From the NCBI RefSeq assembly GCF_009909205.1, contig NZ_JAAAPN010000003.1, forward strand, positions 186,001-250,000: a stretch of DNA of 64,000 nucleotides, read 5' to 3'. Made by a program: the position numbers and the translations under genes. Positions 1 to 64,000 of the stretch are shown one piece after another. Each line of letters starts with the position of its first letter. The first letter of the stretch is position 1. The stretch comes from Aquabacterium fontiphilum. Its GTDB lineage: Bacteria; Pseudomonadota; Gammaproteobacteria; Burkholderiales; Burkholderiaceae_C. The notes beneath the pieces were generated by a model that worked only from the letters and a program-made list of their open reading frames with translations, made no database searches and had not been told where the DNA came from.

Positions 1-209
1 GGCGGTTTGGCAGATCGGTCACGTCAGGCATGCGTGCATGGGGGTGCACAGCGCGGCCCCCGTTGGATACAATGCGCGATTCTCGCTCTTTGTTCACTGC
101 TGCGCCCGTTTGTCCGCCGGTTTAGACGCCGGGTGGCCGTTCGTTTTTGTCCGTTGCGCCCGCATCGCGTCGGGGGCTGCGGCGTTTTGTTCTGGTTCGA
201 AGGTTTCTC
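1..209. other. left-edge intergenic region upstream of suhB
   Basis: This stretch holds the suhB leader and promoter. On the minus strand an ATG at 31-29 opens a frame of ten codons (M-P-D-V-T-D-L-P-N-R) that reaches the window edge with no stop, so a divergent gene may begin here. In Burkholderiales a tRNA/rRNA methyltransferase gene (trmJ) often lies divergent to suhB, but ten codons cannot show that. The longer ORFs across this region are out-of-frame shadows of suhB. Confidence 0.3.
45..73 (+). promoter_or_regulatory. putative sigma-70 promoter of suhB
   Basis: A -10-like TACAAT (68-73) lies 17 bases after a weak -35-like TGCACA (45-50). Transcription would begin near 80 and give a leader of about 130 bases before the suhB ATG. 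The -10 box is good and the -35 is only fair. Confidence 0.4.
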
Positions 210-1196
210 ATGTCTCAAACCCTGCACCCCATGCTCAACATCGCCATCAAGGCGGCTCGTGCCGCGGGGGCGATCATCAACCGGGCGTCGCTGGACATCG
301 AGCGTCTCACGGTCACCGCCAAGTCGCACAACGACTTCGTCACCGAGGTGGACCGTGCAGCTGAAGAAGCCATCATCGCCACCATTCTTGAGGCCTATCC
401 TGGCCACGGCATCCTGGCCGAAGAGTCTGGGCGCGCCCAAGGCGCCAAGCACAGCGATTACGTCTGGATCATCGATCCGCTGGACGGCACCACCAACTTC
501 ATCCACGGCTTCCCGGTCTACGCGGTGTCGATCGCGCTGACCTTCCGTGGTCAGGTGCAGCAGGCGGTGGTCTATGACCCCACCCGCAACGATCTGTTCT
601 ATGCCTCGAAGGGCAAGGGCGCTTTCCTCAATGACCGCCGCATCCGTGTCTCCAAGCGCACGCGCATGCTGGAAGCGCTGATCGGCACGGGGTTCCCCTT
701 CCGCAAGGGCGACAACTTCCAGCGCTACATGCGCATGTTTGAAGACGTGATGGTGCAGTGCGCCGGCCTGCGCCGCCCGGGCGCGGCCTCGCTCGACCTG
801 TGTTACGTGGCGGCCGGCTACTACGACGGTTTCTTCGAAACCGGCTTGAGCCCCTGGGATGTGGCCGCGGGCGCGCTAATCATCACCGAGGCTGGTGGCC
901 TGGTCGGCAACTTCACCGGCGAGCCGGACTACCTTTACCAGCGCGAGATCGTGGCCGGTACGCCGCGCATCTATGGCCAGCTGGTCAAGACGCTGGCGCC
1001 CTACACCCGGGTGATCAAGGAAGATGACGCGCCCGCAGCCGAGGACGAGGCCGTGACGCCCGAGGCGGCCCTGCAGCAGGCGGCCGAAGCAGCTGAGTCA
1101 GTCGAACCGGCCGCAGCGCCCGCCCGCCGTGTGCTCAAGGCCAAGGCTGCACCGGCTGCAGACGCCGACACCCGCGGCGACGACGCCCCGTTCTGA
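210..1196 (+). CDS. suhB: inositol-1-monophosphatase family protein SuhB
   Basis: This is a Mg2+-dependent, Li+-sensitive phosphatase-fold protein of 328 residues. In E. coli SuhB dephosphorylates inositol monophosphate and also acts in rRNA transcription antitermination. The metal-binding signatures are visible: an EES-type motif (LAEESG) near residue 70, then [10 protein letters not shown] near residue 90, and a C-terminal [11 protein letters not shown] segment near residue 213. The ATG at 210 was chosen over the upstream in-frame ATG at 147 because it gives the usual N-terminus ([20 protein letters not shown]) and has a purine-rich GAAGG about 6 bases upstream. The last 55 or so residues are an Ala/Glu/Pro-rich extension beyond the usual length (E. 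coli 267 residues). mutS follows after 50 bases. Confidence 0.93.
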
Positions 1197-1202
1197 CCGA
1201 CG

Positions 1203-1219
1203 CGGGCCGTCCAGGCCCG
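1203..1219 (+). other. GC-rich hairpin between suhB and mutS
   Basis: CGGGCC (1203-1208) and GGCCCG (1214-1219) form a perfect 6-bp stem with a 5-base loop, just after the suhB stop. No T-run follows, so it is more likely an mRNA processing or pausing element than an intrinsic terminator. Confidence 0.3.
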
Positions 1220-1246
1220 TGCCCCACGTTCTCCTGACCGTCGCAG

Positions 1247-3925
1247 ATGGACTTCAGCGCGCACACGCCGATGATGCAGCAGTACCTGCGCATCAAGGCC
1301 GAGTACCCGGATACCCTCGTGTTCTACCGCATGGGGGATTTCTATGAGCTGTTCTTCGACGATGCCCGCAAGGCCAATCGGCTGATCGACATCACCTTGA
1401 CGGTGCGCGGCCAGTCGGCTGGAGAGCCGGTCGTGATGGCCGGCGTGCCGGTGCATGCGGTCGAGACCTATCTGGGCAAGCTGATCCGGCTGGGCGAGTC
1501 GGTCGCCATCTGCGAACAGGTGGGTGAGGTCGGGGCCAGCAAGGGCCCGGTCGAGCGCAAAGTGGTGCGGGTGGTCACGCCTGGCACCTTGACCGACAGC
1601 GAGCTGCTGTCCGAGCGCGCTGACGCGCTGCTGCTGGCCGTGGTGCTGGGCAAGCGCGGTCGCGCGGCCGATGCGGTCGCGCCCTGCGGCCTGGCCTGGC
1701 TGGGCCTGTCCAGCGGTCGGCTGGGTGTGACCGAATGCAGTGAGCGCGAGCTGGGCGGCTGGCTGGCCCGCTTGCAGCCGGCCGAGGTGCTGTTCGACCG
1801 TGAGCGCACGCCTCAGGCCCTGCAAGGCCTGCTGTCGGCATCGCGGCAGGGAGTGGCCCTGACGCCTCGGCCCGGCTGGCAGTTCGATGCCGGCCTGGGT
1901 CTGCGCAAACTATGCGAGCAACTGGGCGTGGCCTCGCTGCAGGGCTATGGCGCGCAAGAGTTGGCGCTGGCCCACGCGGCCGGCGCAGCGCTGCTGAGCT
2001 ACGCCGAGCACACGCAAGGGCGGGCGCTGGCTCACGTGAGCAGCCTGGAGGTGCCCCGGGCGAGCGAATTGCTGGAGCTGCCGCCCGCCACGCTGCGCAA
2101 CCTGGAGCTGACCCAGACCCTGCGCGGCGAAGACGCGCCCACGCTGCTGTCGCTGCTCGACACCTGCCGCACCGGCATGGGCAGCCGCACCTTGCGGCAG
2201 TGGCTGACCCAGCCGCCGCGCGACCGTGCGCTGGCTACTGCCCGCCACGATGCTCTGGCGGCTTTGCTGGCGCCCGCGTCGCTGGATGAAGGGGCTGATG
2301 CACTGCGCGAGGCCCTGCGCGAAGTCAGCGATGTGGAGCGCATCACCGCCCGCATCGCATTGCGCCAGGTGCGCCCGCGCGAGCTGGCAGGCCTGCGCGA
2401 CACGCTGACCAAACTGCCCGATCTGGCCCGGCGCGTGCCGCAAGGTGCCGAGCTGCTGGCCCAACTGCACACTGCACTTCATCCCGACGCCGCCATCGGC
2501 GAGCGCCTGGCCGCTACGCTGCTGGAGACACCGGCGGTGCTGCTGCGCGACGGTGGCGTGATCGCCACCGGCTTCGACCCCGATCTGGACGAGTTGCGCG
2601 CCATTTCGCAGAACTGCGACGCCTTTTTGCTGGATCTTGAGGCCCGCGAGCGCGCGCGCACCGGCATCGGCAACCTGCGTGTGCAGTTCAACAAGGTGCA
2701 TGGCTTCTACATCGAGGTCACGCAGGGGCAGGTCGACAAGGTGCCGCTGGACTACCAGCGCCGTCAGACACTCAAGAACGCCGAGCGCTTCATCACGCCC
2801 GAGCTGAAGGCGTTCGAAGACAAGGCCCTGTCGGCACAAGAGCGCGCGCTGGCGCGCGAGAAGCTGCTGTACGAACAGCTGATCGACTTTCTGCAAGCGC
2901 ATCTGGCTGTGTTGGGGCGACTGGCCCGCGCATTGGCCAGCCTGGACGCGCTGGCCGCGCTGGCCGAACGTGCAGCGACGCTGGGCTGGAGCCGCCCGGT
3001 GTTCTGCAGCCACCCGTGCATCGAGATCGATCGCGGCCGCCACCCCGTGGTCGAGGCGCGCCTGCAGGAAACCGGCGCAGGCAGCTTCATTCCGAACGAT
3101 TGCCGCCTGGACGCCAATCGCCGCATGCTCATCGTCACCGGCCCCAACATGGGCGGTAAATCGACCTTCATGCGTCAGGTGGCGCTGATCGCGCTGCTGG
3201 CGGCCATGGGCTCGTACGTGCCGGCAGCGGCGTGCCGCCTCGGCCCTATCGACGCCATCCACACCCGCATCGGCGCGGCCGACGACCTGGCCAATGCCCA
3301 GTCCACCTTCATGATGGAGATGACCGAGGCGGCCGCCATCGTCCACACCGCCACCGAGCATTCGCTGGTGTTGATGGACGAGATCGGCCGGGGTACCTCG
3401 ACCTTTGATGGCCTGGCCCTGGCTGGCGCCATCGCCAGCCATCTGCACGACCGCAACCGCTCCTTCACGCTGTTCGCGACCCATTACTTCGAGCTGACGC
3501 GCCTGCCCGAAAAGCACCCTCGCGCGCTCAACATGCACGTCGGCGTGGCCGAGTCGGGCGACGACATCGTCTTCCTGCACGAGTTGCAGCACGGCCCCGC
3601 CAGCCGCAGCTATGGCGTGCAGGTGGCGCGGCTTGCAGGCATGCCGCATGCCCTGATCCGTCAGGCCCGCATGACGCTGGAGTCGCTCGAAGCGCAGCAG
3701 CGCCAGTCGGACCAGCAGATCGACCTGTTTGCCCAGATCGATGCGCCCGTGGTGGCGCCGCTGGATGATGGCCTGCCCGCCGCGCCATCTGGCGGCTTGG
3801 GAGACGGCATGACGCCGGCCGAGGCCCGCACCCTGTCGTTGCTCGACAGCATCGATCCGGATACCCTGACCCCACGCGAAGCGCTGGACGCGCTGTACAA
3901 ACTCAAATCGGTGATCTCATCATGA
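1247..3925 (+). CDS. mutS: DNA mismatch repair protein MutS
   Basis: MutS binds base mismatches and small loops and, as an ATP-driven clamp, recruits MutL. The 892-residue protein has the mismatch-recognition motif GDFYELF near residue 30 (the Phe-X-Glu wedge), then connector, lever and clamp regions. The ATPase has a Walker A motif (GPNMGGKST, about residue 634) and a Walker B/signature region ([12 protein letters not shown], about residue 708), followed by THYFELT. The C-terminus has the short helix (ALDALYKLK) typical of the dimer/tetramer region. The start [17 protein letters not shown] fits the family. Its stop codon overlaps the next ATG as ATGA, which implies translational coupling to the Anbu-like protease gene. 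Confidence 0.97.
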
Positions 3926-4746
3926 CCTACTGCGTCGCCATGCGGCTCAATGCCGGGCTCGTGTTCCTGTCCGACTCCCGCACCAATGCGGGCATGGACC
4001 AGATCAGCACCTTCCGCAAGATGACGGTCTACGAGAAGGAAGGCGACCGGGTCCTGGTGCTGCTGTCAGCCGGCAACCTGGCCATCACCCAGGCGGTCAA
4101 GCAGCTGCTGAGCAGTGAAACCATCGAGGGCTCGGACGGCGAACCGTGCACGATCTGGACGGCCAACAGCATGTTCGATGTGGCGCGCATCGTGGGCAGT
4201 TGCGTGCGCAAGGTGCACGCGCGCGACGCCGATGCACTCAAGCGCCACGGCATCGATTTCAACTGCAGCCTCATCATCGGCGGTCAAATTGATGGCGAGA
4301 CCATGCGCCTTTTCAACGTCTACGCCGCAGGCAACTTCGTCGAGGCCGGTATCGACGGGGTGTGCTACTTCCAGATCGGCGAGTCGAAGTACGGCAAGCC
4401 GGTGATCGACCGCGTCGTGACGCCTCAGACGCCGCTGCAGGAAGCGGCCAAGTGCGCATTGATCTCCATGGATTCGACGCTCAAGTCCAACCTGTCGGTA
4501 GGGTTGCCGCTGGACTTGATGGTCTACGAGGCCGGCTCGCTGAAGGTGGACAAGCTCATCCACATCGACGAATCGAACGCGTATTTCCGCATGATTCGCA
4601 CGACGTGGGGGCAGCGCCTGCGCCAGGTGTTTGATTCGATTCCAGAGCCGACCTGGTCGGGCGAGCAGCCCGATCTTGCTGCCGGGGCGCCCGCCCAGCC
4701 GCAGGCCATGAACCCGCTGAGCAAGATCAGTGCGCCAAACGCCTGA
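3922..4746 (+). CDS. proteasome-type protease, Anbu (ancestral beta subunit) family
   Basis: This is a 274-residue Ntn-hydrolase of the bacterial proteasome-like Anbu/COG3484 family, which is related to HslV and 20S beta subunits. The start is MTYCVAMRL, so removal of Met exposes a nucleophilic Thr1. The expected partners are present: Asp in LSDSRTNAG (D17 counted from Thr1) and Lys in STFRKM (K32/33). In many bacteria anbu sits with an ATP-grasp protein, an alpha-E protein and a transglutaminase-like gene. None of these is nearby here. Instead the gene overlaps the mutS stop by 4 bases and ends immediately before the convergent transporter gene. The substrate and any partner are unknown. Confidence 0.88.
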
Positions 4747-5997
4747 TCAGCCGCGCCAGGCCTGCGCAATGCGTGGGTGAATGGGATGGCGGTCCAGCCA
4801 TCCCACCAGCACCAGGCAACCCAGGGCGGACGACACCGCCGCCAGCGTGAAGGTGGGCAGGTAGCCGAAGGCATCGGCCACCACGCCGCCCACCAGATTG
4901 GCCAGCCCGCTGACCAGCGAGGTCATGCAGGCCAGCAGGGTGAAATCAGTGCCGGCGTGGGCAGGGTCGGCTGCGTCCATCATCAAGGTGAACAGCGCCA
5001 CGGTGGCCATGGTGCCAAAGATGCCTTCGAGCACCGTCGCGGCCCACAGGGCGTTCATCCCACCCCAGCCCGCTGCCGCGGCCACATAGCAGGTGAAGGC
5101 CAGCGCCTGTGTGAGCCCGCTGAATAGCAGGGCTGTCCGGCGCCCCAGGCGAAAGGCCAGCCAGCCGCCTGCGAAGGCCCCGACCAAGCTGGCGCCCGAG
5201 CCGACCACGCCCTTCATCATCGCGATTGTTTCCTTGCTGATGTCCTGGTCACGCATGAAGGGCCCGGTCAGCGAGCCGAGCAACTGGTCGCCGAAGCGAT
5301 AGGCCAGGATCAGCACGGCGAAGGTGAGCATGCCGGGGGTCAGCGCGCGTTCCAGCCAGGCCCAACTCAGCGCCATCCCGCGCGGGCGCGCCTGAGGGGC
5401 GAGGGCGCGCACGGGCTCTGGCGGATACCATGCCGGCACGGCCAGCAGCGCCAGCAGGCCTGCCATGCACAGAAACATGGTTTCCCAGTTGGTGCGCGCG
5501 AACACCCACAGCAGCACGCCGCCGCCCAGGATCATGCCCAGACGGAACCCCCCTACCTGCAGCCCGTTGGCCAGCCCCCGTTCGCGCACATCGAGCAGAC
5601 GCACGGCCAGCCCGTCGGTGATCACGTCCTGAGAGGCGGCCAGCAGGTTGAACAGCAGCACGGCCGCAAACAGCATGTTTGTCTGAGACGACAGAGACAG
5701 CTGCGACAGCACCAGCGCCATCACGCACGACGAGCCGAGGAACAGGCGGAGCCACATGCGCCGGCTGCCGTGATGGTCGAGCACCGGCGCCCACATGAAC
5801 TTGAGCGCCCAGGGCAGGGCCAGAAACTGCAAGAGGCTGATGGCGGTGAGTGACCAACCGGCATCGCGCATCAGCACGGGCAGCGCCAGCGTGAAAAAAC
5901 CGAACGGCAGCCCTTGGGCCATGTAGAGCGCGCCCAGCAGGCTGACCTGTCTCGCGCGGGGCAGGGGCGTGTGAGGCGACGGCATGCCGGGCATCAT
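4747..5997 (-). CDS. MFS transporter, PAT/AmpG-like family
   Basis: This is an integral inner-membrane protein of 416 residues with about 12 hydrophobic segments. The N-terminal segment ALYMAQGLPFGFF and the following LQFLALPWALKFMWAPVLD resemble the AmpG/acetyl-CoA-transporter (PAT) branch of the major facilitator superfamily. AmpG imports GlcNAc-anhydromuropeptides for cell-wall recycling. The substrate of this homolog cannot be fixed from sequence, and no ampD or ampR gene is nearby. The ATG at 5997 is used, with in-frame ATGs at 5994 and 5985 as alternatives. It lies 28 bases downstream of the plsC stop on the same strand, so the two may be cotranscribed. Its stop abuts the convergent Anbu gene. 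Confidence 0.82.
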   Translation of the reverse strand: MMPGMPSPHTPLPRARQVSLLGALYMAQGLPFGFFTLALPVLMRDAGWSLTAISLLQFLALPWALKFMWAPVLDHHGSRRMWLRLFLGSSCVMALVLSQLSLSSQTNMLFAAVLLFNLLAASQDVITDGLAVRLLDVRERGLANGLQVGGFRLGMILGGGVLLWVFARTNWETMFLCMAGLLALLAVPAWYPPEPVRALAPQARPRGMALSWAWLERALTPGMLTFAVLILAYRFGDQLLGSLTGPFMRDQDISKETIAMMKGVVGSGASLVGAFAGGWLAFRLGRRTALLFSGLTQALAFTCYVAAAAGWGGMNALWAATVLEGIFGTMATVALFTLMMDAADPAHAGTDFTLLACMTSLVSGLANLVGGVVADAFGYLPTFTLAAVSSALGCLVLVGWLDRHPIHPRIAQAWRG

Positions 5998-6025
5998 GTC
6001 ATGCGTCGGTCGCGCCCGTGGTGCC

Positions 6026-8615
<2,590 letters not shown>

Positions 8616-8658
8616 AGCGGCCTGGGCAGCGAACGAAACGGCCCCGAAAGGAAACGCC

Positions 8659-10830
<2,172 letters not shown>

Positions 10831-10877
10831 TGCCACTCGGTCGGGCCGGCTGCTTGCTTGCCTGACAGACACACTTG

Positions 10878-10905
10878 AACGGAGCCCGCGAGGGCTCCGT
10901 TTTTG
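10878..10905 (+). terminator. intrinsic terminator after eno
   Basis: AACGGAGCCC (10878-10887) and GGGCTCCGTT (10892-10901) form a perfect 10-bp stem with a GCGA tetraloop, followed by a T-run. It closes the pyrG-kdsA-eno unit before ftsB. Confidence 0.9.
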
Positions 10906-10906
10906 C

Positions 10907-10934
10907 TTGGGCGACTCGGCAGCTGAGTGATAAT
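10907..10934 (+). promoter_or_regulatory. putative promoter of ftsB
   Basis: A -10-like GATAAT (10929-10934) lies 16 bases after TTGGGC (10907-10912). The predicted start point falls at or within a base or two of the ftsB ATG (10941), and no Shine-Dalgarno sequence is present, so the transcript could be leaderless. Confidence 0.35.
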
Positions 10935-10940
10935 CCCGCC

Positions 10941-11270
10941 ATGCGTGTTGCCACCCTGATCCTCCTGGCCTTGCTGGCCGTGGTGCATGCCGAGCTGTGG
11001 TTCGGCAAGGGTGGCCTGCCGCGTGTGTGGTCGCTGGGTGAGCAGGTCACGGCCCTCCAGCAGGCCAACGAAGCGGCCAGCCTGCGCAACGACCAATTGG
11101 CCGCCGAGGTGCGCGACCTCAAAGAGGGCCTGGAGATGGTGGAAGAGCGCGCGCGGCTCGAGCTGGGCATGCTCAAGCCCGATGAGCTGTATGTGCACCT
11201 CAGCCGCGAAGCGGCCCAGGCTGCATCGGTGTCGCAGCCCGCTGCAACAGGGCAGGTCACGACGCCTTGA
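10941..11270 (+). CDS. ftsB: cell division protein FtsB
   Basis: FtsB is a small bitopic inner-membrane protein that joins FtsL and FtsQ in the divisome core. The 109-residue product has a short cytoplasmic N-terminus, one transmembrane helix (LILLALLAVVHAELWF), the family Gly-rich turn FGKGGLPRVW, and a periplasmic coiled coil (about residues 30-75). ARLELGMLKPDELYVHL follows, the typical FtsB/DivIC end. An in-frame extension to 10875 would run through the eno terminator and is rejected. The gene after the eno terminator is commonly ftsB in proteobacteria. Confidence 0.92.
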   Translation: MRVATLILLALLAVVHAELWFGKGGLPRVWSLGEQVTALQQANEAASLRNDQLAAEVRDLKEGLEMVEERARLELGMLKPDELYVHLSREAAQAASVSQPAATGQVTTP

Positions 11271-11284
11271 GCTGGGCCGAGATC

Positions 11285-11914
11285 ATGAGCCTGGCGGCAC
11301 CTGCCTTGCAGCCCGCCATGAGCCTGTGGGGCGCCGATCTCACGTGGCTCGAATTGGTGGCGGTTGTGCTGTCGCTGGTCATGGTGGCGCTCAACCTGCG
11401 TGTGAATCCCTGGGCGTGGCCATTCGCGATCGCCGCGTCGATGCTCTATGCCATCCTGTTTGCCCATTACCGGTTGTATGGCGAATCGGCGCTACAGGGG
11501 CTGTTCATCATGGTCTCGCTGTGGGGCTGGTGGCAGTGGCTGCGTGGCACCGATGCCCATCACAGGCCCTTGGTGGTGCGCGTGCTGTCCCGGCAGGGGG
11601 TGGCGGGCATCTTGTTGGCCTGGGCTGTCTTGTGGGTGGCTATCGGCCTGCTACTGGACCACATCACCGATTCCGACGTGCCGTACTGGGATGCCTGGCC
11701 GACAGCCGGCAGCGTGGTGGGGCAGTACCTTCTGGCCCGCAAATGGGTCGAGAACTGGCCGGTGTGGCTGGCCGTCAACCTGATCAGCGTGGGCCTGTTT
11801 GCCTACAAGGGCATGTGGCTGACGGTGGTGCTCTACGGCATGTTTGCCGTGTTGTCGGTCTGGGGCTGGCGTGCCTGGTGGCAACTGGCCGCGGATGCGG
11901 CCGGGAGGCGCTGA
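11285..11914 (+). CDS. pnuC: nicotinamide riboside transporter PnuC
   Basis: PnuC is a facilitator that takes up nicotinamide riboside for NAD salvage. It is 209 residues with about seven hydrophobic segments. Family motifs are seen: NLRVNPWAWPFAI, FAHYRLYGESALQ with SLWGWWQW, PYWDAWPTAGSVVGQYLLARKWVENW, and the C-terminal AYKGMWLTVVLYG. A TTG at 11267, overlapping the ftsB stop, could extend it by six residues. The ATG at 11285 is preferred but has only a weak ribosome site. It is followed after one base by an NR-kinase-like gene, so uptake and phosphorylation of nicotinamide riboside are probably cotranslated. Confidence 0.9.
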   Translation: MSLAAPALQPAMSLWGADLTWLELVAVVLSLVMVALNLRVNPWAWPFAIAASMLYAILFAHYRLYGESALQGLFIMVSLWGWWQWLRGTDAHHRPLVVRVLSRQGVAGILLAWAVLWVAIGLLLDHITDSDVPYWDAWPTAGSVVGQYLLARKWVENWPVWLAVNLISVGLFAYKGMWLTVVLYGMFAVLSVWGWRAWWQLAADAAGRR

Positions 11915-11915
11915 G

Positions 11916-12560
11916 ATGTCCGGCCTGGTCATTGCCCTGCTGGGCGCTGAAAGCACAGGCAAGACCACGCTGGCTGGTGAGCTGGTGGCGGCGCTGAGCG
12001 CCAGGGGGCACGACGCTGTCATGGTGCCCGAGGTGCTGCGCCAGTTCTGTGATGAGCAGGGGCGCACCCCATTTGCGCACGAGCAGGCGGCGATCGCGGC
12101 GCAGCAGGCGCATCACATGGCCGAGGCTGCTGCTCGCCACGCGCTGGTGGTTGCCGATACCAGTCCGGTGATGACGGCGGTGTATTCCGACTTGCTGTTT
12201 GCCGATGACGGCCTGTACGCCTCTGCTGTTGCGCAACATGCCCGCGAAGTGGCGTTTACCTTGCTAACGGGGCTGGATCTGCCCTGGGTGGCCGATGGGC
12301 TGCAACGCGATGGGCCGCATGTGCGCGAGCCGGTGGACACGCGCCTGCGCGCGGTGCTGGCCGACGCGGGTGTGCCGCATGCGGTGGTCTATGGTCAAGG
12401 GCCTGCACGGCTGGCGCATGCGCTGCAGTGCATCGAGCACCTGCTGGATGCCCCGGCGCGCGCCGCCCGCCAAAGCGGGGCGACCCGATGGCGCTGGTTC
12501 TGCGAGAACTGCGATGACGGCGAGTGCGAGCAGCACTGGCTGGGCGGTGGGCGGCGATGA
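11916..12560 (+). CDS. NadR-like ribosylnicotinamide kinase (AAA-type ATPase)
   Basis: This 214-residue P-loop protein resembles the kinase domain of NadR, which phosphorylates nicotinamide riboside to NMN. It has Walker A GAESTGKTT at residue 10, a DTSPVMTAVYSDLLF segment, and DLPWVADGLQRDGP, all typical of the NadR kinase family. It lacks the NadR nucleotidyltransferase and helix-turn-helix domains. The C-terminus has an unusual Cys cluster (FCENCDDGECEQHW), a possible small metal site. GGGAGG 8 bases upstream supports the ATG at 11916. It sits directly after pnuC and overlaps truC by ATGA. Enzyme activity is inferred from family and context. Confidence 0.85.
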   Translation: MSGLVIALLGAESTGKTTLAGELVAALSARGHDAVMVPEVLRQFCDEQGRTPFAHEQAAIAAQQAHHMAEAAARHALVVADTSPVMTAVYSDLLFADDGLYASAVAQHAREVAFTLLTGLDLPWVADGLQRDGPHVREPVDTRLRAVLADAGVPHAVVYGQGPARLAHALQCIEHLLDAPARAARQSGATRWRWFCENCDDGECEQHWLGGGRR

Positions 12561-13297
12561 CGCTGCCTGTGTTGTGGCGCGACGAGCACCTGGTCGTCAT
12601 CCACAAACCGCCAGGCTGGCTGGTGCACCGCACCGGGTTGGATGCCCATGAGCAGCGCATCGTGATGCCGGTCTTGCGAGACCAGTTGGTGCAGCATGTC
12701 TTCCCGGTGCATCGCCTGGACAAGGGCACGTCGGGCGTGTTGCTGCTGGCGTTGTCGCCTGCGGTGGCGGCCTCGCTGGTGCACGCCTTCACGCGGCGGC
12801 AGGTGGCCAAGCGCTACGTGGCCATGGTGCGTGGGTGGCCGTCGCCACAACTGGTGATCGACCACGCGCTGCGCCCGGACGATGCGCCGCCCGATGCCGT
12901 GGCACAGCCGGCACGCACGGTGTGCCATCGGCTCGCCACCTGGCAGCTGCCCGTGCCGGTCGATCGCTACCCGACCACGCGCGTGGCCCTGATGGAGGCG
13001 TGGCCTCAGACGGGGCGCCGTCACCAGATCCGGCGTCACCTCAAGCATCTGGCGCATCCCATCATCGGTGACGCCACGCATGGCAAGGGCGCACACAACC
13101 GCTGGTGGGCCGAGCGCCTGGGATGCAACCGCCTGTGGCTGCATGCGGCCACGCTGAGCCTGCCGCACCCCGTGACCGGCCAGCGTATGCACTGGGCCTC
13201 TCCGCCCTCCGATGCCGTGCTCAACCCGGACTGGGCTGCCTTGCTCGCGCAGGGCGACTGGCAGCGTCAGGCTGCCTCGCCCGGCGCCTCACTGTAG
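12557..13297 (+). CDS. truC: tRNA pseudouridine synthase, TruC-like (RluA family)
   Basis: This RluA-superfamily enzyme of 246 residues has the catalytic Asp in HRLDKGTSG (near residue 55) and the TruC-like block HQIRRHLKHLAHPIIGD followed by ATHGKGAHN. TruC makes pseudouridine at position 65 of tRNAs. The GKGxHN element is what points to TruC rather than RluA, RluC or RluD. Its ATG overlaps the stop of the NR-kinase gene (ATGA), so it is probably translationally coupled. Its 3' end overlaps the convergent hslO by 9 bases. Confidence 0.85.
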   Translation: MTLPVLWRDEHLVVIHKPPGWLVHRTGLDAHEQRIVMPVLRDQLVQHVFPVHRLDKGTSGVLLLALSPAVAASLVHAFTRRQVAKRYVAMVRGWPSPQLVIDHALRPDDAPPDAVAQPARTVCHRLATWQLPVPVDRYPTTRVALMEAWPQTGRRHQIRRHLKHLAHPIIGDATHGKGAHNRWWAERLGCNRLWLHAATLSLPHPVTGQRMHWASPPSDAVLNPDWAALLAQGDWQRQAASPGASL

Positions 13298-14269
13298 CTG
13301 GTCTGAGCCGGGTGCTGCGTCGGCACCGGTGAACAACTCTTCGGCGTCAATGGCGTCGAAGTGGTAGTGCTGGCCGCAGAAGTCGCAGCCGATCTCGACA
13401 CGGCCCTGCTCGGCCACGATGTCGTCGATCTCTTCCTTGCCCAGGCTGCGCAGCATGTCGGCCACCCGCTCGCGCGAGCAGGTGCAGGCGAAGTTCGGGC
13501 CGTTGGCACCTTGCAGCGGGTCGAAGCGGCGCACGTCTTCTTCCCAGAACAGCCGGTGCAGGATGGTGTTGGCATCCAGCGTGAGCAGTTCGTCGCGCTT
13601 GAGCGTGGCCGCCAGCATGGCGATGCGGTTGTAGTGCTCGTTGAGTCCGATCGCGTCTTCGTTGCGGGCACCACCGGCGAGGTTGCCATGGCCTTCGACC
13701 GGGATGCGCTGGATCAGCAGGCCTGCGGCGACTTCGTCGTTGGCCGCCAGAACCAGCTTGGTGTCAAGCTGTTCAGACTGCAGCATGTAGTGCTCCAGCA
13801 CCGCGCTGAGGTCGTGCAGCGGCTCGCGGTGGTCGCCGTGCAGCGGCACCACACCTTGATAAGGCGTCTGGCCCGGCAGCCTGTCTTTCGGGTCGAGCGT
13901 GATGGCGCAGCGGCCTTGGCCGTGCACGTTGACCATCACCTCCAGCGGCAGGTGGCCGGTGTCGGTGGCGGGCAGCTCGCCCACCAGCTTGGCTGTTGAG
14001 CGAAAGCTCAGGTTGGGCTGCACCTCGGTGACGGCCAGCTTCACCGGGCCATCGCCGAAGATCTGCAGCACGACGGCGCCGTTGAACTTGATGTTGGCCT
14101 GCATCAGCACGCCGGCTGCGCTCATCTCGCCGATCAGTTGGCGCACCGGTGCATCGAAGCTGCCGCTGCCTTCGCGGCGCCGCAGCAGCTCCTGCCAGCT
14201 GTCAGTCAGGCGCACCAGCATGCCCCGTACGGGCAGGCCTTCGAACAGAAACTTGTGCAGTTCACTCAT
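13289..14269 (-). CDS. hslO: redox-regulated chaperone Hsp33
   Basis: Hsp33 is a cytosolic holdase switched on by oxidation when its C-terminal zinc site is lost. The 326-residue protein shows the N-terminal core with SAAGVLMQANIKFNGAVVLQI and the C-terminal redox switch with four Cys in CTC and CDFC spaced as in the family. HYHFDAIDAEELF follows. The ATG at 14269 is used because the upstream in-frame extension lies inside the carbonic anhydrase gene and is not family-like. It overlaps the stop of that upstream gene by 8 bases, suggesting an operon, and overlaps truC convergently. Confidence 0.94.
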   Translation of the reverse strand: MSELHKFLFEGLPVRGMLVRLTDSWQELLRRREGSGSFDAPVRQLIGEMSAAGVLMQANIKFNGAVVLQIFGDGPVKLAVTEVQPNLSFRSTAKLVGELPATDTGHLPLEVMVNVHGQGRCAITLDPKDRLPGQTPYQGVVPLHGDHREPLHDLSAVLEHYMLQSEQLDTKLVLAANDEVAAGLLIQRIPVEGHGNLAGGARNEDAIGLNEHYNRIAMLAATLKRDELLTLDANTILHRLFWEEDVRRFDPLQGANGPNFACTCSRERVADMLRSLGKEEIDDIVAEQGRVEIGCDFCGQHYHFDAIDAEELFTGADAAPGSDQLQ

Positions 14270-14810
14270 GGGGGGTCTTTCCCGGTGCGTCGATGCGCAC
14301 CATGTCGGTCTTGTATTCGGCCGATTTCTGAACATACAGGCCGGTGCCGAGTTTCATGCGCAGGATGTCGGCCTCGTTGAGGGGGCGCACAGCCTTGGCG
14401 GGGGAGCCCATGATCAGCATGCCGTCTTCAAACACCTTGCCTTCGGTCACGAGGGCGCCGGCGGCCACCAGGCAGTTCTTGCCGATGCGCGCACCGTTGA
14501 GCACCACGGCCTGGATGCCGATCAGCGAGCCGTCGCCGATGGTGCAGCCATGCAGCATGGCCTGATGGCCCACGGTCACATCCTCGCCGATCGTGAGTGG
14601 GTAGCCGATGTCGGTGTGCAGCACGGACGATTCCTGCACGTTCGAGCGCGCGCCAATCGTGATGGGCTCGTTGTCCCCGCGCAGCGTCACGTGCGACCAC
14701 ACGCTGGTCTGCTCCTTGAGGATGACCTGACCGATGACGTCGGCCGACTCAGCCACGAAGGCGCTGGGGTGGACATCGGGCTGTTTGTCCTTGATGCGAT
14801 ACAGGGCCAT
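14262..14810 (-). CDS. gamma-carbonic anhydrase family protein
   Basis: This 182-residue left-handed beta-helix protein is built from hexapeptide repeats (IGARSNVQ, IGEDVTVG, IGDGSLIG and IGKNCLVA types). The three likely zinc-binding His residues are seen in SVLHTD, VGHQ and MLHGC, matching gamma-carbonic anhydrases (the YrdA/CaiE/PaaY group). Many members have weak or no CO2-hydrating activity in vitro, so the reaction is not certain. It is upstream of hslO with overlapping ends. A TAAAAT (14854-14849 on the minus strand) could be its -10 box. Confidence 0.88.
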   Translation of the reverse strand: MALYRIKDKQPDVHPSAFVAESADVIGQVILKEQTSVWSHVTLRGDNEPITIGARSNVQESSVLHTDIGYPLTIGEDVTVGHQAMLHGCTIGDGSLIGIQAVVLNGARIGKNCLVAAGALVTEGKVFEDGMLIMGSPAKAVRPLNEADILRMKLGTGLYVQKSAEYKTDMVRIDAPGKTPHE

Positions 14811-14972
14811 GGGTGTTCGGGCGGTCGCCGGAGGTGAGGGGAGTCACGATTTTAGGAGCAGCGGCGCCGGCTTGCCCACGCCCGTACCTTGGTTGAGCAT
14901 CCTGCTGGCTTCCGCCCGGGCTGTCGGGCACTATGATCGAAGGCTTGTCAGTCGTCTGCGTTCTGTGTTGCC

Positions 14973-15749
14973 ATGCTGTTCCTGCTGTCGCCCGCCAAAA
15001 GTCTCGATTACGACACCCCGCCTTCGACCGACCGCCACACGTTGCCGGCATTTGTGCATGAGTCTGCCGCGCTGATCGAGGTGTTGCGACCTTACACCCC
15101 GGCGCAGATTGCATCGTTGATGGACTTGAGCGACGCGCTGGCCACGCTGAACGTGGCGCGCTATGCCGCGTGGGAGCCTCGCTTCAACGCCGCCAACAGC
15201 AAGCAGGCTGTGCTGGCGTTCAATGGCGACGTGTACGAAGGGCTCGATGCTGCCACGCTGAAACAGAAAGAGCTCGATTGGGCGCAAGACCATGTCTGCA
15301 TCCTCAGCGGGCTGTATGGCGTGCTGCGCCCGCTGGACTGGATGCAACCCTATCGCCTGGAAATGGGCACCCGCCTGGCGAACCCGCGTGGCAAGGACCT
15401 TTACGCCTGGTGGGGCGACACGCTGGCCGAGTACCTCAACGCGCGGCTGGCCGAGCAGGGTGACGACGTGATCGTCAACCTGGCCTCACAAGAGTACTTC
15501 AAGGCGGTCAAGCGCAAGGCGCTCAAGGCCCGAGTGGTCGAGTGCGTCTTCGAAGACTGGAAGGCCGGGCAGTGGAAGGTCATCAGCTTCCACGCCAAGC
15601 GCGCACGTGGGCTGATGGCGCGCTTTGCCATTCAGCACCGGGCGAGGCGACCGCAGGATCTGCTGGCATTTGACGTCGAAGGCTATGCGCACGACGCGGC
15701 CGCATCGACACCAGACCGACTGGTCTTCCGCCGCAAGCTGGCGGCCTGA
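14973..15749 (+). CDS. yaaA: peroxide stress protein YaaA
   Basis: YaaA (DUF328/UPF0246) is induced by hydrogen peroxide in E. coli and limits free intracellular iron. The protein is 258 residues, the usual length. Signatures are the N-terminal [12 protein letters not shown], the [10 protein letters not shown] segment, [21 protein letters not shown] near residue 115, and the C-terminal [15 protein letters not shown]. The start ATG at 14973 gives the conserved N-terminus. A TATGAT at 14932-14937 could be its -10 box. It is divergent from the carbonic anhydrase gene and convergent with rhlE. Confidence 0.93.
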
Positions 15750-15759
15750 GCGGGTGCGT

Positions 15760-15779
15760 GCGGGCCGATGGCGGCCCGC
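15760..15779. terminator. possible hairpin terminator between convergent yaaA and rhlE
   Basis: GCGGGCC (15760-15766) pairs with GGCCCGC (15773-15779) around a 6-base loop in the 49-base gap between the two stops. There is no T-run on either side, so this is a weak call. Confidence 0.3.
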
Positions 15780-15798
15780 TGCACGTGCGCGTTGGCGC

Positions 15799-17178
15799 TC
15801 AGCGACCGCCGCGTGCGCGCGCAGGGCGACCCGCGTCACCCTGCGAGGGGCGCCCTGAGCCGCCGCCGCGTGGCCGTTGGCCCCCAGCGGGCCCGGCGCC
15901 TTGGGCGGCACGAGCACCACCTCGGTGGCCGTTCCCTTGGCCCTGACCGCGGCTTTGCCCCGCGGCGTGGCCATTGCCCTGGCCCGGGCGTGGCGAGCCA
16001 TTGAGCACGCGACGGCCCAACTGGATCGGCTCCGCCTTCGCATGGGGGTCGGGCTCGAAGCCCGGCACCACCTCGCGCGGCAGCGGGCGCTTGATGAGGC
16101 GCTCGATGTCAGCCAGAAAGCCCTCTTCGTCGACGCACACCAGCGACACGGCCTCCCCTTCGGCACCTGCGCGGCCCGTACGGCCAATGCGGTGCACATA
16201 GTCCTCGGGGACGTTGGGCAACTCGAAGTTGACCACGTGAGGCAACTGATCGATGTCGATGCCACGCGCCGCGATGTCGGTGGCCACCAGCACGCGCAAG
16301 GTCCCGGCCTTGAACTCGGCGAGTGCGCGGGTGCGGGCGCTCTGGCTCTTGTTGCCATGGATGGCCATGGCGCTCACATCTTGCTTCTCGAGGTATTCGA
16401 CCAGGCGGTTGGCGCCGTGCTTCATGCGGGTGAACACGAGCACCTGGTGCCAGTCCTGGCTCTGAATGAGATGGGTCAGCAGCTCACGCTTGCGGTCGCG
16501 GTCGACCGGGTGCACCTTCTGGCTGATGGTGTCTGCCGTGGCGTTGCGGCGGGCCACCTCGATGACGCGGGGCGAGCGCAGCAGGCGCTCAGCCAGTGCC
16601 TTGATCTCGTCGGAAAACGTGGCCGAGAAGAGCAGGCTTTGTTTGTTCGGCGGCAGGATGGCCAGCACCTTGCGGATGTCATGGATGAAACCCATGTCCA
16701 GCATGCGATCCGCTTCGTCCAGCACGAAATGCGTCACGTGCTTGAGGTCGATCTCGCCTTGCTGATGCAGGTCAAGCAGGCGACCAGGGGTGGCCACCAG
16801 GATGTCGACGCCGCGTCGCAGGGCGTCGATCTGCGGGTTCATGCCCACACCACCGAAAATCACCAGTGATTTCAGCGGCAGGTACTTGCCGTACAGGCGC
16901 ACGCATTCTTCAACCTGTGCGGCCAGTTCGCGCGTGGGGGTCAGGATCAGACCACGGATGACGCGAGGGTGCCGCGGGGGCTCAGCGCTCAGTTGGTGCA
17001 GCAGCGGCAGGGTGAAGCCGGCGGTCTTGCCGGTGCCGGTCTGCGCGCCGGCGAGGAGGTCGCCACCCGAGAGGACGGCGGGAATGGCTTGCGCCTGGAT
17101 GGGGGTCGGCGCTGTGTAACCCGCTTCCGCGACTGCCTTGAGCAGCGGCGCGGACAGCCCTAAATCTTCAAACGACAT
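15799..17178 (-). CDS. rhlE: DEAD-box ATP-dependent RNA helicase, RhlE type
   Basis: This is a cytosolic RNA helicase involved in ribosome maturation and RNA turnover. The 459 residues contain, in order, the Q motif with Phe ([17 protein letters not shown]), Walker A (AQTGTGKTA), PTRELAAQ, the TPGRLLDL block, DEAD ([13 protein letters not shown]), SAT, ARGID, and [11 protein letters not shown] low-complexity Gly/Arg/Gln-rich tail of about 80 residues follows and probably binds RNA. The ATG at 17178 starts with the conserved Phe region. The RhlE assignment rests on overall similarity and the RG-rich tail. Confidence 0.92.
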
Positions 17179-17442
17179 AAATGGCCCAGGAGAGGTTGTT
17201 CGGCGACTGCGCCTGCCCCTTCCGGGCCAGAAGGAGGGCAGGCCAACCGACGCATGGTGCGAGGGTGCAAGCGCTTGTGGCGTTGCACGAGCCGTTACGC
17301 ACCGTGAAATTGTAGGACTCGGGCCCGATACCCCCCCAGTGGTACACCAGCAAGTGAGGGGTCAGTTCGTGAGTGCGATTGTATCTGGATGTAAATACGC
17401 TGCGCGACCGTTGCCACCCAGACACGGGGGCGCGCGCCTAGA
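17179..17442. other. divergent intergenic region, rhlE / dnaX
   Basis: A region of 264 bases between two divergent starts. It must hold the promoters of both, but I find no convincing -35/-10 pair. A TAAATA at 17392-17397 is the best -10-like hexamer for dnaX. The 85-codon minus-strand ORF here (17425-17168) has no recognisable features and is not called. Confidence 0.5.
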
Positions 17443-19251
17443 ATGCCGGCCATGACGTCGACGGTTCTCGCCCGCAAGTACCGCCCCCATGGTTTTGAGG
17501 CCATGGTCGGGCAGGAGCATGTTGTCCAGGCGCTGCGCAATGCGCTGATGCAGGGGCGTCTGCACCATGCCTACCTGTTTACCGGCACGCGGGGCGTGGG
17601 CAAGACCACGGTCTCGCGCATCCTGGCCAAAGCGCTCAACTGCGTGGGCCCTCAGGGAGACGGCGGCATCACGGCCGAACCCTGTGGCGTGTGCCAGGCG
17701 TGCCGTGACATCGATGCCGGGCGTTTTGTCGATTACGTCGAACTGGATGCGGCGTCCAACCGTGGTGTCGAAGAGATCTCCCAGTTGCTGGAGCAGGCGG
17801 TTTACAAGCCGGTGGCCGGGCGCTTCAAGGTCTACATGATCGACGAAGTGCACATGCTGTCGACCACGGCCTTCAACGCCATGCTCAAGACGCTGGAGGA
17901 GCCGCCGGATTACCTGAAGTTCGTGCTGGCCACGACCGATCCGCAGAAGGTGCCTGTCACCGTGCTGTCGCGCTGCCTGCAGTTCAACCTGCGGCCCATG
18001 CCGCCTGATACGGTTCAGGCGCATCTTGCGCGTGTGCTTGATGCGGAGCAGATTCCTTACGACGGGGCGTCGTTGCGGCTGCTGGGTCGTGCTGCGCGCG
18101 GCTCGATGCGTGATGCACTGTCGCTGACTGATCAGGCCATTGCATTTGGCTGCGGCCGGCTGGACGAGCCCGTGGTACGCCAGATGATTGGGGCGGTCGA
18201 TCGCCAGCACATCACCGAGTTGCTCGACGCAGTGGCGCAGGCCGATGGCGCAGCCGTGGTACGCGGTGTGGCAGGCCTGCGCCGTGCGGGCATCTCGGCG
18301 TCAGGCACGCTCGAGGAGCTGGCCACGGCCCTTCAGACCATGGCCGTGTGGCAACTCGCTCCGGGCGCGGCCGATGGGGATCAGCCTGACGAGGCCGCCT
18401 GGCGAGACCTCGCTGCGCGCTTTGCCCCCGACGAGACGCAGTTGTTCTACAGCCTGTGTCTTCAGGCCCGGGCAGAATTGGCCCTCGCGCCCGATGAATA
18501 CGGGGCGCTGCAGATGACGTTGTTGCGCGTGCTGGCTTTCCGGCCAGGCGGGCTGCCCGCGCAGCCTGGTGGAGGCGATCCGCCCCCAAAAGCGCCGGGC
18601 TCGGGGGCCCGCCGGATCGCCCCTGAGCCCGCCGCACCCTCGGCAGACTCACAGCCCGTCGCAACCCTGCGCGCAACGCCCCGACCGGAGGCTTCGCCTC
18701 CTCCATGGGTGGACGCAGGGCCGATGTCTGAACCCGAGCCGGTCAGCGAGCCGGTACGCGAACCCTTGGCTGCGCCGCACCTTGCGTCGCAGACCGCCCA
18801 TCCCACCGTGGCTACCGCGGCTGCCGTGGTCGCACATCCTGCACCCTCATCGCCTCTGGGCGACGCCTGGGCGGCGTTGGTGCGTGACATGGTTCAAGCC
18901 GGCCTGATCGGGGCCCTGGTGCGCGAAACGGCCATGCAGTCTCACTGCACGGCGCATGAGGTCCAGGCCGGCGTCAGCCACTGGCAACTCTGCGTGGCGC
19001 GCGAGAGCCTCTGTACCGATGCCCATCGTGAGCGGCTGGAGCATGCCATGACGCAAGCCCTAGGCCAGCCTGTTCGGCTGTCGCTGGTCAAAGGTGAGGC
19101 GTCGGACACGCCGGCCTTGCGGGAACAGGCCGAGCGCGCACGTCGTCAGGCCGCAGCCGAGCAACTGATCCAGGAAGACGTCACCGTGCGCAAGCTGCTG
19201 TCGACGTATCCGGGGGCACGCATCGTGCCCGACTCCATCCGGCCGCTGTGA
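17443..19251 (+). CDS. dnaX: DNA polymerase III subunits tau and (probably) gamma
   Basis: DnaX is the ATPase motor of the sliding-clamp loader. The full product has 602 residues: AAA+ domains I-III (Walker [10 protein letters not shown] near residue 47, Cys4-type zinc region CGVC/C, Walker B MIDEVHML, sensor [15 protein letters not shown]), to about residue 370. A Pro/Ala-rich linker follows, then the tau-specific region that binds the polymerase and helicase. ATG at 17443 or 17452 may be used. At 18585-18591 in the linker there is a C CCA AAA slippery heptamer in frame, with signals for a -1 shift to a stop at 18624 (separate entry). ybaB and recR follow, as is typical. Confidence 0.96.
18571..18626 (+). 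other. dnaX: candidate -1 programmed ribosomal frameshift site in dnaX
   Basis: SD-like GGAGG (18571-18575) lies 9 bases before an X XXY YYZ heptamer, C CCA AAA (18585-18591), which is in the correct phase. A hairpin CGGGC/GCCCG (18596-18600 and 18607-18611) starts 5 bases after it, and TGA in the -1 frame is at 18624-18626. A 9-bp inverted repeat GGCGATCCG/CGGATCGCC (18574-18582, 18613-18621) encloses the site. Shifted translation would give a product of about 394 residues that ends just after domain III, like E. coli gamma. Confidence 0.6.
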
Positions 19252-19315
19252 TCACGGCCGTGATACACCCTGTCTCGATGGACAATGTCGTTTTGTGATT
19301 GAAAGGATGCCCGTC

Positions 19316-19642
19316 ATGCTCAAAGGACAACTTGCCGGCCTGATGAAACAGGCCCAACAGATGCAGGACAACCTCAAGAAGGCCCAGGACGAGTTGGCCA
19401 ACGTCGAGGTGGAAGGCCAGTCCGGTGCGGGCCTCGTGAAGGTGGTCATGACCTGCAAGAACGACGTCAAGCGCGTCACCATCGACCCCAGCCTGCTGGC
19501 CGATGACAAGGACATGCTGGAAGACCTCGTCGCCGCTGCGTTCAACGATGCCGTGCGCCGTGCCGAGGCCACCAGCCAGGAGCGCATGGGCAAGCTCACC
19601 GCTGGCCTGCCCCTGCCGCCCGGCATGAAGTTCCCGTTCTGA
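19316..19642 (+). CDS. ybaB: YbaB/EbfC family nucleoid-associated protein
   Basis: This small DNA-binding protein of 108 residues forms a dimer and bridges DNA in studied homologs. It has the family start [17 protein letters not shown] (a helix rich in Gln/Lys), a Gly-rich strand turn ([13 protein letters not shown]), VTIDPSLL, and the C-terminal [12 protein letters not shown]. The ATG at 19316 lies 9 bases after GAAAGG. The in-frame GTG at 19295 and ATG at 19307 leave no room for that site. It sits between dnaX and recR, its standard place. Confidence 0.94.
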
Positions 19643-19661
19643 CGCACTGTCGCGACCGGTC

Positions 19662-20249
19662 ATGCACGACTCAGCCGTAGACGCCCTGGTGCAGGCCTTG
19701 CGCTGCCTGCCAGGCGTCGGGCAGAAGTCGGCGCAGCGCATGGCTTATCACCTGCTGCAGCACGACCGCACCGGCGCTTTGCGTCTGGCCGAGGCGCTCG
19801 GAACCGCGATGGCCGACGTGCGGCATTGCGAGCGGTGTCACACCTTCAGCAGTGAGCCGCTGTGCCTGATCTGTCAGGATGACAGCAGGGATCACGAACA
19901 GCTGTGTGTGGTGGAGACACCTGCGGATCTGGCCGCCATGGAGCGCACGGGCAGCTACCGCGGCCAGTACTTCGTGCTGCTGGGGCGTCTGAGCCCGCTG
20001 GATGGCCATGGTGTCAAGGACATCGGTCTGCAGACCCTGATGCAGCGCGTGGCCGACCCCCAGCTCAAAGAGGTGGTGCTGGCCACCAGCTTCACGGCGG
20101 AAGGCGAGGTGACGGCTCAAGCCATCACCGAGTCCTTGCGCGCGCGCGGCTTGCGCGTCACGCGGCTGGCCCGCGGCGTGCCTGTGGGCAGCGAGCTCGA
20201 GTACGTCGATCTGGGCACCATCGCCCACGCCTTCATGGACCGGCGCTGA
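19662..20249 (+). CDS. recR: recombination protein RecR
   Basis: RecR works with RecF and RecO to load RecA at single-strand gaps. The 195-residue protein has an N-terminal helix-hairpin-helix ([20 protein letters not shown]), a four-Cys zinc finger ([16 protein letters not shown]), and a Toprim domain ([33 protein letters not shown]). A conserved C-terminal [17 protein letters not shown] segment completes it. It ends the dnaX-ybaB-recR operon and is 16 bases from the convergent mltD stop. Confidence 0.97.
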
Positions 20250-20265
20250 GCCCTTGCCAGCCTGC

Positions 20266-21981
20266 TCAGCGTGCGCTGGCCACGCGCACCTTGCCGTTGC
20301 GCGCTTTCTTGGTTTGGGCTGCCGCCACCTTGGCGCGGGCCTCGCCGCGCTTGGCAGCTTTGGCGACCACGCGTTTGCTGCCCTTCGCCTGGCTCACGCG
20401 GGTGTCACTCGACTTGCGGCTCTTGGCGACAGCACGGCTGCTGTCACGAGACGGCACATAGAGCACCACGCGCTCGCCCTTGTCAAAGCGGCCGTTGACG
20501 CGAATCTTGTTCCATTCCGCCAGTTGCTGGGGTGTCACGCCGTGGCGTCTGGCCAATGCGCGCACGCTGTCGTTGGCGCGGGCGCGCACGACCTTGCGCT
20601 TGAGCGGCGGTGCGTCGGGCGCCAGTGCAATGGCCGCCGTGTCGGCCACCTCGGCCGACACGTCCTCCACCCGGTGGCCAGCACGGGGTACCAGCAGGGT
20701 TGAGCCGGCCTTCACCAGCATGCGCGGCGGGATGCGGTTGATGTCGCGCAGCTCGGATTCGCTCAGACCGGCATGCCGCGCGGCATCGGCCATCTTCATG
20801 GTGCGGGGCACCTGCCAGGCTGTCCACGTTGCCAGCTGACCCTTGTGACCCTTCAGGTTGTGTACGAACTGGTTGGCGTTGTCATACGGCAGCAGCACCT
20901 GCGGCGTGCCGGCAGCCAGGATGACCGGCTTGTTCATCGAGGGGTTCAGCGCCCGGAACTCGTCGGCCGACAGGCCTGCCAGTCGTGCAGCCAGGGTGAC
21001 GTCGATGTCGCGCTCGATGGGGACGGCCAGGAAGTAGGGGTGGTTCTCGATCGGGGTCAGCGTCAGGCTGAAACGCTCGGGCTGCGCCACGATGTTGCGC
21101 ACCGCGTAAAGCTTGGGCACGTAGTGGCGCGTCTCAGCCGGCATCGTGAGGCTGAGGTAGTCCGTGGGCAAGCCCTGTTGTGCGTTGCGCCGGATGGCGC
21201 GTTGGACATTGCCTTCGCCCCAGTTGTAGGCGGCCAGGGCCAGATGCCAGTCGCCAAACATGCGGTGCAGGCGCTGGAGGTAGGACAAGGCCGCACGGGT
21301 CGAAGCGAGCACATCGCGCCGGTCGTCGCGGAAGAGGTTTTGCCTCAGCGCGAAGTCCTTGCCTGTGGCGGGCATGAACTGCCACATGCCCGACGCGCGC
21401 GCCGACGACATGGCCTGTGGGTTGAAGGCGCTCTCGATGAAGGGCAGCAGGGCCAGCTCGCTGGGCATGCCACGGCGCTCGACCTCTTCGACGATGTGAT
21501 AGAGGTAGCGGTTGGCGCGCTGCGTCATGCGCTGCACGTATTCGGGTCGACTGGCATACCAGCGTTCGTGATCGGCCACCAGTTCGGTGTCGAGTGCCGG
21601 CATGGCGTAACCCGCGCGAATGCGCTCCCACAAATCCTGGTTGGCGCGGGCATCAGCCAAGTCCACCGGCTTGAGCGGATCCAGCGGGTCGACTGGCTTG
21701 ACCTCGATGTTGGCGTCGTTGACCGGCGTGGCACGGGCCGCGATCGACGCGGCCCCCAGATCCACACGCAGGCCGGAGGCGGGGTCCTCCCGTGTCAGCG
21801 GTGCAGCCACGGCTTGGCGCGTGGCCGTCACGATGGGCGCAGGCCGGCTGGGCGCCGCCTGGCGCGAGGTGTCGGGCGACGGGGTCATGAGGCTGCCACA
21901 GCCGGACAGCGCCAGCGCCGCCCCCAGAAGCGACAGGCGTCGGACCACAGGGTGCAGCGTAGAGGAGATGAAGACTTGCAT
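20266..21981 (-). CDS. mltD: membrane-bound lytic murein transglycosylase D, LysM-containing lipoprotein
   Basis: MltD cleaves peptidoglycan glycan strands with formation of 1,6-anhydro ends. The 571-residue protein has a lipoprotein signal (RRLSLLGAALALSGC, Cys near residue 28), then an SLT domain with the catalytic Glu in ESAFNPQAMSSARASGMWQF and the YNWGEGNVQRAI motif. Two LysM-like repeats follow near the C-terminus. The last 60 or so residues form a Lys/Arg/Ala-rich tail, unusual for this family. The ATG at 21981 overlaps the gloB stop by one base (TGATG). An ATG at 21999 would add six residues. Confidence 0.92.
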   Translation of the reverse strand: MQVFISSTLHPVVRRLSLLGAALALSGCGSLMTPSPDTSRQAAPSRPAPIVTATRQAVAAPLTREDPASGLRVDLGAASIAARATPVNDANIEVKPVDPLDPLKPVDLADARANQDLWERIRAGYAMPALDTELVADHERWYASRPEYVQRMTQRANRYLYHIVEEVERRGMPSELALLPFIESAFNPQAMSSARASGMWQFMPATGKDFALRQNLFRDDRRDVLASTRAALSYLQRLHRMFGDWHLALAAYNWGEGNVQRAIRRNAQQGLPTDYLSLTMPAETRHYVPKLYAVRNIVAQPERFSLTLTPIENHPYFLAVPIERDIDVTLAARLAGLSADEFRALNPSMNKPVILAAGTPQVLLPYDNANQFVHNLKGHKGQLATWTAWQVPRTMKMADAARHAGLSESELRDINRIPPRMLVKAGSTLLVPRAGHRVEDVSAEVADTAAIALAPDAPPLKRKVVRARANDSVRALARRHGVTPQQLAEWNKIRVNGRFDKGERVVLYVPSRDSSRAVAKSRKSSDTRVSQAKGSKRVVAKAAKRGEARAKVAAAQTKKARNGKVRVASAR

Positions 21982-22760
21982 CAGAACGTGTTCTTCCATT
22001 CGCGCAGGGCACGAAAGACCGACAGGGGCTGGTCATCGTGTGCGCCGTGCGCCAGGGCCGACGTCACCACCGCACCAACGCGACAGCGCAGGAACGGGTT
22101 GACGCGACGCTCCAGCGCCACCGTGGTGGGCAGGGTCGGTTGACCCTGGGCGCGGCGTTTGCTGCAGTGGGCCACGTAGGCCGCGAGATCGGGGTTGTCG
22201 GGTTCGACCGCCTGCGCAAAACGCAGGTTGCCGAGCGTGTATTCATGGGCGGCGCACAGCCGCGTGGATTCGGGCAATGCGGCGAGCCGCGTGAGGCTGT
22301 CATGCAGCTGGGCCATGGTGCCATCAAACACCCGCCCGCAGCCGCCTGAAAACAGTGTATCGCCGACGAACGCGATCGGGTCGATATCGTCGCCCCCCAT
22401 GCCACCGGTCAGCAGGTAAGTGATGTGTCCGCGCGTGTGACCTGGGGTGTCCATCACGGTGATGGGCATGTTCTGCCAGGAGAACGTGTCACGCTCCGTG
22501 TGGCGGACATCCAGCCCGTCGATTGCCTCGCCCGCAGGACCGTGCACGGTGGCGCCATGGTGGCGCAGCGCACCGAGGCCGCCGACGTGATCGCCGTGAT
22601 GGTGGGTCACTAGAATGGTGGTCAGGCGCAGGTTCCTGTCGCGCAGGGCCTGTTCAACCGGGGCAGCCTCTCCCGGATCCACGACGAGCGCTTCGCGGCC
22701 GTCGTGCATCATCCAGACATAGTTGTCCGAGAAGGCGGGAAGGGCGATCAGTTGTTTCAT
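21981..22760 (-). CDS. gloB: hydroxyacylglutathione hydrolase (glyoxalase II)
   Basis: GloB hydrolyses S-lactoylglutathione to lactate and glutathione, the second step of methylglyoxal detoxification. The 259-residue protein has the metallo-beta-lactamase metal motif THHHGDHVGG near residue 52, GHTRGHITY, the Asp of FVGDTLFSGGCGR, and CAAHEYTLGNLRF. The ATG at 22760 gives the family N-terminus MKQLIALPAFSDNYVWM. A longer upstream ORF would run into the divergent methyltransferase gene. It is coupled to mltD downstream. The gene order mltD-gloB-yafS-rnhA matches E. coli. Confidence 0.96.
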   Translation of the reverse strand: MKQLIALPAFSDNYVWMMHDGREALVVDPGEAAPVEQALRDRNLRLTTILVTHHHGDHVGGLGALRHHGATVHGPAGEAIDGLDVRHTERDTFSWQNMPITVMDTPGHTRGHITYLLTGGMGGDDIDPIAFVGDTLFSGGCGRVFDGTMAQLHDSLTRLAALPESTRLCAAHEYTLGNLRFAQAVEPDNPDLAAYVAHCSKRRAQGQPTLPTTVALERRVNPFLRCRVGAVVTSALAHGAHDDQPLSVFRALREWKNTF

Positions 22761-23541
22761 GACCCACGTTGACCCCATTATAGATTTGCACCCATGGTTG
22801 GCGTGGCCGCCGGGCCAGGCCTTGCTGGAGTGGGAGCAACAGCAGCTTGACCGCCTGGTGGCCGACATGTTTGGCTTCCATGCGGTGCAGCTGGGTCTGC
22901 CCGAGTTGGTGGGCTTGCGCGCCAACCGCATGCCCCACCGCTGGCTGGCTGTGGATCCAAGCTATGGGGCCTGGCAACCGCCGGCCGCCCCGCCTGCCGA
23001 TGTGCCGTTGTCGCTGCGTTGCGAGTTCGGGGCGTTGCCGTTTCCGTCGCAGTCGGTGGACCTGGTGGTGCTGCCTCATGCGTTGGAGCTGGTGGCTGAC
23101 CCGCACGATACGCTGCGCGAGGTGGAGCGCGTTCTGGTGCCTGAGGGCAGGGTGGTGATCGCGGGATTCAACCCGGCCAGCCTGTGGGGACTGCGGCATC
23201 GTCTGGCGCGTCTGGGACAATCGCCGGCTCCGGTATTGCCGCAGGGCGAGTTCCTGGCCTACTGGCGCTTGCGTGACTGGTTGCGCTTGCTTGACCTGGA
23301 GGTGGAAGCGGGCTGCTTCGGCTGCTACCGGCCGATGGTACGCAGCGAGCGCACCTGGCAGCGCCTGCAGTGGATGGAGCATGCCGGCGACCGCTGGTGG
23401 CCGGTGCTGGGCGCGGTCTACCTGGTGGTGGCGGTCAAGCGCACGCGTGGCATGCGCCTGGTGGGCAAGGTGCGTCGCACGCGGGTGGCGCCTGCGCGCC
23501 AGGCGGCGGTCGTGCAGAGAGAACAGACAACGGGCGGCTGA
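22759..23541 (+). CDS. yafS: SAM-dependent methyltransferase, YafS-like
   Basis: This class I methyltransferase-like protein of 260 residues has its core at about residues 75-140: acidic SVDLVVLPHALELVADPHDTLREVERVLVPEGRVVIAGFNP. The GxGxG loop of motif I is not obvious, as in other YafS proteins. The substrate is unknown. The ATG at 22759 gives MTHVDPIIDLHPWLAWPPGQ. An upstream in-frame ATG at 22723 lies inside gloB. The two divergent start codons share the bases CATG, so each leader lies within the other gene. rnhA follows at 26 bases. Confidence 0.8.
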   Translation: MTHVDPIIDLHPWLAWPPGQALLEWEQQQLDRLVADMFGFHAVQLGLPELVGLRANRMPHRWLAVDPSYGAWQPPAAPPADVPLSLRCEFGALPFPSQSVDLVVLPHALELVADPHDTLREVERVLVPEGRVVIAGFNPASLWGLRHRLARLGQSPAPVLPQGEFLAYWRLRDWLRLLDLEVEAGCFGCYRPMVRSERTWQRLQWMEHAGDRWWPVLGAVYLVVAVKRTRGMRLVGKVRRTRVAPARQAAVVQREQTTGG

Positions 23542-23567
23542 TGCCGTCCACAACGTAGAAGGACGCC

Positions 23568-24023
23568 ATGAGCGACAAGGCCATGCCATCGGTCGAGATG
23601 TACACCGATGGTGCCTGCAAGGGCAACCCCGGTCGGGGTGGATGGGGCGTGTGGATGATCAGTGGGCCGCATCAGCGCGAGATGTGCGGCGGCGAACTGG
23701 TGACCACCAACAACCGGATGGAACTGACGGCGGTGATCGAGGCGCTGGCGACGCTCAAGCGCCCCTGCCGCGTCGTGATCCACACCGACAGCGAATACGT
23801 GCGCAAGGGCATCACCGAGTGGATCACGTCGTGGAAACGCCGCGGCTGGAAGACGGCAGACAACAAGCCCGTGAAGAACGTGGACCTGTGGCAGCGCCTT
23901 GAAACGCTGGCAGCGGCCCATCAGGTGGAGTGGCGGTGGGTCAGAGGGCACTCGGGCGACCCGGGTAACGAGCGCGCCGATGCGTTGGCCAACCAGGGCG
24001 CGGCCAACCTCAGAGGATCATGA
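23568..24023 (+). CDS. rnhA: ribonuclease HI
   Basis: RNase HI degrades the RNA strand of RNA-DNA hybrids such as R-loops and primers. The 151-residue protein has all four active-site acids: Asp14 ([11 protein letters not shown]), Glu52 (NNRMEL), Asp74 (HTDSEYV) and Asp138 (GNERAD). The basic handle region [20 protein letters not shown] is also present. AAGGA is 6 bases upstream of the ATG. The dnaQ gene that often follows rnhA is absent here. The 3' end overlaps the convergent GNAT gene by 14 bases. Confidence 0.97.
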
Positions 24024-24555
24024 CCATCGTCAGCTTGTCGTGATAGCGCACCTGGCCGGGGCCATCGACCAGCTTGACGGCATGCGGCACCACGCCACAG
24101 GCCTGAAAACCTGCACGTTCGTACAGGCGGATGGCTGATTTGCTGGCCGTGCTCACGCGCAGGGTGATCAACTCCAGGCCCATCGCCTGACGTGCTTGTG
24201 CCAGCGCGGCGTTGAGAAGCTGGATGCCAATGCCGCGGCCAGTGTGCTGGGGCGCCACCATCATCGAATTGAGTTCGGCGCTGTGACGCAATTTGGTGAG
24301 CGACTGGCGTTCCACGCCGACCATGCCCACCAGTTCACGTCCATCCCAGGCGCCCAGCAAAAAGGTGCCACCCAGCGTCTCTGTCAGGCCCAGGCGCCCC
24401 AGGTAGCTCTCGGGCGGGCGGGCGCGCTCGCTTTCGATGTCGGAGTCGAATGCCTCGGGGTACAGGCGCAATGCCTCATCGCGCAGCCGTTTGTAGGCAC
24501 TCAGGTCAGCGGGCGCAAGCCGGGCAATGCGCACGGATGACTCAGTCACGACCAT
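24010..24555 (-). CDS. GNAT family N-acetyltransferase
   Basis: This 181-residue acetyltransferase of the GNAT fold has the acetyl-CoA-binding motif A at about residues 95-115 ([21 protein letters not shown], with the Q/R-x-x-G-x-G core). [25 protein letters not shown] follows, the usual motif B. The substrate is not predictable. The ATG at 24555 is favoured over one at 24603 because the longer form would overlap mobA by about 60 bases. It already overlaps the mobA stop by 14 bases, so it may be the last gene of a moaA-mobA unit. Confidence 0.85.
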
Positions 24556-25192
24556 GAGGTGTCTCCAGGGTATTGATGTTGATGAAGCCTGCGTCATCTG
24601 CAAGGGCCACGGTCTCCCAGCGCAGCGAGCGTACCCACTGTCCGATTTTCCGTTCGCCGTTTGCGAAAACCCGCTCAGTGTGCGGGCAAACCCGGGTATT
24701 GATCAAGGCACAAAGCCAGTGATGACGCGCATCCTGGGGGGGGCTGCCTGTGACAGGCAGCACGACATCCGCATCTGTCGCCAGGGCTTTTTGCATCATG
24801 AGATGTAGCAGGCCGGCCGGCAGGGCGGGTGTGTCGCACGGATTCACCCAGACCCACGGGCTTGCGCTGTGGCGCAGCGCCGTCAGCACGCCCGCCAGGG
24901 GCCCGCTGCGCGCGGGCAGATCCGGATCGTCTGCCCGCACATGCGAGGGGGCGGGCGCAGGGCGACCGTGTCGCGCGCAAGCCGAACGCAATTCGTCCGA
25001 ATAGGCATCGATGTGGCGGTTCGCCACGATCTGAGCCGAACCGGCCTGCGGCAGCATGGCATCCAGCACCCAGCTCACCAGTGGGCGACTCTGAAAATGG
25101 ACCAGTCCCTTGTCGCGCCCGCCCATGCGTCGGCCCTCGCCACCCGCCAGGATCCAGGCGGCCACGTCGGGATAACGGACGGGTTCAGCCAC
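24542..25192 (-). CDS. mobA: molybdenum cofactor guanylyltransferase
   Basis: MobA joins GMP to Mo-molybdopterin to form the guanine dinucleotide cofactor used by DMSO-reductase-type enzymes. It is 216 residues, with the nucleotide-binding start [19 protein letters not shown], the [11 protein letters not shown] segment, the Asp of VNPCDTPAL, and the C-terminal FININTLE. The ORF begins with GTG at 25192, within the last bases of moaA (8-base overlap), which supports coupled translation. moaA-mobA form a cofactor operon, though no molybdoenzyme is in the window. Confidence 0.93.
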
Positions 25193-26363
25193 CGATGTAG
25201 CTCATTTCGACACGCGGCCCCGCTGCGTGCGTGGGGAGCGGACTGCCCGTGGCCTCGCCTCGAAGGGCCGAATAGCGGTCGTCTCGCTGTGCCCACAAGG
25301 CCTGCACATGCGCCGCAATCTGAGCGTCGTCGATCGCATCATCGCGCAGCAGCTGGCGCAGATCGCGCCCGGCGGTGGCGAACAGGCACGTGTAGAGCCG
25401 CCCTTCGGTCGACAGCCGCAGGCGCGTGCAGTCACCACAGAAGGCGCGCGTGACGCTGGAGATGAAGCCCACTTCGCCCCCACCGTCCGCATAGCGCCAA
25501 CGCTGCGCCGTGTCGCTGGCCACCGCGTCTGTGACCGGCACCAGCGGGTGGGCAGAGGCAATGCGCGCCCGGACGGCCTCAGATGGCAGTACCTCGTCCA
25601 TGCACCACCGGTTGGTCTGCCCCACATCCATGTACTCGATGAAGCGCAGTGCGATGCCGCTGCCGCGGAAATGCGCGGCCATGGGCAGGATCTGGTCGTC
25701 ATTGACGCCTTTGCGCACCACCATGTTGACCTTGATGGGGCCGAGCCCTGCTGCCTGCGCAGCGGCGATGCCGTCGAGCACGTGCTGGACGGTGTGCTCT
25801 GTGTCGGCCATGCGCTGGAAGGTCGTCTCATCCAGGGCGTCCAGGCTCACGGTGATGCGTTGCAGCCCAGCCGCACGCAGGCGTTGGGCCATTCGCGGCA
25901 GCAGCACACCGTTGGTGGTCATGGCCAGGTCGGGTGGGGTGCCCTCGCGGGTGCGCAGGGCCGCCAGCATGCCCACAAGTTCGTCTACGCCGCGGCGCAA
26001 CAGCGGTTCGCCGCCCGTCAGGCGAATCTTGCGCACGCCGAGTTGCAGCAGCACCCGCGCAGCCCGCGTGATCTCTTCAAAACTGAGCAGGGCCGGCTGG
26101 GGTAGAAACGCGTGGTGCTTGTCAAAGACCTCGCGCGGCATGCAGTAGCCACAGCGAAAGTTGCAGCGGTCGGTGACCGATATGCGCACGTCACGCAGCG
26201 GGCGGTCCCATCGGTCGGACACCGCCATTTCGGATCGATCGGCCAGATCGGCTGTGTTAGCTGGCGTGTCCGGCGCCAGGGGTGGCCAGGGCAGCATGGC
26301 CGGGCCCACGGGGCGGATGGCGATGGGAGCGGTGGATGAAGCGGTGCGGCGGCTGGGCGGCAT
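25185..26363 (-). CDS. moaA: GTP 3',8-cyclase MoaA
   Basis: MoaA is a radical SAM enzyme that makes 3',8-cyclo-dihydro-GTP, the first step of molybdenum cofactor synthesis. About 392 residues. The N-terminal radical SAM cluster motif is CNFRCGYC, and the C-terminal second [4Fe-4S] site has Cys residues in FCGDC and YTCLFA. The protein ends in the Gly-Gly tail required for activity (SYIGG). The start is uncertain: ATGs at 26417, 26363, 26297 and 26228 are in frame, and none has a clear ribosome site. The conserved region begins near [16 protein letters not shown]. Confidence 0.93.
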
Positions 26364-26461
26364 GACCCGCGCATTGTGGCGCGGAAATGCGGTGTCCGAG
26401 AGTGGGTGTCCGTGCAACCAGCGGGGACATGACCGCCAGCCGCCGGAGCGGCCCCGTCGTT

Positions 26462-27277
26462 TCAGCGCCCCGACTGTGCGGTGCTGACCATCCCGCTGAC
26501 GCTGGGTGCACGTCGTGCACCGTCGTATCGGCTCTGCCAGTAAGCCATGCGCATGTCTTCGACGCGCACTTTGCCACCGGCTCGTGGCGAATGGATGAAC
26601 TTGCCGTCACCGATGTAGATGCCGACGTGAGAGAAGGTCCGGCGCAGGGTGTTGAAGAACACCAGATCGCCTGGCTTGAGCTCGTCTCGCTGCACGGCCA
26701 CAAGGCCGGGTGCATGGGCCTGTTCCACCGCGCGACGGGGCAGCAGCAGGCCCACACTGTTCTCGAACACGTGGCGGGTGAAGCCGCTGCAATCAAAGCC
26801 CTCTGCCGCGGAGTCGCCGCCTCGACGGTATGGCACACCCAGGAAGTCCATGGCTGACATCACCAGATCGGCAGCCAGGTCGGAGGCGCGCTCCTTGACC
26901 TGCTGGGCCAGGTTGTTGACCGGCTGGGCAGAGGGGAGCAGGCCGCGGTCGCTGAGCAGGCGCAACACAGGGTCGCTGCTGTCGAGCGAGGCTGGCGGCT
27001 GGGCGCCTGCGATGGCCGGTGTGGCACCTGTGCCAGGACCAGCGAGAGGTGATGCCTGGGGAACGGGCGTGCGCGTCGATGCCGACAGGTCCGCAATCGG
27101 ATCAGTCGAAGGCACTGCGACGGCGGGCGACGCATGGGCCGCACCCTGGGGAGCAGCGTGAACCGGGGTCAGACCGCTCAGCAGGGCTGCCAGCAGGGCA
27201 GCCGCCGTGGTGCAGGCCCGCAAACCGCCGAGGCGGGGGGCGTGCACACCCGAGCGGTGGCGGGTGTCAAAACGCAT
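26462..27277 (-). CDS. NlpC/P60 family (C40) cysteine peptidase, secreted
   Basis: A cell-wall peptidase of the NlpC/P60 group, which cuts gamma-D-Glu-diaminopimelate or similar cross-links in peptidoglycan. It is about 271 residues, with an N-terminal signal peptide ([17 protein letters not shown], cleavage after VHA) and a Pro/Ala/Ser-rich linker of some 70 residues. The C40 domain (about residues 135-260) has catalytic Cys in [10 protein letters not shown], His in [10 protein letters not shown], and a third polar residue in FIHSPRAG. The ATG at 27277 or 27298 may be the start, and neither has a good ribosome site. It is not obviously in an operon. Confidence 0.88.
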
Positions 27278-27364
27278 GGGTCGCAAGGTTAGGGGCATTG
27301 GCCGCCCGCGTCAACCTTGCGACATCCGGGGATCCACCAAGGAAGAGGCGCCCCGACGCGTGAA

Positions 27365-27787
27365 TCACTTCACATTCAGCGTGACACTGATGTTGCCGCG
27401 GGTGGCGTTCGAGTAGGGACAGACTTGGTGGGCCGCGGCCACGAGCGCCTCGGCTTCGTCGCGGGGCAGGCCGGGCAGGGTGATGTCCATCTTGACTTCG
27501 ATACCGAAGCCGGCCGGGATGGGGCCGATGCCCACAGCGGCGTCGATGGCGGTACCCGCCGGCAGATGTTTCTTCTGCTGGCCTGCGACAAAGCCCATGG
27601 CCCCCAGGAAGCAGGCGGCGTAGCCGGCCGCAAACAACTGCTCGGGATTGGTTCCTTGGCCATTGCCACCCATTTCCTTGGGGCGGGCCAGCGCGACGTC
27701 CAGCAGTTTGTCGGACGAGACGGCGCGGCCATCACGGCCGCCTGTGGCGGTGGCATGGGCGGTATAGAGGACCTGTTGCAGCGACAT
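27365..27787 (-). CDS. ohr: organic hydroperoxide resistance protein Ohr
   Basis: Ohr is a thiol peroxidase that reduces organic and fatty-acid hydroperoxides, using lipoyl groups as reductant. It is 140 residues with the catalytic Cys59 (YAACFLGAM), resolving Cys near residue 123 (VCPYSNATRGN), Arg18 (GGRDG), and Glu49 (TNPEQLF). The ATG at 27787 has GGAG 9 bases upstream. It lies downstream of its likely regulator ohrR, with 99 bases between that carry operator-like repeats. Confidence 0.95.
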   Translation of the reverse strand: MSLQQVLYTAHATATGGRDGRAVSSDKLLDVALARPKEMGGNGQGTNPEQLFAAGYAACFLGAMGFVAGQQKKHLPAGTAIDAAVGIGPIPAGFGIEVKMDITLPGLPRDEAEALVAAAHQVCPYSNATRGNISVTLNVK

Positions 27788-27812
27788 GGGATGGGCTCCA
27801 GATGAGAATGAA

Positions 27813-27853
27813 TTGTGTGCAATCAGTTTGTGTGCAAAGTATTTATTGCGCAC
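27813..27853. promoter_or_regulatory. putative OhrR operator: repeated TTGTGTGCAA elements upstream of ohr
   Basis: TTGTGTGCAA occurs twice as direct repeats, 27813-27822 and 27828-27837, and a near-inverted copy TTGCGCAC lies at 27846-27853, 8 bases further. The AT-rich, palindrome-like elements sit between ohrR and ohr, where an OhrR site is expected. Binding is inferred. Confidence 0.55.
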
Positions 27854-27886
27854 TTCGTTGCCGTCATAACCTTTCAACAGAGAAGG

Positions 27887-28369
27887 TTAATCGGTGGACT
27901 CTGGGTCGTGGTCCAGCGCCGCCAGTTCGGCCTGTAACGACATCAGCTGTGCGCGTAGCGCCAGCAACTCCTTGGGTGACCGATTGAGCCCGCACGCCAC
28001 CTTTGCCGGGATGCCCAGGGCCCGCGCCTTGAGCGTCCGGCCGGCCTCCGTCAGGCTGATGCGCACGCGCCGTTCGTCGCCGGCATCGCGATGGCGGCTC
28101 ACCAGCCCGGCCTGCTCCAGGCGCTTGAGCAGCGGTGTCAAAGTGCCCGAATCAAGGTGCAGGCGCGCGCCCAGCTCATGGACGGCGGGCGCATCCTGCT
28201 CCCACAGCACCAGCATCACCAGGTACTGCGGGTAGGTGAGCCCCAGCGGGGCGAGCAGCGGCTTGTAGTGCCGCGTCATGGCCAGCGACGCCGTGTAAAG
28301 CGCAAAGCACAGTTGTTGATCCAGCCGCAGCAGGGGGGCGTCAGTGGTGCAGGGGCGGACGTCGCTCAT
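27887..28369 (-). CDS. ohrR: MarR-family peroxide-sensing repressor OhrR
   Basis: OhrR represses ohr until an organic hydroperoxide oxidises its reactive Cys. The 160-residue protein has a winged helix-turn-helix ([21 protein letters not shown] near residue 70, and the wing [17 protein letters not shown]). The sensor Cys21 lies in [10 protein letters not shown], and Cys126 (VACGLN) matches the second Cys of the two-Cys type (Cys22/Cys127 in Xanthomonas). The ATG at 28369 was preferred to the GTG at 28393. An inverted repeat AACCTT/AAGGTT straddles its stop. Confidence 0.93.
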
Positions 28370-28415
28370 GCGGCCATGGTAGTGCGGAAGCACCGCCTTT
28401 GCTGGTGGCTGTGGG

Positions 28416-30446
<2,031 letters not shown>

Positions 30447-30482
30447 GAAAGCTCAGTGGGCGCGCGGTAGGAGGACGCGCAT

Positions 30483-31364
30483 TCAGTCTGCCAGCAGCAG
30501 GGCGTCGCGCGTCACCAGCAGAAGCTGGTCATCGCCCGCGGACGTGGGCAGCCAGGTCACGGCCAGGTCTGGGAAGGCACGCTCGAAGTTCGCTCGTTCG
30601 TTGCCGATCTCCAGCACCAGCGCGGCGTCGTCGCTCATGAAGCGGTCTGGGTCGGCGCGCAGGGTGGTGAACAACGCGCGCGTGAAATCCATGCCGTCTT
30701 CGCCGGATGCCAAGGCCAGCTCGGGCTCGGCGCGGTACTCCGCGGGCAGCCTGGCCATCGAGTCGGCGTTGACGTAGGGCGGGTTGCACAGGATCAGGTC
30801 GTAAGGGCCGTTGACGCCGCTCAGGCCATCGCTTTGCAGCAACGTGATGCGGTCTTGCAGGCCATGCTGGTCCACGTTGATGCGGGCCACGGCCAGCGCG
30901 TCGGGGCTGATGTCCGCGCCGTCGACGGTGACATCGGGGTAGGCCATGGCGGCCAGCACGGCCAGGCTGCCGTTGCCGGTGCACAGGTCCAGGACGCGGT
31001 GGGTGTGCTCGCTCAGCCACGCGTCGATGCTCCCGTCGGCCAGCACCTCGGCAATGAAGGATCGCGGCACGATGGCGCGTTCATCGACGTAGAAGGGCAC
31101 GCCTTGCAGCCAGGCCTGTTTCGTCAGGTAGGCGGCGGGCTTGCGGGTGGCGATGCGTTCGTCGATCAGGGCTTCGGCCTGCGTGCGCTCTTCGTCGCTC
31201 ACCGCACGCTGCTCGTTTTCATCGAGCGAGTCGATGGGCAGACCCAGTCGCCACATCACCAGCCAGGCCGCCTCGTCGAAGGCGTTGGTGGTGCCGTGGC
31301 CATAGCCAACCTGGGCGGCGTCCAGTCGCGCGGCGGCGCGCTCGATCAGCTCGATGAGGGTCAC
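30483..31364 (-). CDS. prmB: 50S ribosomal protein L3 N5-glutamine methyltransferase
   Basis: PrmB methylates a Gln of ribosomal protein L3 during 50S assembly. The 293-residue SAM enzyme has motif [15 protein letters not shown] near residue 137, the acidic GADISPDAL, and the catalytic NPPYV motif ([13 protein letters not shown]). [22 protein letters not shown] follows, typical of PrmB and distinct from the release-factor enzyme PrmC. The start is GTG at 31364, overlapping the dapE stop as GTGA, which points to coupled translation. Confidence 0.93.
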
Positions 31365-32509
31365 GCCAGCAGCCTTTCCAGGGTGCCGAGGTAGATGTCC
31401 TTCAGGGGCTCGATGTCTGCCACGCGCACGTGCTCATCGATCTTGTGGATGCTGGCGTTGACCGGGCCGAACTCGACCACCTGTGGGCACATCTGGGCGA
31501 TGAAGCGGCCGTCGGATGTGCCGCCTGTGGTGGACAGCTCGGTGGTGACGCCGGTGACCTGCTCGATGGCGGCCGAGATGGCGTCGACCAGCGGGCCCTT
31601 GCGGGTCAGAAAGGGGCGGCCGCCCAGCGTCCAGTCGATGTGGAAGTCCAGCCCGTGCTGGCGCAGCACGTCTTCCAGGCGCTTTTGCAGCCCTTCGGGG
31701 GTGGACTCGGTCGAAAAACGGAAATTGAAATCGACCACCACCTCACCGGGGATGACGTTGTTGGCGCCGGTGCCCGCGTGGATGTTGGAGCATTGCCAGG
31801 TGGTCGGCGGGAAGTGGTCGTTTCCCTGGTCCCACACGATGGTGACGAGCTCGGCCAGCGCCGGTGCGAGCAGGTGGATCGGGTTCTTTGCCAGATGGGG
31901 GTAGGCGATGTGGCCTTGCACGCCCTTGACGCGCAGCTTGCCCGAGAGCGAGCCGCGGCGGCCGTTCTTGATCATGTCGCCCACCTGCTTGACCGAGGTG
32001 GGCTCGCCCACGATGCAGGCGTCCAGGCGCTGGCCCTGCTGCTGCAGCCATTCGCAGACCTTGACGGTGCCATCCACCGAAGGGCCTTCTTCATCGCTGG
32101 TGATGAGGAAGGCGATGCTGCCGGCGTGGTCGGGGTGGCGGGCCACGAAGGCCTCAGTCGCCACGACCATGGCGGCCAGCGAGGTTTTCATGTCGGCGGC
32201 GCCGCGGCCGTAGAGCAGGCCATCGCGGTATGTGGGCACGAAAGGCGGGGACGACCACTGGTCGAGCGGCCCGGTGGGCACCACGTCGGTGTGGCCGGCG
32301 AACGCCAGCACAGGCGCAGCGGCATCCCGGCCGCGTTTGATCGCCCACAGGTTGGTGACAGGCGCATCTTGCGGGCCGAAGACCAGCGTGTGGCATTCGA
32401 ATCCCAGCGGGCGCAGGCGTTCTGCCATGAGATCCTGGCAGCCCCCGTCCAGCGGGGTCACGGACGCTCGGGCGATCAGGGCTTCGGTCAGTCGAACGGT
32501 GTCGGTCAT
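31361..32509 (-). CDS. dapE: succinyl-diaminopimelate desuccinylase
   Basis: DapE hydrolyses N-succinyl-LL-diaminopimelate to succinate and LL-DAP in the succinylase branch of lysine and peptidoglycan precursor synthesis. It is a 382-residue di-zinc M20 peptidase-fold enzyme: metal ligands lie in FAGHTDVVP and GRGAADMK, and the catalytic Glu is in [12 protein letters not shown]. The [24 protein letters not shown] dimer block and a C-terminal His (NASIHKIDE) are also visible. The ATG at 32509 is 3 bases after the pilU stop. dapC and dapD are upstream on the same strand. Confidence 0.96.
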
Positions 32510-32512
32510 GGG

Positions 32513-33691
32513 TCAGCGGCCGTAGCTGTTGCTGTCGCTCGGGTTCACTTCCAGCGTGATGTCTGTGAACGAGGGGCCATCGTCGGCTGCCTCGGGCTTG
32601 GCCACCAGCTTGGAACGCGTGGTCGACTCGTTCTGCATGCGCCACATCAGGTTGGTGGGCGAATCGGCGTGGATCAGACCTTCGTCGCGGCTCACCAGCC
32701 CTTCGTTGATCAGGCGCGCAATGTCGGCTTCATAGGTCTGAGATCCCTCGGCCAGCGATTTGTCCATGGCTTCCTTGACGCCCGTGAAGTCGCCCTTCTC
32801 GATCAGCTCGCCCACCAGCTGGGTGTTGAGCAGTACCTCGACAGCGGGCACCCGCCCGCCGGTCGTGGACTTCAGCAGGCGTTGGGAGACGATCGCCTTG
32901 AGGCCCGAGGCCAAGTCGCTCAGCAGGGCGGGGCGCGCCTCGGGGGTGTAGAACGACAGGATCCGGCCCAGCGCATGGTGGCTGTTGTTGGCGTGCAGTG
33001 TCGACAACACCAGGTGGCCCGACAGCGCATAGGACAACGCCGCCGTCATGGTTTCGCGGTCGCGGATTTCACCGATCAGGATGCAGTCGGGCGCCTGACG
33101 CAGCGCGTTTTTCAGGCCCACCTGCAATGACTGGGTGTCGCGCCCCACCTCGCGCTGGTTGACGATGGATTTCTTGTTCGAAAACAGGAACTCAAGCGGG
33201 TCTTCGATGGTGAGGATGTGGCCCGTCATGCGCTGGTTGCGGTGCTCCAGCATGGCGGCGAGCGTGGTGCTCTTGCCCGCGCCAGTGGCCCCCACGACAA
33301 GGATCAGGCCCCGCTTTTGCAGCACCAGATCGCTCAGCACAGGCGGCACGTTGAGCGATTCCAGCGGCGGGATGTCCGACGGGATGTAGCGGAAGACCGC
33401 CGCCACCGAGCCGCGCTGCTTGAAGGCGCTCAGACGGTAGATGCCCACACCCGGGATGGTGATCCCGAGGTTGAGCTCGCCGGTTTCGTCGAGCTCTTCC
33501 ATCTGCGTGGGCGACACCAGCTCGGACAGCAGCTGGCGCGGCTGAGACGGCGTCAGCGGCTGGTCGGTGAGCTGCAGCAGCTGGCCGCTGATCTTGATGA
33601 GGATGGGTGTGCGGGCCGAGAGAAAGACGTCAGACGCTTTCTTTTCGGCCATCAGGCGCAGGATGCGCTCCAGGTTGCCACCACCACTCAT
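32513..33691 (-). CDS. pilU: type IV pilus retraction ATPase PilU
   Basis: PilU is a PilT-dependent hexameric ATPase that helps retract type IV pili. The 392-residue protein has Walker A GATGAGKST near residue 135, an Asp box ILTIEDPLEF, Walker B ILIGEIRDRETM, and a His box (STLHANNS). It resembles PilU rather than PilT in its start (LERILRLMAEKKASDVFLS) and in the C-terminal extension after EGSQTYEADIARLI. A good ribosome site GGGAGAT lies just upstream. No other pilus gene is in the window. The gene sits between dapD and dapE. Confidence 0.92.
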   Translation of the reverse strand: MSGGGNLERILRLMAEKKASDVFLSARTPILIKISGQLLQLTDQPLTPSQPRQLLSELVSPTQMEELDETGELNLGITIPGVGIYRLSAFKQRGSVAAVFRYIPSDIPPLESLNVPPVLSDLVLQKRGLILVVGATGAGKSTTLAAMLEHRNQRMTGHILTIEDPLEFLFSNKKSIVNQREVGRDTQSLQVGLKNALRQAPDCILIGEIRDRETMTAALSYALSGHLVLSTLHANNSHHALGRILSFYTPEARPALLSDLASGLKAIVSQRLLKSTTGGRVPAVEVLLNTQLVGELIEKGDFTGVKEAMDKSLAEGSQTYEADIARLINEGLVSRDEGLIHADSPTNLMWRMQNESTTRSKLVAKPEAADDGPSFTDITLEVNPSDSNSYGR

Positions 33692-33739
33692 CGCGATCTC
33701 CCGGTTTGTCTGCTGTGTGAAGGGCTTTGCCGGCAGCGA

Positions 33740-34564
33740 TCAGGCGCCGCGCAGCAGGTCGTTGATGCTGGTCTTCGAGCGTGTCTGCGCGTCCACGCGC
33801 TTGACGATCACGGCGCAGTACAGCGAATACTTGCCGTCAGCCGAAGGCAGGTTGCCCGAGACCACGACCGAGCCGGCAGGGATGCGGCCGTAGGTGACCT
33901 CGCCAGTGGCGCGGTCGTAGATCTTGGTCGACTGGCCGATGTACACGCCCATCGAGATCACCGAGTTCTCTTCGACGATCACGCCTTCGACCACCTCGGA
34001 ACGGGCGCCGATGAAGCAGTTGTCTTCGATGATGGTGGGGTTGGCCTGCAGCGGCTCCAGCACGCCGCCGATGCCCACGCCACCCGACAGGTGCACGTTC
34101 TTGCCAATCTGGGCGCACGAGCCCACGGTGGCCCAGGTGTCGACCATGGTGCCTTCATCGACGTAGGCGCCGATGTTCACGTACGACGGCATCAGGATCA
34201 CGTTCTTGGCCTGGAACGAACCGCGGCGTGCCACAGCGGGCGGCACCACGCGCACACCGGTTTCGGCCAGCTGGCTGGCCGACATGCCGGCGTACTTGGT
34301 GGGCACCTTGTCGTAGAACTGCAGGGCGCCATCGCCCATGGGCACGTTGTCATTGAGCCGGAAGCTCAGCAGCACGGCCTTTTTGACCCACTGGTGGGTT
34401 TCCCACTGACCGTTGATCTTCTCGGCCACGCGCAGCTTGCCGGTGTCGAGCTGGTCGATGATGTGGTTGACGGCATCGCGCACTTCGGCCGGCGCGCTGG
34501 CGGCCGACAGCGAGGTACGTTGTTCCCAGGCGTTGTCGATGATGGTCTGAAGGGCTTGCGTCAT
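33740..34564 (-). CDS. dapD: 2,3,4,5-tetrahydropyridine-2,6-dicarboxylate N-succinyltransferase
   Basis: DapD transfers succinyl from succinyl-CoA to tetrahydrodipicolinate, the committed step of the succinylase DAP pathway. At 274 residues it has the family length. The C-terminal half is a left-handed beta-helix of hexapeptide repeats ([39 protein letters not shown], and so on). The ATG at 34564 gives the conserved start [16 protein letters not shown], so the upstream in-frame extension is rejected. It lies between dapC and pilU. Confidence 0.97.
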
Positions 34565-34611
34565 GGTGTGATACGTCGGGTAAGCAATGGGATGAGCCGG
34601 GGCGCAGCGTG

Positions 34612-35838
34612 TCAGCTGCGCTCGGCGATGAACTGGCGGATGCGCTGGGCGGCTTCGACGCACTCGTCGACGCCTGCCACCAGCGCCATGCGGATCCGGC
34701 CGGCGCCCGGGTTGACGCCATGCGCTTCACGCGCAAGGTAGCTGCCGGGCAGAACCGCCACATTGTATTGAGCCAGGAGTTCGCGGGCGAACCATTCGTC
34801 GCTTCCTCCACCCAGGTGTGCCGGCACCTTGGCCCACAGGTAGAAGCTGGCATCGGGCAGGGCCACATCCATGACCTCGGCCAGCAGGGGAGTGACGCGC
34901 TCGAACTTCTCGCGGTAGAGGCGGCGGTTTTCCACCACGTGCGCCTCGTCGTTCCAGGCGGCCACGCTGGCGCGCTGAACGGCCGGGCTCATCGCGCTGC
35001 CATGGTAGGTGCGGTACAGCAGAAAGGCCTTCATGATGGCCGCGTCCCCGGCCACGAAACCGGAACGCAGGCCGGGTACATTCGAGCGCTTCGACAGGCT
35101 GGTCAGCGCGATCAGGTTGCGGAAGTCTGTTCGGCCCAGTTGAACGGCAGCCTGAAGGCCGCCCAGCGGTGCGGCGTCGGGGCCCTCGCGGAAGTAGATC
35201 TCGCTGTAGCACTCGTCCGAGGCGATCACGAAGCCATGCCGGTCGCTGAGCGCGAACAGGCGCTCCCACTCGGACAGCGGCATCACGGCCCCCGTCGGGT
35301 TGCCGGGCGAGCAGACGTACAGCAGCTGGGTGGTGGCCCAGGTGGCCTCGGGGATGCTGGACCAGTCGGCTGCAAAGTTCCGGGCCGGGTCGGAGTTGGC
35401 AAACGCCACACGTGCGCCCGCCAGGATCGCCGCGCCTTCGTAGATCTGATAGAACGGATTGGGGCAGACCACCGTCGGGCCACCCGCGTCGCGGTGCTGG
35501 CTGGGGTCAATGACGGTCTGGGCCAGCGCGAACAGGGCTTCGCGCGAGCCATTGACTGGCAGGATCTGGGTGGCTGGGTCGACCGCAATGTCGTAGCGCC
35601 GATGGAGCCAGCGCGCGCAGGCTTCGCGCAAGGCGGGCTCGCCTGCCGTGGCCGGATAGGCCGCGAGTCCGTCAAGCGCATTCGTCAGCGCAGACTGAAT
35701 GAACGCCGGCGTGGCGTGTTTGGGCTCGCCGATGCCCAGGCTGATGGGCTTCAAAGCCGGATTGGGTACCACATCGGCGGTCAGCTTGCGCAGGCGCTCG
35801 AAGGGGTAGGGCTGGAGATGGGACAGCAGCGGATTCAT
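34612..35838 (-). CDS. dapC: succinyldiaminopimelate transaminase
   Basis: DapC is a PLP aminotransferase that makes N-succinyl-LL-diaminopimelate from the 6-oxo precursor with glutamate. It is 408 residues, fold type [27 protein letters not shown], the [11 protein letters not shown] segment, [20 protein letters not shown], the PLP Lys in [16 protein letters not shown], and a C-terminal GRIRMALV. The ATG at 35838 fits [17 protein letters not shown]. It heads the dapC-dapD-pilU-dapE-prmB run. No classical argD-like alternative is nearby. Confidence 0.95.
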
Positions 35839-35887
35839 GGCGAGATTATCGCCGTGCATGGCATGCCGCGGCAGCGGCGCCGCCGGT

Positions 35888-37084
35888 TCACGGGCCTTCC
35901 CGTACCAGCGTGATGGCGTCGGTCTGAGGGGGCGGAGCGATTTCGCAGCGGTTGCGCCCCCCTTGCTTGGCGGCGTACAGCGCCTGATCGGCGCGCTCCA
36001 GCGTGCGGTTGAGCGTCAGGGGCAGGTCATGCACGGCGATCCCGGCCGAGAACGTCACCCGCAGCGTTGGCACACTGGTGCTGGCGCTGCAGCGTGCCAG
36101 TGCCTCACGCAGCCGTTCCAGGGCCACGTGCGCTTTCTGGGCGCCCGTGTTGGGCAGCAGAAACAGAAACTCTTCGCCGCCCCAGCGGCCCAGACAGTCG
36201 GTTTCGCGCAGCACCATGCTGGCCGCTGAGGCAAAGGCCTGCAGTGCCTGGTCGCCCACACGGTGCCCGTGCACGTCATTGACGCGCTTGAAGTGATCCA
36301 GGTCGATCAGCGCCACGGTGAACTTTTCGCCATAGCGCTCGTAGCGCTTGATGCTGTGCTCCAGCCGCTCCTGCATGTGGCGACGGTTGTACAGGCCGGT
36401 CAGGGCATCACGCGTGGCGAGCTGCTGGACCTGGGTGAGCGCCTCACGCAGCGCCCGGCGCTGCTCGGCCATGCGGTTGCGCCAGCTGGCAATCTGGTAG
36501 GCCGAGTAAATGAGCGCCGGCAGCGTGCCCATCATCAGCTCGAACCGAATCAGCTCCAGCGCGGGCGGGTAGTAATCTGGCTCGAGGCTGGACAGCACCC
36601 CCATGGCTGCGCCCAGCAGCAGCATGGCAGCCACCCCGATGATCACCGAGTGCTTGGGCGTGTGGGTGTACATGCCGAACACCATGACCAACGCCAGCAA
36701 CACCAGCACCACGCCACGATCGTCCGGGCCCACGGCGGTGTAGGCAAAAGCGATGGCCAGCAGCGCGAAGATGATCTGCGGGATCATGAGCGTGGGGTCG
36801 CTGAAGCGGCGACTCCAGCCACACCGCACCAGGCCATAGAACACGGCGTAGGCCGGCATCGATGTCCAGGTGAGGAGTGTGGGCGCGAAGGGCCGCATCA
36901 GACCGATGCTGGCTGCGTGGTAGGCCGCGCTGCAACAGACGGCGTACATCAGCGCGCACAACAAGATGGCAGCCGTGCGGGCACGCGTGGCGCGATCAGG
37001 GCCGAAGATGCTGGTGGTCAGCCTGCCCATGGCCTCCACAATGGGGTCGGGCGAGCTGCCACCTTGCCATGCGGTGTCGCTCAT
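35888..37084 (-). CDS. membrane diguanylate cyclase (GGDEF domain), first of a tandem pair
   Basis: This 398-residue protein has an N-terminal half of about six hydrophobic segments (roughly residues 38-195) and no known periplasmic sensor fold. A C-terminal GGDEF domain (about residues 225-385) would make cyclic di-GMP from two GTP. The active site is intact: RDALTGLYNRR, DLDHFKRVND, and GGEEF. An RETD motif five residues before GGEEF matches the inhibitory I-site. Its ATG overlaps the stop of the second GGDEF gene as ATGA. The two proteins share layout and probably arose by duplication. Confidence 0.9.
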   Translation of the reverse strand: MSDTAWQGGSSPDPIVEAMGRLTTSIFGPDRATRARTAAILLCALMYAVCCSAAYHAASIGLMRPFAPTLLTWTSMPAYAVFYGLVRCGWSRRFSDPTLMIPQIIFALLAIAFAYTAVGPDDRGVVLVLLALVMVFGMYTHTPKHSVIIGVAAMLLLGAAMGVLSSLEPDYYPPALELIRFELMMGTLPALIYSAYQIASWRNRMAEQRRALREALTQVQQLATRDALTGLYNRRHMQERLEHSIKRYERYGEKFTVALIDLDHFKRVNDVHGHRVGDQALQAFASAASMVLRETDCLGRWGGEEFLFLLPNTGAQKAHVALERLREALARCSASTSVPTLRVTFSAGIAVHDLPLTLNRTLERADQALYAAKQGGRNRCEIAPPPQTDAITLVREGP

Positions 37085-38250
37085 GCGCTTCCCTCCACAA
37101 CGATCGAAACCGGCTGTGCTGTAGGCGGACCGGAAGCATCCTGGTGAATGCAGCAGCGGTTGCGGCCCTGCTGCTTGGCTTCATACAGTGCGCGGTCCGC
37201 ACGCTCGACCAGCTGTTCCAGGGTCTCATCGGGGCGTGCCTGGGCCAGGCCAGCCGAGAAGGTGGTCCTAAGCCGGTTTTGTTCCAGCGGGACGCTGTCG
37301 GCCATGGCCTGTCGCAGCCGGTCGATGGCCGACAGCGCGTCCTGGGCGGTCACCTGCGGCAGCAGGCAGAGAAACTCTTCGCCGCCCCAGCGCGCCATGC
37401 GATCAACCTCGCGCAGCCGCGACCCGCTGAGCCGTGCAAAGGTCTTGAGCACCTCGTCGCCCACATGGTGGCCGTGTGTGTCGTTGATGTGTTTGAAGTG
37501 GTCCAGGTCGATCAGGGCGACGGTCAGGGGCTGCCCATGGCGCTGCGCCAGCTTCAGTTCGGCCTCCAGCAGGTCGGTCATCACGCGGCGGTTCATCAGG
37601 CCGGTCAGCATGTCCTGGGTGGCCATCTGCTGCAGGGTCTGCAGCGTCTGAGTCAGCTCTTCGGCCTGAGAGCCGATGCGCATGCGGATGTCGCTCACCC
37701 ACTTGGCAACCAGAGACAGCATCAGCAGGGTGGCCCCGCCGACGATCAAATGGGTGAGCCCCTGGCTCCAGGGGTAGCGCTGGGGATCCTGCCAGCTCAG
37801 CCAGCCCACGGCGAGCGCGAAGATCGACACCGTGTACAGCCCCAGCGCGAGCACGTGCGCGGGCTTGAGCCGGAACATGGACACCACGATGGCCTGCGCG
37901 ATGAGGATCATCACATTGCCCCGGCTTTCGCCGATCTGGGTGTAGGCCACCACGCACAGCCCCACCGAGATGACCGCATGGGGCAGGGTCAGGACCGGAT
38001 CGGCCAGGTGCTGTGTGCGACCGCTGCGCACCGCCAGATACATGCTGCCGAAGATGGCGATGCTGGCCCAGGACAGCATTTGCGCCAGCCCCGGCGGGAT
38101 GATGTCGAGATACTGAGAGTGCCAGATCACCCCCAGGCAAACAGCGTACAACTGCAGCGTCAGCAGCACGAACACCACGTGGCGGCGCAAGCGCGGCTCG
38201 CGGCCCAAAATGAGCACAGCCAGGGGGGACAGCCAGGGGGGAAGGGTCAT
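37081..38250 (-). CDS. membrane diguanylate cyclase (GGDEF domain), second of a tandem pair
   Basis: This 389-residue protein has about six hydrophobic segments in the first 190 residues and a C-terminal GGDEF domain with QDMLTGLMNRR, DLDHFKHINDTHGH and an intact GGEEF site. REVD five residues ahead is an I-site for product inhibition. It is upstream of and overlaps the other cyclase gene, so the two are cotranslated. No c-di-GMP phosphodiesterase or effector is in the window. The input signal cannot be inferred. Confidence 0.9.
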   Translation of the reverse strand: MTLPPWLSPLAVLILGREPRLRRHVVFVLLTLQLYAVCLGVIWHSQYLDIIPPGLAQMLSWASIAIFGSMYLAVRSGRTQHLADPVLTLPHAVISVGLCVVAYTQIGESRGNVMILIAQAIVVSMFRLKPAHVLALGLYTVSIFALAVGWLSWQDPQRYPWSQGLTHLIVGGATLLMLSLVAKWVSDIRMRIGSQAEELTQTLQTLQQMATQDMLTGLMNRRVMTDLLEAELKLAQRHGQPLTVALIDLDHFKHINDTHGHHVGDEVLKTFARLSGSRLREVDRMARWGGEEFLCLLPQVTAQDALSAIDRLRQAMADSVPLEQNRLRTTFSAGLAQARPDETLEQLVERADRALYEAKQQGRNRCCIHQDASGPPTAQPVSIVVEGSA

Positions 38251-38358
38251 CTGAGTGAACGTGCCTTTGGGTCACTATCGGCCAGATGGTGGACAAGCTG
38301 TAGCGAGTTGTCGTCCTCGATTCCCAGGGTTTGCCGCGGTCTCGCCGCGGTGAGGCGG

Positions 38359-39009
38359 TCAGGTTGCGCGGTCGGGTGGCGGCAGGTAGCGCGCGTCCGA
38401 ATACGTGAGCAGCCATTGCGGCTTGAACGCGACAAAGATCGCCGTCAGCATGCCGGTGCTGATGGCTTCACCCCATCCCAGCAGCCAGTGGGCCAGGAGC
38501 CACTCGTCGTCGCCCAGGCTGAGTGGCTTGCGGCCGGCCAGCCAGGCCAGCACGCCCATGAATGTGACGGACAGCGCGGTGGTGAAAAAGCCGCGACCCA
38601 GGATGTAGACGAACAGGTGATGGGGCAGCCACCGGCGAATGGCCAGACCCAGCGCAAGCGCGAATGTGCCGGGCAAGACGCCGAGCCAGACCACGTGCGC
38701 CACCCAGGGGCCCCACTGGGGTAGGGTGCCTTGCGACAGCCCTTCAGACAGCAGTGACACCAGCGGCAGCGTCCACATGGCCAGCGGCCAGCCGAACATC
38801 AACACCAGCAGGCAGGCGCCGGACAGGTGCAAGCTGAAGCCGCTGGGCATGAGGTGTTGCGTCCACCAGGCAAAGGGCAACAGGATCAGGGCGGCCAGCC
38901 AGGGACTTTGCAGCGGTGCGTGGCGCAACGGCAGCCACGGCTTGAAGGCCAGCGCGAGCAACAGCGTGCCGGCCAGCACGCCATGCTCGAGCCAGCCCAG
39001 GGGGGACAT
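38359..39009 (-). CDS. CbiM-like energy-coupling factor permease, orphan
   Basis: This integral membrane protein of 216 residues has six or so hydrophobic segments. The block MPSGFSLHLSGACLLVLMFGWPLAMWTL and the C-terminal GWGEAISTGMLTAIFVAFKPQWL match the CbiM/NikM family of ECF metal transporters (cobalt or nickel). The N-terminal Met-His metal-binding start of classical CbiM is missing (here MSPLGWLEHG). No cbiN, cbiQ or cbiO genes are nearby. It starts 3 bases after the queF stop, so the two form an operon. Metal or substrate is unknown. Confidence 0.72.
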   Translation of the reverse strand: MSPLGWLEHGVLAGTLLLALAFKPWLPLRHAPLQSPWLAALILLPFAWWTQHLMPSGFSLHLSGACLLVLMFGWPLAMWTLPLVSLLSEGLSQGTLPQWGPWVAHVVWLGVLPGTFALALGLAIRRWLPHHLFVYILGRGFFTTALSVTFMGVLAWLAGRKPLSLGDDEWLLAHWLLGWGEAISTGMLTAIFVAFKPQWLLTYSDARYLPPPDRAT

Positions 39010-39012
39010 GGC

Positions 39013-39549
39013 TCAGCCCAGCAACCCGGTTTCGGCGCCGAGCTGCGGCAGATCCACGCGGGGGGCCGGCTTCCAACCCTTCTTGCGGTGCTCGACCACC
39101 ACGTTGGTGTAGATGCCGCCGCGCACATACCACTTGGCCGTGATGCGCAGGTAGCGCGGCTTGATGGCCTTGACGATGTCGCTGAGGATGTCGTTGGTGA
39201 CCTTTTCGTGGAATGCGCCCTCGTTGCGGTAGCTCCACATGTACATCTTCAGGCTCTTGAGCTCGACGCACAGCTTGTCGGCGATGCAGTCGATCGTGAA
39301 GTGCGCGAAGTCGGGCTGCTTCGTCAGCGGACAGAAGCAGGTGAACTCGGGCACCTGGAACTGGATGACGTAGTCGCGCTCGGGGGCCGGATTCGGGAAC
39401 ACATCGAGCTGACGCGAGGGCACCGAGGGCGGCACCGCCGGTTTTTCACGCTCGCCGACTGTCAGGGCCCCAGAGGTCGCCTCGGCACGGGGCTTGCGGG
39501 TGCGGGCAGGTTGCGCGGGAGAGGGGCGGGCGGGTGCGGTCTTGGCCAT
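39013..39549 (-). CDS. queF: NADPH-dependent 7-cyano-7-deazaguanine reductase
   Basis: QueF reduces preQ0 to preQ1 in queuosine tRNA modification. It is 178 residues, of the short (single-domain, B. subtilis-like) type. The catalytic Cys is in EFTCFCPLTKQPDFAHF, followed by SLKMYMWSYRNEGAFHEKVTNDI, which carries the NADPH/preQ0-binding residues. The first 45 or so residues are a Pro/Ala/Lys-rich extension absent from the B. subtilis enzyme. The ATG at 39549 is the only clear start. A CbiM-like permease gene follows at 3 bases. Confidence 0.93.
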   Translation of the reverse strand: MAKTAPARPSPAQPARTRKPRAEATSGALTVGEREKPAVPPSVPSRQLDVFPNPAPERDYVIQFQVPEFTCFCPLTKQPDFAHFTIDCIADKLCVELKSLKMYMWSYRNEGAFHEKVTNDILSDIVKAIKPRYLRITAKWYVRGGIYTNVVVEHRKKGWKPAPRVDLPQLGAETGLLG

Positions 39550-39740
39550 GGTGAAAAAACACTGCGTTGTCGCCCGGGCGCGCTGACGGCTTCGGGCAAA
39601 AACGCAATGCTATCATCCCCCGCGCATTCAGAAGGCAAATCAGGCCGGTCTCGCGGCTGAATAAGCTAGACAAATCAACAACTTAGCGGGTGGTCGGAGC
39701 AGGCGTCCCGCCCCCAGGAACCCACCGGACACGCAGCAGC
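39550..39740. other. divergent intergenic region, queF / smc
   Basis: This stretch of 191 bases must carry promoters for both genes. A -10-like TATCAT (39611-39616, plus strand) could serve smc and would give a leader of about 120 bases, but no good -35 is seen. ATTCAG (39626-39631) and CTGAAT (39657-39662) form an inverted repeat in that leader. I see no preQ1 riboswitch upstream of queF. Confidence 0.4.
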
Positions 39741-42700
39741 ATGCGCCTGACGTCGATCAAGCTCTCCGGCTTCAAGTCGTTTGCCGAGCCCACCCATTTC
39801 CAGCTGCCCGGGCAACTGGTGGGCGTGGTGGGGCCGAACGGGTGCGGCAAGTCCAACATCATGGACGCCGTGCGCTGGGTGCTCGGCGAATCGAAGGCGT
39901 CGGAGTTGCGTGGCGAGTCCATGCAGGACGTGATCTTCAACGGCTCGACCAACCGCAAGCCGGCCAGCCGCTCCAGCGTGGAACTCGTCTTCTCGAATGA
40001 AGAAGGGCGGGCCGGCGGCCAGTGGAACCAGTTCAGCGAGATCGCCGTGAAGCGGGTGCTGACCCGCGATGGCACCTCCAGCTACTTCATCAACAACCAG
40101 CCGGTGCGCCGTCGCGACGTGCAGGATGTGTTCCTGGGCACCGGTCTGGGGCCGCGCGCCTACGCCATCATCGGGCAAGGCACGATCAGCCGCATCATCG
40201 AGTCCAAGCCCGAAGAACTGCGCCTGTTCCTGGAGGAAGCCGCTGGCGTGTCCAAGTACAAGGAGCGCCGCCGCGAGACGGAAAACCGCCTGAAGGACAC
40301 GCGTGAAAACCTCACGCGGGTGGAAGACATCCTGCGCGAGCTGAACAACAACCTGGACCGGCTCGAAAAGCAGGCCGAGGTGGCGGCCCGCTACCACACC
40401 CTGCAGGAGCAGGGCACCCTGAAGCTGCACCAGTTGTGGTTCCTCAAGCACCGAGACGCCGCGCAGGAAGAAAGCCGCGTGAAGCTGGCCGTGCTCGAGG
40501 CCACCAACGCACTCGAAGGCCGCATGGCCGAGTTGCGGTCCGTTGAAGCCCAGCTGGAGCAGGTGCGGCAGGATCACTATGCAGCCAGCGACGCCTTGCA
40601 CGCAGCGCAGGGCGAGCTGGCCCAGGCCAGTCTGGAGGTCAGCCGGCTGGAAGAACGTATCCGCTACGTGGTCGAAGGCCGTCAGCGCGTGGTGCAACGG
40701 CTCGACGAGTTGCGGGCGCAGAACGCCCAGTGGGCCGACCGCCGGCAACAGGCCGAGCAAGAGCTCGAGACCCTGGCGGAACGCATGGCGGCCGCCGAAG
40801 AGCAGGCCGAGATTCTGGCTGCACAGGCCGAAGAGCTGGCCGGCAACCTGCCTGCGATGGAAGACGCCGTGCGCGCCGCCACCCAGCGGGCGAACGACCA
40901 GCGGGGCGCGGTCAACCAGGTGCAGCAACAGATTCAGGTGCTCGCGGCCGAGTCGCGCAGCATCGACGAACAGTCTCGTCAGCTGGGCCTGCGCCGTGAA
41001 CGCCTGCAGGCCGAGCGCCAGGGCCTGGCGGCACCCGACGACCACAAGCTCAACGAGCTGCGCCAGCAACTGGCTGCCTGCGAGGAAGAGCAGGCGGTGC
41101 GTGACGCGCAGTTGCAGACGCTGTCTGACACCGTGCCCGAGCTCGATGAGGCGCGCCAGGCCGCCCAGGGCGAAGCCACGGCCCAGCAGGCGCGCATGGC
41201 CGAACTGAGTGCCCGGCTTGACGCGCTGCGGGCGTTGCAGGACAAGGTGCAGACCGAAGGCAAGCTCAAGCCCTGGCTGGCCAAGCACGGGCTGGACGGG
41301 CTCCAGGGCCTTTGGCAGCGCCTGCACATCGAAACCGGCTGGGAAACCGCCCTTGAAGCTGCCCTGCGCGAGCGCCTGTCTGCGCTGGAGGTGGGGCGGG
41401 TGGAAACCGTCCGGGCCTTTGAGCTGGATGCCCCGCCAGCCAAGCTGGCCTTCTACAGCGCACCCCAGGCGCCCATTGCGAACACCCATGCCACTTTGCC
41501 CCGCCTGTCGGATCTGGTGCGCGTGCAGGAGCCGGGCCTCAAGGCCCTGCTGAACGACTGGCTTGAAGGCGTCTACACCGCAGCCGATCTGCAGGCGGCC
41601 CTGGCCGCGCGTGGGCAGCTGACCCATGGCGAGGTCATCCTCACGCGCGCTGGCCACAGCGTCAGCCAGTTTGCGGTGAGCTTTTACGCTCCTGATTCCG
41701 AGCAGGCCGGCATGCTGGCCCGCGCACAGGAAATCGAGAACCTCGACAAGCAGGTGCGCGCCCAGTCCCTGATGGTGGACCAGGCTCGCGCGGCGGCCGT
41801 GCGCAGCGAGGCCGCCTATACCGAGGCCGCACAGCGACTGGCCACGGCCCGTCGCGATGCGGCTGAGTCGCAGCAGCGCACGCACCAGCTTCAGGTCGAG
41901 GTGCTGCGCATGACGCAGCAGGCTGAACAGACCCACGGCCGTCGGGCGCAGATCGACGGCGAGATGGCCGAACTCGACGCCATGCTCGACGAACTCCAGG
42001 AGCGCCGCGCCACGGGCGAAGCACGCTTCGAAGAGCTGGACATCAGCCTGGGCGAGACCCAGGAGCGCCACGCCACGCTCGAAGAAGCCGTGATCGAGGC
42101 GGAGCGTCGCCTGCAGCAGGCCCGCGAGCAGGCCCGTGCGCTGGAGCGGCAGGCACAGGAAGCGCAGTTCGGCGCCCGCAGCATGGCGGCTCGCCGTGGC
42201 GAGCTGCAGCGCGCCATCGAGACCGCACTGCAACAGATCGAAGCCAACGAGGCCTCGATGGGCCAACTGCAACAGGAACAAAGCCAACTGGACGACGCCT
42301 CGGCACAGGCCGGGCTGGACGAGGCCCTGGCGGTTCGGCTCGCCAAAGAGGGCGCGCTGTCGCAGGCCCGGCAGCACTACGAAGCGTTGGCGACCCAGCT
42401 GCGTCAGGCCGATGAGCAGCGCATGGGCTTCGAGCGCAGCCTCCAACCGTTGCGTGACCAGATCACGCGTTTGCAGCTTGAAGAGCAGGCGGCTGCGTTG
42501 GGTGGCGCGCAGTACATGGAGCAGCTCGCCGCCGCCGAGGTGGATCTGGCCGTGCTGGCCGAAGGCATCGAGCGCGAGGGCGTGAAGCTCTATGGCTTAC
42601 AAAGCGAGATCGACCGCATCCAGCGCGAGATCGCCGCGTTGGGGGCCGTCAACCTGGCGGCGCTGGAAGAGCTCAGCTCAGCCCGCGAGCGCAAGGGCTT

Positions 42701-43256
42701 TCTGGATGCCCAGATGGCCGACCTGCTGGACGCCATCCAGACCCTGGAAGACGCCATCCACAAGATCGACCTGGAAACGCGCGACCTGCTGGGCTCGACC
42801 TTCAACACCGTCAACGAGCATTTCGGCCGCATGTTCCCGAGCCTGTTTGGCGGGGGCAGCGCCAAGCTGGTGATGACGGGCGACGAGATCCTGGACGCGG
42901 GTGTGCAGGTCATGGCCCACCCGCCCGGCAAGAAAAACAGCACGATCCACCTGTTGTCTGGCGGCGAGAAGGCGCTCACCGCCATCGCGCTCGTGTTTGC
43001 CATCTTCCATCTCAATCCGGCGCCGTTCTGCCTGCTCGACGAGGTCGATGCGCCGCTGGACGACGCCAACACCGAACGCTACGCACGCCTGGTGCGCAGC
43101 ATGTCTGCCCACACGCAGTTCCTGTTCATCTCGCACAACAAGATCGCCATGGAAATGGCCGACCAGCTGGTGGGCGTGACCATGCAGGAGCAGGGCGTGT
43201 CCCGCATTGTGGCCGTGGACATGGAAGCGGCGCTGGGCATGGCCCACGCAGCCTGA
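39741..43256 (+). CDS. smc: chromosome segregation protein SMC
   Basis: SMC is the ATPase of bacterial condensin and helps to organise and separate sister chromosomes. The 1171-residue protein has the N-terminal Walker A (GPNGCGKSNIMDA near residue 32) and the Q-loop region. Two long coiled-coil arms (about 170-500 and 650-1010) flank a hinge. The C-terminal signature LSGGEKALTAIALVFAI and Walker B PFCLLDEVDAPLDDAN complete the ATPase. The ATG at 39741 gives MRLTSIKLSGFKSFAEPT. An in-frame ATG at 39690 is less likely. A zipA-like gene and ligA follow. Confidence 0.96.
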   Translation: MRLTSIKLSGFKSFAEPTHFQLPGQLVGVVGPNGCGKSNIMDAVRWVLGESKASELRGESMQDVIFNGSTNRKPASRSSVELVFSNEEGRAGGQWNQFSEIAVKRVLTRDGTSSYFINNQPVRRRDVQDVFLGTGLGPRAYAIIGQGTISRIIESKPEELRLFLEEAAGVSKYKERRRETENRLKDTRENLTRVEDILRELNNNLDRLEKQAEVAARYHTLQEQGTLKLHQLWFLKHRDAAQEESRVKLAVLEATNALEGRMAELRSVEAQLEQVRQDHYAASDALHAAQGELAQASLEVSRLEERIRYVVEGRQRVVQRLDELRAQNAQWADRRQQAEQELETLAERMAAAEEQAEILAAQAEELAGNLPAMEDAVRAATQRANDQRGAVNQVQQQIQVLAAESRSIDEQSRQLGLRRERLQAERQGLAAPDDHKLNELRQQLAACEEEQAVRDAQLQTLSDTVPELDEARQAAQGEATAQQARMAELSARLDALRALQDKVQTEGKLKPWLAKHGLDGLQGLWQRLHIETGWETALEAALRERLSALEVGRVETVRAFELDAPPAKLAFYSAPQAPIANTHATLPRLSDLVRVQEPGLKALLNDWLEGVYTAADLQAALAARGQLTHGEVILTRAGHSVSQFAVSFYAPDSEQAGMLARAQEIENLDKQVRAQSLMVDQARAAAVRSEAAYTEAAQRLATARRDAAESQQRTHQLQVEVLRMTQQAEQTHGRRAQIDGEMAELDAMLDELQERRATGEARFEELDISLGETQERHATLEEAVIEAERRLQQAREQARALERQAQEAQFGARSMAARRGELQRAIETALQQIEANEASMGQLQQEQSQLDDASAQAGLDEALAVRLAKEGALSQARQHYEALATQLRQADEQRMGFERSLQPLRDQITRLQLEEQAAALGGAQYMEQLAAAEVDLAVLAEGIEREGVKLYGLQSEIDRIQREIAALGAVNLAALEELSSARERKGFLDAQMADLLDAIQTLEDAIHKIDLETRDLLGSTFNTVNEHFGRMFPSLFGGGSAKLVMTGDEILDAGVQVMAHPPGKKNSTIHLLSGGEKALTAIALVFAIFHLNPAPFCLLDEVDAPLDDANTERYARLVRSMSAHTQFLFISHNKIAMEMADQLVGVTMQEQGVSRIVAVDMEAALGMAHAA

Positions 43257-43269
43257 GGACCCTGAACCA

Positions 43270-44331
43270 ATGACCGATTCGCTGACGCTTTATCTGGGTT
43301 TGCTGGGGGCAGCCGTGTTGCTGCTGGTGCTGGTACACGGTTGGTGGCAGGCGCGCCGCACGGCGGCCCGCCAGCCCAAGCGGGTTCCCATGGAGCCGGT
43401 CGACCCCTTGGCCGCGAGCCTGGACGACATCCCGACCCAACCCATGGATGCGCCTGGCGGTGACGCGCGGGACGGCATGCCCGGCGGCGCGCCGCCGGTG
43501 CGGCGTGGTGGCGTACGGCTGGATCCGCTGGTCGACGCCATCGCTGTGCTCACACTGGAGTCGCCGCTCAGCGGTGACCACATCCTGCTGCACGTGCCGC
43601 CTACCCGCCGTGCAGGCAGCAAGCCCATGCTGATTGAAGCGCAGCGCGTGGACGGTGGCGAATGGGAGCCGCCTCAGGCCGGCGTGCTGTACCGCGAGCT
43701 CCAGGCAGGCGTCCTGATGGCCAATCGCACGGGCAGCCTCAACGAGATCGAATACTCCGAGTTCGTGCAGAAGGTGCAGACGATGGCCGATGCACTGGGC
43801 GCGGCAGTGGAGTTCCCTGACATGCTCGACATCGTGGGTCGGGCCAAGGAACTTGACGCCTTTGCTGGCGCCCACGATGCCCAACTCGCGCTGCGCCTGC
43901 GCGCCCGCGGCAGCGCGTGGTCGGTCGGCTATGTGCAGCAGCAGGCGGCTCGCCACGGCTTTGTTCCTGGCGCCCTGCCGGGCCGGCTGGTGCTGCCTGC
44001 CACCGAAGACGGCGCCCCGCCTGTGCTGACATTGCAATACGACGCCCAGGCCGCGTTTGCCGAAGACCCGGAAGAGGCGACGGTGCGCGAGCTGGTGCTG
44101 GCCTTTGACGTGCCGCAGACCGGGCAAGAGCACCAGCCCTTCAAGGCCTGGTGCGCAGCGGGCGAGGTGCTGTCGATGGCGCTGGATGCTGGCATGACCG
44201 ATGACCAGGGCCATCCGTTCACGCCGGCTGCCTTTGCCTCGATCGAGGCCGAGCTGGAGCGCCTGTACGCCGCCCTGTCTGCGCGCGACCTGGCCGCTGG
44301 CGCTGCCACCACCCGTCGACTGTTCAGCTGA
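43270..44331 (+). CDS. zipA: ZipA-like cell division protein (FtsZ-binding domain)
   Basis: This 353-residue bitopic protein has one N-terminal transmembrane helix (LTLYLGLLGAAVLLLVLVHGW), a basic then Pro/Asp-rich linker, and a C-terminal domain (about residues 200-345). Features of the ZipA FtsZ-binding fold are seen there: LVLAFDVPQTG and the terminal PFTPAAFASIEAELERLYAAL. Sequence identity to E. coli ZipA looks low, so the assignment leans on topology and on the smc-zipA-ligA order found in this group. It starts 13 bases after the smc stop and ends 6 bases before ligA. Confidence 0.75.
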   Translation: MTDSLTLYLGLLGAAVLLLVLVHGWWQARRTAARQPKRVPMEPVDPLAASLDDIPTQPMDAPGGDARDGMPGGAPPVRRGGVRLDPLVDAIAVLTLESPLSGDHILLHVPPTRRAGSKPMLIEAQRVDGGEWEPPQAGVLYRELQAGVLMANRTGSLNEIEYSEFVQKVQTMADALGAAVEFPDMLDIVGRAKELDAFAGAHDAQLALRLRARGSAWSVGYVQQQAARHGFVPGALPGRLVLPATEDGAPPVLTLQYDAQAAFAEDPEEATVRELVLAFDVPQTGQEHQPFKAWCAAGEVLSMALDAGMTDDQGHPFTPAAFASIEAELERLYAALSARDLAAGAATTRRLFS

Positions 44332-46425
<2,094 letters not shown>

Positions 46426-46505
46426 CGCGGCATTTGCCACGCGCAGGCGCACACCTGCGCTCACAAGGGCTTGGCGCGGCGCACACGTCCGCCCACAATC
46501 AGGTC

Positions 46506-47117
46506 ATGACACACGACACCGTGTCCGCCTTTGTGCTGTTGCTGCTGGTGCTCGATCCCTTCGGCACCCTGCCGGTGTTCATGTCGGTGATGTCGAGCGT
46601 GCCGCCACGCCGCCGGGTGTGGGTGGCGCTGCGTGAATCCGGTGTGGCGCTGGCCGTGCTCATGCTGTTCATGCTCGGTGGCGAGGCGTTCTTGCGGTTG
46701 TTGCGCCTGTCCGAGCGTTCGCTGGAAGTGGCGGGCGGCGTGATCCTGCTGCTGATCGCGATCCGCATCATCTTTGGTTCGGGTCAGCGGCTGTTTGACG
46801 AGGTGCGCGCCGACGCGGGGCAGCGCGAGCCGCTTGTCTTTCCGGTGGCCGTGCCCCTGCTGGCCGGTCCTTCTGCCATGGCCACGGTGATGTTGCTGGC
46901 TTCGCGTCAGCCCGCGCAACTGGCCAACTGGGTGTTGGCGCTGGTGGCAGCCATGGCCGTTTGCGCCGTGGTGCTCATGGCCAGTGACCGGCTCAACCGC
47001 TGGCTGGGCGAATCGGTTGTGTCGGCCATCGAGAAGCTGATGGGGCTGATTCTGTGTGCCGTGGCGGTCGAGATGATCCTGGCAGGCCTGACGCGCTACT
47101 TCGGCTTTGCCACCTGA
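46506..47117 (+). CDS. MarC family (UPF0056) membrane protein
   Basis: This 203-residue protein has about six hydrophobic segments. The MarC/YchE family signature is visible in VLDPFGTLPVFMSV near the N-terminus and again in FPVAVPLLAGPSAMATVM, the inverted repeat of the fold. Despite the name, the family is not shown to give multiple antibiotic resistance, and its substrate is unknown. The ATG at 46506 is preferred to one at 46434 that adds 24 non-family residues. It follows ligA by 80 bases and is convergent with the DUF2237 gene. Confidence 0.88.
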   Translation: MTHDTVSAFVLLLLVLDPFGTLPVFMSVMSSVPPRRRVWVALRESGVALAVLMLFMLGGEAFLRLLRLSERSLEVAGGVILLLIAIRIIFGSGQRLFDEVRADAGQREPLVFPVAVPLLAGPSAMATVMLLASRQPAQLANWVLALVAAMAVCAVVLMASDRLNRWLGESVVSAIEKLMGLILCAVAVEMILAGLTRYFGFAT

Positions 47118-47140
47118 TGCTGTCCGAAACTGGCGCGCGC

Positions 47141-47542
47141 TCAGTCGGGCGTGTCCTCTGACGGGGCCCCCACCGCGAACGACTGCAGCAGCTCCAGCGG
47201 AATGGTTTCAAGTGCGGCTTCGTGGGTTGCCTCGAGCACCACGGGGGGCGCCACTCCGGCCCGCCATGCTTCCAGCCAGCGCGCCGCACACAGGCACCAC
47301 CGGTCGCCCGGCCTGAGCCCGGCAAAGCGCCATTCGGGGCGTGGGGTGATCAAGTCGTTGCCGCGGCTCAGCGAGAAACTCAGAAATTCCTGCGTGACCC
47401 GGGCGCAGACCACGTGGCGGCCGTCGTCCTCGGGGCGCGTGCGGCAGCAGCCATCGCGGAAATAGCCGGTCAGGGGCGCGTAAGAACAGGCGCGCAGCGG
47501 GCCGCCGAGCACGTTGCGACCCGGAGTGAGCTCGATCGACAT
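47141..47542 (-). CDS. DUF2237 family protein
   Basis: This 133-residue protein is conserved across bacteria with no known function. Family motifs are clear: NVLGGPLRACSYAPLTGYFRDGCC near the N-terminus, then GRHVVCARVTQEFLSFS, RGNDLITPRP, PGDRWCLCAARW, and the C-terminal APPVVLEATHEAALE. Several Cys residues, in CC, VCA and CLCA, are invariant-looking and may bind metal. It is convergent with marC and has no obvious partner; qmcA lies upstream. Confidence 0.85.
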   Translation of the reverse strand: MSIELTPGRNVLGGPLRACSYAPLTGYFRDGCCRTRPEDDGRHVVCARVTQEFLSFSLSRGNDLITPRPEWRFAGLRPGDRWCLCAARWLEAWRAGVAPPVVLEATHEAALETIPLELLQSFAVGAPSEDTPD

Positions 47543-47595
47543 CTACAACTGGCCAGACGGCAGGAACGAAGGGAAGGGCGAATGGAAGCGGGGCG

Positions 47596-48510
47596 TCAGG
47601 CCTTGGGGGTGCCGCGCTGCACCAGGGTCATGGCGGTGCCGATCAGGCCAGACAGATCGCTCATGTTACTGGGAACAATGAGGGTGTTGTTCTTCTGGGC
47701 CAGTTGCGCGAAGGCGTCCACCGCGCGCTCGGCCACCTTGAGGCTCACCGCGTCCTGGCCGCCCGGCGACTGGATGGCGGCCGCCACCTTGCGCAGCGCG
47801 TCCGCCGTGGCCTCGGCCAATGCCGTGATCGCGGCGGCCTCACCCTGGGCCTTGTTGATCTCGGCCTGCTTCTCGCCCTCGGAGCGGGCAATGAAGGCCT
47901 CGCGTTCGCCGGTGGCGATGTTGATCTGCTCCTGGCGGCGGCCTTCGGAGGCGGCAATCAAGGCGCGCTTCTCGCGCTCGGCCGTGATCTGGGCCTGCAT
48001 GGCGCGCAGAATCTCGGCCGGGGGCGTCAGATCCTTGATTTCGTAGCGCAACACCTTCACGCCCCAGCTCGAGGCCGCTTCGTCAAGCGCGGCCACCACG
48101 GCGGCGTTGATCAGCTCACGTTCCTCGAAGGTCTTGTCCAGCTCCATGCGACCGATCACGCTGCGCAGCGTGGTTTGGGCCAACTGGGTGATGGCCGAGA
48201 TGTAGTCGGACGAGCCGTAGCTGGCGCGCATCGGATCGGTCACCTGGAAATAGAGGATGCCGTCGACCTGCAGCTGTGTGTTGTCCTTGGTGATGCAGAC
48301 CTGGCTGGGCACGTCCAGCGGGATCTCCTTGAGCGAGTGCTTATAGGCCAGCCGATCGACGAAGGGCACGATGATGTTGAGGCCCGGGGTCAGCGTGGCG
48401 TGGTACTTGCCCAGCCGTTCGACCACCCAGGCATTCTGTTGAGGCACCACCTTGAGCGATTTCGCCACGAAGATGACCGCGATGACCAGCAGGATGATGG
48501 CGATTTCCAT
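47596..48510 (-). CDS. qmcA: SPFH/band 7 protein, QmcA-like (paraslipin)
   Basis: This 304-residue membrane scaffold protein of the stomatin/prohibitin/flotillin superfamily has one N-terminal transmembrane helix (IAIILLVIAVIFVA). The SPFH domain follows (VVPQQNAWVVERLGKYHATLTPGLNIIVPFVDR). A long Ala/Glu-rich coiled coil (about residues 170-250) mediates oligomers. Its start is 3 bases after the nfeD stop, the standard QmcA-NfeD pair, as with E. coli qmcA-ybbJ. NfeD partners are thought to act with SPFH proteins in membrane microdomains. Confidence 0.92.
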   Translation of the reverse strand: MEIAIILLVIAVIFVAKSLKVVPQQNAWVVERLGKYHATLTPGLNIIVPFVDRLAYKHSLKEIPLDVPSQVCITKDNTQLQVDGILYFQVTDPMRASYGSSDYISAITQLAQTTLRSVIGRMELDKTFEERELINAAVVAALDEAASSWGVKVLRYEIKDLTPPAEILRAMQAQITAEREKRALIAASEGRRQEQINIATGEREAFIARSEGEKQAEINKAQGEAAAITALAEATADALRKVAAAIQSPGGQDAVSLKVAERAVDAFAQLAQKNNTLIVPSNMSDLSGLIGTAMTLVQRGTPKA

Positions 48511-48513
48511 GGA

Positions 48514-48954
48514 TCAGATCCTTTCGATGATGAGGTGATTGGACTCGACCGCGACGATGCGGTGCGGGCCAGTGACCGGCTGGCTGCCGGGCGCGGGCAG
48601 GGCCGTCCAGTCTGAGCCCCGGTAGTGCACGCGTGTGCGCCCGTCCTCGCCCCACGCGGTCACCATGACGGTGGCACCGACGTCCAGGTGATCCGGATCG
48701 CCGGCAGGCGCCGTAGCCCCGGCGGGAGCGGTGTGATCCAGCCGCTTCTGTCGGATGCGGTGCCAATACCAGACGGCGCCCCCGCCCACGACGGCCGCTG
48801 CCGTGATCTGCCAGGGCAAGGACAGACCCAGCCACGCCGCCGCGCCGCCAAAGGTGGCGCCCAGGGCCAGCATCAGCAGGTAGAACGATCCCGACACCAG
48901 TTCGAGCGCCACGAGGACGCCAACCAGAATCCACCAGACAAGCGAGTCAGACAT
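48514..48954 (-). CDS. NfeD family membrane protein
   Basis: This 146-residue protein has three hydrophobic segments in its first 75 residues (WWILVGVLVALELV, YLLMLALGATFGGAAAWL, ITAAAVVGGGAVW) and a C-terminal OB-fold-like domain (DVGATVMVTAW, RVHYRGSDWTA). It is of the short NfeD/YbbJ type without a protease domain. It is upstream of qmcA in an operon. A TACACT at 48989-48984 on the minus strand could be the -10 box of the pair. Confidence 0.9.
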   Translation of the reverse strand: MSDSLVWWILVGVLVALELVSGSFYLLMLALGATFGGAAAWLGLSLPWQITAAAVVGGGAVWYWHRIRQKRLDHTAPAGATAPAGDPDHLDVGATVMVTAWGEDGRTRVHYRGSDWTALPAPGSQPVTGPHRIVAVESNHLIIERI

Positions 48955-49160
48955 GATGCACAGCAGGGCAGACGATGCGGTCTAGTGTAGGGCCAGGGCG
49001 GCGCGGCGTCGTCAGATGTGCCTCCTTCTCTTGGGGGTGGGCCTTGATGCCTGACAGGACAAAACTTCACGCAAAAACCCTACACTTCGCGTCTCGCTTG
49101 CGCGCGGGTCGCCCGTGCGTTGTCTTTGCTGCCTGAATCCTGCTGCCTGAAGGGTCGCCC

Positions 49161-51434
49161 ATGCTGCGTTTCCATTTCCCCATCGTCATCATTGACGAGG
49201 ATTTCCGCTCCGAGAACACCTCGGGCCTGGGCATTCGCGCCCTGGCCGATGCCATTCAGAAGGAAGGCTTCGAGGTGCTGGGCGTGACCAGCTATGGCGA
49301 TCTGGCCCAGTTCGCCCAGCAGCAAAGCCGCGCCAGTGCCTTCATCCTGTCGATCGACGACGAAGAGTTCACACATGGACCGGAACTGGATCCGGCCGTG
49401 GTCAATCTGCGCAAGTTCATTGAAGAAATCCGCTTCAAGAACAACAATATCCCGATCTACCTGTACGGCGAGACGCGCACCTCGGAGCACATTCCGAACG
49501 ACATCCTGCGCGAGCTGCACGGCTTCATCCACATGTTCGAGGACACGCCCGAGTTCGTGGCACGTCACATCATCCGTGAGGCCAAAAGCTACCTCGACGG
49601 TCTCGCGCCGCCGTTCTTCAAGGCGCTGATGGACTACGCGCAGGACGGCTCGTACTCGTGGCACTGCCCGGGTCACTCGGGCGGCGTGGCCTTTCTGAAG
49701 AGCCCGGTGGGCCAGATGTTCCACCAGTTCTTCGGCGAAAACATGCTGCGCGCCGACGTGTGCAACGCCGTGGAAGAGCTCGGCCAACTGCTCGACCACA
49801 CCGGCCCGGTGTACGAGTCGGAAAAGAACGCCGCCCGCATCTTCAATGCGGATCACTGCTTCTTCGTCACCAACGGCACGTCGACCTCCAACAAGATGGT
49901 CTGGCACCACACCGTGGCGCCGGGCGATGTGGTCGTGGTCGACCGCAACTGCCACAAGTCCATCCTGCACTCGATCATCATGACGGGTGCCATCCCCGTC
50001 TTTCTGACGCCCACGCGCAACCACTTCGGCATCATCGGGCCCATCCCGAAGAGCGAGTTCGAGCCAGCCACCATCCGCAAGAAGATCGCCGCCAACCCGC
50101 TGCTCAAGGGGGTGGACGCGAAAAAGGTCAAGCCGCGCATCCTGACGCTGACACAGAGCACCTACGACGGCGTGCTCTACAACACCGAAACCATCAAGGC
50201 CACGCTGGACGGCTGGATCGACAACCTCCACTTCGACGAGGCCTGGCTGCCGCATGCGGCTTTCCACAAGTTCTACGGCATGTACCACGCCATGGGCAAG
50301 GGCCGCGGCCGTCCCAAGCAGGCGGTGGTTTACTCCACGCAGTCCACGCACAAGCTGCTGGCCGGCATCTCGCAGGCCTCCCACGTGCTGGTGCAGGATT
50401 CACAGAACGTGCAACTGGATCGCAACCTCTTCAACGAGGCTTACCTGATGCACACCTCGACCTCGCCGCAGTACGCGATCATCGCCAGCTGTGACGTGGC
50501 TGCGGCCATGATGGAGCCGCCCGGCGGCACCGCGCTGGTGGAAGAGAGCATCAAAGAGGCGCTGGACTTCCGCCGCGCCATGCGCAAGGTCGAGAAAGAG
50601 TACGGCAAGGACTGGTGGTTCAAGGTCTGGGGCCCGGACAAGATCGCCGCCGACGACATCGGCAAGCCGTCGGACTGGGTGCTCAAGGCCAACGAGAAGT
50701 GGCACGGCTTCGGCAACCTGGCCGACGGGTTCAACATGCTCGACCCCATCAAGTCGACCATCATCACCCCGGGCCTGGATGTGTCGGGCAAGTTTGCCAA
50801 GGCCGGCATCCCTGCGGCCATCGTGACGAAGTACCTCGCCGAACACGGCGTGGTGGTCGAAAAGACCGGCCTGTACAGCTTCTTCATCATGTTCACCATC
50901 GGCATCACCAAGGGCCGCTGGAACACGATGCTGACCGCGCTGCAGCAGTTCAAGGACGACTACGACAAAAACCAGCCCATCTGGCGCGTGCTGCCCGAGT
51001 TCTGCCGCAAGCATCCGCGCTATGAGCGCATGGGCCTGCGTGACCTGTGCCAGAGCGTACATGAGGCCTACGCCAAGGGCGACATCGCCCGCCTGACAAC
51101 CGAGGTTTACTTGTCGGGCCTGGAGCCGGCCATGAAGCCATCGGATGCCTACGCCTGCATCGCACGGCGCCAGACCGAACGCGTTGACATCGAGGCGCTG
51201 GAAGGCCGCATCACCACGTCGCTGCTGACGCCGTATCCGCCGGGCATTCCGCTGTTGATCCCGGGCGAGCGCTTCAACAAGAAGATTGTCGACTTCCTGA
51301 AGTTCACGCAGGTGTTCAACGCAGCCTTCCCCGGATTCGCCACGGACGTGCACGGCCTGGTGGCCGAAGAACGCCCCGACGGCTCACTGCGCTACTACGT
51401 GGACTGCGTCAAGCAGGACGCTGTGGGCAACTGA
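49161..51434 (+). CDS. Orn/Lys/Arg decarboxylase, class I (PLP)
   Basis: This is a large fold-type I PLP decarboxylase of 757 residues. It has an N-terminal wing (receiver-like, to about residue 130) and a core domain with HCPGHSGG, THSTS-like TNGTSTSNKMV and FDEAWLPHAAFH. The PLP Lys is in STQSTHKLLAGISQAS (near residue 397), and the C-terminal domain has LTPYPPGIPLLIPGER. Such enzymes make agmatine, cadaverine or putrescine with release of CO2, and help in acid resistance or polyamine synthesis. I cannot tell the substrate from sequence. No antiporter gene (adiC/cadB type) is adjacent, which argues against a classical acid-resistance operon. Confidence 0.92.
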   Translation: MLRFHFPIVIIDEDFRSENTSGLGIRALADAIQKEGFEVLGVTSYGDLAQFAQQQSRASAFILSIDDEEFTHGPELDPAVVNLRKFIEEIRFKNNNIPIYLYGETRTSEHIPNDILRELHGFIHMFEDTPEFVARHIIREAKSYLDGLAPPFFKALMDYAQDGSYSWHCPGHSGGVAFLKSPVGQMFHQFFGENMLRADVCNAVEELGQLLDHTGPVYESEKNAARIFNADHCFFVTNGTSTSNKMVWHHTVAPGDVVVVDRNCHKSILHSIIMTGAIPVFLTPTRNHFGIIGPIPKSEFEPATIRKKIAANPLLKGVDAKKVKPRILTLTQSTYDGVLYNTETIKATLDGWIDNLHFDEAWLPHAAFHKFYGMYHAMGKGRGRPKQAVVYSTQSTHKLLAGISQASHVLVQDSQNVQLDRNLFNEAYLMHTSTSPQYAIIASCDVAAAMMEPPGGTALVEESIKEALDFRRAMRKVEKEYGKDWWFKVWGPDKIAADDIGKPSDWVLKANEKWHGFGNLADGFNMLDPIKSTIITPGLDVSGKFAKAGIPAAIVTKYLAEHGVVVEKTGLYSFFIMFTIGITKGRWNTMLTALQQFKDDYDKNQPIWRVLPEFCRKHPRYERMGLRDLCQSVHEAYAKGDIARLTTEVYLSGLEPAMKPSDAYACIARRQTERVDIEALEGRITTSLLTPYPPGIPLLIPGERFNKKIVDFLKFTQVFNAAFPGFATDVHGLVAEERPDGSLRYYVDCVKQDAVGN

Positions 51435-51479
51435 GGGGAGGGTGCGCCGGGCGGCGCGTCCACCAGCAGCGGCGCTGGC

Positions 51480-52103
51480 TCAGGGCAGCATCAATGTGAA
51501 CAGGGTGCCTCGCTCGGGCGATGAGGTCAGAGACGTGCTCCCCACTCGCGCTCCATTGCGATGCGCATGGGCCACGGCTTCGGCGAGCGCCGTGCCCAGC
51601 CCGGTGGCGTGATGTCGCCCTGGATCGGTGGCGCCCAGGCCCGCGCCATCGTCGTGCACCGTCCAGACAAGCCAGCCATCGACCGCGCGGACCTGTACCT
51701 TCACCTCGCGGTTGGCGAAGCGGATGGCGTTGTGGATGGCCGCGTCCAGGGCCAGTTGCACCAGCCGACGGTCGAAGTACCAGAAGGGCGGCGTGTCCGG
51801 GTGGGGGACGAGCTCGATGCGGATCGGGCTGTCCTCGGCCTGCAGCTTGAGGTACCAGATGCGTGTCAGTGCTTCCAGCAGGTCATGGGGGCACTCATCC
51901 TCGCTCATGACGCGTAGACCGTCGCGCTCGGCGCCATAGAGGGTCAGAAACTGGATGAACTGACGTCGCAGGTCCGTGCAATGAATGTGCGCCCGTTGTG
52001 CCAGCACCGGCGTGGGCTCGTCAATGAGTTGCGCGAGTTCAGACTCCAGCCCGCCCAGGGCGTTCTTCAGGTCGTGCGCGATGAGGGCGAGCGCTTCACT
52101 CAT
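51480..52103 (-). CDS. cytosolic sensor histidine kinase-like protein
   Basis: This 207-residue protein has no transmembrane segment. It starts MSEALALIAHDLKNALGGLE, with the likely phospho-acceptor His10 in a HDLKN box, and ends in a HATPase domain: N box (AAIHNAIRFA), G1 (DDGAGLGA), and G2 (TGLGTALAEAVAHAHR). It has no sensor domain at all. It lies 1 base after the REC-TPR gene, which is probably its partner. An ATP-binding protein without kinase activity is possible. Tandem GC-rich hairpins (51444-51478) lie after its stop, without T-runs. Confidence 0.83.
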   Translation of the reverse strand: MSEALALIAHDLKNALGGLESELAQLIDEPTPVLAQRAHIHCTDLRRQFIQFLTLYGAERDGLRVMSEDECPHDLLEALTRIWYLKLQAEDSPIRIELVPHPDTPPFWYFDRRLVQLALDAAIHNAIRFANREVKVQVRAVDGWLVWTVHDDGAGLGATDPGRHHATGLGTALAEAVAHAHRNGARVGSTSLTSSPERGTLFTLMLP

Positions 52104-52104
52104 G

Positions 52105-53748
52105 TCAGTTCTGCATGGAGGCTTGCTCAAGCATCCCGATGGTTTCGCGGAAGTAGCGGCGCATGGTGTTGACGCGGTCGTGGCCGGGCAGCAGTTTGTC
52201 GAGGCGGGTCAGGTAGGTGCGCACGCGCTCGATGCGGGCGGAATCCAGGTCTTTCTTGAGACGCAAGGCCATACAGTTGATCTGAGCGGCCTGGAGCAGC
52301 ACGCCGGTGTTCTCCGGATACTCCTTCACCGCGGCTTCGATCGTCGTGACCGCCTCGTCGACGCGGCTATCGCGTAGCATGCGTCGTGCATCGGCTACCT
52401 TCTTTTGCAGGTCGGCCGCAGCAGATTCGATGACGGCCTCGATTTTGTCTTCGTGGCCCGTGTCGCGCAGTGCCTTGCTGATCATCTGCTTGATGCGCAG
52501 GTTCTCGTGGTCTGCGCTGATGGCGGTGCCGAGCAGCTTGAGTCCGGCGTCCTCGTTGCCCGTCATGATCTCTGCCTTGGCGAGCGCAACGGTGGCAAAG
52601 TCGGCCTTGCCCTTGCGCAGTGTCTCTCGTGCGCGGGCCATGGTCTTGGCGGCCTGTTCGGGCTGGCCACCCACGACCTCGGCCTGTGCCTGGATGGCCA
52701 GGGCCACGCTGTCGAAGGCAGGGTTGTTGCGGAAGCTGGTCTGGCCTTCGTTGAGCACCTTCATGGCGTCGACCGGGGCGCCGATGTCGACCAACGTCTG
52801 TGCCAGCAGCAGGTTGTCCTGAGGTTGTGCCACCACCGAGCCCTTGCTCGCCTTGGTGGCCTTGCTCAACGCGTCACGCGCGGTGTCGAGGTCGCCGTTG
52901 CGATAGGCGCTTTCGCCCAGTAGACGTTGACGACGTGCCGAGGGCACGACCAGCGCGGCATCGCGCAGAATCCACATGGCGCCTTCCGGGTCCCCGGTGG
53001 CTTCCATGGATTCGGCAATCACGTCGTAGGCGGCGACCGTTTTTTCGCCTTCACGGGATTCGATGATGTCGCGCGCGAGCTGTTTGGCTTCTTCGAATTC
53101 GCCCGCAGCCTTGTGCGCGCGTGCCAGGCCGAGTCGTGCCCAGGTCAGGTCGTTGCGCAACTCCAGCGCCGCGCGGTAGACGGCCTTGGCCTCTTCGTGC
53201 CGACCCAGCTTGAGCAACACGCTGCCCTTGGTCTGCAGCGCGCTCATGTACCAGCGGTTCTTGCGCGCCAGCACGGCGTCGCATTCAGTCAGGGCGCCAG
53301 GCAAGTCGTCCTTGCTCAGGCGCGTGTGCACGGCCAGCAGCGCGTCGCGCTTGTCGAGCATGGCCTTGAGGCGCTCTTCGATGTCGGTTGCGGTGATCGG
53401 TTTGAGCAGGTAGGCGTCAGGGTGCTGCTCGGTAGCAGCCGCCACGGACGCATAGCTGCTCTCGGCCGTGATCATGAAGAACAGGGTGTCAGGCGGCAGC
53501 AGCTTTTGCTCGCGCGCGTACTCGAACAACTGCTGACCGTCGGTCTTGCTGTTGAGGTTGTAGTCGCACAAGATCAGGTTGTAGCGCTTGCTGCGCAGGT
53601 TGCGCAAGGCATCGTCCGGTGTCGAGACGGCTTCGACCTTCGAGATACCCAGCAGGGCCAGGTGACCACGAAGCGTGCTTTGCTGCACCGCCATGTCATC
53701 GATGATGAGTGCGGTGAGATTGGAGTACGGGGTCACGGTGGTGGCCAT
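52105..53748 (-). CDS. response regulator receiver domain with TPR repeats
   Basis: This 547-residue protein has a REC domain (residues 10-130: acidic pair DD at 17-18, phosphorylation Asp62 in LILCDYNL, Thr/Ser in MITAES, Lys in YLLKPIT). A helical region with about nine tetratricopeptide-like repeats follows (roughly residues 145-500, e.g. AKAVYRAALELRNDLTWARLGLARAHKAAGE). No DNA-binding or enzymatic domain is seen, so the output is probably by protein contact. Gene pairing with the downstream kinase is strong (1-base gap). Confidence 0.88.
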   Translation of the reverse strand: MATTVTPYSNLTALIIDDMAVQQSTLRGHLALLGISKVEAVSTPDDALRNLRSKRYNLILCDYNLNSKTDGQQLFEYAREQKLLPPDTLFFMITAESSYASVAAATEQHPDAYLLKPITATDIEERLKAMLDKRDALLAVHTRLSKDDLPGALTECDAVLARKNRWYMSALQTKGSVLLKLGRHEEAKAVYRAALELRNDLTWARLGLARAHKAAGEFEEAKQLARDIIESREGEKTVAAYDVIAESMEATGDPEGAMWILRDAALVVPSARRQRLLGESAYRNGDLDTARDALSKATKASKGSVVAQPQDNLLLAQTLVDIGAPVDAMKVLNEGQTSFRNNPAFDSVALAIQAQAEVVGGQPEQAAKTMARARETLRKGKADFATVALAKAEIMTGNEDAGLKLLGTAISADHENLRIKQMISKALRDTGHEDKIEAVIESAAADLQKKVADARRMLRDSRVDEAVTTIEAAVKEYPENTGVLLQAAQINCMALRLKKDLDSARIERVRTYLTRLDKLLPGHDRVNTMRRYFRETIGMLEQASMQN

Positions 53749-53949
53749 GGCGTTACCGGGAAAGGGTCAAGGGGGCGTCGGGCTGACTGCGCGTGGTCGA
53801 ACTGCCTGTGATCCGTTCTTCGGACGGAAACGCCCCAAACTTGAGCGGCGCTTGCCGCATCATGAATCGCGGGCCGTGAGTTTCATCCAAAGAAAAAGGC
53901 GCCGGTGGGGCGCCTTTTCTGTCTGGTTGGGCTCAGCTCTCCGTGGGGC
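53749..53949. other. intergenic region between dnaJ and the REC-TPR gene
   Basis: The region of 201 bases holds the dnaJ terminator (53894-53918) and the presumed promoter for the REC-TPR/kinase pair. I found no convincing promoter for the latter. No gene is seen. Confidence 0.5.
53894..53918 (-). terminator. intrinsic terminator of the dnaK-dnaJ operon
   Basis: AAAAGGCGCC (53894-53903) pairs with GGCGCCTTTT (53909-53918) in a perfect 10-bp stem with a 5-base loop. On the minus strand it ends in a T-run and lies 32 bases after the dnaJ stop. The symmetric A/T ends make it bidirectional in form. Confidence 0.85.
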
Positions 53950-55089
53950 TCACTTGAAGATGTTCTTGACCCGGTCGGTCCAGCTCTTCGTGTGGGGAGA
54001 GTGTTTTTCGCCGCCCTTGCGGAATGACTCATCCAGCTCTTTGAGCAGCTTGCGCTGGTGCTCGGTGAGCTTGACGGGGGTCTCCACGACGATGTGGCAA
54101 TACAGGTCGCCTGGGTAGCTGGAGCGCAGCCCCTTGATGCCCTTGCCACGAAGCCGGAAGGTTTTGCCGTGCTGGGTGCCCTCGGGAATGTCGATCTCGG
54201 CCTTGCCGCCCAGGGTCGGCACCTCGATGCTGCCGCCCAGCGCTGCTGTGGTGAGCGGCACCGGTACCGAGCAATGCAGATCGTCGCCGTCGCGCTCGAA
54301 GATATCGTGCGGCTTGATGCGGATCTCGATGTAAAGGTCGCCCGGCGGGCCGCCATTGGTGCCCGGCTCGCCATTGCCGGCTGAGCGGATGCGCATCCCT
54401 TCGTTGATGCCGGCCGGGATCTTGACCTCCAGCGTCTTGGTTTTCTTGACGCGACCCTGACCGTGACAGGTGGTGCATGGCTCGGGAATGATCTTGCCCG
54501 TGCCCTGGCAATGCGGGCAGGTCTGCTGAACGCTGAAGAAGCCCTGGCGCATGTGCACCGTGCCCGAGCCATTGCAGGTCGGGCAGGTCTTGGGCTGGGT
54601 GCCGGGTTTGGCGCCGCTGCCATGACAGGCCCCGCACTCTTCCCAGGCCGGGATGCGGATTTGCGTGTCCTTGCCGACGGCGGCCTCCTCGAGCGTGATC
54701 TCCATCGCGTACGACAGGTCGCTGCCGCGGTAGACCTGGGGGCCACCGCCGCCGCGACGGCCGCCACCCTGGCCGAACAGGTCGCCGAAAATGTCGCCGA
54801 ACGCGTCGGCAAAGCCGCCATAGCCTTCGGCGCCACCGCGGCCGCCGCCCACGTTCGGGTCGACCCCGGCATGGCCGAACTGGTCGTAAGCCGCGCGCTT
54901 CTTGGCGTCCGAGAGCATCTCGTAGGCCTCTTTGACCTCCTTGAACTTCTCTTCTGCCTCTTTGGCCTTGTCCCCCTGATTGCGGTCAGGGTGGTACTTC
55001 ATGGCCAGCTTGCGGTAGGCCTTCTTGATGTCGTCGTCCGAGGCGCCTTTGGCGATGCCAAGCACCTCGTAGTAATCGCGTTTTGCCAT
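53950..55089 (-). CDS. dnaJ: chaperone protein DnaJ
   Basis: DnaJ (Hsp40) delivers substrates to DnaK and stimulates its ATPase. The 379-residue protein has the J domain with HPD ([11 protein letters not shown] near residue 33), a Gly-rich stretch (about 75-115), four zinc-finger repeats of CxxCxGxG type ([32 protein letters not shown]), and the C-terminal substrate-binding domain. The ATG at 55089 is certain from the conserved start [11 protein letters not shown], but no Shine-Dalgarno is seen. A strong hairpin lies in the 103-base gap after dnaK. Confidence 0.98.
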
Positions 55090-55124
55090 GATGTGAGGTT
55101 TTCAGGGGCTGCTGAAAGCCAGAA

Positions 55125-55168
55125 GAGGCACAGGGTGTGAGGCAGGAGTCTCACACGGCCTGTGCCTC
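55125..55168 (-). other. strong hairpin between dnaK and dnaJ
   Basis: GAGGCACAGG (55125-55134) pairs with CCTGTGCCTC (55159-55168) in 10 perfect base pairs. Inside it GTGTGA (55135-55140) pairs with TCACAC (55151-55156), with a 2-base bulge between. No T-run follows on the minus strand, so it need not terminate. A second hairpin, TTTCAG/CTGAAA (55100-55105, 55112-55117), lies closer to the dnaJ start. Confidence 0.7.
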
Positions 55169-55192
55169 AGGGGGCGTTCACCGGTTCAGGCG

Positions 55193-57130
<1,938 letters not shown>

Positions 57131-57197
57131 GTTGGTGTGCTCCTAGGGAATCTGAATCTGTGTATCTGGAAGCGCTTGCGGCTTCCGCTTGTTGTCG

Positions 57198-57225
57198 ATA
57201 TGTGTCTGCCGGCAGGATTTTCAAG
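57198..57225 (-). promoter_or_regulatory. sigma-32 (RpoH) type promoter of dnaK
   Basis: On the minus strand CTTGAAA (57225-57219) is followed after exactly 13 bases by ACACATAT (57205-57198). This fits the heat-shock consensus CTTGAAA-N13/14-CCCCATnT well at -35 and fairly at -10. The start point would be near 57191, about 60 bases upstream of dnaK. Confidence 0.72.
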
Positions 57226-57257
57226 CCCCTGCTGGCGTCATGTGATCAATCAGGCGC

Positions 57258-57797
57258 TCATTTCGGCGCGGCCACCGTCACCAGCGCAGGGCGCAGCACG
57301 CGTTCGGCAATCAGGTAGCCCTTCTGCAGCACCCCCACGACGGTGTTGGCCTCCTGGTCGGCCGGCACCATGCTGATGGCCTGGTGGACGTTGGGATCGA
57401 ACTTCTCGCCGGCGGCCGGGTTGATCTCAAGCACCTTGTTGCGCTCGAGCGCCGAAATCAGCTGGCGCAGCGTGGCGTGCACACCTTCGAGCACCGTCTC
57501 GGCCGAAGCGTCGGGCTGGGCAGCGTGGGTGGCGATGGCGGCCTCCAGGCTGTCGCGCACGGGCAGCAGGCTTTCGGCAAACGACTCCACCGCGAACTTG
57601 CGCGCCTTGCTGATCTCTTCCTCGGCCCGGCGGCGGATGTTCTCGGCCTCCGCCTTGGCCCGCAGGTAGGCGTCCGACACTTCCGTGTGCTTGGCCTGAA
57701 GTTCGGCCAGCTGCTGCTCGACCGACGCGGCTGGTGCGGTAGCGGCTTCCGGCGCGCCGGCGCCCTGTTGCTCTGGGGTGGGAGAGGTGTCGCTCAT
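57258..57797 (-). CDS. grpE: nucleotide exchange factor GrpE
   Basis: GrpE releases ADP from DnaK and also senses temperature. The 179-residue protein has an Ala/Pro-rich start, a long coiled-coil helix (about residues 25-80: [20 protein letters not shown]), and a C-terminal beta-domain with [22 protein letters not shown] and [23 protein letters not shown]. The ATG at 57797 starts [11 protein letters not shown]. An upstream in-frame ATG at 57836 lies too close to the heat-shock promoter. dnaK follows. Confidence 0.97.
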
Positions 57798-57834
57798 CGT
57801 TGGTGTTCTGGGATGGTTTGCGAAAACCCTGGGC

Positions 57835-57862
57835 ATGTCAGGGCGCCCGGAAGGATTTCAAG
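57835..57862 (-). promoter_or_regulatory. sigma-32 (RpoH) type promoter of grpE
   Basis: On the minus strand CTTGAAA (57862-57856) is followed after 13 bases by CCTGACAT (57842-57835). The -35 and spacing are identical to those of the dnaK promoter. The start point would be about 30 bases upstream of the grpE ATG. Confidence 0.68.
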
Positions 57863-57904
57863 CCCCCGGTCCACGAAAAAAACAGGAGATTTGTAACAGA
57901 TGCC

Positions 57905-58336
57905 TCAATCGAGGCTGGCTGACCAGCGCTGCCAGTCGCCAAGGGTGCGGCGGTCTCGCTTGGTGGGGCGCCCGTGGGCAATGGATTCGGCCGGTTCGGC
58001 GGCCAGCTTGCGGGCCTCCTGGTGGGCGTCGCGTCGCGCCACGCTGTCAGCGGTTTCTTCATACAGCCGCTGGGCCTGCGGCGCGGGGCCCCGCACGGTG
58101 CTCAATGCCTGCACGATCACCGTTCGCACCAGCGCACCTTGGCGGATGTCCACCCGGTCGCCCGCCTTCAACTCGCGCGAGGCCTTGGCCACTTGCTCGT
58201 TCACCTGGATGCGGCCCTTGTCGATCTCGTCGGCCGCCAGGCCGCGCGTCTTGTAGAAGCGGGCCGCCCAAAGCCATTTGTCCAGGCGCAGGCGCTCCGT
58301 CTGGCCGGGGAGCGGGGGCAGGGTGTCGTCGGGCAT
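57905..58336 (-). CDS. hslR: S4-domain RNA-binding heat-shock protein Hsp15
   Basis: Hsp15 binds free 50S subunits that carry a stalled nascent chain and helps to recycle them. The 143-residue protein has an S4 domain (residues 16-75: RLDKWLWAARFYKTRGLAADEIDKGRIQVN) and a basic C-terminal tail with the family motif HGRPTKRDRRTLGDW. It is upstream of grpE on the same strand with a grpE promoter between them. Its own heat-shock promoter is not obvious. Confidence 0.92.
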   Translation of the reverse strand: MPDDTLPPLPGQTERLRLDKWLWAARFYKTRGLAADEIDKGRIQVNEQVAKASRELKAGDRVDIRQGALVRTVIVQALSTVRGPAPQAQRLYEETADSVARRDAHQEARKLAAEPAESIAHGRPTKRDRRTLGDWQRWSASLD

Positions 58337-58413
58337 GGCAGGGTCGGTCGCGGATTTTGTTGTCGCTCAGGAAACGGCGGGCGGTGCGGCTGCCCGTATT
58401 GTGCGGCGGCGCA

Positions 58414-60492
58414 TCAGCCCTGTTGGCGGTGCTGCCTTGCCAGAAAGCGCGCCGGATCGAGCGCATCACGCAAACTGGCCTCGACCGGACATGCACTGCC
58501 GGTGACCCAGTGGGCCAGCAGCTCGCCCGCCAGGGTCGACCAGGTGATGCCGCGTGAGCCCAGCCCCGACAACACGTACAGCCCGCCTCGGGCGTTCCGC
58601 TCGCGCGGGATGAGGCGAACCTGATCGCGGCGGGCTCGACTCGCAAGCCGGCTCAGCCGGTTGTCCGACCAGGGCAGGGCACCCACCAGGGGCAAGCGGT
58701 CTGGCGTCGTGGCGCGCCAGCCCACCCGACCGTGCAGGCCATGGGGCAGCAGATCATGCGCCAGGGGATCGCCCGCCCCATCTGATGACACGGCGCCCAG
58801 CCGCACTGCTTGCTGCAGGTTGTGGCGATGGTCCGCCTCGCGCACAGCCGGGTCGGCGTCATGGTGTTGGGTGGTGGCCCCGAACAGCAGGGTGTGCGCG
58901 TCCAAGCCGAGCGCGTAGCCGCTGCCGGCCACCGGCACGGCAGGCTGGCGCTGCCCGGGCAGCTGGCTGCCCCAACTCACCTGACCGCGCACGGGCAACA
59001 CGGGGGGGGCCGCGCAGGCGTGCGCTTCGGGCAGACCGACGATCAGGCCTGGCAGGGTGTGGGCGCAGGCCAGCACCACCGTGGGCGCCTGCGCCAGCGG
59101 CTGCCCGGCCATATCGCAGATCACCCACTCGCCCGCTTCGGTGCGCCTCAGGCTGGCAGCTTCTGCTTCTCCGCGCCATTGAAGGGCGGCGCCATCGCAG
59201 CCGGCGGATCTGGCCTGGTCCAGAAACCAGGCGGCCAGGCCGGCCGGGTGCACCCAGCCCGCCTGATGAAAGAACCAGCCCCCGCTGGGCACGGGGATGC
59301 CGGTGCGGGCGACGGCTTCGCCTTGATCCAGCCATTGAACATGGTCGGGTGGCAGGCCCAGGCGAGTCAGCAGGGCGCCCGCATCTGCGGCGTTCTGCCT
59401 CGCGTCCAGGCGCAACAGCCCCTGGCCGCTACCCGCCACACCATCGCGCACCGCTTGCTGGACCACTGTCCATGTGGCCAACGCGGCGGCGCGGTGCGCG
59501 CGGGCATGGATGCCGTCTTCGTTGTGTAGCACGCTGTGAAACAGCCCGCCAGGGTTGCCAGACGCTTCGCTGGCGGGGGCAACGTGGCGATCCAGCAGTG
59601 TGACCGCCCAGCCTTGCCGGCACAGCGCCCAGGCTGCGGCACAGCCGGCCAGCCCGGCCCCCACAATCACCGCGCGCCGCGCATCGGCGTGGGGTGCGGG
59701 CCACAGCCCGCCTGGCGCCGGCTCGGGTACATGCCGGGGACGGAACGCCGCGCGCACCATGTCGCGCTTGCCCGCAAAACCGGGCGCCCGCGCGACCACG
59801 AAGCCAGCCTGGGCCAAACCGTCGCGCACCGGGCGGGCGCTCGACCAGGTGGCCGCGGTGGCGCCCGGCGCGGCGAGCCGGTTCAAGCGCGCCAGCCTGT
59901 CAGGCTGCCACATCTCAGGGTTCTTGGCCGGCGCGAAGCCGTCGAGATAGAAGGCGTCCACCGCTGCCATCAGACCGGGCAGCAACTCAGCCACGTCGCC
60001 CAGCCCCAGCATCAGGATCACGGCCTGTCCCGGTCGACTGGGATCGGCGAAACGCCGCTGATGCCAGCCGGGGGTCAACACAGGCCAGGCGTCCGCCAGG
60101 CGCGCACCCAGTTCGGCCCGCCGGCCGGCATCCGGGTCGTCGGCCGGCAGGCCGGAGATGGCATGCACCTGCCGCAGGTCGGCCTGCGTCAATGGGTGCT
60201 TCTCAACGGAGATGAAGACGAGCTGGTCACAGCGTGCCGGGTCGTCCAGCCATGCGGCCCACGTCGCCAGAAAGTTGTTGCCCAGACCGAAACCGGTCTC
60301 CAGGACGGTGAAGCGCGGCTGGCCTTGCCAACGCGCCGGCAAGCCGTTGCCGCCCAGGAACACATGGCGAGCCTGTGGCCAGGCGCCGGCAGCCGCGTGG
60401 TAGACGTCGTCATACAACGGCGAGTAGGGTACGTCAGGCGCATGGCCGCTCGGGCTGGCCCCGAGCGTGGCGGTGGACAGCGGGCCGGTCAC
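58414..60492 (-). CDS. mnmC: bifunctional tRNA mnm5s2U biosynthesis protein MnmC
   Basis: MnmC completes mnm5s2U at the wobble position of some tRNAs. Its C-terminal FAD domain removes the carboxymethyl group and its N-terminal SAM domain then methylates. The 692-residue protein has the SAM motif ETGFGLGNNFLATW near residue 67 and YLDGFAPAKNPEMW near residue 180. The FAD motif AVIVGAGLAGCAAAWAL is near residue 270. A GTG at 60492, overlapping the bdhA stop as GTGA, gives the family-like start (M)TGPLSTATLG. Longer forms from 60522 or 60558 run into bdhA. Confidence 0.92.
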   Translation of the reverse strand: MTGPLSTATLGASPSGHAPDVPYSPLYDDVYHAAAGAWPQARHVFLGGNGLPARWQGQPRFTVLETGFGLGNNFLATWAAWLDDPARCDQLVFISVEKHPLTQADLRQVHAISGLPADDPDAGRRAELGARLADAWPVLTPGWHQRRFADPSRPGQAVILMLGLGDVAELLPGLMAAVDAFYLDGFAPAKNPEMWQPDRLARLNRLAAPGATAATWSSARPVRDGLAQAGFVVARAPGFAGKRDMVRAAFRPRHVPEPAPGGLWPAPHADARRAVIVGAGLAGCAAAWALCRQGWAVTLLDRHVAPASEASGNPGGLFHSVLHNEDGIHARAHRAAALATWTVVQQAVRDGVAGSGQGLLRLDARQNAADAGALLTRLGLPPDHVQWLDQGEAVARTGIPVPSGGWFFHQAGWVHPAGLAAWFLDQARSAGCDGAALQWRGEAEAASLRRTEAGEWVICDMAGQPLAQAPTVVLACAHTLPGLIVGLPEAHACAAPPVLPVRGQVSWGSQLPGQRQPAVPVAGSGYALGLDAHTLLFGATTQHHDADPAVREADHRHNLQQAVRLGAVSSDGAGDPLAHDLLPHGLHGRVGWRATTPDRLPLVGALPWSDNRLSRLASRARRDQVRLIPRERNARGGLYVLSGLGSRGITWSTLAGELLAHWVTGSACPVEASLRDALDPARFLARQHRQQG

Positions 60493-61271
60493 TGAGCCAG
60501 CCAGCCGCCATCCACGTTCCATGCTGCGCCGCGCACGTTGTCGGCCGCGGGCGAGCACAAGAACACCGCCAGTTCACCCAGTTGTGCCGGCGTCACGAAC
60601 TGCAGCGAGGGCTGCTTCTCGCCCAGCAGGCCTTTCTGCGCCTCGTCCAGCGAGACGCCTTCGCGCTCGGCCTTGGCGTCGATCTGCTTTTGCACCAGCG
60701 GCGTCAGCACCCAGCCGGGGCAGATGGCATTGACCGTCACGCCAGTGGTGGCCGTCTCGAGCGCCACGGCCTTGGTCAGGCCGACCAGCCCGTGTTTGGC
60801 CGCCACATAAGCCGATTTGCCGGCCGAAGCCACCAGCCCATGGGCCGAGGCCAGGTTGATGATGCGGCCCCAGTTGCGCGCGCGCATGCCAGGCATGGCC
60901 AGACGGGTGGTGTGGAAGGCTGAGCTCAGGTTGATGGCAATCACCGCGTCCCATTTCTCGACCGGGAACTGTTCCACCGGCGCCACATGCTGGATGCCGG
61001 CGTTGTTCACGAGGATGTCTACGCCGCCGAACTCGCGCTCGGCATAGGCAAACATCGCCTCGATCTCGGCCGGCTTGCTCATGTCCGCGCCGTGGTAGCC
61101 CGCACGCACGCCGTGGGCCTGGCCAGCTGCCAGGATGGCGGCCTGCGGCCCTTCGGCATCGCCAAAGCCGTTGAGAATGACATTGGCCCCCTGCGCGGCG
61201 AGCTTTTCGGCGATGCCCAGGCCGATCCCGCTGGTGGATCCGGTCACGAGCGCGGTTTTTCCTTTCAACAT
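60489..61271 (-). CDS. bdhA: 3-hydroxybutyrate dehydrogenase
   Basis: This NAD-dependent SDR enzyme oxidises (R)-3-hydroxybutyrate to acetoacetate, a step in using polyhydroxybutyrate. It is 260 residues: TGSTSGIGLGIA (cofactor), NNAGIQHVAPVEQFP, catalytic Ser in NLASAHGLVAS and YxxxK in SAYVAAKHG, then CPGWVLTPLVQKQID, which is typical of BdhA. GGAGG is 7 bases upstream of the ATG at 61271. It is coupled to mnmC by overlap (GTGA), an unusual pair functionally. No other PHB genes are in the window. Confidence 0.93.
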   Translation of the reverse strand: MLKGKTALVTGSTSGIGLGIAEKLAAQGANVILNGFGDAEGPQAAILAAGQAHGVRAGYHGADMSKPAEIEAMFAYAEREFGGVDILVNNAGIQHVAPVEQFPVEKWDAVIAINLSSAFHTTRLAMPGMRARNWGRIINLASAHGLVASAGKSAYVAAKHGLVGLTKAVALETATTGVTVNAICPGWVLTPLVQKQIDAKAEREGVSLDEAQKGLLGEKQPSLQFVTPAQLGELAVFLCSPAADNVRGAAWNVDGGWLAQ

Positions 61272-61337
61272 CCAGGGCCTCCAGTTGGCAATAAGCAAGA
61301 CAATGTGGGTGAGTCCATTATCTGTCTGCTCCGGGCC

Positions 61338-62306
61338 ATGACCAACCTGTCCAGCATCCCTTCCCAGTCCATGTCATCAGAAGCCGACGGCCTGACGCAG
61401 CCCCGCCTGCGTGAAGTCACCTGCCCGGGCGCCAGCCGCACCGATCCCGCCACGCACCGCATGGCTTATTGGTCGTGGGGTGACGAGCGCAATCCGCGCG
61501 TGCTGATCTGTGTACACGGCCTGAGCCGGCAGGGGCGCGATTTCGATCACCTGGCCCGCACCCTGGCTAGGCATTACCACGTGGTCTGCCCGGATGTGGT
61601 CGGGCGTGGCCACTCGGATTGGCTGGCTGACCCCAAGGGCTATCAGGTTTTCGGCTATGTCGGCGACATGGTCGCGCTGGTGCAGCGTCTGAAAGCCGAA
61701 CGGGGCCAGTCCGAACCGCTGGAAACTGACTGGGTCGGCACCTCGATGGGCGGTCTGATCGGTTTGGCGTTTTCCACTTTGCCGCCAGAGGTGTCGGGCG
61801 CTCGCATGCGACGCTTCGTGCTCAACGACGTGGGGCCACGCCTGCGCCACGAGGCCATCGTGCGCATTGGCGAATACCTCGGGCAGCCGATGCGGTTCGA
61901 TGACGAGGCGCAGGCCGCGGCCTACCTGCGCAGCATCTCGCTCGGCTTTGGCCCCCACAGCGATGAAGACTGGCTTGCGCTGTCGCGGCCGCTCCTGCGT
62001 CCCGCTGCCGAGGGCGGGGGGCTGATCCTGCATTACGACCCCGCCATCGCCGAGCCGTTCAAGACCATGAACGCCGACAGCGCCGCCAGCGGCGAAGCCA
62101 TGTTGTGGCAGGTGTACGACGCCTTGCGTTGCGAGGTGCTGCTGCTGCGCGGCGCCGATTCCGACCTGCTTGATCGCGACACGGCGGTGGCCATGAGCGA
62201 GCGTGGGCCACGCGCGCAATTGGTCGAGTTCGCCGGGGTGGGCCATGCTCCCACGCTGGTTGCCCCGGATCAGATCGACGTGGTCAGCCGCTTTTTGCTT
62301 GCATGA
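61338..62306 (+). CDS. alpha/beta hydrolase
   Basis: This 322-residue alpha/beta hydrolase-fold protein has an HG oxyanion segment (LICVHGLSRQGRDFDHLARTL), the acidic VVCPDVVGRGHSDWL, and nucleophile elbow GTSMGG near residue 136. A late Asp (RGADSDLL) and His (GVGHAP) complete a Ser-Asp-His triad. The substrate is unknown. The ATG at 61338 gives a 30-residue N-terminus, and the ATG at 61371 is an alternative. Its stop overlaps the relA ATG (ATGA), so the two are translationally coupled. Confidence 0.85.
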   Translation: MTNLSSIPSQSMSSEADGLTQPRLREVTCPGASRTDPATHRMAYWSWGDERNPRVLICVHGLSRQGRDFDHLARTLARHYHVVCPDVVGRGHSDWLADPKGYQVFGYVGDMVALVQRLKAERGQSEPLETDWVGTSMGGLIGLAFSTLPPEVSGARMRRFVLNDVGPRLRHEAIVRIGEYLGQPMRFDDEAQAAAYLRSISLGFGPHSDEDWLALSRPLLRPAAEGGGLILHYDPAIAEPFKTMNADSAASGEAMLWQVYDALRCEVLLLRGADSDLLDRDTAVAMSERGPRAQLVEFAGVGHAPTLVAPDQIDVVSRFLLA

Positions 62307-64000
62307 AAACGGGTTCGCTCCAGCCCGGCAAGGACGGGGGCGGCCACGCCGCCATCGTCGAGCTGACGGATACCTGGCGCACAGGGCAGTCCGATGAGGC
62401 TGCGCTCGACGAGGCGCGTGCGCTGTTGGCGCGCGCCCGTGCGTTCGCCGAGCCCCTGCTGACGGGGCAGCGCTTCGACACCGGCGAGCCCGCACTGGAA
62501 CATGCCGATGGCGTCAGTGCCATTCTGCAAGGCATCGGTGCCTCGCCTGCGCTGCGCGCGGCTGCCTACCTGGTCTACGCCAGCGAGTACCTTGCCCAGC
62601 CCGAGGAGGTGATCGAGCGCGCGTTTGGCGAAGCCTCGGCTCGCCTGGTGGCTCACACGCGCGCGCTGGTCCAGGTGCAGCGCAATGCCCGTGACGCCTG
62701 GCAGGACCAGGTCGACGGCCCCTTGCCGGCCGAGCAGGTCGAGCGCATCCGCAAGATGCTGCTGGCCTTCTCGCGCGACCTCCGCGTGGTGCTCATGCGG
62801 CTGGCCTCGCGGCTGCAGACCTTGCGGCATTTCGCGCAGTCGCGCCTGGCCTGCCCCAAGGCGCTGGCTCGCGAATCGCTGCAGGTCTTCGCACCGCTGG
62901 CCAACCGGCTGGGCATCTGGCAGATCAAGTGGGAACTGGAGGACCTGTCCTTCCGCTTCCTGATGCCCGACACCTACCGCAGCATCGCGCGCGCGCTCGA
63001 TGAAAAGCGGCTGGAGCGCGAGCAGCACATCGAGCAGATCCGCACCCAGGTGCAGCAGGCCCTCAACGAGGCGGGCATCGGGGCGCTGGTGCAGGGGCGC
63101 CCGAAACACCTCTACAGCATCTGGAAGAAGATGCAGGGCAAGAACCTGCCGATCGACAAGGTGTTCGACATCCGCGCGCTGCGGGTGATCGTGGCCGATG
63201 TGCCGGCCTGTTATGCCGCGCTCAGCCGAGTGCACGAACTCTGGCACGCCATGCCAGAGGAGTTCTCCGACTACATCGCCAAGCCCAAGGCCAATGGGTA
63301 TCAGTCGCTGCACACGGTGGTACGTGATGAACTGGGTCGCTCGATCGAAATCCAGATCCGCACCCAGGCCATGCACGAGCATGCCGAAAGTGGCGTGGCT
63401 GCCCACTGGGCGTACAAGGAGGCTGGCACCAAGGGCTATGCGGGCGTACAGGCAGCGGGCGACTTCGAAAGCCGTGTCGCCGAGGCGCGCAAGACGGTGC
63501 TGCGCCAGTTGCTGGCATGGGAGCGTGATCTCGCCGCGGCCGACGATGCGCACAACGGCGGTGTGGGCGGGCAGGGCGGCGAGCCACACCGTGGGCTGTT
63601 TGATGACCGCATCTATGTGTTCACCCCCGGGGGCGACATCATCGACCTGCCGGCCGACGCCACACCGGTCGACTTCGCTTACACGCTGCACACCAACCTG
63701 GGACACCGCTGTCGAGGCGCCCGCGTCGACGGGGCCATGGTGCCGCTGAACACGCCACTCAAGAGCGGTCAGACGGTCGAGATCGTCTCGGCCAAGGAAG
63801 GTGGCCCGTCGATGGACTGGCTCAACACCGAGTTGGGCTACCTGCGCAGCCAGCGCGCCCGCGCCAAGGTGCGCGCCTGGTTCAACGCCATGGCCCAGCA
63901 GGCCACCATCGCCCGTGGCCGCGAAGCGGTCGAAAAACTGCTGCAGCGCGAGGGCAAGACTGCCACCAAGCTCGATGACCTGGCGGCCAACCTCGGTTTT
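62303..64000 (+). CDS. relA: GTP pyrophosphokinase RelA (partial, runs off the right edge)
   Basis: RelA makes (p)ppGpp on stalled ribosomes in the stringent response. The first 566 codons are visible. The N-terminal HD domain is degenerate: the HD pair and the HDxxEDT motif of hydrolases are missing (AYLVYASEYLAQ in their place). This points to RelA rather than SpoT. The synthetase domain is intact (GRPKHLYSIWKKM, FDIRALRV, PKANGYQSLHTV, EIQIRTQAMHEHAE). The segment before the latter reads EEFSD where RelA has EFDD and bifunctional Rel has RFKD. The TGS domain starts near residue 437 (DRIYVFTPGG). It is coupled to the hydrolase gene. Confidence 0.92.
   Translation, partial: MKTGSLQPGKDGGGHAAIVELTDTWRTGQSDEAALDEARALLARARAFAEPLLTGQRFDTGEPALEHADGVSAILQGIGASPALRAAAYLVYASEYLAQPEEVIERAFGEASARLVAHTRALVQVQRNARDAWQDQVDGPLPAEQVERIRKMLLAFSRDLRVVLMRLASRLQTLRHFAQSRLACPKALARESLQVFAPLANRLGIWQIKWELEDLSFRFLMPDTYRSIARALDEKRLEREQHIEQIRTQVQQALNEAGIGALVQGRPKHLYSIWKKMQGKNLPIDKVFDIRALRVIVADVPACYAALSRVHELWHAMPEEFSDYIAKPKANGYQSLHTVVRDELGRSIEIQIRTQAMHEHAESGVAAHWAYKEAGTKGYAGVQAAGDFESRVAEARKTVLRQLLAWERDLAAADDAHNGGVGGQGGEPHRGLFDDRIYVFTPGGDIIDLPADATPVDFAYTLHTNLGHRCRGARVDGAMVPLNTPLKSGQTVEIVSAKEGGPSMDWLNTELGYLRSQRARAKVRAWFNAMAQQATIARGREAVEKLLQREGKTATKLDDLAANLGF

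Follow-up and report, generated by a model that had tools for sequence, protein, structure and literature searches.

A putative −1 frameshift cassette built on C_CCA_AAA in the dnaX genes of Aquabacterium

Does dnaX of Aquabacterium encode one protein or two? In E. coli a −1 frameshift in the linker that follows domain III of DnaX gives rise to a shorter, shifted product, gamma, and it is the C-terminal part of the full-length product, tau, that binds helicase and polymerase. The E. coli slip site is A_AAA_AAG; the dnaX gene considered here, from a 64,000-nucleotide stretch of A. fontiphilum DNA (the window), has C_CCA_AAA in the corresponding linker, which places tRNA-Pro in the P site. A preliminary description of the window read this as a −1 frameshift cassette, and the comparisons reported below support that reading. 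The cassette is real and conserved, with the E. coli plan and a different heptamer, and very probably works in −1 frameshifting; its origin is probably separate from that of the E. coli site. The matter bears on an older debate, as the importance of gamma in E. coli has long been disputed (PMC5009743).

The dnaX gene and the parts of the cassette

The open reading frame lies on the forward strand at 17443/17452–19251 and encodes DNA polymerase III subunit gamma/tau, as judged from matches to NF005942 (623.3 bits, cut-off 613), TIGR02397 (393.7 bits, cut-off 250) and E. coli gamma (1jr3, aligned to DnaX residues 2–366, E 1.7e-111). The product has 602 aa if translation begins at ATG 17443, and 599 aa (64.0 kDa) from ATG 17452. 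Downstream lie a ybaB-like open reading frame (19295–19642) and then a recR-like one (19662–20249), both named from their translations.

The slippery heptamer, CCCAAAA, occupies 18585–18591 on the forward strand and reads C_CCA_AAA in the dnaX phase, so placed that −1 re-pairing would be on CCC and AAA. Nine nucleotides before it is GGAGG (18571–18575, forward strand), a Shine-Dalgarno(SD)-like putative stimulator with an anti-SD energy of −9.3 kcal/mol. A −1-frame TGA (18624–18626, forward strand) would end a gamma-like product 11 codons after the shift, giving a predicted 391 aa (41.9 kDa) from ATG 17452 or 394 aa from ATG 17443. Its predicted C-terminus is ...PPDRP in the window species, whereas most genus rows would end in ...PKS. 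These three elements had been located in the preliminary description and were confirmed in the sequence. Its suggestion that the shifted product ends just after clamp-loader domain III also stands: the CCA of the slip site is DnaX residue 379 (from ATG 17452), 13 residues past the region aligned with E. coli gamma.

The hairpin had to be redrawn. It had been described as a 5-bp CGGGC/GCCCG structure (18596–18600/18607–18611); the predicted fold is instead a 13-bp stem on the forward strand, with a 5′ arm at 18596–18608 and a 3′ arm at 18619–18631, that begins 4 nt after the heptamer and to which three outer pairs are added (18592–18594/18633–18635). The core of this stem (18598–18605/18622–18629) is kept in relatives, and the window stem extends 2 bp outward beyond it. 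Thus a downstream hairpin is indeed present, whereas its extent was misjudged, and the short version was rejected as the working structure because a larger stem is predicted and its core is conserved. The predicted fold of 18592–18640 reaches −35.4 kcal/mol (z −4.15; 0/200 shuffles equally low). Over 18560–18650 the contrast is weaker (z −2.06; 5/200 shuffles equally low), and the SD-like stretch is partly paired in this predicted 91-nt fold.

A 9-bp inverted repeat, GGCGATCCG (18574–18582) and CGGATCGCC (18613–18621), both on the forward strand, encloses the site and had been credited with a possible regulatory role. The repeat is exact. As a conserved regulator it was rejected: all nine pairs occur in 1 of 39 genus rows, with 8/9 pairs, elsewhere placed, in five more, and 27/2000 shuffles of the upstream 20 nt reach nine pairs. 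It is probably incidental.

With dnaX codon use, about 0.0055 in-phase C_CCA_AAA heptamers are expected per gene by chance. A bare heptamer of this kind does occur in locus L154, where the −1 stop is 96 codons downstream. That the combination is hard to ascribe to chance, as had been argued, is borne out: all parts of the cassette are found together and kept genus-wide, a pattern for which a chance origin is not plausible. A covariance model of the element, searched against the 3.65-Mb genome of the window, scored 50 bits at dnaX (a locus that is itself one of the model's training rows), the sole match at E <0.9; the next match reached 17.3 bits (E 0.95). Rfam, which we take to contain a dnaX element family, gave no match up to E 1 within 17400–19400.

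Conservation within the genus

The genus sample comprised 42 genomes, in 41 of which dnaX was matched (G033 had no match at E 1e-100). The preliminary description had proposed alignment of relatives as its test, and within the genus every part is kept: the heptamer and its phase, the SD-like element, the stem and the −1 stop. Exactly one in-phase C_CCA_AAA is present in each of 39 of the 41 genes, and in the loci listed it sits 12–22 codons past the point where the LRxLAF-like motif at the end of domain III begins. Because the rows are related, a naive probability that treats them as independent would overstate the case for the heptamer and was not used. The two genes in which the heptamer is absent are L062 (G020) and L153 (G013). 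L062 retains GCTGAG, which resembles the hexamer that bears the stop in the other genes, and no slippery heptamer stands ahead of it.

The codon that precedes CCA may be CCC, AGC, CGC, CTC, GAC, TAC, GGC or CAC; it thus encodes any of eight amino acids (P, S, R, L, D, Y, G or H) and always ends in C. Elsewhere in the same genes CCA makes up 11.5% of proline codons and AAA 16.5% of lysine codons. An invariant third-base C despite eight amino acids, together with the use of two minor codons, points to selection on the nucleotides of the heptamer. Alignment A1 was selected by heptamer, so the heptamer's invariance in it provides no independent evidence.

A −1 stop is met within 11 codons in 39/39 genus rows: after one codon in 32, after eight in five and after 11 in two, the last two rows belonging to the window species and to L006, its nearest relative. 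In no-site genes the median distance to a −1 stop is 83 codons. Stops are near in the −1 frame specifically, for a +1-frame stop within 10 codons is found in only 5/40 C_CCA_AAA rows (one row a duplicate).

In a single register, 6 nt past the heptamer, the stem has 8/8 pairs in 35 of the 39 rows and 7/8 in the other four, as against 8/8 pairs in 42/2340 control windows. In alignment A1, 98.7% of stem cells are paired, and sliding the partner by 1–3 columns lowers pairing to 25–48%. Four of the eight pairs are altered on both sides (5/500 shuffles as high), in 26 cells against a shuffled mean of 3.8. Covariation amounts to 0.280 compared with 0.121 for shuffled alignments (0/500 as high) and at most 0.096 when the partner is slid; three of the eight pairs are invariant and therefore uninformative in this respect.

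Folding energy in the 45 nt downstream averages −28.0 in the genus versus −13.4 (sd 4.0) in control windows, which are upstream parts of the same genes and not codon-matched linkers. The no-site and A9 genes of the family served as second controls; against 60 no-site family genes (−21.0) the gap in folding is smaller. The best anti-SD 8-mer in the upstream 20 nt averages −8.25 kcal/mol in the genus, compared with −2.9 in control windows and −4.1 in no-site family genes, and ends 5–12 nt before the slip site; L020 is the single genus row with a weak SD (−3.8).

Mechanism and alternative explanations

The evidence shown here covers the anatomy and phase of the element, its conservation at the synonymous level, the covariation, the nearby −1 stops and the distribution among lineages. 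We have high confidence that the element is a programmed −1 ribosomal frameshift cassette yielding a gamma-like DnaX beside full-length tau. In outline, the downstream stem would slow a ribosome holding tRNA-Pro on CCA and tRNA-Lys(UUU) on AAA, and pairing between GGAGG and the anti-SD of 16S rRNA would draw it backwards; both tRNAs would then re-pair one base upstream, on CCC and AAA, and shifted translation would halt at the nearby −1 stop. The outcome would be a DnaX of about 391–394 residues with clamp-loader domains I–III and without the C-terminal tau part. The slippage itself, its efficiency, the re-pairing of the tRNAs and the role of the product are what we infer from the conserved design.

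That design is close to the one known from E. coli, where the SD-like element lies about 10 nt and the stem about 5 nt from the slip site. An upstream SD-like element combined with a downstream stem is common to both systems (PMC3711429). Also shared is a stop one codon after the shift (PMC5009743), as found in 32 of the 39 genus rows; the window species, with its 11 codons, differs from E. coli here. The heptamer sets the systems apart. The AAA_AAA_G pattern of dnaX is known from nine genera (PMC3711429). Unlike the E. coli system, that of Aquabacterium combines an A-site AAA codon with a genome in which tRNA-Lys(CUU) is also present.

The window genome encodes tRNA-Lys with UUU and CUU anticodons, and tRNA-Pro with UGG (two), GGG and CGG. 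Across the genus, 30 loci from 30 genomes were scanned out of 42 genomes matching tRNA-Lys(CUU) DNA; tRNA-Lys(CUU) was present in 30/30, with tRNA-Lys(UUU) in the same locus in 26. C_CCA_AAG is found in none of the labelled genus rows. Possession of two lysine tRNAs has been proposed as a possible reason for RNA polymerase slippage in Thermus (PMC5009743). An AAA codon in the A site may make ribosomal slippage possible despite tRNA-Lys(CUU), though a CUU tRNA does not rule out AAG motifs in IS elements (PMC4066793). As for the P site, E. coli tRNA-Pro(UGG) with cmo5U34 decodes all four proline codons and pairs weakly with CCC (PMC4519876); such breadth of decoding makes re-pairing from CCA to CCC plausible. 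In E. coli, heptamers of the class V_VV.A_AA.R, to which C_CCA_AAA belongs, rank with the most efficient; this ranking applies to the class, and the sections consulted provide no separate value for C_CCA_AAA (PMC4066793). The related C_CC.A_AA.G, with the same X and Z and a last base that is A in Aquabacterium, is reported to have reached 54% when combined with the IS3 pseudoknot, the top value of that study, in E. coli reporter constructs and not in a natural dnaX (PMC4066793).

Three other explanations deserve consideration. The two products might originate at transcription, by slippage of RNA polymerase at the C/A tract and the production of mixed-length mRNAs. Thermus dnaX works in this way and Comamonadaceae may do so too; a clade adjacent in the family does carry exactly nine A and near stops in both other frames. 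In Aquabacterium, however, no homopolymer is long (the A run has four bases; the C run has 3 in 30 of the 39 rows, 5 in seven and 6 in two), the conserved stops are confined to the −1 frame, and conservation extends to a stem and an SD-like match that act on the ribosome. T. thermophilus reaches the same outcome (predicted here) in the same gene by slippage on A9; the window differs in having no A9, near stops in one alternative frame, and both stem and SD-like match. Transcriptional slippage is therefore a very unlikely source of a short product in this genus.

The block could also be conserved for the sake of the linker peptide (PKAEGS and its variants) and not for decoding. The P-K pair is indeed invariant, within 20 versions of the seven-residue stretch in 39 rows. 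Peptide selection, though, leaves unexplained the constant C before CCA and the minor codons described above, and it sits poorly with covariation in the stem that changes both amino acids (T-A to C-G, five rows); we consider it highly improbable. A further suggestion is that the hairpin and the SD-like element do no more than make the ribosome pause, for domain III folding or mRNA stability, while the −1 stops clear stray frameshifts. A stem and an SD-like match can stall a ribosome with or without a shift. Yet a pause has no need of an X_XXY_YYZ site, which 39 of the 41 genes nonetheless retain, so we give this suggestion very little credence.

Distribution in the family and order, and history of the site

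A total of 266 loci was reduced to 245 rows by exact de-duplication of N-termini, 177 of them in the family of the window. The family is sampled in part: dnaX was matched in 296/299 genomes, from which 30 loci and 51 non-genus stretches were drawn, and 80 named loci were used beside them. The 177 family rows divide into 40 with C_CCA_AAA (39 genomes and a single duplicate, L076 = L148), 75 with an A9 run, 61 with neither and one with A_AAA_AAG. Conservation of the heptamer phase in close relatives, the lack of which the preliminary description had named as refuting its reading, holds within the genus; elsewhere in the family the element was not found, and genes have another site or none. L106 (Aquabacterium sp. 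A7-Y) lies outside the genus clade and has no site in about 50 linker codons.

Over 70 loci picked because they lack the full element, including L154, L190 and L220, whose heptamers are of another kind or due to chance, the covariance model scored at best 12.8 bits. Searched with stricter filters in 150 family genomes, it found matches in seven: three are genus genomes, matched at dnaX, and the other four (G046, G053, G122 and G154) have five matches, none at their listed dnaX place. The best non-dnaX match is in G122 (37.6 bits, E 3.0e-5).

The A9 rows (e.g. L063, L080, L087 and L091) carry nine A, always in one phase, in the linker that follows domain III. Recounted over all 176 anchored family rows, independently of the A9 labels, the longest linker A run is either six or fewer, or exactly nine in one phase. 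Among the 75 A9 rows, 74 have a −1 stop within 14 codons and 74 a +1 stop within 11; downstream folding is weak (−13.8) and there is no SD excess (−4.2 versus −4.1 in no-site genes). The needs of Thermus-type slippage have been described, with the caution that truncating cases are hard to judge by comparison (PMC1088944). Near stops in both frames, weak folding and no SD excess fit those needs, and the clade, mostly Comamonadaceae, is a candidate for transcriptional slippage of the Thermus type, which it resembles in its A9 and in its stops in both other frames. L190 (G290), inside the A9 clade, has A_AAA_AAG in place of the A9 run at linker codon 32, with a possible stem just downstream; it is a candidate for a switch from transcriptional slippage to ribosomal frameshifting.

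A FastTree phylogeny of 230 DnaX N-termini, rooted on one distant row, contains 14 state changes in all. C_CCA_AAA rows form one clade of 36 (support 99) that adjoins L062 and L153 (93) and is nested in a no-site group (97). The opposite side has A9 in 70/73 rows, the remainder being two Lampropedia rows with no site and one row with A_AAA_AAG; support for the family's deepest splits is low (44, 19). An IQ-TREE analysis of 55 chosen rows, in which the window's own row and L153 were flagged as long branches, recovered the C_CCA_AAA clade (nine rows; 100/98) and a clade with the A9 rows (100/100). The join of the former with L062 and L153 received only 90/46, and the wider grouping that unites no-site with C_CCA_AAA rows 85/92. 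No-site rows are basal in this tree, and four changes suffice.

Confinement of the cassette to one clade amid no-site rows favors a separate origin, as far as the dnaX tree goes. On dnaX alone, two gains from a no-site ancestor would be the simplest reading; it is conceivable that an older site was instead lost in several lines. We lean towards the view that one family evolved a short DnaX twice: once in the mostly Comamonadaceae clade, where RNA polymerase would slip on a run of exactly nine A, and once in Aquabacterium, where the ribosome would slip at C_CCA_AAA, with site-less lineages between and below. In this view an A-site codon AAA, and not AAG, permits frameshifting despite tRNA-Lys(CUU). 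A second, apparently separate ribosomal dnaX cassette near a polymerase-slippage-like clade would be comparative evidence that both lengths of DnaX are selected. Relatives that would slip on the ribosome, slip on the polymerase or do neither make up a matched set for testing what gamma does and what part the tRNA-Lys set and the choice of heptamer play. In the open-access literature (subscription journals lay mostly outside the search) we found no paper treating dnaX together with Comamonadaceae, or Aquabacterium together with ribosomal frameshifting, and no such dnaX site among the matches listed from open-access titles and abstracts.

The survey was extended across the order, where dnaX was matched in 89/90 genomes and 68 loci lie outside the family. 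Fifty-seven have no site, nine have A8–A10 runs, and two have heptamers: C_CCA_AAG in L220 and A_AAA_AAG in L247. In L220 the heptamer lies far down the linker. The A8–A10 linker runs, some likewise far down, are those of L211, L233, L239, L241, L249, L259, L263, L266 and L267. L247 (G378), from another family of the order, has its A_AAA_AAG at linker codon 38 with AAGGAGG upstream, an E. coli-like pattern.
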